Source of the DNA: Bacteroidota bacterium
Lineage (GTDB): Bacteria; Bacteroidota; Bacteroidia; Bacteroidales; Paludibacteraceae
Assembly (NCBI GenBank): GCA_030706455.1
Contig: JAUZOL010000020.1
Coordinates: 1 to 34,341, forward strand
Reading direction: 5' to 3'
Length of the DNA: 34,341 nucleotides
This document shows, one piece after another, positions 1 through 34,341 of the stretch. The position numbers were made by a program, and so were the translations under genes. The notes below the pieces were generated by a model, which ran no database searches, was not told the origin of the DNA, and saw only the letters and a program-made list of their open reading frames with translations. Numbering within the stretch: the stretch's first letter is position 1; every line of letters starts with the position of its first letter.

Positions 1-1385
1 AACAATTTATCGCTTTGAAGAGTATAGGTAAACTTCTTATCCTTGGTAAATTGCTTGAACTGATCATATTCCGCATCCGTAATTCTGAATTTTTCCGGTT
101 CTGCGATAGACGCATGTGTTAATGCATACTGTGAGGCGAAATCAAAAATAATATTCTGGTTCATCAGATAATACGCAATACTCACTTTCATAGAGTCTTT
201 CACTTCTATATCGGGGCGGATTCCGCCACCATCGCGCACCGTACGGCCAATTTTTGTTTTGAACTCATGGGTAAGGCTATCGGCAACATGTATAGGCGTG
301 CCGTCATCTGTACGATTTGAATAATCAATTGCCTGAATACAACGTCCACTTGGAATATAGTATTTGGCGGTGGTAACTTTGAGGTGTCCATCATAAGGCA
401 ATTGACGAATAGACTGTACCAATCCTTTTCCAAAAGTACGAACCCCGATTATCACCGCACGATCCAAATCCTGCAGCGAACCGCTTAAAATCTCGGAAGC
501 CGAAGCTGTATTTTGTGACACCAGAATTGCCAACGGCATATCGGGCAATATCGGTTCGTTGATAGTACGGTAAGTGCGATCCCACTGTTTGAGTTTTCCG
601 CGTGTCGAAACCACTTCTGTATTCTTTGCAACGAAGAATCCAACCATTTTTACCGCCTCATCAATAATTCCACCCCCATTGTCACGAAGGTCGATTACCA
701 CCGAAGTTACGTGGTATTTATTCTTCAGTTCCAGCAAGGCGATTCGCATTTCTTCGGCTGCACTGTTGGTAAACTCATTGAGAAGTACATATCCTGTATT
801 ATTGCCAACAACTCCATAGTAAACCACCGGATTAATTGTAATCCGTTCACGCATAACCTCGAAAGAACGCACCTTGGTTTCTCCCGGACGCTGCACCTTA
901 ATTTTCACGATGGTTTTGGGTTGACCTTTCAACAAAGCACTAACCTCCGATGTTGATTTTCCTTTCAGGTTCAAACCATCCAGTTCAACCAACACATCAC
1001 CGGCTTTAAGACCTGCTTTTGCAGCCGGTTTTCCTTCATACGGTTCTGAAATAAATACCTGTCCCGATCTGCCTCCAATCAAAGCACCGATGCCGGCATA
1101 TTCTCCGGTAGTCATCATTTTGAGTTCATCCGTTTCTTCTTTTGGCATATAAACAGTGTAAGGATCAAGGCCTTCCAGCATATTATCGATACCGGAACGT
1201 ATCGTTTTATCATAGTTCAGTGTATCAACATAGAAGGCGTCAAGCTCTCTAACCACACTGTTGAACACATCCAGATTTTTGCTCAGAGAAAAACGTCTTT
1301 CATTAGCATCCTGTTGAGCAATCACCCCAAAGGATACCACGAGCAATGTTATAATCAGTAAGGAGAATTTACTAAATCGAATCAT
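1..1385 (-). CDS. S41 family C-terminal processing peptidase (CtpA/Prc-like), 3' end cut by window
   Basis: Reading leftward from the ATG at 1383-1385, the frame stays open to the window edge, giving about 461 residues without a stop, so the C-terminus is missing. The N-terminus is a hydrophobic signal peptide ending near AQQ (residue 25), so the protein is periplasmic or lipid-facing. A PDZ domain lies at about residues 90-180 and contains GEYAGIGALIG and AGLKAGDVLVELDG. The tail-specific protease core follows, with VVIDLRDNGGG at 229-239. The likely catalytic serine is S295 in NTASASEI and the lysine is K320 in TFGKGLVQ; their spacing of 25 residues equals that of E. coli Prc (S452/K477). 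The family cleaves proteins near their C-termini in the envelope. A -7 box (1411-1418) lies just upstream. The family assignment is firm, the substrate unknown. Confidence 0.93.
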   Translation of the reverse strand, partial: MIRFSKFSLLIITLLVVSFGVIAQQDANERRFSLSKNLDVFNSVVRELDAFYVDTLNYDKTIRSGIDNMLEGLDPYTVYMPKEETDELKMMTTGEYAGIGALIGGRSGQVFISEPYEGKPAAKAGLKAGDVLVELDGLNLKGKSTSEVSALLKGQPKTIVKIKVQRPGETKVRSFEVMRERITINPVVYYGVVGNNTGYVLLNEFTNSAAEEMRIALLELKNKYHVTSVVIDLRDNGGGIIDEAVKMVGFFVAKNTEVVSTRGKLKQWDRTYRTINEPILPDMPLAILVSQNTASASEILSGSLQDLDRAVIIGVRTFGKGLVQSIRQLPYDGHLKVTTAKYYIPSGRCIQAIDYSNRTDDGTPIHVADSLTHEFKTKIGRTVRDGGGIRPDIEVKDSMKVSIAYYLMNQNIIFDFASQYALTHASIAEPEKFRITDAEYDQFKQFTKDKKFTYTLQSDKL

Positions 1386-1410
1386 GTAGTGAGTTTGCTA
1401 TAAATTTGTG

Positions 1411-1418
1411 CAAAAGTA
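1411..1418 (-). promoter_or_regulatory. -7 promoter box for the S41 protease gene
   Basis: On the minus strand this reads TACTTTTG, an exact match to the Bacteroidota TAnnTTTG box, 25 bases before the start codon. No clear -33 TTTG was seen. Confidence 0.5.
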
Positions 1419-1602
1419 CGTATTATTTTCGGGAAACCTTATTTGTTAAAAGTAAAAATGGTTAAGTGCTAAACACCTAACAGAAAGAGCTTTCATCTGT
1501 TTCCTGAATAATTTCAGGATTCAAAGGTTTCAAGATTCCAAAATGGGAGGATACCTATGTTTGGGATGATTGGCATCCTGAATTTATGGGACATAACACA
1601 CA

Positions 1603-1635
1603 TTTGACGAATCGGAGGTTTAATGCCTATCTTTG
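1603..1635 (+). promoter_or_regulatory. Promoter (-33 TTTG / -7 TATCTTTG) for the FAD-dependent oxidoreductase
   Basis: TTTG at 1603-1606 and TATCTTTG at 1628-1635 are separated by 21 bases, a complete Bacteroidota housekeeping promoter. The ATG follows 21 bases after the -7 box, implying a short leader. The rest of the 1386-1656 gap holds no gene that I can see. Confidence 0.7.
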
Positions 1636-1656
1636 CACTCTCTAATAAAATAGTTT

Positions 1657-3213
1657 ATGCAATCCCTTCAACTGACCCTTTCGCCCGAACAGGCGCACAC
1701 CCCCGAGTTGTTGAAACAGGCTGTAGCCAAAGCGCTTTCGTTGCCTCCGACACAAATATCACATATTCGTCCTGTCCGTAAATCGATTGATGCCCGCGGA
1801 CGATTCGTCAAAATAAATCTATCCGTAGAGGTTTTTACCGGCAAAGAAGCCATCACCTCCGATACCATACCCTTGCATTATCAGGATGTAACCAACAAGG
1901 AGGAAGTAATCGTGGTGGGTGCTGGTCCTGCCGGTTTGTTTGCCGCGCTGCGACTGATTGAACTTGGCCTGAAGCCGATTCTTCTGGAACGCGGGCAAGC
2001 GGTGACCGAACGCAAAAGAGACCTTGCCCAAATGATCCGTAGCAATACTCTGAATCCCGAATCGAATTACTGTTTCGGTGAAGGCGGCGCCGGAGCTTTC
2101 TCCGATGGCAAACTCTATACCCGATCCAAGAAAAAAGGAGATGTACAACGCATTCTCTCTATCTTTCACCGGCACGGAGCTCAGGATGAGATTTTGTACG
2201 AAACCCACCCGCACATCGGTACCGACCGCCTGCCACAGGTAATCAAGGCCATGCGTGAAACGATTCTGGAACATGGAGGCGAAGTACGTTTCAACACCAA
2301 AGTCACGGGACTAAAGGTAGAAGATTCCCAAATAACCGGAGTGGAACTGGGAGACGGAAGCTCGCTTAAAAGCAAAGCGGTGATTCTGGCTACCGGTCAT
2401 TCGGCCCGCGACGTTTATCATCTTTTGCACAATAACAATATTGCTCTCGAAGCCAAAGGTTTTGCGATGGGCGTGCGGGTTGAACATCCGCAGGAACTGA
2501 TCGACAGCATTCAATACCATCGTCGCGAGCGGGGAGAATTTCTTCCGGCGGCCGCCTACAATCTGGTGGAACAGGTCGACGATCGCGGGGTTTATTCGTT
2601 TTGCATGTGTCCCGGTGGGCATATCGTTCCGGCTTCTACCGGCGCCAAAGAACTTGTGGTAAACGGCATGTCGGCATCACACCGCAACTCGCCTTTTGCC
2701 AATTCAGGCCTGGTGGTCGAAATCCGCCCCGAGGATTTGGGCGAGTATCAGCAATATGGCGTGTTGGCCGGATTGCACTTCCAGCAATACGTGGAAGAAC
2801 TGGCCTTTTTCAATAACGGCAGCAAAGGATTGACTGCTCCGGCACAGCGCGTAGGCGATTTCGTCAAAGGAAAACTCTCCGGTTCGTTACCCGACTGTTC
2901 CTATCTTCCGGGGGTACTCTCTTCCCCACTCCACTTTTGGTTACCACAACATATTTCCGGCCGCCTGCAACAAGGCTTTAAGAAATTCGACCGCAAAATG
3001 CACGGCTACCTCACCAACGAAGCATTAATTGTGGGTGTTGAGTCACGCTCTTCATCTCCGGTGCGCATTCCACGCGATATTGAAACCTATCAACACGTGC
3101 AGATTAGCGGACTATTCCCATGCGGCGAGGGAGCCGGTTATGCCGGAGGAATCACTTCGTCAGCCATCGACGGAGAGAATTGCGCGGCAGCGGCAAAACG
3201 GTATCTGGAATAA
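1657..3213 (+). CDS. NAD(P)/FAD-dependent oxidoreductase (COG2509-like dehydrogenase)
   Basis: This 518-residue flavoprotein has an N-terminal domain of about 75 residues, then a dinucleotide-binding motif VVGAGPAGLFAALRLIELG (residues 86-104; GAGPAG is the GxGxxG loop) ending at the acidic ERG that binds ribose. Other recognisable blocks are ESNYCFGEGGAGAFSDGKL, VILATGHSARDVY (second FAD contact), CMCPGGHIVPAS, and the C-terminal FPCGEGAGYAGGITSSAIDG that closes over the flavin. The set fits the uncharacterised FAD-dependent dehydrogenase family COG2509, common in Bacteroidota and cytoplasmic. The physiological substrate is not known. It is monocistronic: its own promoter lies upstream and a weak hairpin follows. 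The start is set by the promoter at 1603-1635. Confidence 0.88.
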   Translation: MQSLQLTLSPEQAHTPELLKQAVAKALSLPPTQISHIRPVRKSIDARGRFVKINLSVEVFTGKEAITSDTIPLHYQDVTNKEEVIVVGAGPAGLFAALRLIELGLKPILLERGQAVTERKRDLAQMIRSNTLNPESNYCFGEGGAGAFSDGKLYTRSKKKGDVQRILSIFHRHGAQDEILYETHPHIGTDRLPQVIKAMRETILEHGGEVRFNTKVTGLKVEDSQITGVELGDGSSLKSKAVILATGHSARDVYHLLHNNNIALEAKGFAMGVRVEHPQELIDSIQYHRRERGEFLPAAAYNLVEQVDDRGVYSFCMCPGGHIVPASTGAKELVVNGMSASHRNSPFANSGLVVEIRPEDLGEYQQYGVLAGLHFQQYVEELAFFNNGSKGLTAPAQRVGDFVKGKLSGSLPDCSYLPGVLSSPLHFWLPQHISGRLQQGFKKFDRKMHGYLTNEALIVGVESRSSSPVRIPRDIETYQHVQISGLFPCGEGAGYAGGITSSAIDGENCAAAAKRYLE

Positions 3214-3224
3214 CATTTTACATT

Positions 3225-3251
3225 CAGGCTGCCACCCCCAATGGCAGTCTG
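3225..3251 (+). terminator. Possible terminator hairpin after the FAD oxidoreductase
   Basis: CAGGCTGCCA (3225-3234) pairs with TGGCAGTCTG (3242-3251) over ten positions with one G-T wobble and a 7-base loop. No clear T-run follows, so termination is uncertain. Confidence 0.4.
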
Positions 3252-3316
3252 ATTTACATTCATTTCTCCTCAATATTTAAAAGAATATAAAAACAAACTC
3301 CCTGTCGCACCATTTA

Positions 3317-3333
3317 CTACGAAACATTCGTAG
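3317..3333. promoter_or_regulatory. Predicted BlaI-type operator palindrome
   Basis: CTACGAA-ACA-TTCGTAG is a perfect 7+3+7 inverted repeat 51 bases before the repressor start at 3385. BlaI/MecI repressors bind TACA/TGTA-like dyads as dimers; the TAC...GTA core fits. Its right end shares three bases with the -7 box at 3331-3338, so bound repressor should block RNA polymerase. Confidence 0.65.
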
Positions 3334-3338
3334 ATTTG
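3331..3338 (+). promoter_or_regulatory. -7 promoter box of the blaI-M56 operon
   Basis: TAGATTTG matches TAnnTTTG. It begins inside the right arm of the operator palindrome. It predicts a transcript start near 3344, upstream of the ATG at 3385. Confidence 0.55.
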
Positions 3339-3384
3339 CGACGTGATAATAATGGCCGTTTTATTACAGAAAGAAAAAACGATT

Positions 3385-3747
3385 ATGGAAAAACTGACAC
3401 CACAGGAAGAACAAGCCATGCAGGCGCTCTGGAAACTCAAGGAGGGCGGAGTTGTTAAGGATATTCTCGAAACCTATCCCGAACCACAGCCTCCCTACAC
3501 CACTCTTGCTTCGACAATGAAAAATCTGGAGAAGAAAGGGTATGTCAAAAGTCGCCGCTATGGCAATGTTTACTGGTACGAACCTGCATTGAGCTCCGAA
3601 AGTTATTCGGAAAAAATGCTTTCGGGCATTATCGACAATTACTTTCAAAGCTCCTACCGTTCGCTGGTAGCCTTCTTTGCTAAAAATGAGAAGATTTCGC
3701 GCGACGATCTGGAAGAGATCGTGAAATTGATCGAAAAACAGAAATAG
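3385..3747 (+). CDS. BlaI/MecI/CopY-family transcriptional repressor
   Basis: This 120-residue protein begins MEKLTPQEEQAMQALWKL, the usual opening of BlaI-family winged-helix repressors. The wing-helix block ILETYPEPQPPYTTLASTM / KNLEKKGYVKSRRYGNVYWYEP spans about residues 25-68. The C-terminal half is helical and would dimerise and hold the protease-sensitive site. A longer frame opens at 3343, but that GTG sits at the predicted transcript start, so I chose 3385. The stop codon and the start of the M56 gene are one base apart, showing co-transcription and probably translational coupling. By analogy with BlaI/BlaR1, the repressor represses its own operon until the M56 partner triggers its cleavage; the inducing signal is unknown. 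Confidence 0.9.
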   Translation: MEKLTPQEEQAMQALWKLKEGGVVKDILETYPEPQPPYTTLASTMKNLEKKGYVKSRRYGNVYWYEPALSSESYSEKMLSGIIDNYFQSSYRSLVAFFAKNEKISRDDLEEIVKLIEKQK

Positions 3748-3748
3748 T

Positions 3749-5341
3749 ATGGCACCTTTTACGCTCTATCTGTTGAAAGCAAACGGGGTGTTTATCCTGC
3801 TGTTTGCATTTTACCTGCTGTTTCTGCACCGCGACACTTTTTACAAAGCCAAGCGGGTGTATCTGCTGGGAATCATTGTGGCATCGGTTCTTTTGCCGCT
3901 GTTGCGTCCCGCGGCGCTCATTCCTCAAAAAGAAAGTGTACAGTATGTCATTCTGCTGGTCGGCGATTCGCTGAACAATTTGGCTCGTCCCGAAACATTC
4001 TCTTTGAGCACGATGCAATTAATCGATCTGTCGCTCTGTGTTGGAATTGCCGGAAGTCTGCTGCTTTTGCTGTTTCGTTATTTACAACTATGGTGGGTAA
4101 TGCGGCGTTGCAGAGTGGTTTGCTACGGTAATCAGAAAGTGTACGTTCCTGCGAAAGAGCTTAATCCGTTCTCGTATCAGGGGCGGATATTCCTCAATCC
4201 GGAACTGTACACAGAAGAGGAACTGGTGAGAATCATCCGGCACGAGCAGGCTCATATCGATCAAAAGCACGGAATCGATCTGATGCTGGTAGCGTTTTTT
4301 CAATCGTTGGTATGGATGAACCCGTTGTATTACTGGTTCGCACGTTCGGTACGCGAGAACATTGAGTTTCTGGCAGATCAACAGGTGTTGCGATCGGGAC
4401 AGGATCCGAAAGCATACCAGTATGCTTTGCTGAAAGTGGCTCAAAGCAGCTCGCTGCCACTGACTCAACATTTCAGTATTTCACACTTAAAAAAACGCAT
4501 TATCATGATGAATAAAAAACGCACCCACTCGCTGTGGACCAGCAAATACCTGCTGGTAGTACCTTTATTAATTGGAACCCTACTCGTTGTCAACGCAAAA
4601 GAGCTGAAAGATGCCTGGAGCAATGCCGATTTTTCTCAGCAAAGTCAATCCAAAGCAAGTTTGACATCTAGAGAAGACTCATCCTCACAAGACCAATCCG
4701 CATCACAATCTGAATCGACTGGTGACTCAATAAAACAAGTTACACAGAACGTAATCGTCCTACATACCGATCAGAAGAAATCATCAGAAGATCCGTTGAT
4801 TATTGTCAATGGCAAAGTGATTTCGAAAAAAGAGATGGAAAAGCTTGATGAGAAGTCAATCACAGCCATTGATGTATTAAAAGACAAAAATGCGATTTCG
4901 AAATTTGGAAAGAAAGGAAAAAACGGCGTTATTATCATCTCTACACAAACGACGAACGTACCTAAAGCAACGACCACTGTTGAGGTAAATTCGTCAGATA
5001 AGAAACAAAAACAGGTTTCAATATCCATCCTTAGACAAGGAGATGAGAACATGAATCATGTGGATACTATTGTCGAAGTATCTAATGATAAATACGGCAT
5101 TGCAAAAAGTAAAAAACAAAATATTATTGCAGTACGGGAATTTAAAAAGGTTCCGGCTCCCTCTCTCTACATTCTGGATGACAAATTTATCTCCAACGAG
5201 GAATTTTCAAAAATAGATGTAAAGACAATCCAGAAAATTGACGTATTGAAAGGTGAAACGGCAGAACAAAATTATGGCCCAAAAGCGAAAAATGGGGTTA
5301 TTATAATCACTACTAAAAAATTAAATACGGAAGAAAAATAA
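3749..5341 (+). CDS. M56-family (BlaR1-like) membrane metallopeptidase with two TonB-plug-like repeats
   Basis: This 530-residue protein has hydrophobic segments near residues 5-26, 36-52, 92-113 and 267-283, typical of BlaR1/MecR1 sensor proteases. The zinc site is HEQAH (165-169); the third ligand is probably E206 in ENIEFLADQQ. Beyond the last membrane segment, the exported part is not a penicillin-binding domain. It holds two copies of a module: residues 349-399, with PLIIVNG, ITAIDVLKD and KNGVIIIST, and residues 471-522, with SLYILDD, IQKIDVLKG and KNGVIIITT. Each resembles the end of a SusC/TonB-receptor plug. A Ser/Gln-rich linker (about 295-330) joins membrane and repeats. The role is inferred to be sensing an envelope signal and inactivating the adjacent BlaI-type repressor. 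Confidence 0.88.
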   Translation: MAPFTLYLLKANGVFILLFAFYLLFLHRDTFYKAKRVYLLGIIVASVLLPLLRPAALIPQKESVQYVILLVGDSLNNLARPETFSLSTMQLIDLSLCVGIAGSLLLLLFRYLQLWWVMRRCRVVCYGNQKVYVPAKELNPFSYQGRIFLNPELYTEEELVRIIRHEQAHIDQKHGIDLMLVAFFQSLVWMNPLYYWFARSVRENIEFLADQQVLRSGQDPKAYQYALLKVAQSSSLPLTQHFSISHLKKRIIMMNKKRTHSLWTSKYLLVVPLLIGTLLVVNAKELKDAWSNADFSQQSQSKASLTSREDSSSQDQSASQSESTGDSIKQVTQNVIVLHTDQKKSSEDPLIIVNGKVISKKEMEKLDEKSITAIDVLKDKNAISKFGKKGKNGVIIISTQTTNVPKATTTVEVNSSDKKQKQVSISILRQGDENMNHVDTIVEVSNDKYGIAKSKKQNIIAVREFKKVPAPSLYILDDKFISNEEFSKIDVKTIQKIDVLKGETAEQNYGPKAKNGVIIITTKKLNTEEK

Positions 5342-5361
5342 TTCTCTGCCGTCAAATACAA

Positions 5362-5405
5362 AAATCCTGCTGTAGAAAATCAGTTTTTACAGCAGGATTT
5401 TTTTC
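5362..5405. terminator. Terminator between the M56 gene and the GH28 gene, probably bidirectional
   Basis: AAATCCTGCTGTA (5362-5374) pairs perfectly with TACAGCAGGATTT (5388-5400) around a 13-base loop and is followed by T's on the plus strand. It lies between convergent genes. The A's before the left arm give a T-run on the minus strand too. Confidence 0.85.
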
Positions 5406-5424
5406 GTTTGTAACATCTCAATTT

Positions 5425-6849
5425 CTATTTCAACTCATACAGAGGATTTGAGGGTTGAATCATCTCCGGCACTTTCGGCGCATCAATCTTCACTGCGCCG
5501 GCCAGTCCTTTACCCGTCACGCTATTGATGCTCAACAAGGGTCCGTCGAAACCGCTCACGTTGATGTTGTCCAGATTGGCATTTTGGATATTAGCCAGCG
5601 ATATTCCTTTTTTGCAGGTTCCACTCACGTCGGTCAAAGTAAATCCTTGCAAAGGTTTTAGCGGATGTACGCTGGTTCCGTCTACCAAAACCGGCACTTC
5701 ATGCACCTTCACCCGCGAAAAGCTAAAATTCCTGACGGTCGGAATCCCATCCATTCCGGGAACCGGAAATTGATCCTGAATACCGCTTCCCAACAGATTG
5801 AAACGCAGGAATCCGCCTTCGGTACCGGCAACTTCTATATCCTCCACTTTAATATTTTCGATAAAAGCGCCCCGTCCCGGTCGGCTCTTGATATAGATGG
5901 CATGGGTTTTAGCGTAGGTAAACTTGCAGTTGCGAATCACCACATCGCGGATACCACCCGAAGTTTCACTGCCAATACCAATACAGGCAAAAATCGAATC
6001 GGCAAAGGTACAATTGGTGATGGTGACATCTTCGGTGGTACGCAGCAAGGTGTAGCCTTCCATTCCACGACCCGATTTCAGCGAGATACAATCGTCGCCG
6101 GTAGCAATGTCACAATTGTCAATCTTAACATGCTTGCAAGAATCGACATCGATGCCGTCGCCGTTACCACCAGTACTGCGGATCGTCAGGTTTTTAATCG
6201 TAATATTGTCGCAATAGGTAGGATGAATGGACCACATCTGATGATAATCGGTCGAGAAATCTTCTAAGCGAATACCCCGACAGCCAAGAGGTTCGATCAA
6301 AGCCGGATGACGCAGCGGATTTTGCGCATTGGGGCGACCGCCCAGGGCATGGCATCCCTTAATTTTCCCGGAACCGACAATCCCTATATTCTCGGCATCG
6401 ACAGCATAAATCAGCCCGACATGACCCTGAATCCATTTACCTTCCCAGCGCACCTGCATCACAAGATAGTCGGCAAAATCGGGGCTACCGGTAAGTACTG
6501 CATCTTTCTCCAAACGAAGCAAGGTATTCGATTTGAGAGCAATCCCGCCAATCAGGTAATTACCGCTCGGCACAAGCACTTCGCCTCCATCCAGCACCCA
6601 ACAGCGGTCGATTGCTTCCTGAATGGCCACCGTATCTTTGGTGACACCATCGCCTTTTGCGCCAAAATCACGGATATTAAGCTTGACTTCGTTTGGTGTG
6701 GTGGCACTTTTTTGCGCCGGCTTGGTTTGTTTCTTATTCTTTACGGACTGCGCACCGGCAATTCCGGGAATGGATCCCATTATAGGAGCTGCAAGCAAAC
6801 CGGCACCTGCTATTTTCAAAAATTTTCTTCTTGACGTGTTTTGGGTCAT
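5425..6849 (-). CDS. Glycoside hydrolase family 28 protein (polygalacturonase-like, probably exo-acting)
   Basis: This 474-residue protein starts with a Tat-type signal, SRRKFLK (6-12) followed by a hydrophobic stretch to AGA-Q (about 34), so it is exported folded. The body is a right-handed beta-helix of GH28: RDFGAKGDGVTKDT at 60-73, then the catalytic blocks NGDGIDVDS (D231), TGDDCISLKSG (D252, D253), GIGSETSGG (293-299) and HAIYIKSRPG (K321). These correspond to NTD, GDD, GHG and RIK of classical polygalacturonases. The GSE form in place of GHG is common in bacterial exo-polygalacturonase and rhamnogalacturonase branches, so exo activity on pectic substrates is my inference. It reads in the same direction as the GH13 gene 133 bases upstream; the two may be co-transcribed or independent. 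Confidence 0.9.
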   Translation of the reverse strand: MTQNTSRRKFLKIAGAGLLAAPIMGSIPGIAGAQSVKNKKQTKPAQKSATTPNEVKLNIRDFGAKGDGVTKDTVAIQEAIDRCWVLDGGEVLVPSGNYLIGGIALKSNTLLRLEKDAVLTGSPDFADYLVMQVRWEGKWIQGHVGLIYAVDAENIGIVGSGKIKGCHALGGRPNAQNPLRHPALIEPLGCRGIRLEDFSTDYHQMWSIHPTYCDNITIKNLTIRSTGGNGDGIDVDSCKHVKIDNCDIATGDDCISLKSGRGMEGYTLLRTTEDVTITNCTFADSIFACIGIGSETSGGIRDVVIRNCKFTYAKTHAIYIKSRPGRGAFIENIKVEDIEVAGTEGGFLRFNLLGSGIQDQFPVPGMDGIPTVRNFSFSRVKVHEVPVLVDGTSVHPLKPLQGFTLTDVSGTCKKGISLANIQNANLDNINVSGFDGPLLSINSVTGKGLAGAVKIDAPKVPEMIQPSNPLYELK

Positions 6850-6876
6850 GAATTTATATGTTTAGCTATATTTTCT

Positions 6877-6977
6877 TTTACCACAAAGGACTCAAAGGTA
6901 TTCTCCAAGAAACACAAAGTTACAATTCTTAAACTTAGCGTTCCTTCGTGACGGACTTAGTGCTCCTTTGTGGTAAA
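6877..6977. repeat. Inverted-repeat element in the GH28/GH13 spacer
   Basis: TTTACCACAAAGGA (6877-6890) recurs as its exact reverse complement TCCTTTGTGGTAAA (6964-6977), 73 bases apart. The interior carries further CAAAG-rich copies (CTCAAAGG, ACACAAAG) and CCTTCGTG. It fills most of the spacer. The minus-strand -7-like box CAAAGGTA (6893-6900) lies inside it. Confidence 0.75.
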
Positions 6978-6982
6978 TCCGA

Positions 6983-8674
6983 TTATTTTATCTTCAAAAT
7001 CTTGCCGGAATACTTCTCCAGTTTTATCACATACGGGATTTCGGAAGAAAATTGTTGTTCGGGCTCTGCTATCCCCGATAATAAATCAACGGCTCCGACC
7101 TGCATGTTCTCTTGCAAGCCTAGATAATCGAAGGCATGCTTGGGAATATTCACGGCCACTTCTGCAGCAGTATCTGCAAAATTCACGCAAATCAGCAAGA
7201 GGTCGTCACCGGCTTTGCGCAGATATGCAAACTGTCGGTCGGGATTGAAGCGGGGATTACTGCAATTGACATACATCAGGTCGAACATCTCGCCTTCACG
7301 GATGGCTTTTTCCTGCAACGAAACGTTCAACAGCTGTTGGTAAAAAGCCCGCAGCTCCTGTTGTTCTGTCGTCAGATGCGCTCCGTCACATTTGCCTTTG
7401 TTGTACCAGTTGCGTAATGAATCTACGCTCCAGTAATCGAAAATGGTCGTCCGACCGCCATCTCCACTGAAACCTTCCGCATCGGCGGCTGGCTCACCCA
7501 GCTCCTGACCGGCATACACCATCACCACCGAAGTCGATAAGGTAGCCGTCACAATCATTGCAGGAAGGGCTTTCCGGGCATCGCCGGCAAAAAAACGGGA
7601 TGCAATGCGTTGTTCGTCGTGATTTTCGAGGAAGAAGAGCATCTTGGGCAAAATATCATTCACACGCTGCCACATCACGCTGATACGCCGTGCCGATTCA
7701 TTGCCACAGGTGATATTTCGCAGGGTATCGTACATTCCCACTTTGTCGTAGAGATAGTCGAAATGGCCGAAATCGAGATAGCTGCGGTAAACAGCCGGAT
7801 TATAAGCTTCGGCAATAAAAATAATATTCGGAAACTGTTCCTTTACTTTAGGAATCACCCACGACCAAAACTCAACCGGCACCATCTCGGCCATGTCACA
7901 GCGAAATCCGTCGATTTGTTTGCCTGCCCAAAACAGCAGAATATCCAGCATTTTAGCCCATGTATCAGGAACAGGAACGAAATGCTTCGTGTGACCACCC
8001 TGATAATCGACTCCATAATTTAGCTTGACCGTTTCGTACCAATCGTTTACCGTAGGATGAGCCGAAAAGACGTCGTTGCCGCTCGCCTTGGCCGGATATT
8101 CATGGTAAGGAGCTTTTTCGTCTTTCAACAGGTTGAATTGTCCTGCAAAAAACTGATTGGGAATGTAGTAGAAATTATTTTGCGGATTGAAAGCGTGATT
8201 GGTATTGTCATTTTCACCCAGATCGGCAACACCGGCCGGTTTGGCATCCGAAGCGTACTGACGTGCCACATGGTTAGGCACAAAGTCAATCAGCACCTTC
8301 ATTCCTGCTTTATGGGTTCGTTCCAGCAAGGCCTCAAATTCCTGCAACCGGTTAGGAACATCGGTTGCCAAATCGGGATCCACGTCGTAATAATCCTTGA
8401 TGGCGTAAGGCGAGCCGGCTTTTCCTTTGACAATAGCCGAATGGTCTTTGCGTATTCCGAATTCCGAATAATCGGTCTGGGTAGCGTGTTCAATCACACC
8501 GGTGTACCAGACATGAGTCACGCCAAGTTCCCGAATGCTTTTCAGGGCTTTTGCCGTGATAGCGTTGAATTTTCCGCATCCGTTGATATCGATTGACCCG
8601 TTGGGAAGATTGACATGAGTAGTATTCCCGAACAAGCGGGGAAGTAGCTGATATATAACAAATTTAGAAGACAT
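6983..8674 (-). CDS. Glycoside hydrolase family 13 alpha-amylase-type enzyme, apparently cytoplasmic
   Basis: The 563-residue protein has no signal peptide (MSSKFVIYQLLPRLFG), which points to a cytoplasmic maltodextrin- or glycogen-acting enzyme. GH13 conserved regions are in order: DFVPNH (130-135, region I), DGFRCDMAE with nucleophile D260 (region II), FIAEAYNP with acid/base E289 (region III), and FLENHDEQR with H352 and D353 (region IV). The (beta/alpha)8 barrel is followed by a beta-sandwich C-terminal domain beginning near 480. The N-terminal stretch NGCGKFNAITAKALKSIRELGVTHVWYTG is typical of Bacteroidota GH13 enzymes. The exact specificity (alpha-amylase, glucanotransferase or other) cannot be decided from the motifs. 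No matching -7 box was found upstream. Confidence 0.9.
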   Translation of the reverse strand: MSSKFVIYQLLPRLFGNTTHVNLPNGSIDINGCGKFNAITAKALKSIRELGVTHVWYTGVIEHATQTDYSEFGIRKDHSAIVKGKAGSPYAIKDYYDVDPDLATDVPNRLQEFEALLERTHKAGMKVLIDFVPNHVARQYASDAKPAGVADLGENDNTNHAFNPQNNFYYIPNQFFAGQFNLLKDEKAPYHEYPAKASGNDVFSAHPTVNDWYETVKLNYGVDYQGGHTKHFVPVPDTWAKMLDILLFWAGKQIDGFRCDMAEMVPVEFWSWVIPKVKEQFPNIIFIAEAYNPAVYRSYLDFGHFDYLYDKVGMYDTLRNITCGNESARRISVMWQRVNDILPKMLFFLENHDEQRIASRFFAGDARKALPAMIVTATLSTSVVMVYAGQELGEPAADAEGFSGDGGRTTIFDYWSVDSLRNWYNKGKCDGAHLTTEQQELRAFYQQLLNVSLQEKAIREGEMFDLMYVNCSNPRFNPDRQFAYLRKAGDDLLLICVNFADTAAEVAVNIPKHAFDYLGLQENMQVGAVDLLSGIAEPEQQFSSEIPYVIKLEKYSGKILKIK

Positions 8675-8759
8675 AATATTTATAGAGACATAAGTCTGAA
8701 TGTTAGAATCAAAACTTATATGTTACATTTTTAGAAAGAGCTCAGCTGTAATGGTTTAA

Positions 8760-9110
8760 TTACAACATCAATTCACTTCTCACTTTCTTCGTTAGTCCTT
8801 TGATAGTCAAATCGTACGACAAACGAATCCATTCTTCGATTTTCGCATCGGGGATCGTATCATTAAGCAAAACGGTGTTCCAGTGCTTTTTATTGAGGTG
8901 ATAACCGGGTTGAACAGCCGCATATTGCTCCCGCAGTTCAATGGCCAGTTCGGGATCACACTTCAGGGCAATGGTGGAGTCTCCGTCGAGAGCAATAATG
9001 GCGTACATCTTGCCACCCACCTTCAACACCAGATGCTCTTCACCGAAAGGGAAAGTCTCCTCGGTGTGAGGCAATGTGATGCAAAATTCCCGTGCAGAAA
9101 TAATATCCAT
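8760..9110 (-). CDS. MmcQ/YjbR family protein
   Basis: This 116-residue protein has the YjbR/CyaY-like fold signature: LPHTEETFPFGEEHLVLKVGGKMYAII near the N-terminus, the lysine-rich KCDPELAIELREQY, then PGYHLNKKHWNTV and a C-terminal helix SYDLTIKGLTKKVR. YjbR of E. coli has a DNA-binding-like fold but no settled function. The frame is open to 9152, but the ATG at 9108-9110 gives the family's normal start. A -7 box (CAAATATA, 9139-9146 on the plus strand) lies 28 bases upstream of that ATG. Nothing suggests an operon with the neighbours. Confidence 0.85.
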   Translation of the reverse strand: MDIISAREFCITLPHTEETFPFGEEHLVLKVGGKMYAIIALDGDSTIALKCDPELAIELREQYAAVQPGYHLNKKHWNTVLLNDTIPDAKIEEWIRLSYDLTIKGLTKKVRSELML

Positions 9111-9138
9111 ACGCAAAAAAGTGAATTGGTTTGCAGAA

Positions 9139-9146
9139 CAAATATA
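9139..9146 (-). promoter_or_regulatory. -7 promoter box for the YjbR-like gene
   Basis: The minus strand reads TATATTTG, matching TAnnTTTG. A start at 9152 would lie upstream of this box, which supports the ATG at 9110. Confidence 0.45.
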
Positions 9147-9370
9147 CGGCAAATCTTTGAAGCATGGGATTGCAATTGTATTGATGCTTTCATTTTCTTA
9201 TCAAACAAGAATACTGTTACCTCCATCTCAACGATCTGTTTTTAATCAGAATCTCAAATTTGAGAAAAAGAATTAAATTTGAACCTGAAATAATAAAAAG
9301 GATAGGTCAGCATGAGTACAGATTTACGCCAGCGTAGTCTGCAAGTCAAATAAACAAAATCAGGTTATTC

Positions 9371-9997
9371 ATGAAAACGACAAAGAAAGAACAAGGATTC
9401 TCAATAATAGGTTCTAATCCCTCCATATATTGCACTATTTGCAAATGGGTTGTAGTAATTATTGGAGTTTGTGTAATATTTCAATGCAAGAACCAGAGAA
9501 ATGTAAATACATATCAATTTGTCTTGAAACCCACAACTTCGTTAGACAAATATCCTTTTTATGTTGACCGTGTTGTATATTCTTATACAGAATATAAAGA
9601 CAGTATGAATGTTCAGAGAACGATAATTTTCAATACTGGCAAACAGATTAAAACAGAATATTCACTATATAGAACAGTTGATACTATTTACTTAGGCACT
9701 ATTGATGGTTACAGTAAACATATAAAAGAACCTTATTTAATTAAGAAAAAAGGACAAACAGTTCAATATGTAAGTTTTAATGGGAATTCCACTTCTTTAG
9801 GAGGATCAACAACTTATCAAAAAGACACGATAGCCCACTATTATAAACGACCAATGAAGTTAAGTAAATATTTTGGGAGAGAAGTTGCTTTTAATTCAGC
9901 TATGGATGTGCCATTTTTTGTTGATTCAAAGGGAAGAACAATTAAGATAAGTTGTTTTGAGTTGCAGTCAATACACTGTAATGAGTCAAACAGATAA
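9371..9997 (+). CDS. Unrecognised membrane-anchored protein (possible lipoprotein)
   Basis: I do not recognise this 208-residue protein. Residues 1-24 are polar, then CKWVVVIIGVCVIFQCKN forms one hydrophobic segment ending at Cys39. That could be a transmembrane anchor or a degenerate lipobox with a long N-region. The remainder is rich in Tyr, Thr, Ser and Lys, with many beta-type stretches (FVLKPTTSLDKYPFYVDRVVYSY, TIIFNTGKQIKTEYSLYRTVDTIYLG), suggesting an exported beta-rich domain. Its DNA is visibly more AT-rich than the neighbouring metabolic genes. With the next gene it forms a small accessory patch. It may be transcribed with the immunity-like gene 189 bases downstream, although a hairpin array lies between them. 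Confidence 0.65.
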   Translation: MKTTKKEQGFSIIGSNPSIYCTICKWVVVIIGVCVIFQCKNQRNVNTYQFVLKPTTSLDKYPFYVDRVVYSYTEYKDSMNVQRTIIFNTGKQIKTEYSLYRTVDTIYLGTIDGYSKHIKEPYLIKKKGQTVQYVSFNGNSTSLGGSTTYQKDTIAHYYKRPMKLSKYFGREVAFNSAMDVPFFVDSKGRTIKISCFELQSIHCNESNR

Positions 9998-10005
9998 TCC
10001 CGTCC

Positions 10006-10142
10006 CGTCGGATTTGTAATCCGACGACGGAATGGAGCTTCGGGATCTGTGATCCTAAAATAATATAAGAACTTGTTTATTAAATACATATCGGATTAAA
10101 AATCCTAATACTCAATACCCCCCCGGATTGCAAATCCGGGGG
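10006..10142. repeat. Cluster of four hairpins built on GGATY / RATCC arms
   Basis: Four separate short palindromes share the core GGAT-n-ATCC with a 3-base loop: CGTCGGATT-TGT-AATCCGACG (10006-10026), GGATC-TGT-GATCC (10043-10055), GGATT-AAA-AATCC (10093-10105) and CCCCCGGATT-GCA-AATCCGGGGG (10120-10142). Loops and outer bases differ, but each arm pairs perfectly. The cluster fills the gap between the two accessory genes. Confidence 0.8.
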
Positions 10143-10185
10143 AACGAAATCGGTAAAGGAGAGTCTATATTATAGAATTTAGCCT

Positions 10186-10569
10186 ATGAGAAATTTTAAT
10201 ATTTTCGCAATTATAGTTCTGATCATGGCCACTTTTTGTAGTTGTAATAAAAAACATTGGATCCCGATAGATAGCGAAACCTTAAATCGACACTACTCGT
10301 GGCTTATAAATGATTCTGCCACTTCAATAATCAAAAGCACTGTTTTAGTTTCCGATACTGCAACGGCAGTTAAAATAGCCGAGACTTATCTATTTAAAGT
10401 TTTTGGAAAGGATAGAATCATTAAAGAACGTCCATATGAGATTGGCAAAATCAATGGATATTGGTATATAACAGGATCATTACCAAAGTATAGTATGAGT
10501 GGCGGAACTTTTGAAATTCTATTAGAAGCCTCAACAGGAAAGGTTGTTAAAATTGGGCATGGAAAATAA
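10186..10569 (+). CDS. Lipoprotein resembling NTF2-fold immunity proteins
   Basis: The 127-residue product has a lipoprotein signal, MRNFNIFAIIVLIMATFCSC, with the lipidated cysteine probably C20, so it would sit in the envelope. The C-terminal part, about residues 54-127, reads VSDTATAVKIAETYLFKVFGK, ERPYEIGKINGYWYITGSLP, GGTFEILLEASTGKVVKI-GHGK. This order (A-x-IAE...YG/FGK, RPY, W-x-I-x-G-x-LP, GG-x-x-I, GK-x-x-x-I-x-HGK) is what I recall for the NTF2-fold immunity family of polymorphic toxin systems. No toxin gene is visible nearby, so it would be an orphan. The assignment rests on remembered motifs and is moderate. It is flanked by two different hairpin arrays. Confidence 0.6.
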   Translation: MRNFNIFAIIVLIMATFCSCNKKHWIPIDSETLNRHYSWLINDSATSIIKSTVLVSDTATAVKIAETYLFKVFGKDRIIKERPYEIGKINGYWYITGSLPKYSMSGGTFEILLEASTGKVVKIGHGK

Positions 10570-10579
10570 TTAGTTGCCT

Positions 10580-10599
10580 TTGCGAATCGGAATTCGCAA
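10580..10599. repeat. Hairpin with CGGA loop
   Basis: TTGCGAAT-CGGA-ATTCGCAA is a perfect 8+4+8 palindrome 10 bases after the stop of the immunity-like gene. It could act as a 3'-end hairpin but has no T-run. It shares its NGGA loop with the hairpins at 10710-10790. Confidence 0.75.
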
Positions 10600-10709
10600 G
10601 ACCCATATGCTACGCCCTGTCGAATTTATTTATCCCGGTTGCGTACAAACCTTAGGGTAAGCTCATAACCGCCACAAGATACAGTGACCAGAAGGCATGG
10701 TTGGCCTTT

Positions 10710-10797
10710 CAAGCGGTTAGGAAACCGCTTGTCCCATTGGGTGGCGCGACCTCCGAGTCGCGCAAAAACGACCGCGAGTTGGAACTCGCGTCACCCA
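10710..10797. repeat. Compound array of three NGGA-loop hairpins
   Basis: CAAGCGGTT-AGGA-AACCGCTTG (10710-10731) is followed by GCGCGAC-CTCCGA-GTCGCGC (10744-10763, whose other strand has CGGA in the centre) and CGCGAGT-TGGA-ACTCGCG (10773-10790). The last two are enclosed by an outer stem TGGGTG (10738-10743) / CACCCA (10792-10797), giving a branched structure. Confidence 0.8.
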
Positions 10798-10798
10798 C

Positions 10799-10905
10799 AG
10801 CGTTTTTGCCCGCGTGAGGGATGGGAGCGGAAAGCCCGCAGCCGCAGGCGAGGACTTGCAGCGTACAGCCCGACCCGACGTAAGGAGGGGCACGCCCAAA
10901 TAACA
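10799..10905. other. GC-rich non-coding block before nadB
   Basis: From about 10799 to 10905 the sequence turns GC-rich, with GGGATGGGAGCGGAAAGCCC, AGGACTTGCAGCG and GGAGGGGCACGCCC. I recall similar strings in intergenic DNA of other Bacteroidota but cannot confirm it. The rest of the 10570-11073 gap holds the hairpins above and the nadB promoter. No gene is supported. Confidence 0.5.
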
Positions 10906-10963
10906 AATGTAATGGATCGACAGGTGTTGCAGGTGCTATCGCTACTTTTTGCAAAATAAAGAG

Positions 10964-10971
10964 TAACTTTG
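10964..10971 (+). promoter_or_regulatory. -7 promoter box upstream of nadB
   Basis: TAACTTTG matches TAnnTTTG and lies 102 bases before the nadB ATG. No well-spaced -33 box was found. Confidence 0.4.
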
Positions 10972-11073
10972 CCGCAACAAAAAAGTAAACAGCACCCGGT
11001 GCACAGTCCGATGGAGCTTATACTCTACCAACTGCCGAGTACCGGATACTGACTACTGAGTACTTTTCCAATC

Positions 11074-12663
11074 ATGGTTCATCAATACGATTTTTTAGTG
11101 ATAGGCAGCGGAATTGCCGGCATGAGCTTTGCTCTGAAAGTGGCCGACAAAGGGAAAGTTGCCATTTTGTGCAAGTCGTCTCTCGAAGAGGCTAACACAT
11201 CGTATGCTCAGGGCGGTATTGCTTCGGTAATGAAGCAAACCGACAATTTCGAGAAGCATATTCAGGATACCATCACAGCCGGCGACAACATTTGCGATCG
11301 CGACGTGGTGGAAAAAGTGGTAAAAGAGGCTCCCGCCCAAATCAAGGAACTGATCAGCTGGGGCGTCGATTTCGATAAGGACGAGAAAGGCAATTTCGAC
11401 CTTCACCGCGAAGGCGGCCACTCCGAATTCCGCATCCTGCACCACAAGGATACTACCGGAAGCGAAATTCAGGAAAGCCTGATTCAGCAGGTGAAACACC
11501 ACCCGAACATCGATGTTTTCAACAACCACTTTGCCATAGAAATCCTTACCCAGCATCATCTGGGACAGATTGTCACACGCCATACGCCCGATATTGAATG
11601 TTACGGCGCTTATGTGCTCGACAACAACACCCGCAATATTGACACTTTTCTGGCAAAAATAACGTTGATTGCAACCGGCGGTATCGGCAACGTGTATCAC
11701 ACCACCACCAATCCGGTGATTGCCACCGGCGATGGCATTGCCATGGTGCACCGTGCCCGGGGCGTAATCCGCGACATGGAGTTCGTGCAATTCCACCCGA
11801 CTGCTTTGTATCATCCCGGCGAACGTCCTTCGTTCCTGATTACGGAAGCGATGCGCGGTTACGGGGCACTGCTCCGCACCAGCGACGGCAAGGAGTTTAT
11901 GCACAAATACGATGCCCGAGGCGCTCTGGCTCCGCGCGACATTGTGGCTCGCGCCATTGACAACGAGATGAAAAACCGTGGAGACGATTGCGTCTATCTG
12001 GATGTTCGTCACAAAGATGCGGAAGAGACCAAAAACCACTTCCCGAATATTTATCAGCACTGTCTGGATCTGGGCATCGACATCACCAAAGATCTGATTC
12101 CGGTAGCTCCAGCAGCGCATTACCTGTGCGGCGGCATCAGCGTGGATCTGGACGGACAATCGACCATTAACCGACTCTACGCTGCCGGCGAATGTTCGCG
12201 CACCGGACTTCACGGCGCCAACCGCCTGGCATCCAACTCATTGATTGAAGCCGTAGTATATGCCGATGCGGTGGCCAAACACGCATTGCAACGTCTGGAC
12301 AACTATTCGTATAAAGATTTCCCCTTGTGGGATGATTCCGGCACCTCGCTTCCCGAAGAAAACGTGTTGATCACCCAAAGCGTGAAAGAGGTACAGCAGA
12401 TCATGAGTACCTACGTGGGTATCGTACGCTCCAATCTTCGTCTGCAAAGGGCTTTATCCCGTTTGGAAATTCTCTACCGCGAAACAGAAAGCCTGTTCGA
12501 CCGTTCGGTGGTTTCGAAAGAAATATGCGAACTGCGCAACATCATCAGCGTTGGTTATCTGATCATCAAACAAGCCATGCAGCGGAAAGAGAGCCGCGGA
12601 TTGCACTACACTATCGACTATCCGGAACCATGTAAAACAGATGGTGAGAAAGCGAGCAAGTGA
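11074..12663 (+). CDS. nadB: L-aspartate oxidase
   Basis: NadB oxidises L-aspartate to iminoaspartate, the first step of de novo NAD synthesis, using FAD in the cytoplasm. The 529-residue length is normal. The FAD loop is VIGSGIAGMSFALKVADKG (residues 9-27). ANTSYAQGGIASV, HREGGHSEFRILHHKD, MEFVQFHPTALYHPG and CGGISVDLDGQSTINRLYA are the succinate dehydrogenase/fumarate reductase flavoprotein blocks, and GLHGANRLASNSLIEAVVYA near residue 380 is the flavin-closing motif. HFPNIYQHCLDLGID fits NadB rather than fumarate reductase, and no SdhB-like partner is adjacent. nadA and nadC are not in the window. lgt follows in the same direction 83 bases on. Confidence 0.95.
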   Translation: MVHQYDFLVIGSGIAGMSFALKVADKGKVAILCKSSLEEANTSYAQGGIASVMKQTDNFEKHIQDTITAGDNICDRDVVEKVVKEAPAQIKELISWGVDFDKDEKGNFDLHREGGHSEFRILHHKDTTGSEIQESLIQQVKHHPNIDVFNNHFAIEILTQHHLGQIVTRHTPDIECYGAYVLDNNTRNIDTFLAKITLIATGGIGNVYHTTTNPVIATGDGIAMVHRARGVIRDMEFVQFHPTALYHPGERPSFLITEAMRGYGALLRTSDGKEFMHKYDARGALAPRDIVARAIDNEMKNRGDDCVYLDVRHKDAEETKNHFPNIYQHCLDLGIDITKDLIPVAPAAHYLCGGISVDLDGQSTINRLYAAGECSRTGLHGANRLASNSLIEAVVYADAVAKHALQRLDNYSYKDFPLWDDSGTSLPEENVLITQSVKEVQQIMSTYVGIVRSNLRLQRALSRLEILYRETESLFDRSVVSKEICELRNIISVGYLIIKQAMQRKESRGLHYTIDYPEPCKTDGEKASK

Positions 12664-12746
12664 GAAAGCACTCAGTATTCAGTCAACAGTACTCAGTTTG
12701 AGTCTGGGTCTGTAAATTGTAAATTTTTAATTCGTAAATTTGAAAT

Positions 12747-13565
12747 ATGAACTTATTCATCCACTGGAACATCGACCCTGAAATTGTGAAGATCTTTGGC
12801 ATATCGGTGCGTTATTACGGAATCCTTTTTGTTGGAGGTATTCTTCTGGCGCTCCTGATGCTGGAAAAAATGGCAAAACTGCAAGGTTTCACGTCCAAAG
12901 AATGGGATAAGCTCACACTCTACGGATTGTTGGGCATTGTACTCGGAGCACGTCTCGGACACTGTCTCTTTTACGAACCGGGTTATTTTCTTGCCCATCC
13001 GGTTGAGATACTCCTCCCGATTCAGCATTTGCCCGACGGCGGTTATCATTTCACAGGTTTTCAGGGGCTCGCCAGCCACGGTGGGGCTCTCGGACTGATC
13101 ATCGCACTGGCCTTGTTCACTTATCAGACCAAGCGCAGTTTGTGGGTCACTCTCGATTTAGTGGCCGTAGTTACTCCCATTTCGGCCTTCTTTATCCGCA
13201 TGGCCAACCTGATGAATTCCGAAATTATCGGCAAACCAACTGACGTACCCTGGGCTTTCGTATTCGAGAAAGTGGACATGTTGCCACGACATCCGTCTCA
13301 GTTGTACGAAGGACTTTCGTACCTCTTCATCTTTATTTTGAACATAGTGTTGTACCGTAAATTCAAAAACCGCGTTGGAACAGGTTTCTTTTTCGGCCTC
13401 ACTATCGCGATGATCTTTATTGCCCGTTTCTTTATCGAGTTCCTCAAAGAGCGTCAGGTAGCTTTCGAAGAATCGATGACTATGGATATGGGACAGTGGC
13501 TGAGCATTCCTTTCGTGTTGATCGGAGCTTATCTGGTATGGAGGAGCCTTAAAATGAAGAAGTAA
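12747..13565 (+). CDS. lgt: Prolipoprotein diacylglyceryl transferase
   Basis: Lgt is an inner-membrane enzyme that moves diacylglycerol from phosphatidylglycerol to the lipobox cysteine of prelipoproteins. The 272-residue protein has about seven hydrophobic segments. It carries the Lgt signature: VRYYGILFVGGIL near the N-terminus, GLASHGGALG (107-116), FFIRMANLMNSEIIGKPT with R151 and N154, and RHPSQLYEGL (181-190). It matters locally because several products here are predicted lipoproteins (SusD, the OmpA-like protein, the immunity-like protein). It may be transcribed with nadB. A strong terminator follows at 13667. Confidence 0.96.
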   Translation: MNLFIHWNIDPEIVKIFGISVRYYGILFVGGILLALLMLEKMAKLQGFTSKEWDKLTLYGLLGIVLGARLGHCLFYEPGYFLAHPVEILLPIQHLPDGGYHFTGFQGLASHGGALGLIIALALFTYQTKRSLWVTLDLVAVVTPISAFFIRMANLMNSEIIGKPTDVPWAFVFEKVDMLPRHPSQLYEGLSYLFIFILNIVLYRKFKNRVGTGFFFGLTIAMIFIARFFIEFLKERQVAFEESMTMDMGQWLSIPFVLIGAYLVWRSLKMKK

Positions 13566-13666
13566 AAGCTATATTTCTCCAGCAATATTTGATTCAACGA
13601 AGCTATTGTTTTGTTGCTAATTAAGAAAAGGCACAAAACGAACACGATTTATATAATCTCCTTTTT

Positions 13667-13713
13667 AAAAACAGCCCGGGATAAGTATTTGATGCTTATC
13701 CCGGGCTGTTTTT
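13667..13713 (+). terminator. Strong intrinsic terminator after lgt
   Basis: A perfect 19-base inverted repeat spans 13667-13685 and 13695-13713, with core ACAGCCCGGGATAAG, a 9-base loop and a T-run ending the right arm. Confidence 0.93.
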
Positions 13714-13755
13714 CTATGCCTTTTTATTATTGCTACAGTGCAATCTGACATGCAT

Positions 13756-13921
13756 ACAAAAAGGTCCCTACTCTCGCAGGAACCTTCTCCAAAGCCTATA
13801 ATAATTTCTAGTCAAAAAATTGTATAAGAGCAGATATATAAACGACTCTTATTACAAGGCTTTCATTCAGGCTGGGTCATCCGACAACGGACAATAGCCA
13901 GCTATTGTATCTAGTTTTTTT
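13756..13921. ncRNA. Candidate structured non-coding RNA between lgt and susD
   Basis: This gene-free stretch carries consecutive dyads: AAGGT-CCC/GGA-ACCTT (13761-13786), ATAAGAG/CTCTTAT (13824-13830 with 13846-13852), TCCG/CGGA (around 13880-13890) and ACAATAGC-CA-GCTATTGT (13891-13908). The last is followed by T7 at 13915-13921, a plus-strand terminator shape. The first dyad has a T-run on the minus strand, so the transcribed strand is open. No classic promoter was found; TATTATTG at 13725-13732 matches the -7 box at 7 of 8 positions. The rest of 13566-14247 contains terminators and no supported gene. Confidence 0.25.
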
Positions 13922-14098
13922 CTCTAAGAAACAGGGTAAAAGAGTACCTCTAGTCCAATTCCTTAAGCATATTGAGAGCAACCGAATTGTTTAGCAGAAA
14001 CCCACAAGCAAGGATTATTGCTGTAATTTGCATCCCAAAGGCCAATAGGTTCACCCGGTCTCCAAGAAGAGCTGAACGGACTGTCTGGGCTGATAATT

Positions 14099-14133
14099 AA
14101 AAGATACCACCTTGCCTAACGGTAGGTGGTATC
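14099..14133 (-). terminator. Terminator of the susC-susD operon
   Basis: GATACCACCT (14103-14112) pairs with AGGTGGTATC (14124-14133), and on the minus strand the stem is followed by TTTT. It lies 114 bases past the susD stop. Confidence 0.7.
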
Positions 14134-14247
14134 AATTCAAAGCAATCTTTCTTTATTAGCACTTATTGTTTTGCTTGTCAGACGAATCAATATATAATCA
14201 CTTCATCCTAAATGCATACGCGCGAATAAAGTCTTTCTATCACATTA

Positions 14248-15939
14248 TTACCAACCCGGGTTTTGCTTAATATTTGGGTTGATTGAAGTTTCGCTGTACG
14301 GATAAGGGAACCATTCGTGTTTTCCTGCCTGAAATCCGACAGTTTTACCTGCATTAGGCTCTGAATAAGTTACATATCCAACGTGAGTGGTAGTCTTTGT
14401 GCTTGGATCTGAATCAAAGAAATGATCTTTCAATGATGGAATGTGTTTACCAGCTGTTTTTGCCTTGTCAAATTCATTCCAACGCTTCATATCAATCCAA
14501 CGTGAACCTTCCATCCACAATTCGAAGTTTCTTTCTTTTTTAACATCGGCCAAAGTCAAAGCAGAGCTAACGTGAGCTGAACCTGCACGATTTTGAACAT
14601 CTGTAAGAGCCTTAAGGCCACTACCGTCTGCATCTGAAGTATTGGCACAAGCTTCAGCATACATAAGGAGTACATCCGCGTATCGTTCAATGATAAAATT
14701 GTTGAATCTGTACCAATTTGTTGAACGGTCTTCTGCAGCTACGATATGTTTTTTCTGAAGATAGCCGCATTGTCCGTAAAGACCATCAATATAGCTAATT
14801 CCTCTTTTGCTATCCGCAAGTTTCTGATCTCTGGTTGTTAATGTTGCATCTGTTGCCCAGCCAATAATCGGGTCTGTAACAAACTCATCATAAGACACAA
14901 TAGTAGCTTTGCGACGATAAGAAGAACCATCATTTGCAGCAAACGCATTGGCAAAATTTTCTTCAACAGCCAAGCCGCCCCATCCCCCGTCAGCCTGACA
15001 TGTTGGCTGACTTGCAAGACGATCGGTTCTCCATCCCCAAAGGTTCGATTCCATCCATGTTGAACGTTGGATTTTTCCGGACCAGTCACCAATACTGGAA
15101 CTATTGACAATGTTTCCTTCGAATACTTTTTCTTCACAGCCATCGCCACTTAGATGGAAAAGGCTGGCCCAGCGATCGCCCGAAACAAGAGCATATTTAC
15201 CTGAATCAATTACTTTTTTAAGAGCTGTTTTTGCATTGGCATAATCACCTTTGTAAAGAAGAGCCTTGCCCTGAACTGTCCAGGCAAAACCTTTGGTAAC
15301 TTTTACAGCACCATCTTTATCTGCTGTAGATGCACGCTCATCAAGATATTTTGATGCATCGGCGCATTCATCAGCACACCATTGAAGCAATGCGTCATGT
15401 CCACCTGCATAGTTTCCCGGTTTATCTGAGCCGACAAGAACATGATCAATAAGTGGAGGATTATTCCATGCCATAGCAAGCATCATGTGGCACCATGCAC
15501 GCATTACCCTTGCTTCAGAAATACAACGATCTTTTATGGCACTTTCACCATATTTAAAATGAGTAATAACGAGATTACAATGATAAATAGCATAGTAGAA
15601 ACGTTTGTACAGTGTACTAACAACTGAACTCTGTGGATCGTAACGGAACTCATTGATACAGCCGAACTGATCGTTATCTCCATAATAAGCTCCTGCTGCA
15701 AGAACGTTATCTGCGCAATAATTGAAAACTATATTATAAGGAACATAAATACCATCATTACCTCCAATGTTCGAAACAAAGTTGGCATAAGCATCAACAA
15801 GTGCTGAATTTGCATCGGCATCCGTTATGTAGAACTGGCTTGGATTAACAACACCCTTCTGTGTAATATCAAGTCGATCCTCATTACATGCAGTAAATAA
15901 CAGCACGAATAACAGGAGAATTATATTATATTTTTTCAT
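14248..15939 (-). CDS. SusD/RagB-family nutrient-binding outer-membrane lipoprotein
   Basis: The 563-residue protein starts with a lipoprotein signal, MKKYNIILLLFVLLFTAC, with lipidation at C18, then NEDRLDITQKGVVNPSQFY. SusD proteins are surface lipoproteins that cap the SusC barrel and bind glycans. The N-terminal helical part contains SALVDAYANFVSN, YKRFYYAIYHCNLVI and EARVMRAWCHMMLAMAWNNPPLI, the usual TPR-like region of RagB/SusD. The C-terminal part has NNFIIERYADVLLMYAEACA, LTDVQNRAG and RNFELWMEGSRWIDMKRWNEF, the typical RagB blocks. It starts 17 bases after susC on the same strand, the standard SusC-SusD order. The ligand cannot be told from sequence. No glycoside hydrolase or regulator is adjacent. 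Confidence 0.96.
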   Translation of the reverse strand: MKKYNIILLLFVLLFTACNEDRLDITQKGVVNPSQFYITDADANSALVDAYANFVSNIGGNDGIYVPYNIVFNYCADNVLAAGAYYGDNDQFGCINEFRYDPQSSVVSTLYKRFYYAIYHCNLVITHFKYGESAIKDRCISEARVMRAWCHMMLAMAWNNPPLIDHVLVGSDKPGNYAGGHDALLQWCADECADASKYLDERASTADKDGAVKVTKGFAWTVQGKALLYKGDYANAKTALKKVIDSGKYALVSGDRWASLFHLSGDGCEEKVFEGNIVNSSSIGDWSGKIQRSTWMESNLWGWRTDRLASQPTCQADGGWGGLAVEENFANAFAANDGSSYRRKATIVSYDEFVTDPIIGWATDATLTTRDQKLADSKRGISYIDGLYGQCGYLQKKHIVAAEDRSTNWYRFNNFIIERYADVLLMYAEACANTSDADGSGLKALTDVQNRAGSAHVSSALTLADVKKERNFELWMEGSRWIDMKRWNEFDKAKTAGKHIPSLKDHFFDSDPSTKTTTHVGYVTYSEPNAGKTVGFQAGKHEWFPYPYSETSINPNIKQNPGW

Positions 15940-15956
15940 ATTTTTAAATATATAAA

Positions 15957-18900
15957 TTAAAATGTCAGATTTAAGCCAAATGTAACCTTCTTAGATGTAG
16001 GATATGTACCCATATCAAAACCAGCTGAAGAAGCTGTGGTAGTAGTAGCAGTTTCAGGATCGCATCCAGGATAGCTTGTAATGGTAAAGAAGTCATCCAA
16101 AGACACATAACATCTCAATTTACTAATGAGTAATTTCTTGGTTATAGATGCAGGAAGGGTATAACCTAGCTGTATCTGTTTGATTTTGAAGTAAGCTCCG
16201 CTGAATATAGAAGCTGAAGAACCCCAGAAATGCCAATCGTTAACTACAGCCTTTGGATCTGGCATGGAAGCATTTGTGTTGGTTGTTGTCCAGGCATGGT
16301 CATAATAGTACTTCAATGAGTTAGTCATCGGAGTATCAGCACGGTAAAACGTATTAAAGATATCATTACCACTTACACCGGTACCAAATACGTTCATATC
16401 GAATCCTTTATAGGCAAGATTAATGGTAAGACCGTATGTGAAATCAGGAATTGCCTTACCAATATAGGTCATATCAGAAGCAGTAGGCACCCCGTCTGCA
16501 TTTTTAGTCTGGTAGATAGGTTTACCTGTTTCATGATTAACGCCTAAATATTTATATCCTTTGAAATACCAGATCGGTTGACCAACCTCAAATGCTGTAT
16601 AGATAGGGTTATTGCCACCAGTAGTACCAATAATAGGTTTAGAAGCCGAAGGATCGAGATAAGTAACTTCATTGTGTAAGGTAGAGAGGTTAGCTTTTAC
16701 TGAATAGGTAAAATCTTTCCCGATTTTATCTTTCCATGTTGCCTCGAATTCTAAACCACGGTTAAGCACATTACCTCCATTAATAGTTGTACTACCTACG
16801 CCAACTTCTGCAACCGGACTAATAGATACGAGCAAGTCTTTGGTCTTTTTATTATAGTAGTCCAAAGAAAAAGCAAGCTTATCATTCAAAAATCTCATAT
16901 CAACACCAAGGTCTAACTGTTCTGAAGTTTCCCATTTCAAGTTGGGGTTCGCCAATCCATTAGGTGCCGAACCATATGTAGCAGCGCCATCATTTACCCC
17001 ATACTGATACCATGAGCTATTATAAGAGATAGTAGTGTTATATGCATAACCGCTGAGTACATTGATATTCCCATTTTGCCCCCACGATCCACGGAATTTC
17101 AAGAAAGAGAAAAGTTTGTCATCAACAAGACTCGAAAAGAATTTTTCGTTGCTGGCGGTCCAACCTGCAGAGAATGATGGGAAATAACCCCAACGGTTTT
17201 TTGGTGACAATTTGGAAGAGTCGAACGCATCAGCACGGAAGTTAGCCTGAGCGGTATATCTGTTGTCATAATTATAAACTAACCGTCCAAAATATGACAT
17301 CTGGGTCGATTTACCGGGAGCATTGCCAAAACTCTTAACCGTTTTTTCAGTTGAAACACCAGTGGAAGGATCCTTGACCATATTACTTTTTACATAGTCA
17401 ATATAGCGGAAGTTAGGATCATATCCTGACAGGATATCCGGGCCCGTAGCGCTGGCGCTAACATTATCCCAGTTATTTTCGGTGTAAGACATACCACCCA
17501 TTGCAGTGATGTTATGCTTATCTATGGAAAAATTATAGTTGGCAAAGTTTTCCCACTGATAATAGTAACTGGTATTTGCAGTTGCCGATATGTTATAGTT
17601 ATCGCTTTTTGCCTGAGATGTGGCATAATATGGAGTACTATAGCTGTGCGAATTGCTCTGTGACACACGGTAACCAAAGCGAGAAGTAACTACGAGCCCC
17701 TTAACTGGTTTGAAATTTCCGAAAAGTACACCACGAAGGTTAATACCGCTATTTGAAGCATCAGTAAGATCTCTTTGAAGCAATGGGTTACCATTATTAT
17801 CGATTACATATTTGGAAGTGGCATAATAGAGGCCATTGGTTGGGTCTTTGAGGATAGTCTTACCTGCATCATAAGCCTGCTTTGTCCCTGCAGCGAACTG
17901 ATCTGGAGAAGAATAGTAAACAGGGGTTAATGGATCCATCTGCATCACGCAATTCATCAATGAACCGTACTGAGACATCTGACTAACTGATTTCGTTTTC
18001 CAATATTCGAAAGAGTTATTGCCTCCTATCTGTAACCACGGTTTGATATTATAGTCAGCATTAACCTGAGCTGTAATACGTTTATAAACATCCTTATTAC
18101 CTTTTACAATACCATCGTTGTTGGTTACGTTAAGAGACGTAAAGAAATGTCCCTGGTTATTTCCACCCTGAAACGTAACTGTATGTTGTTGGCTTAAGGA
18201 AGGGCCAAATACTGCTTTGAACCAGTCTGTATCTGTACCATTGTAATTATTTGCTGTTAACTGATTAGCGATAGGGAGACCCGACAATTTTTTGTAAGCA
18301 ATAAAATCCTGTGCATTAAAAATTTCAGGACGTTGGGCAAGGCTCTGGCTGATAAAACTAGCATCATAAGAAATGCTTGAAGTACCTTTAGCTCCCGATT
18401 TAGTAGTGATCAAAACGACACCGTTACCAGCCTCCGCACCATAAATAGCAGCAGAAGCAGCATCTTTCAATATCTCCATTGATTCAATCATAGAAGGATC
18501 AAGATACTGAATGTTGTCAACTTTAAGACCATCAACGATAAGGAGAGGCCCAATATTACCGGAGTTTGAAGAGTAACCACGTACACGGATAGTTGCACCC
18601 TGACCAGGAGCACCCGAGTTACTCAAAACCTGAACACCGGAAACCTTACCCTGAATAGCTGCTGCTGCATCACTGGTGGATAAGTTCTTAAGAGCATCGG
18701 AACGAACTGAAGATACAGCTCCCGATAGGTCACTTTTCTTCATGGTACCGTAACCGACAACTACAACTTCATTCAACTGTAAATTATCCGGGACGAGTTT
18801 GACATTGATTTCTTTTTGATTAGACACTACAATGTCTTGGGCTTTATAGCCAATAAATGTGAAAGACAAAGTGGCTTTCGCATTGATATTGATTTGGTAC

Positions 18901-19088
18901 TGCCCTTTCAAATCGGTCATGGTACCTGTCGTGGTTCCTTTTATGTGTACATTCACTCCCGGAACTGGAGACCCAGTCTCGTCGACTACTACACCCTTAA
19001 CCAGACCGGTCTGAGCATAAGTAAAAAACGACAAGAGCAACATAGGCAGCATCATAAATACTACCCGCACTAACTTGTTTCTTTTCAT
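15957..19088 (-). CDS. SusC/RagA-family TonB-linked outer-membrane transporter
   Basis: The 1043-residue protein has a signal peptide ending at about AQ (residue 26) and a carboxypeptidase-like beta-sandwich at about 28-100 (VKGVVVDETGSPVPGVNVHIKG). The SusC signature LNEVVVVGYGTMKKSD lies at 105-120. The plug runs to about 232 and ends IESMEILKDAASAAIYG, GNGVVLITTKSG. The rest is a 22-strand type beta-barrel ending in the aromatic residue of LNLTF, as expected for BAM substrates. It imports a glycan or other oligomer with energy from TonB/ExbBD. susD follows directly. No canonical -7 box was found in the roughly 800 bases upstream, so a dedicated regulator is likely. Confidence 0.97.
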   Translation of the reverse strand: MKRNKLVRVVFMMLPMLLLSFFTYAQTGLVKGVVVDETGSPVPGVNVHIKGTTTGTMTDLKGQYQININAKATLSFTFIGYKAQDIVVSNQKEINVKLVPDNLQLNEVVVVGYGTMKKSDLSGAVSSVRSDALKNLSTSDAAAAIQGKVSGVQVLSNSGAPGQGATIRVRGYSSNSGNIGPLLIVDGLKVDNIQYLDPSMIESMEILKDAASAAIYGAEAGNGVVLITTKSGAKGTSSISYDASFISQSLAQRPEIFNAQDFIAYKKLSGLPIANQLTANNYNGTDTDWFKAVFGPSLSQQHTVTFQGGNNQGHFFTSLNVTNNDGIVKGNKDVYKRITAQVNADYNIKPWLQIGGNNSFEYWKTKSVSQMSQYGSLMNCVMQMDPLTPVYYSSPDQFAAGTKQAYDAGKTILKDPTNGLYYATSKYVIDNNGNPLLQRDLTDASNSGINLRGVLFGNFKPVKGLVVTSRFGYRVSQSNSHSYSTPYYATSQAKSDNYNISATANTSYYYQWENFANYNFSIDKHNITAMGGMSYTENNWDNVSASATGPDILSGYDPNFRYIDYVKSNMVKDPSTGVSTEKTVKSFGNAPGKSTQMSYFGRLVYNYDNRYTAQANFRADAFDSSKLSPKNRWGYFPSFSAGWTASNEKFFSSLVDDKLFSFLKFRGSWGQNGNINVLSGYAYNTTISYNSSWYQYGVNDGAATYGSAPNGLANPNLKWETSEQLDLGVDMRFLNDKLAFSLDYYNKKTKDLLVSISPVAEVGVGSTTINGGNVLNRGLEFEATWKDKIGKDFTYSVKANLSTLHNEVTYLDPSASKPIIGTTGGNNPIYTAFEVGQPIWYFKGYKYLGVNHETGKPIYQTKNADGVPTASDMTYIGKAIPDFTYGLTINLAYKGFDMNVFGTGVSGNDIFNTFYRADTPMTNSLKYYYDHAWTTTNTNASMPDPKAVVNDWHFWGSSASIFSGAYFKIKQIQLGYTLPASITKKLLISKLRCYVSLDDFFTITSYPGCDPETATTTTASSAGFDMGTYPTSKKVTFGLNLTF

Positions 19089-20459
19089 AGTTGATTTTTT
19101 TTAATTAAGGATAATTACAACACGGATATCATCGTTCATTCATTCGACAACATCCTGCCTCTCTTAATCAGAACAATAAATATTTACGTTCCTCATTTTG
19201 AATATAATTCGTTCTGATTTAGACTAATAATAAATATGATTTTACCTCAAGAAATATGAGGCATAGTGCGCGAAGGACTATTTCTAGTCTATTCTTCTTT
19301 ACTAGAACAGGTCATATAACCATAGGCTTTGATTTCGTTCGAATATTGAATAATTGTCGTTATTTCTAGTCAAGCATATTTCAATAAAAGAATCAGGTCA
19401 AAAAAACTCCATTTCAATTTATCTTATTAAAGTTCATCAGAAACATAGTTGCCATATTTCTACAATGATGTTTCATTGCTTTAGAAATTGAACATATCAG
19501 ATTATTCAAAGGTTTTTGTATGGTTAATAAATTTAATGGATATACAATATCATATCCTTCCTTAAAAAACATTTTTCGTTTCAGCTGTCATCATTAAGTG
19601 GTCTCATTAATTACATAAATTTAAGATTGATATTTGAACAAAAAGAACGGTTCCGTTGGATGCAAATCCCTTAATTGTAGAAAATTAGATGCGTTATGAG
19701 CAGAAAAAAAGCCCAATTACGCCTATAAGTGAGGATAGGTGGTGTGATTTGCATGATATTTAAGGATAAATTCATATGGTTAAAGAGCTTTACAAAAATG
19801 TTTTTTTCTGAGCCTCCCACCTTCCGATTTTAGATATTAAATTTTCACTTTTGAACATATATAAGGATTAAATTAACATAAATATAACATTCTGTCAATT
19901 TTTTGACTAATAGTATCATAATAGAATGATTGCATTTGATACTAATTTGCAGCCAAACGAACAATCATCTATCAGTGCTCGCAAGGTGTAAAATGGCAAA
20001 AACAGACCTTCTGATGATAATTTCAAAAGGAAGAAGAAAACCAAATTTTCAGATCAAAATTCCGGACTTATGCTTATTTTTCCAGCTCCATTTATTATAC
20101 AATAAGAACGAGACATCTTTCGCATAATATCAACCATTATGATGCATATATATGTTATATCCGGAATAGAAATAATCCCTATGAATGAATAATAAGTGGG
20201 AAGAGCTGCTCGCACAGAGGCTTCTTATTTGGAAGTATTTTTTAAGAACTTCGCCCTGGAGCTTCGAGCAAAAAGTCCGCTTCCCAATTATTTTCCGCTG
20301 CCTATAGCTATCGACATTCACGCCTCAGAGGCTAAAAAAAATGCTCCTGCAGGAGCAATCCCCGATAGATATCGGGAGAAAGTAATTATCTGAAAGAAAA
20401 AAAACTTCAAAGTAAAGGATACACATTCTCATAACGTCTCACAATGTTTTCATAAAAAA
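19089..20459. other. Long AT-rich intergenic region upstream of susC
   Basis: About 1.4 kb without a convincing gene. The part next to susC holds GACTA-TTTC-TAGTC (19276-19289) and a second ATTTCTAGTC (19372-19381), plausible regulator sites. AACGG-TT-CCGTT lies at 19646-19657. Toward ribBA are small palindromes: GCCTC-A-GAGGC (20322-20332), TGCTCCTG-CAGGAGCA (20342-20357) and CCCGATA-GA-TATCGGG (20361-20376). Short open frames at 19930-20393 lack any protein-like character. Confidence 0.5.
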
Positions 20460-20491
20460 ACGGGCGAACCTACTCGTGTAAGTTCGCCCGT
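20454..20491 (-). terminator. Terminator of ribBA
   Basis: ACGGGCGAAC (20460-20469) pairs perfectly with GTTCGCCCGT (20482-20491). On the minus strand the stem is followed by a run of seven T's (plus-strand A's 20454-20460, the last inside the arm). It lies 37 bases after the ribBA stop. Confidence 0.92.
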
Positions 20492-20528
20492 CTCAGAGAT
20501 GATCAATCATTGATCATTAGCCATTATA

Positions 20529-21743
20529 TCATATTTTTTTCAACACATGCCACATACGTTCTTTTTTGGTGTGCATATAGAATGCATTGTGTTCATTGGG
20601 AGTAACTTCTATGGCAACATTCTCCACAATAGTAAGTCCGTACGACTCCAAACCGATACGCTTTACGGGATTGTTGGTCATCAGGCGCATTTGGGTAATG
20701 CCAAGCTCACGTAATATCTGCGCACCAACGCCATAATCACGTTCATCGGCTTTAAAACCCAAATGAAGGTTTGCATCCACGGTATCCATACCGTTTTCCT
20801 GCAATTTGTAAGCTTTTATCTTATTCATCAGACCGATACCGCGACCTTCCTGATTCATGTACACCACAACACCTTTACCCTCTTTCTCAATCATCTGCAT
20901 GGCCTTGTGAAGCTGTTCGCCGCACTCACAACGCATGGAGCCAAAAATATCGCCCGTCATACACGAAGAATGTACGCGCACCAAAATCGGTTCGTCCGGG
21001 TTCCATTCGCCTTTGATCAGGGCAACGTGCTCCAGTCCATTGGATTTCTGACGGAAAGGAATCAGGTGAAACTCGCCGTAAGCGGTAGGCATCATCACCT
21101 CTTCGCCTTTTTCCACTAACGATTCTCGTTCCAGACGGTAAGTTATCAGGTCTTTTACCGAAATGACCTTCAGGTCAAATTTCTTTGCAACTTCCATCAG
21201 CTGAGGCAAACGCGCCATTGAGCCATCTTCATTGATAACTTCCACCAACACCCCTGCAGGATAAAGCCCTGCCAGTTGGGCCAAATCAACAGCCGCTTCG
21301 GTATGACCTGCTCTTCGTAGGACTCCACGACTACGTGCTCTTAACGGGAAGATATGACCCGGACGACCCAAGTCGGTAGGAAGAATTGACGGATCGCACA
21401 AAGCTTTGATTGTAGCCGCACGGTCAAATGCTGAAACACCAGTGGTACATCCGTGCTCCAGCAAATCAACGGAGACTGTAAAAGGCGTGCCGTGCATGGA
21501 GGTATTGTCCTCTGACTGCATAGGCAATGACAATTCGTCACAACGCTCTTCCGTAAGAGGCGCACACACCAGACCTCGTCCGTGTGTAATCATGAAGTTC
21601 ACCTTCTCTGGAGTTATCAACTCGGCAGCACAAATAAAATCGCCTTCATTTTCGCGATCTTCATCATCTACCACGATAACGAATTTGCCATTGCGAATCT
21701 CTTCAATGGCCTCATCTATAGTATTTAATTGAAATTGTTCCAT
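20529..21743 (-). CDS. ribBA: Bifunctional 3,4-dihydroxy-2-butanone-4-phosphate synthase / GTP cyclohydrolase II
   Basis: The fused enzyme makes both precursors of riboflavin: dihydroxybutanone phosphate from ribulose 5-phosphate, and the pyrimidine from GTP. The RibB half (about 1-205) has [10 protein letters not shown] (26-35), [21 protein letters not shown] and [13 protein letters not shown] (147-159). The RibA half has the zinc cysteines C261, C272 and C274 in [18 protein letters not shown], then NQEGRGIGL and [14 protein letters not shown]. The frame opens to 21824, but the ATG at 21741-21743 ([20 protein letters not shown]) gives the normal length of 404 residues. No FMN riboswitch or -7 box was recognised in the 85-base gap to the upstream lptF-type gene, so the two are probably co-transcribed. 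A strong terminator follows. Confidence 0.96.
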
Positions 21744-21828
21744 ATTGTATGTTGTATAGAATAAATAGGCAAAATAATTATGTCGCAGCCCGGTATCAAT
21801 ACTCCGGAACTGATGCGACCACAACCAT

Positions 21829-23340
21829 TTATTTGTTTTCTGAGGTTTTGCGTAACCTCTTGTTCACGTATCTTTTTCCTTGTTGCAAATAGCCTGCCAA
21901 ACGTTTTCGACCCGTCTTTATGATCTGCAAATATGCATCCGGATTCATAATAACAGAATCGCCCACTGCTTTATATGTCAAAAATATTCCGACTGGCAAT
22001 AAAATAGCAGAGCTAAGCCACATTCCTCTCCATACGGGCCAAAATCCTTCTCTTGCCATTTTTGTGCCGGCATTGTCAATAATATAGTAAAAGATGAACA
22101 TCAAAACAGAAATAACCACCGGCATACCGAAACCTCCTTTGCGGATAATGGCTCCCAATGGCACCCCGATAAAGAAAAATATAAGGCAGGCAAACGACAG
22201 TGCAAATTTACGATGCCACTCGATTGAATGGCGACGGACATTCATCTGTTTTTCCTTTATATCCATGTTCGTGAAGGTCATTTCTCCTTTTGCACGTTCC
22301 ACTTCACTCAGGGCATTATTTACTGCGTTTTTCTTTTCATCCAGACTAAGTGACATAAAAAGCGTGTCGGTATTGTATTTTTCAAACCTGAAATTCTTAG
22401 CCGTTGTCTGATGAAATGGGACATGGTTCATCCTGTTCAGATACTGATTCTGATTATTAACGACAGTCCTATTTTTTATTATCTGCTTTATTTCCTTATT
22501 AATAGAATCAATCGTATGATTCAACTCTATCACATTCTTACTAATTTGCTCATTCTTCAGCAACGATTCGTTAAAACGGGTAAAGCTGGCATCAAAATCG
22601 ATAATAATCTGCTTTCTCGAAAATATTTCGCGCCGGTAGGGAACCTTTGTCTCGGGTGTCATCGTTTGTTGCTGTTGCAGGTTCTCAAACGACTCTCCGC
22701 TATACATGCTGAAAGTAAGAAAATGCTTATCACTACTCATTACCAGGCGTCCCGAATCTGCAAGCATTACCGAAGCATTACTGAAACCGTTTGAGAAATC
22801 GTACACAATCACATTTTTGAGCAACTGTCCCTTCAGGTCTTTACTGCCAACAAAAAGAGTATAACCGTTGATACCTTTATAAAACTCGCCTGTCGGAATT
22901 TCCAGTTCGGGTGATTTTTGCTTCATAGAGAGCAGGAGAGTGTACATCTTCGTCTGGCTCTTGGGCAACACATAGTTTGAAAAGAAAAACGCCCCCACAC
23001 ATACCATTGAAATAACAATAATAAGAGGCCGCATGATCCTAAACAAAGAGACTCCTGCCGATTTCATCGCCAACAGTTCGAGCTGTTCTCCCATATTGCC
23101 ATACGACATAAGCGAAGCAAGCATGATGGACATCGGCAATGCCAATGGCACAAGCGACACAGCTGCATACATAAAAAATTCTGCAAGCACAGAAATACTC
23201 AACCCCTTCCCTACCATGTCATCAACATATTTCCAGAGAAATTGCATCAAAAAGACAAACAGGCAGATAAAAAAGGTCGCCGAAAACAGCCTTATAAAAT
23301 TAGCAAGTGTATATGAATCAATTCGTTTTAGTATTCGCAT
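21829..23340 (-). CDS. LptF/LptG-family permease (YjgP/YjgQ)
   Basis: This 503-residue inner-membrane protein has three hydrophobic segments near the N-terminus ([62 protein letters not shown]), a large periplasmic part of beta-jellyroll type (about 130-270), then three C-terminal segments ([52 protein letters not shown]). That is the LptF/G layout for lipopolysaccharide extraction with LptB2. The motif [17 protein letters not shown] is characteristic. Before the last helices it has a charged, probably coiled insertion (about 275-385) with [13 protein letters not shown] and [19 protein letters not shown], as often seen in Bacteroidota members. LptF and LptG cannot be told apart here. Confidence 0.92.
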
Positions 23341-23359
23341 AACATAATTCTTTCAGCAA

Positions 23360-23390
23360 CAAATGTACAGTTAATCTATCAATATGACAA
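23360..23390 (-). promoter_or_regulatory. Promoter of the lptF/G-type gene and probably ribBA
   Basis: On the minus strand, TTG (23388-23390) and TACATTTG (23360-23367) are 20 bases apart. The -7 box lies 19 bases before the start codon. Confidence 0.6.
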
Positions 23391-23550
23391 GACACCAATT
23401 TACCAATGAGCGAATGTTTCGATTTGAAAATTTCATGGTTAACCGACAGAAGCAATTCCAATCAGGATGGAAATATCCACACTGTAAATCACCGGCATAT
23501 CATTAATCAGATCAATAAATAACCATTTTCACACTGCCTTTGCATATTCC

Positions 23551-23610
23551 ATTGGCATATTAGCATATTAGCTTCGCTGAACTTTGTTTGAAATATTGGC
23601 ACATTGGCAG
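23551..23610 (+). repeat. Degenerate octamer repeats ATTRGCAN in the radA promoter region
   Basis: ATTGGCAT, ATTAGCAT and ATTAGCTT run in tandem (23551-23574). ATTGGCAC and ATTGGCAG (23595-23610) follow after 20 other bases. The second set supplies the TTG of the radA -33 element. Confidence 0.7.
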
Positions 23611-23626
23611 ATTACACCTACTTTTG
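23596..23626 (+). promoter_or_regulatory. Promoter of radA-tag
   Basis: TTG (23596-23598) and TACTTTTG (23619-23626) are 20 bases apart. The predicted transcript start lies near 23632, so translation must begin at 23646 and not at the upstream in-frame ATG at 23604. Confidence 0.65.
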
Positions 23627-23645
23627 TATACCAAAAACATTGAAC

Positions 23646-25019
23646 ATGGCTAAAATAAAATCGGTTTACGTATGTCAGACTTGTGGCGCTGAATCTCCCA
23701 AATGGGTCGGCAAATGCTCTTCATGTGGTGAATGGAACAGCTACGTGGAAGAGGTAATCCGAAAAGAAACGCCATCTAAAGCGGTGCACAATGTGGATGC
23801 GGCTCAATCAAAGCCGGTTCTTATTGAAGACGTGGAGAGCACAACCGAACAACGCATGGACACCTATTCCGCCGAGTTCAACCGGGTGCTGGGTGGCGGT
23901 TTGGTAGGTGGCTCTCTGGTTTTGCTGGGTGGAGAGCCCGGCATAGGCAAATCGACCCTGATTCTTCAGGTTGCCCTCAACATGGTCGATAAAAAAGTAT
24001 TATATGTATCGGGAGAAGAGAGTGTAAAACAGCTGAAATTAAGATCAGAAAGGCTTCTTAAACCAGCATCGGAATGCTTTGTGGTAAGCGAAACTTCACT
24101 CGAACAGATTTTTGTTCACATCAAAAATGTACAACCCGATATTGTTGTAATTGATTCCATCCAGACCATTTCCACGGAATATGCGGAGTCGTCGCCCGGT
24201 AGCGTCACGCAGGTACGAGAGTGTTCTGCCGCGCTTCTCAAATTTGCCAAAGAATCGGGCATTCCGGTACTGCTAATCGGTCATATTAACAAGGAAGGTA
24301 GTATTGCCGGTCCGAAAGTACTGGAACACATTGTAGACACTGTGCTTCAGTTCGAGGGCGACCAGAATTATATGTACCGCATTCTCCGCGCCAACAAAAA
24401 CCGTTTCGGAAGCACCGCCGAACTTGGAATCTTTGAAATGCTGCAAAACGGGCTGCGCGAGGTGACCAACCCATCTGAACTCCTGCTGTCGCAGAATCAC
24501 GAAGGCCTTAGTGGCGTTGCCATTGCCTCGGCCATCGAAGGTATCCGTCCGTTTCTCATTGAGGCACAGGCATTGGTTAGCACAGCTGCTTATGGCACGC
24601 CACAACGTTCGTCCACCGGATTTGACATTCGTCGTATGAACATGCTTTTGGCTGTCCTTGAGAAAAGAGCCGGATTCAAACTTGCACAAAAAGATGTCTT
24701 TCTGAACATAGCGGGCGGACTGAAAGTAAACGACCCCGCAATCGACCTGGCTATTATCACTTCGATCCTCTCATCCAGCATGGATATTGCGCTTGAGCGA
24801 CACATCTGCATGGCGGGAGAAGTAGGGCTTTCGGGCGAAATCCGTCCGGTAAACCGCATCGAACAGCGCATTCTCGAAGCAGAAAAACTGGGTTTTCAGA
24901 AAATCATCATTCCTGACTACAACCTTCATAAGTCCGATAAAAACACCCGCTTCGCCATCGAAGTAATCAAAGCCAAGAAAGTGGAAGACGCCTTTAGAGT
25001 GTTATTCGGAAAACAATAA
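23646..25019 (+). CDS. radA: DNA repair protein RadA (branch-migration ATPase)
   Basis: RadA assists RecA by extending heteroduplex during recombinational repair. The 457-residue product, from the ATG at 23646, has an N-terminal zinc finger C10-x2-C13...C24-x2-C27. A RecA-like ATPase follows, with Walker A GGEPGIGKST (95-104), Walker B DIVVIDSIQT, and the RadA-specific KNRFG (251-255) within RANKNRFGSTAELG. The C-terminal Lon-protease-like domain contains FLNIAGGLKVNDPAIDLAI and MAGEVGLSGEIRPV. An upstream in-frame ATG at 23604 lies before the -7 box and is rejected. The TAA stop (25017-25019) is followed with no gap by the TTG start of tag, so the genes form an operon. Confidence 0.97.
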   Translation: MAKIKSVYVCQTCGAESPKWVGKCSSCGEWNSYVEEVIRKETPSKAVHNVDAAQSKPVLIEDVESTTEQRMDTYSAEFNRVLGGGLVGGSLVLLGGEPGIGKSTLILQVALNMVDKKVLYVSGEESVKQLKLRSERLLKPASECFVVSETSLEQIFVHIKNVQPDIVVIDSIQTISTEYAESSPGSVTQVRECSAALLKFAKESGIPVLLIGHINKEGSIAGPKVLEHIVDTVLQFEGDQNYMYRILRANKNRFGSTAELGIFEMLQNGLREVTNPSELLLSQNHEGLSGVAIASAIEGIRPFLIEAQALVSTAAYGTPQRSSTGFDIRRMNMLLAVLEKRAGFKLAQKDVFLNIAGGLKVNDPAIDLAIITSILSSSMDIALERHICMAGEVGLSGEIRPVNRIEQRILEAEKLGFQKIIIPDYNLHKSDKNTRFAIEVIKAKKVEDAFRVLFGKQ

Positions 25020-25604
25020 TTGCAAAAGACAATAGAAACACAACGTTGCCCCTGGCCGGCAAACCACACGCTGGCAATAGAATACCACGACTCTGAATGG
25101 GGTGTTCCGCTTCATGATGACGCGCGCCATTTCGAGTTTATAGTACTCGACAGCTTTCAGGCAGGACTGAGCTGGAACACCATCCTCAATAAACGGGAGA
25201 ATTTCAGAAAGGCTTTTGATAATTTCGATTATAGCGTGATAGCTGATTATGATGAAGCAAAAATTGAAGCCTTAATGCACGATGAGGGTATTATCCGGAA
25301 CCGGCTTAAAATTCTTGCAACTATCACCAACGCTCGTGCCTTTATGCAGGTACAAAAAGAATTTGGTTCCTTCGATCGTTACATCTGGCAATTCACCGGA
25401 GGCAAAACCATTGACCACGGCATCACAGACATGAAAACAACGCCTGTCTCTACCTCAGAATCGGATGCCATGAGCAAAGACCTCAAAAAACGGGGATTTA
25501 AATTCGTTGGCACAACTATATGCTACGCTTACATGCAGGCTGCCGGAATGATCAACGATCACTTAGTGAGCTGCTTCAGACATGATATTAGTAACGAGGA
25601 ATGA
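25020..25604 (+). CDS. tag: DNA-3-methyladenine glycosylase I
   Basis: Tag removes 3-methyladenine from alkylated DNA, opening base-excision repair. The 194-residue protein has RCPWP with C10, EYHDSEWGVP with H23, and near the C-terminus GMINDHLVSCFRH with H181 and C185. C10, H23, H181 and C185 match the zinc snap of E. coli TAG (C4, H17, H175, C179). FIVLDSFQAGLSWNTILNKRENFRKAF is the helix-hairpin-helix glycosylase block. The start must be TTG at 25020: it directly abuts the radA stop and no ATG precedes the conserved region. This suggests translation by ribosomes re-initiating after radA. The last codons (N-E-E-stop) fall within a heptamer tandem repeat. Confidence 0.95.
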   Translation: MQKTIETQRCPWPANHTLAIEYHDSEWGVPLHDDARHFEFIVLDSFQAGLSWNTILNKRENFRKAFDNFDYSVIADYDEAKIEALMHDEGIIRNRLKILATITNARAFMQVQKEFGSFDRYIWQFTGGKTIDHGITDMKTTPVSTSESDAMSKDLKKRGFKFVGTTICYAYMQAAGMINDHLVSCFRHDISNEE

Positions 25605-25642
25605 GGTACGAGAAATGAGAAATGAGAAATGAGGGATGAGGG
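25594..25642 (+). repeat. Seven tandem heptamers overlapping the tag stop codon
   Basis: ACGAGGA, ATGAGGT, ACGAGAA, ATGAGAA, ATGAGAA, ATGAGGG, ATGAGGG run without interruption. The first unit and the start of the second encode the end of Tag and its stop (TGA 25602-25604). The remaining 63 bases before 25706 show nothing notable. Confidence 0.85.
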
Positions 25643-25705
25643 ACCTGACAACTCCTTTATGCACGTAAACATCAAACGTTAACCACTCAACATTACTCAT
25701 TCGCC

Positions 25706-26263
25706 TCACAGTTCCGGCTCGTCCAATTCCAGTTCGCTATTAAGATAAAGCTTATAATTGTGAGACAACAAGGCAAGCAATTTACTGATTTGGGTAAGGG
25801 CAATCCGCGTATCCTGCGAAATCTCTCTCTGTTGCAAACGAAGCAACAAGACCCCATATAGAAAAACAAAACACAGTTCTATATCTTCTGCATCAGGATT
25901 ATCTTGTCGCTGACGAAAAGCCCCGATAACAGGCAATGTCTGATAAAAAAGAGCACTATAGCCGGGATATTTGGGAGATTTCAACAAAGCATAATGCAAA
26001 TCAGTCACATCCGACACGGTATTTTTCACCAATTGCAAATGCCCTTTTTCCTGCACACCTTCCAAACGCATCATCTCAATCAAACTTTCGTACCAATCCC
26101 GAATCTGAGCTTTTTCATCTTCTCCGTAAGCCATTTTATTGATCACATTTTCCGCAATTGATTCAATATCGAGCTTATAGGCACGGATCAAATCTTCGAG
26201 TTGCCACATATAGAGTACATATTCGGCAATATTTTCTTTTCGCTTTTGCTGTGCAATAAACAT
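25706..26263 (-). CDS. DUF4924-like conserved Bacteroidota protein
   Basis: This 185-residue protein has no signal peptide and is almost entirely helical and charged: MFIAQQKRKENIAEYVLYMWQ, EDLIRAYKLDIESIAENVI, GEDEKAQIRDWYESLIEMMRLEGV, then LCFVFLYGVLLLRLQQREIS and ISKLLALLSHNYKLYL. The opening, with IAEYVLYMWQLEDLIRA, matches what I recall of DUF4924, a Bacteroidota-restricted family of unknown function. The start at 26263 is preferred; the extension to 26302 translates an AT-rich direct-repeat stretch. A -7 box (CAAACATA on the plus strand, 26319-26326) lies upstream. It is probably cytoplasmic. No function can be proposed. Confidence 0.8.
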   Translation of the reverse strand: MFIAQQKRKENIAEYVLYMWQLEDLIRAYKLDIESIAENVINKMAYGEDEKAQIRDWYESLIEMMRLEGVQEKGHLQLVKNTVSDVTDLHYALLKSPKYPGYSALFYQTLPVIGAFRQRQDNPDAEDIELCFVFLYGVLLLRLQQREISQDTRIALTQISKLLALLSHNYKLYLNSELELDEPEL

Positions 26264-26318
26264 AGATTCAATTTGAAAATTTGAGAATTTGAAAATGAGC
26301 AAATTAATTCTGTTGATC

Positions 26319-26326
26319 CAAACATA
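26319..26326 (-). promoter_or_regulatory. -7 promoter box for the DUF4924-like gene
   Basis: The minus strand reads TATGTTTG, matching TAnnTTTG, 56 bases before the ATG at 26263. Confidence 0.4.
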
Positions 26327-26379
26327 TTTAACTCCGAGATCAGAGTTTGAAATATTGGAACTTGGAATTTGGAATTATT

Positions 26380-26793
26380 TTAATCTTCCCAATCTCCATC
26401 GGCAAAGAAAGGTTCTTCATCGTCCATAAAAGCATCCAGATCACGGCGATCTTTTTTGGTTGGCCTTCCGGTTCCTCTGTCGCGCCCCACAAAACCTGCC
26501 ACTTTCGACAGTTCGAGCAACTCCAGCTGATCAGCCGTTGTCACATTCTCCATGTACTCGGGCACCAGCTTGGCTCCCAGCCGGTTTTCCGTAAGAGCAA
26601 GTACCTTGAATGAATAAACGACCGGCGAACGTTTCACCTGAATCACATCACCCACTTTGATATTACGGGAAGGTTTTACCGCTGTTTGCAGAATCATCAC
26701 CCTGCCCTTTTTACAAGCTTCGGCTGCAATGGTGCGTGTCTTAAACAACCGCATAGCCCACAGCCATTTATCTATACGCGCTTCGTTTTTCAT
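26380..26793 (-). CDS. S4-domain RNA-binding protein (Hsp15-like)
   Basis: This 137-residue protein begins MKNEARIDKWLWAMRLFKTR, the canonical start of Hsp15/HslR-type S4 proteins, and continues AAEACKKGRVMI, NIKVGDVIQVK, the alphaL RNA-binding motif over about residues 5-65. The C-terminus is basic then acidic (GRPTKKDRRDLDAFMDDEEPFF), as in the family. In E. coli, Hsp15 binds stalled 50S subunits carrying nascent chains, so a ribosome-rescue role is likely. The frame is open to 26895, but ATG 26791-26793 gives the family start. It lies 62 bases after the GtrA-like gene on the same strand. Confidence 0.92.
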   Translation of the reverse strand: MKNEARIDKWLWAMRLFKTRTIAAEACKKGRVMILQTAVKPSRNIKVGDVIQVKRSPVVYSFKVLALTENRLGAKLVPEYMENVTTADQLELLELSKVAGFVGRDRGTGRPTKKDRRDLDAFMDDEEPFFADGDWED

Positions 26794-26855
26794 ATTGCAA
26801 ATTAAAAAACTATCAGAGAGAAAACTGCTGTTTCCCGAAGAAGAAACAGTGAAAT

Positions 26856-27227
26856 TTACCGGAACGTAAATAAATAATTCATCACAAAGTTCCACAACGT
26901 AACAACTCCTGTGGCAATTACCTTGGCAACATAAAAATTCATGTGAAGTTTTTTAGTCAACAGATAAATAACGCCATTGTTGATCAAAAGTCCCAGAAGA
27001 GAGATGGACATGAAGAGCATGTATTGCTCTCCTATAGCAGGATTGTGGTTCTCGAACGACCATATCCGATTCAGGATATAGTTGGATGTTGCCGCCGAGA
27101 GAAACCCGATAGAATTGGAAATATACTTATTGAGGTGAACCTTCTCTTTAAAAAGATACGTCAGACCAAAATCGATCACCGTACCGGAAGCTCCTACCAC
27201 ACAAAACTTTACAAATTGTGCTAACAT
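26856..27227 (-). CDS. GtrA-like family membrane protein
   Basis: This 123-residue protein has four hydrophobic helices and the GtrA signature: AQFVKFCVVGASGTVIDFGLTYLF in the first, YISNSIGFLSAATSNYILNRIWSFEN in the second, and VVTLWNFVMNYLFTFR at the end. GtrA-like proteins are small membrane proteins, often implicated in moving undecaprenyl-linked sugars in cell-surface polysaccharide synthesis. No glycosyltransferase is adjacent. The frame extends to 27260, but that start lies inside the terminator hairpin of the ferredoxin gene, so ATG 27225-27227 is chosen. Confidence 0.9.
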   Translation of the reverse strand: MLAQFVKFCVVGASGTVIDFGLTYLFKEKVHLNKYISNSIGFLSAATSNYILNRIWSFENHNPAIGEQYMLFMSISLLGLLINNGVIYLLTKKLHMNFYVAKVIATGVVTLWNFVMNYLFTFR

Positions 27228-27250
27228 ATCTTTAATGGTATGCGGATACA

Positions 27251-27277
27251 AAAAAACCACCTCCGTGAGGTGGTTTT
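27251..27277. terminator. Terminator after the ferredoxin gene
   Basis: AAAACCACCTC (27253-27263), CGT loop, GAGGTGGTTTT (27267-27277): a perfect 11-base stem with a 3-base loop. On the minus strand it is followed by T's, 22 bases after the ferredoxin stop. It sits between that gene and the GtrA-like gene. Confidence 0.9.
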
Positions 27278-27298
27278 AAATGTTTGCAATAGTGCATG

Positions 27299-27466
27299 TT
27301 ATGCCGGATGAATTGCTTCTGAAGGACAAACATCAGCACATGTTCCGCAATCTGTGCAAATATCCGGGTCGATTACATAGATATCGCCTTCGCTGATAGC
27401 TTCAACAGGACATTCACTGATACAAGAACCACATGCAATACAATCTTCTGAAATTACGTGAGCCAT
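27299..27466 (-). CDS. Small 2[4Fe-4S] ferredoxin
   Basis: This 55-residue bacterial-type ferredoxin carries two CxxCxxCxxxCP clusters: C9, C12, C15, C19 (DCIACGSCISECP) and C37, C40, C43, C47 (ICTDCGTCADVCP). Each binds one [4Fe-4S] cubane. It is a low-potential electron carrier in the cytoplasm, suggesting anaerobic metabolism such as pyruvate:ferredoxin oxidoreductase or hydrogenase. The open frame starts at 27526, but that lies upstream of the promoter found at 27503-27533, so the start is ATG 27464-27466. It is monocistronic with its own promoter and terminator. Confidence 0.97.
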   Translation of the reverse strand: MAHVISEDCIACGSCISECPVEAISEGDIYVIDPDICTDCGTCADVCPSEAIHPA

Positions 27467-27502
27467 TTTTGTGAAATTTTTAATTAGTACTAATTTGCGA
27501 CA

Positions 27503-27533
27503 CAAAAATAAAGCATTTTGGAGCAAGATACAA
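27503..27533 (-). promoter_or_regulatory. Promoter of the ferredoxin gene
   Basis: On the minus strand, TTG (27531-27533) and TATTTTTG (27503-27510) are 20 bases apart. The predicted leader is about 30 bases. Confidence 0.65.
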
Positions 27534-27581
27534 GTCCAAAGCGTTTATTTTTGCAAAAAAAGCAAAACTCAAAAAGTCGGT

Positions 27582-28679
27582 TTAGAGCGCTCCTTTACAG
27601 AAAGGAGGCTTAACTACTTTAGCTGCAACGGGCTTGTTACGAATACTGATAAAAATCTGTGTTTCGGGCTTAGCAAACCCTACTTCCACATACCCCATCC
27701 CGACACCGGCTTTCAATACCGGAGACTGTGTTCCAGAGGTTACTTTGCCGATAACACGGCCTTCTGCGTCAACAATCGGGTAATCATGACGCGGAATACC
27801 TCTTTCTGTGAGGATAAAACCAACCAACCGACGGCTAACACCTTTTGCCTTCTGTTGTTCCAGCAAAGGTCTGTCTATAAAATTTTTACCATCAGCAAAT
27901 TTGGTAATCCATCCAAGACCAGCCTCTATTGGAGAGGTAGAGTCATCAATATCATTGCCATAAAGCGCAAAACCCATTTCCAAACGCAATGTATCGCGGG
28001 CACCAAGTCCTATTGGTTTTATGCCATACTCTTCCCCTGTCTCAAAAATTGCATTCCAGATAATATCTGCCTGTTCAGGATAGAAATAGAGCTCAAAACC
28101 TCCGGCTCCCGTATAGCCTGTGTTGGAAATAATAACATCTTTCACTCCGGCAAATTCGCCGGTCGTAAATGCATAATATGCGATAGATGATAAATCAACA
28201 GCGGTGAGCTTTTGCAGTACCTCAACCGCTTTCGGGCCTTGCACAGCCAATTGCGCCATACGGTCGGACGCATTTTCCAAATCGGCACCTTCCGTGTTAT
28301 TTTGCACGCACCAGTTCCAGTCTTTGTCAATATTGGCAGCATTCACCACCAGCATATATTTTTGAGGTTCGTAATGATAAACCAGCAGGTCGTCAACAAT
28401 ACCGCCCTTCCCGTTAGGAAAACAGGAATATTGTGCTTTGCCAACAGGCAATACCGACACATCATTTGAAGTAATCCGCTGAAGAAAAGGCAACGCTTTA
28501 TCGCCCTTCACCCAAAATTCGCCCATGTGCGACACATCAAACACGCCGACACCCTGACGCACAGTCATATGTTCGTCTGTGATTCCGCTATATTCTATGG
28601 GCATATTATAACCCGCAAAAGCAGCCATTTTAGCTCCCAACGCGATGTGTTTTTCTGTAAATGGAGTTGTCTTAATCAT
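27582..28679 (-). CDS. gcvT: Glycine cleavage system T protein (aminomethyltransferase)
   Basis: GcvT transfers the methylene group from aminomethyl-lipoyl-H protein to tetrahydrofolate, releasing ammonia. The 365-residue protein has normal length, with [20 protein letters not shown] (11-30), [13 protein letters not shown] (43-55), [19 protein letters not shown], the folate-site region [16 protein letters not shown], and [21 protein letters not shown]. The C-terminal barrel domain ends with [22 protein letters not shown]. It starts 39 bases after pepT on the same strand, so the two may be co-transcribed. gcvH and gcvP are not in the window. Confidence 0.96.
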
Positions 28680-28718
28680 ATTATTGTAAGGGTTGAATTT
28701 TCAAAATCCGACATTAAA

Positions 28719-29948
28719 TCAATTGAGTTTTGCTACTTTCTCCACAATCTTCAAAATCACATCTACCGCTTTCTGCATCGATGGCATAGGCACATACTCG
28801 AAGCGACCGTGGAAATTATGGCCTCCTGCAAAAATATTCGGACAAGGCAATCCTTTGAACGACAGCTGCGATCCGTCGGTTCCCCCGCGAATAGCTTTTA
28901 CGTTCGGTTTTACGTCTACTTCCTTCATCGCTTCTTCCGCAATTGCAACAATATGCATCACCGGTTCTATTTTCTCGCGCATATTGAAATACTGATCTTT
29001 CAGCTCTACCGAAGCACAACCCGGAAATTCGGAGTTAATCTTATTGACCAAATGTTGCACTTCTTTTTTCCTTTTCTCAAAACGATCGCGATCATGATCC
29101 CTGATAATGTAAGTAAGGGTCGATTTTTCCACATTTCCTTCCATGGAGGTAAGGTGATAAAAACCTTCGTATCCTTCAGTATGTTCGGGCGTTTCGTGGC
29201 GTGGCAGCATTCCCGCAAACTGATTGGCCACACGCATAGAGTTCAACATTTTATGCTTTGCATATCCCGGGTGAACATTGCGTCCTTTGAACGTAACCGT
29301 AGCAGCAGCCGCATTGAAATTCTCGTATTCAAGTTCTCCGATTTCTCCGCCGTCGAGCGTATAAGCCCAATCTGCTGCAAATTTTTCCACATCAAACTTG
29401 GAAGCTCCCATCCCGATCTCTTCGTCTGGCGTAAAAGCCACCCGGATTTTCCCGTGTTTCAGCGACGGATTGGCAACCAGATTTTCAAGTGCAGTCATAA
29501 TTTCGGCGATACCAGCCTTATCATCGGCACCCAGCAAGGTTTTACCATCAGTCACAATAATATCCTGTCCTTTATACTGAAGCAGTTCAGGGAATTCGGA
29601 CGGAGCAAGTACAATATTTTCTTCCGGATTCAGAACAATTTCACTACCGTCATATTGAGCCACAATGCGTGGTTTCGGGTGTTTACCAGTCATGTCAGGA
29701 CTAGTATCCATATGAGCTATAAATCCGATAGTCGGCACAGCAAGATCTGTATTGGATGGCAGGGTGCCCATCACATATCCGTATTCACTCACCGAAACAT
29801 CTATCAATCCTATGTTTTTCAACTCATCTGCAAGGTAATTTGCAAAAACCAACTGTCCCGGAGTGCTGGGAGTCAGACCTGTTTTTTCGTCGGATGTAGT
29901 CACAAACGACACGTATTTCAGAAAACGATCTACTAATTTGGAATACAT
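28719..29948 (-). CDS. pepT: Peptidase T (tripeptide aminopeptidase)
   Basis: PepT is an M20-family di-zinc aminopeptidase that releases the N-terminal residue from tripeptides in the cytoplasm. The 409-residue protein from ATG 29946-29948 has [10 protein letters not shown] with H79 and D81, [13 protein letters not shown] with D142, and [11 protein letters not shown] with E176 and E177. These sit close to the E. coli PepT residues H78, D80, D140, E173 and E174. C-terminal [28 protein letters not shown] supplies the last ligand histidine. It precedes gcvT by 39 bases. Upstream lie a -7 box and an 18-base palindrome. Confidence 0.96.
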
Positions 29949-30024
29949 AATTATTTTTTTTGTGCAATTATAAACGTTCCCACCAAACGAGCACAATACA
30001 ATAAACTATATAACTGAAAGTTAC

Positions 30025-30042
30025 AATTCAATGTATTGAATT
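30025..30042. promoter_or_regulatory. Palindrome in the predicted pepT leader
   Basis: AATTCAAT-GT-ATTGAATT is a perfect 8+2+8 inverted repeat just downstream of the -7 box at 30065-30072 (minus strand). It is well placed for a repressor site but AT-rich, so chance is possible. Confidence 0.35.
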
Positions 30043-30064
30043 ACAATTTGTAAGAAAACGGTTA

Positions 30065-30072
30065 CAAAGATA
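30065..30072 (-). promoter_or_regulatory. -7 promoter box for pepT-gcvT
   Basis: The minus strand reads TATCTTTG, the commonest form of the box in this window. It abuts the terminator stem at 30072-30111. No -33 element is evident. Confidence 0.5.
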
Positions 30073-30111
30073 AAAAATGTCGGCACAAAATAAGTTGTAC
30101 CGACATTTTTT
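30072..30111. terminator. Terminator after the sigma factor / small protein unit
   Basis: A perfect 12-base stem pairs 30072-30083 (AAAAAATGTCGG) with 30100-30111 (CCGACATTTTTT). It has T-runs on both strands and lies 36 bases after the stop of the 56-residue gene. Confidence 0.88.
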
Positions 30112-30147
30112 ATTTCACATTTCAGGCTCACAGCCCGATCTTGTGCT

Positions 30148-30318
30148 TTAATTCAAAATAAGCTCTACATTTACTCCGTCTAAACCGTTTGCTGTCCAGT
30201 AGGAAGAGGAAAAAGCGAGGATACGGTCTACAACAGCTTTACTTGGCGATAACTGTATTGGCGAAACTTCTTTTTTGAGCGTATTTGAATGTGATTGGGA
30301 AGAGTCTTTTTTTCTCAT
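30148..30318 (-). CDS. Small 56-residue protein downstream of the sigma factor
   Basis: Translation from ATG 30316-30318 gives a basic, polar N-terminus (MRKKDSSQSHSNTLKKEVSP), then IQLSPSKAVVDRILAFSSSY and WTANGLDGVNVELILN, ending at TAA. The central SPSKAVVDRILAFSSSY is a likely amphipathic helix. It resembles short hypothetical proteins I recall beside sigma-factor genes in Bacteroidales, but I know no function. It is 68 bases downstream of the sigma gene on the same strand and shares its terminator, so co-transcription is likely. There is no signal peptide or membrane segment. Confidence 0.6.
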   Translation of the reverse strand: MRKKDSSQSHSNTLKKEVSPIQLSPSKAVVDRILAFSSSYWTANGLDGVNVELILN

Positions 30319-30386
30319 AGGCAAGGTTTTGGTTTTTAGTTACATACAATAAACGCACAAACCCTGCTTATATTATTCTCCGTAAG

Positions 30387-30980
30387 TTAAATATTCAAAA
30401 CCATGTTATTTTCCTCTGCCATCTTTCGCATATTGATAAGCGCATACCGCATCCTACCCAGCGCCGTATTTATGCTCACACCGGTTTTGTCGGCTATTTC
30501 CTTAAAACTCAAGTCTTCATAAAAACGCATCCGAACAACTTCCTGCTGAGTATCAGGCAGAAAATCAACCATCCGTGCAACATTGCACATCAGCTGTTCA
30601 CGCACCATTTCCTCTTCCACAGTGGAATCGCTCAATTTGACATTATTGAAAACGTCATAGTCAAAATCAGTATGAGAAAGCGTGTTTTCGCCCTGTTCGC
30701 GACGGAAATAATCGATAATAAGATTGTGTGCAATCCGGTTCACCCAGGCCACAAATTTTCCATTGTCAGCATAACGCTGCTGCTTGATAGAAGTTACTAC
30801 TTTAATAAAGGTATCCTGAAACAGATCTTCTGCCAACTGACGATTACGTACGAGAAGGTAAATGTACGTGTAAACTTTATCCTTGTGCCTGCTTATTAAC
30901 ACAGCAAAAGCATCATGGTCACCTTTGGAGAAAAGGTGTACCAACTCATCATCTGTCTTTTCCAACAAATTGATAGGCAT
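30387..30980 (-). CDS. ECF-like sigma-70 family RNA polymerase sigma factor
   Basis: This 197-residue sigma factor contains only regions 2 and 4. Region 2 (about 22-95) includes AFAVLISRHKDKVYTYIYLL, AEDLFQDTFIKV (the core-binding DxFQ/ED block) and WVNRIAHNLIIDYFRRE (-10 recognition and melting). Region 4 (about 140-190) includes LPDTQQEVVRMRFYEDLSFKEIA and TGVSINTALGRMRYALINMRK, the helix-turn-helix for the upstream element. No FecR-type anti-sigma gene is adjacent, unlike many Bacteroidota ECF units tied to SusCD. The only partner is the 56-residue gene downstream. A -7 box lies just upstream. Confidence 0.93.
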   Translation of the reverse strand: MPINLLEKTDDELVHLFSKGDHDAFAVLISRHKDKVYTYIYLLVRNRQLAEDLFQDTFIKVVTSIKQQRYADNGKFVAWVNRIAHNLIIDYFRREQGENTLSHTDFDYDVFNNVKLSDSTVEEEMVREQLMCNVARMVDFLPDTQQEVVRMRFYEDLSFKEIADKTGVSINTALGRMRYALINMRKMAEENNMVLNI

Positions 30981-30999
30981 TACTTTTAAATTTAGGGTT

Positions 31000-31007
31000 C
31001 AAAAGTA
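31000..31007 (-). promoter_or_regulatory. -7 promoter box for the sigma factor gene
   Basis: The minus strand reads TACTTTTG, 19 bases before the start codon. The remainder of the 30981-31298 gap holds the radC promoter and otherwise AT-rich sequence with nothing I can name. Confidence 0.5.
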
Positions 31008-31269
31008 AATATCGGTCAATAGGCAAGTAGAATTAGAATGTGAATAACAATTAATTATGAGAAACAAAGATACAATTTCTTAAAAGCAAACCAACATCCG
31101 GCGGTAATAAAAGAAGTGCTTTTTATGTTATTTAAATTATTTAAACATTTCAGTTTTAGCCCGCAACTAAAAGACTACGCCATTAACAGAGCACATTACA
31201 TTTCATTTACGACAATATTTCCGGAATAAAATTAACCAATATGCATATTATATATTAAACTTAATATTT

Positions 31270-31277
31270 TATCTTTG
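31270..31277 (+). promoter_or_regulatory. -7 promoter box for radC
   Basis: TATCTTTG matches the consensus. The TTG at 31275 that could begin a longer RadC frame lies inside this box, which excludes it as a start. Confidence 0.6.
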
Positions 31278-31298
31278 CACAAACAACACGCTTTCCCA

Positions 31299-31991
31299 AT
31301 GAACAAACACCTGAATATCAAGGAATGGAAAGAAGAAGATCGTCCAAGAGAAAAATTCTTATTAAAAGGAGCTCAATCGCTTTCCGATGTCGAACTGCTT
31401 GCAATCATCATAGGTTCTGGCAATGCCTGTGAGTCGGCAGTGGAGTTGTCGCAACGCATCTTACATTCCGTAGAATACAACCTCGACGAACTGGGAAAAC
31501 AGAGCATCCAATCCCTGATAAAAAACTTCAAAGGCATCGGCAACGCCAAAGCAATTACAATTGCTGCCGCAATGGAACTGGGACGACGGAGAAACGCTGC
31601 TCAACCTGCCGAGAAGAAGAAAGTGCTTGCCAGCGAAGATGTATTTGAGGTACTGCATTCAAAAATGGCCGATCTTCCACACGAGGAGTTCTGGATGCTA
31701 CTACTCAACCGGGCAAACAAAATCATTGGACAGGTAAAACTCACACAAGGCGGAACCGGACAAACCGTCGTAGAAATCCCTTTGGTACTGAAAACAGCTA
31801 TTGATAAACTGGCTGCTGGTATCATTGTGGGACACAACCACCCGTCCGGCAATACCGAACCAAGCCAGCAAGACATTAAAATAACCCAAAAGCTTTCGGA
31901 AGCCTGCAAAATCGTCGACATCTCTTTTCTGGATCATCTGATAATCGGACATAAAAACTATTACAGCTTTGCCGACAACGGAATGCTATAG
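31299..31991 (+). CDS. radC: RadC-family protein (JAB/MPN domain)
   Basis: The 230-residue protein starts MNKHLNIKEWKEEDRPREKF, followed by helix-hairpin-helix-like repeats (LIKNFKGIGNAKAITIAAAMELGRR, about 73-98). The RadC/JAB metalloprotease-like domain carries VGHNHPSGNTEPSQQD, with H179, H181, S183 and D192 forming a JAMM-type zinc site, and ends FLDHLIIGHKNYYSFADNGML. Despite the name, a DNA-repair role is poorly supported in the literature; chromosomal copies are of uncertain function. The ATG at 31299 lies 21 bases after the -7 box. Confidence 0.93.
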   Translation: MNKHLNIKEWKEEDRPREKFLLKGAQSLSDVELLAIIIGSGNACESAVELSQRILHSVEYNLDELGKQSIQSLIKNFKGIGNAKAITIAAAMELGRRRNAAQPAEKKKVLASEDVFEVLHSKMADLPHEEFWMLLLNRANKIIGQVKLTQGGTGQTVVEIPLVLKTAIDKLAAGIIVGHNHPSGNTEPSQQDIKITQKLSEACKIVDISFLDHLIIGHKNYYSFADNGML

Positions 31992-32011
31992 TTTTTTGAA
32001 CTTGTAAAGTC

Positions 32012-32042
32012 TTTGTAAATTCGCCAAATAGAGCTATCTTTG
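32012..32042 (+). promoter_or_regulatory. Promoter of efp
   Basis: TTTG (32012-32015) and TATCTTTG (32035-32042) are exactly 19 bases apart, the best promoter match in the window. The predicted leader is roughly 90 bases. Confidence 0.75.
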
Positions 32043-32141
32043 TCGTCCAAATCCGATTAATTTCAATAACCAATAGTAACCTGATATCAAACTATATAGA
32101 TTTGACAGGACGCTAACAATATCAAACTACAGTAACCTTTT

Positions 32142-32705
32142 ATGGCAACAACAGCTGACTTTAGAAATGGAATGTGCCTCGATATGGAGGGCCAATTTTA
32201 CTTCATAGTTGAATTTCTTCACGTAAAACCGGGTAAAGGTCCGGCTTTCGTTCGTACAAAACTGAAAAACGTACAAACTGGTCGTGTTATTGACAAAACT
32301 TTCAACTCCGGTGTAAAAGTAGAAGAAGTGCGTATCGAACGCCGTCCGTATCAATACCTCTATCAGGACGATATGGGCTACAACTTCATGAACAACGAGA
32401 CATTTGAACAAATTTCCATTCAGAAATCATTAATCAATGGCGTTGACTTTTTGAAAGAAGGCGAATCTGTTGAAGTAGTAACACATGCAGAATCAGAAAC
32501 TGTTTTGTACGCCGACGTTGCAACTCATGTCGTATTGCAGATTACCTACACAGAACCTGGTCTGAAAGGCGATACCGCCACTAACACATTGAAACCGGCT
32601 ACCGTTGAAACAGGTGCTACCGTTCGTGTTCCTCTGTTTATCGAAACAGGAGAAAAGATCAAGGTTGATACCCGTGACGGTTCATACGTAGAAAGAGCAA
32701 AATAA
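32142..32705 (+). CDS. efp: Translation elongation factor P
   Basis: EF-P binds between the P and E sites and rescues ribosomes stalled at polyproline. The 187-residue protein has the three-domain layout: KOW-like domain I with loop [15 protein letters not shown], where K32 is the tip residue; domain II with [21 protein letters not shown]; and domain III with [46 protein letters not shown], the EF-P signature. The tip is lysine, so modification may follow the EpmA-type or another lysine route; no modifying enzyme is in the window. It has its own promoter and terminator. Confidence 0.98.
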
Positions 32706-32723
32706 TTGCCATACAAAATTATC

Positions 32724-32766
32724 ATAAGGCAGGGAGCTGATGTTCAGCCTCCTGCCTTATTTTTTT
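32724..32766 (+). terminator. Terminator after efp
   Basis: ATAAGGCAGG (32724-32733) pairs with CCTGCCTTAT (32751-32760), with an inner GCTGA/TCAGC stem and a T-run to 32766. The rest of the 32706-33027 gap is AT-rich and holds the promoter of the next gene. Confidence 0.92.
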
Positions 32767-32967
32767 GCTTCCACCCAAACAAAGCACATATCTCTCCTGC
32801 AAAAGTGACCAATACAATTCATCATTTTTTATGAAGATGGAATAGCAAACCTTATTTTTTGCCTTATTTTTGCAAACTGAAACTAGGCTTGTGTAATCCT
32901 CAAACTCTGGCGCCCACAATAAAACATAAGCAATTAATTATCAAAGCATAAAGAGAAAAACAAACAG

Positions 32968-32975
32968 TATTTTTG
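32968..32975 (+). promoter_or_regulatory. -7 promoter box for the OmpA-like lipoprotein
   Basis: TATTTTTG matches the consensus, 52 bases before the ATG at 33028. An identical box at 32865-32872 is an alternative. Neither has a clear -33 partner. Confidence 0.4.
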
Positions 32976-33027
32976 CAAAAACACAAAGATGCAAAAACAA
33001 AAAAAACATCAATTAATTTATATTACA

Positions 33028-33720
33028 ATGAAAAAATCAAATGTAATTATTTCGTTAGCTCTTTGTGGAGCTATTCTAGTGTCTGGTTGTGCAAGCATGA
33101 GCAATACTGCTAAAGGCGGACTTCTTGGCGGTGGTGCAGGTGCCGCACTTGGCGCTGGCGTAGGCGCGTTGTTCGGGAAAGGCAAAGGCGCGATTATCGG
33201 TGCTGCAGTTGGTACTGCCGTTGGTGCCACTACCGGTGTAATCATCGGCAAGAAAATGGACAAACAAAAAGAAGAGCTGGCAAAAATACAGGGTGCTCAG
33301 GTTGAAACCGTAAAAGACGCAAACAATCTCGAAGCTATCAAAGTAACTTTCGCTGAAGGAATCCTGTTCAGCACCGGTAAAAGTACCCTCAGCACTTCTT
33401 CCAAAGATGCTCTTACAAAATTTGCTGCTTCATTGAAGAACAATGCTCAAACTGACGTTACCATCTACGGATATACAGACAATACCGGAAGTTTGGCACT
33501 TAACCAGCGCTTATCACAAGAACGTGCCAATGCGGTTGGACAATACCTCAACAACAGTGGTATCGAAAGTGCTCGTCTTTCAACAATTGGTAAAGCATGG
33601 GACAATCCTGTAGCTGACAACAGCACTGCAGCAGGCCGTGCTCAAAACCGTCGCGTAGAAGTTTTCATCTCTGCTAACTCTACTATGATTCAACAAGCTA
33701 ACGAGGGCACATTGAAATAA
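33028..33720 (+). CDS. OmpA-family lipoprotein with glycine-zipper segment
   Basis: The 230-residue protein starts at ATG 33028 with a lipoprotein signal, MKKSNVIISLALCGAILVSGC, with lipidation at C21. Residues about 30-76 form a glycine zipper (GGLLGGGAGAALGAGVGALFG, AIIGAAVGTAVGATTGVIIGKK) that may insert in or span the membrane. After a short charged linker, the OmpA C-terminal domain (about 105-222) has the peptidoglycan-binding pattern: FAEGILFSTGKSTLS, VTIYGYTDNTG, LNQRLSQERANAVGQYL and GRAQNRRVEVFI, with the conserved D and R that hold diaminopimelate. It resembles E. coli YiaD and probably ties the outer membrane to the cell wall. The upstream extension to 32989 lacks a signal peptide and is rejected. 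Confidence 0.93.
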   Translation: MKKSNVIISLALCGAILVSGCASMSNTAKGGLLGGGAGAALGAGVGALFGKGKGAIIGAAVGTAVGATTGVIIGKKMDKQKEELAKIQGAQVETVKDANNLEAIKVTFAEGILFSTGKSTLSTSSKDALTKFAASLKNNAQTDVTIYGYTDNTGSLALNQRLSQERANAVGQYLNNSGIESARLSTIGKAWDNPVADNSTAAGRAQNRRVEVFISANSTMIQQANEGTLK

Positions 33721-33739
33721 ACCGAACGTTTGCAACATA

Positions 33740-33779
33740 AAAAAGCGGTCGTTTTGCTTATGCAGAACGACCGCTTTTT
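33740..33779. terminator. Bidirectional terminator between convergent genes
   Basis: AAAAAGCGGTCGTT (33740-33753) pairs perfectly with AACGACCGCTTTTT (33766-33779) around a 12-base loop. It has A/T runs suitable for both strands. Confidence 0.92.
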
Positions 33780-33800
33780 GTATGCTTGAAAATTGATTTT

Positions 33801-34341
33801 TCAATTCATAAATTCATCCACTTTTTGCTGCATTTCAGCAAGCAACGGAGCATTGGAAGCTATAATTTCACCCCCGAACAGATAACTTTCTCCTCGGTTG
33901 AAATCCGCAATCTTTCCTCCGGCCTGTTGCACGATAAACGCACCGGCAGCAACATCCCAGGGCTTCAGATCGTATTCAAAGAATGCATCGAAACGACCGC
34001 AGGCCACGTAAGCCAAATCGGTCGCAGCAGAACCCAGACGACGTACGCCACGGGCTTCTGTCATCGACCACTTTAACAACCCCATGTAATTGTCGAGTTG
34101 TGAGAAGTTGGAATAAGGAAAACCCGTTGCCAACAAAGCATCGTGCATATCCGAAGTTTTCGAAACGTGAATCTCGTCGCCATTCAGGTACGCTTTACTG
34201 CCCTTCCAGGCAAAAAAACACTCATCGCGGCAAATTTCGTAGACCACACCGAGCACCAGTTCTTCTCCTTCGAGCAATCCGATGCTGACGGCATAAACCG
34301 GTACGCCCTGAATAAAGTTGGTGGTACCGTCCAACGGATCG
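33801..34341 (-). CDS. Inositol monophosphatase family protein, 5' end beyond the window
   Basis: The frame runs off the right edge. The last bases encode D-P-L-D-G-T-T, followed by NFIQGVPVYAVSIGL, the metal-binding DPLDGTTNF motif of this family. Downstream are RRLGSAATDLAYVACGRFDAFFE and LKPWDVAAGAFIVQQAGGKI, the second signature (WDxAAG). The family dephosphorylates inositol monophosphates and related sugar or nucleotide phosphates (SuhB, CysQ-type). The N-terminal third is missing. ANAPLL-type endings typical of IMPases are present (IIASNAPLLAEMQQ). Subfamily substrate is not resolved. Confidence 0.95.
   Translation of the reverse strand, partial: DPLDGTTNFIQGVPVYAVSIGLLEGEELVLGVVYEICRDECFFAWKGSKAYLNGDEIHVSKTSDMHDALLATGFPYSNFSQLDNYMGLLKWSMTEARGVRRLGSAATDLAYVACGRFDAFFEYDLKPWDVAAGAFIVQQAGGKIADFNRGESYLFGGEIIASNAPLLAEMQQKVDEFMN

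Follow-up and report, generated by a model that had tools for sequence, protein, structure and literature searches.

A BlaR1-type M56 protease with a variable tail of TonB-receptor plug halves in a genome of the Paludibacteraceae

In the 34,341-nucleotide stretch of DNA analysed here (the window; contig JAUZOL010000020.1 of the draft assembly GCA_030706455.1, which has 340 contigs and is 94.8% complete), a membrane protease of the M56 (BlaR1) type ends in a tail made of two copies, each of about 52 residues, of the C-terminal half of a TonB-receptor plug. More surprising than these modules is the arrangement to which they belong—a variable tail on a constant relay. We propose, as a reading that falls somewhat short of probable, that a constant BlaI/M56 relay carries an exchangeable tail that reads TonB-dependent receptors or their handlers. 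Throughout, G denotes genomes (G000 is the window's own), L fetched loci, and C contigs of the window's genome; the closest relatives bearing a genus name are the Paludibacter records L230 and L228, so the window probably derives from Paludibacter or from its family.

The protease gene (positions 3749..5341, + strand; 530 aa) matches Pfam PF05569 at 53.8 bits (cut-off 31) and lies one base downstream of a blaI repressor gene (3385..3747, + strand; 120 aa), which is matched by Penicillinase_R (PF03965) at 94.8 bits (E 5.7e-27, query 3388–3744); BlaI thus stands as the partner that a previous reading of the sequence alone (the sequence-only reading) had named. We assign the protein to the M56 family from this profile match, its HExxH motif, four hydropathy peaks and the BlaI partner in its operon. 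The zinc site, HEQAH at residues 165–169 (4241..4255, + strand), has H165, E166, and H169 invariant across a six-member M56 alignment, and the hydrophobic peaks fall at residues 8–26, 40–58, 91–109, and 268–286. This core (residues 1–282; 3749..4594, + strand) is 93–99% identical among four sister species, and the tail starts at about residue 285. Pfam gave no match to a penicillin-binding sensor domain in the protein up to E 1, and the NCBIfam equivalog model for BlaR1 scored 35.2 bits against a cut-off of 400; together, these results rule out a beta-lactam sensor identity, as the sequence-only reading had surmised. PMC9834060 describes BlaR1 as having an Nout–Cout topology and as cutting BlaI directly, with a signal on the exported sensor releasing the protease. 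By analogy, the tail of the window protein is assumed to be exported to the periplasm, and the protease would be expected to cleave BlaI.

The two modules span residues 349–400 (module 1; 4793..4948, + strand) and 473–523 (module 2; 5165..5317, + strand). The claim that they resemble TonB plugs was borne out by the NCBIfam signature of SusC/RagA receptors (TIGR04057), which the whole protein matches in two stretches at 59.6 bits (E 1.8e-16, cut-off 46.2), each module on its own scoring below that cut-off (33.1 and 37.4 bits). The Pfam Plug family (PF07715) is borderline, with 22.1 bits for the whole protein and 24.2 for the tail alone (cut-off 23.9), and module 1 alone has no Pfam match. The best Plug stretch covers profile positions 41–107 of 107, or about half a plug; a complete plug (positions 1–107) is not present in the window protein according to Pfam. 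Matches by phmmer to the SusC homologues 6zlt and 5t3r in the PDB (E about 1e-3) point the same way, and the window's own SusC (15957..19088, − strand) contains the similar string PLLIVDG...MEILKD...GNGVVLITTK, with 34% and 37% identity to the two modules, which are 51% identical to each other. Profile comparison, the check proposed earlier, therefore places the tail with the plug family (TIGR04057, PF07715) rather than with an unrelated one; a chance motif is ruled out by these matches, with the predicted fold as weaker support. Other receptor parts were not recovered from the window protein: there is no V[VI]GY Ton-box motif in the tail, no beta-barrel family by Pfam up to E 1, and no TonB C-terminal domain in profile searches.

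An AlphaFold prediction from 13 aligned tails shows two small domains at pLDDT about 90–93 (about 90 for module 1 and about 92 for module 2 of the window protein), joined by linkers that are mostly below 60. In structural alignments, module 1 superposes on the plug of the SusC protein BT1763 (Z 5.0, rmsd 1.9 Å over 56 residues) and module 2 on that of YncD (Z 4.8, rmsd 2.3 Å over 53 residues). TonB receptors take the first three rows (BT1763, YncD, and FyuA at Z 4.0), with a small margin over unrelated rows, which begin at Z 3.9. Foldseek likewise places TonB receptors in its seven best rows, with weak E-values of 0.24–2.3 and no match below E 0.001 for the modules. Structure prediction, the second check put forward in the sequence-only reading, gave a fold compatible with a plug half, with TonB receptors at the top of weakly scoring lists; the predicted fold agrees with the plug profile and could not carry the case by itself.

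The TIGR04057 signature has 43 matches in the draft genome at E ≤ 0.01, two of them inside the window M56 gene and most of the others within open frames of at least 900 aa. Pfam typed three of the signature-bearing frames, that on C3 as an alpha-2-macroglobulin and those on C268 and C2 as TonB receptors; the matches on C81 and C185 fall in shorter frames, 234 and 501 aa long. The alpha-2-macroglobulin (1870 aa; L377:76-5685) carries a SusC-type N-terminal domain, the string LDEVVVVGYG, and an inserted plug, with no barrel family among its Pfam matches. Since this protein of the same genome also bears a plug module, the module may be a general docking piece.

The tail is hypervariable at the DNA level. 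Compared with L004 (G033), the window aligns at 92.8% over 2292–4633 and at 90.7% over 5331–6521, with no alignment over the intervening segment (4634..5330, + strand); the same segment is unalignable to L005, with flanks of 94.7% (3270–4635) and 85.9% (from 5331), so that flank identities across both loci range over 86–95%. Identity with L006 is 89% up to 4656; beyond this point a single 67-base patch aligns within the tail, and no more than 63 bases align behind the tail. The M56 cores of the window and L004 are 99% identical (dS 0.12), whereas their modules are 47% and 43% identical, with dS of 2.8 and saturated; background dS between G000 and G033 is 0.57 for an ABC gene and 0.28 for an outer-membrane gene. 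Rapid protein evolution would not by itself bring silent sites to saturation, so the simplest reading of this divergence is that the tail segment was replaced. L127 offers an independent case, in which tandem blaI-M56 operons share 98.0% DNA identity over 1449 bases (blaI plus core) and have tails that are 36% identical; tandem copies with differing tails in L095 (87%) and L099 (88%) are weaker cases. A search of 358 family genomes, with two candidates scored per genome, found no other full-length match to the tail that could be its donor or a silent copy. The third-position GC content (GC3) of the tail is 0.33, against 0.55 for the core; this is not decisive proof of foreign origin, as the window's SusC and SusD-family genes are equally low (0.36 and 0.30).

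We considered 94 M56 pairs whose cores share 80% identity or more and compared the 36 in which core dS was under 1: tail dS was higher than core dS in 29, saturated in 4, and not higher in 2, with no tail in the last. These pairs are not independent, and the M56 core changes more slowly than other genes to begin with, so a moderate excess of tail dS elsewhere may mean little. The sequence-only reading had taken duplication of the module as a sign of a selected function. As put, that argument is weak, given how much further the tail has diverged than the remainder of the gene; what stands is that both modules persist, recovered by profile, in all five aligned sisters. That reading did not mention the tail's variability, the operator, or the modular family of tails.

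A survey of related M56 proteins placed this tail among a family of alternatives. Loci were drawn from the family, order, and phylum, together with 80 named records alike to the window protein, and the survey sample consisted of best hits and hand-chosen cases, not a random draw; at E ≤ 1e-6, PF05569 occurs in 159 of 247 genomes at the level of the order and in 123 of 247 at that of the phylum. Tail classes were assigned with profiles seeded by the window modules and by L002, the locus of the second M56 protein of the window's genome, whose TonB C-terminal domain (67.3 bits) lies behind the string VDEVVVVGYG. Plug modules, which the sequence-only reading had suggested looking for in other M56 tails, occur in 47 of 204 distinct survey proteins, and TonB C-terminal domains in 90: 63 tails have a TonB domain but no plug half, 20 have plug halves but no TonB domain, 27 combine the two, and 94 have neither. 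The two modules come in either order and in up to three copies. Among 274 tails, 18 have a SusC-type N-terminal domain, 17 of these together with a TonB domain. The Ton-box-like motif V[VI]GY[GSDA] was found in 11/27 tails with both parts, 3/63 with TonB only, 1/20 with plug only, and 1/94 with neither, against shuffle expectations of 0.04–0.11 across classes (0.08 for both, 0.06 for neither). For comparison, PMC7782687 gives the Ton box of BT1763 as DEVVVTG and states that its Ton-box mutants grew on levan as poorly as a strain without SusD. Four different parts of one transport system therefore recur in related M56 tails.

Individual tails add further detail. Those of L279 and L299 have a SusC-type N-terminal domain ahead of the TonB C-terminal domain; the L279 tail also contains a Ton-box-like motif, and that of L299 a plug half behind (by our own profile, not Pfam). 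Docking in cis of the Ton-box-like segment on the TonB domain of L279 was unsupported by the model, with pLDDT below 50 there. Two other M56 proteins are joined to a cell-wall enzyme: that of L174 carries Amidase_3 (117.7 bits) and that of L120 carries M23 (112.1 bits). No relative was confirmed among 35 pattern matches in viral contigs.

Upstream of blaI lies a predicted BlaI operator, the palindrome TACGAA-ACA-TTCGTA (3318..3332, no strand assigned), which is conserved at this position in L004–L007 and L009. It overlaps a promoter −7 element, TAGATTTG (3331..3338, + strand); the −7 consensus is TAnnTTTG. In genus sisters, TACGAA-N3-TTCGTA is fused to TAGATTTG upstream of blaI, and in the draft genome the only exact copy of TACGAA-N3-TTCGTA is the operon's own. 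Across 274 distinct M56 genes, blaI lies just upstream in 252 and does not in 17, with too little sequence in 5; we scored 250 of the 252 loci (upstream DNA was short in two) for the palindrome from 150 bases upstream to 30 bases into the called blaI frame. Of the 250, 88 have TACGA-N5-TCGTA in this interval, where shuffles give 0.04, and the other 162 do not. By tail class, survey loci with the palindrome numbered 12/25 for both parts, 9/57 for TonB only, 8/18 for plug only, and 1/83 for neither—that is, 29/100 for TonB-type tails versus 1/83 for others (Fisher p 8.5e-8); the corresponding counts for named records were 1/1, 9/10, 46/54, and 2/2. Among 86 loci with the palindrome, the most frequent arrangement, seen in 43, has a TTG 19 bases upstream of the −7 element, which usually puts the palindrome between the promoter elements and on the −7. 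Many of the relatives listed have a second dyad after the palindrome. The second blaI-M56 pair of the window's genome (L002:511-567, contig C302) has a palindrome of its own, two copies of GACTA-N6-TAGTC, one adjoining a −7 box; this form is conserved in G033 (L226) and was not found in L225 of G114.

The operator also marks a second gene within the genus. The extended pattern TACGA-N5-TCGTA-N2-TTTG has exactly two exact sites in each of G000, G033, G078, and G093, one at the blaI-M56 operon and one at an orthologous outer-membrane gene, whose product in the window's genome (813 aa) matches PF14905 (283 bits), a plug (32.7 bits), and CarboxypepD. The orthologue, at 89% identity or more, occurs in four of eight genus genomes, with the operator in front in all four; it was not found at E ≤ 1e-150 in G060, G104, G114, or G121 (the last 78% complete). 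Its four paralogues (38–41% identity) have no palindrome within the 1.5 kb fetched, and G104, which is without a close M56 relative, has no exact site of the extended pattern. At up to one mismatch, a reversed-pattern control gave two matches in G000, equal to the real pattern, so what counts for this result is that the sites are exact, the genes orthologous, and the positions shared. Beyond the genus, 18 family genomes contain 17 exact sites of the extended pattern, versus 2 for the reversed control. Thirteen of these sites lie immediately before blaI, and the remaining four precede other genes, none of them a receptor. These four precede thioredoxin-like genes (L330 in G001; L334 in G147) and TPR genes (L344 in G024; L340 in G072), and in G001 blaI follows the thioredoxin-like gene in line. 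A second exact site with a −7 box in G114 (L329) lies before a DUF2807 gene.

Looser sites do not extend this set. TACGAA-N3-TTCGTA at up to one mismatch has 12 sites in the window's genome, including the operon's own, versus 18 for the reversed control, so a wider regulon drawn from this count alone would be meaningless; nine of the other 11 lie inside called ORFs, the tenth (L212) is just before a frame read as a ribosomal protein and has no −7 box adjoining it, and the last, on C134, is intergenic and does have that box. Genes of the PF14905 kind also lie directly downstream of M56 in L174 (240 bits by Pfam), L189, and L072 (both by phmmer), and similar genes lie near M56 in L077 and L229 (phmmer); profiles found neither plug nor TonB module in the M56 tails of these five loci. 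Because exact sites are few and precede blaI, thioredoxin-like, TPR, DUF2807, and receptor-like genes, the regulon, as predicted, looks small, local, and of the envelope type, and the receptor-like target looks like a feature of the window's genus.

These observations can be assembled into a mechanism. BlaI, bound to TACGAA-N3-TTCGTA across the −7 box, would repress its own operon and, likewise, the TonB-receptor-like outer-membrane gene. The M56 protein would act as a membrane antirepressor with four helices, a protease facing the cytoplasm, and a periplasmic C-terminal tail whose two plug-half modules on flexible linkers would form the sensor. Its partner would most likely be a periplasmic handler of TonB-dependent receptors—TonB, a receptor, or an outer-membrane assembly factor—and on meeting it, the protease would cut BlaI and allow the envelope genes to be made. 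The relay would stay constant, and its signal would be determined by the tail, an exchangeable cassette. We infer that the signal comes from TonB-dependent receptors or those handling them, because relatives have other transport parts at this position, namely TonB domains, Ton-box-like motifs, and SusC N-terminal domains, and because a TonB-receptor-like gene in the genus has the operator in common. The sequence comparisons also suggest that tails may have been exchanged. A stronger version, in which the BlaI/M56 relay is invariant and cassettes of TonB-transport parts are swapped whole between species and tandem copies, seems to us possible, if rather doubtful.

The proposal made in the sequence-only reading, that the protease senses TonB-dependent transport, has thus acquired circumstantial support from related tails with TonB domains, Ton-box-like motifs, and SusC N-terminal domains, and from recurrence of the predicted operator before a receptor-like gene in four genomes of the genus, but the window protein is itself without a Ton-box motif or TonB domain, and the additional operator sites beyond the genus stand in front of thioredoxin-like and TPR genes instead of receptors. 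Those targets weaken the TonB reading and strengthen its main rival, which is that the tail senses the cell wall or the general state of the envelope, with plug halves and TonB domains serving as mere periplasmic docking pieces unlinked to TonB transport. The Amidase_3 and M23 fusions, the DUF2807 site of G114, and the alpha-2-macroglobulin with its N-terminal domain, Ton-box motif, and plug all sit well with such a general sensor. It accounts less readily for the recurrence of four parts of a single transport system in the tails, for the enrichment of Ton-box-like motifs where TonB domains and plugs occur, and for the operator before a receptor-like gene, and we judge it on balance unlikely.

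Rapid turnover of the tail would be accounted for if it were an integrated decoy, mimicking receptor parts attacked by phages, bacteriocins, or other TonB-targeting agents and reporting the attack. The unalignable tail DNA between well-conserved flanks in L004 and L005 and the divergent tails of the near-identical L127 copies are in keeping with this; such variability has other possible causes, however, and with the viral contigs yielding no confirmed relative, we regard a decoy as improbable. We give the same low standing to the idea that the tail has little sensory role and merely evolves fast, with the protease controlled through its core. The linkers, modelled at low confidence and 31–42% identical between the window and L004–L006, would fit that idea, but the modules do not: both are retained by all five aligned sisters, and their dN/dS is 0.12–0.22 in the 4 of 12 comparisons with computable dS.

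The M56/BlaI switch is of a known kind, and BlaR1-type sensors are known for beta-lactams. As in BlaR1/BlaI and MecR1/MecI of Staphylococcus, a membrane M56 zinc protease is paired with a BlaI-type repressor and has an exported C-terminal sensor (here assumed); the window protein differs in its tail of two plug halves, with no penicillin-binding sensor found, and in the targets predicted for its switch, namely the operon itself together with a TonB-receptor-like gene. Its modules share with the plug of SusC/RagA receptors a sequence signature and, on weak scores, a similar predicted fold of the C-terminal half, but the protein is without the barrel, the N-terminal plug half, and the Ton-box motif of such a receptor. 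TonB/BlaR1-like fusions were reportedly described by Chu in 2007, and related M56 proteins of Bacteroidota, including L002, do end in TonB C-terminal domains; unlike these fusions and TonB proteins, the window protein has plug halves and no TonB domain. In FecA/FpvA-type systems, a TonB receptor signals to anti-sigma factors. The proposed switch would similarly pass the state of an outer-membrane receptor to transcription, but through a protease and a repressor, with no sigma or anti-sigma factor, and with the receptor part in the sensor itself. Among the matches listed, the open-access literature had nothing on M56 proteins with plug tails, on the TACGAA-N3-TTCGTA operator, or on a signal for M56 proteins with TonB-type tails; the plug-tail form is, within those matches, without a description.

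Bacteroidota are rich in TonB receptors, and if the tails read TonB-dependent transport, the state of a receptor could be relayed directly to gene control in this phylum. The conserved palindrome points to candidate promoters, and the variable tail amounts to a natural domain-swap experiment; if cassettes do swap, a lineage could change the step of outer-membrane transport to which its switch responds.
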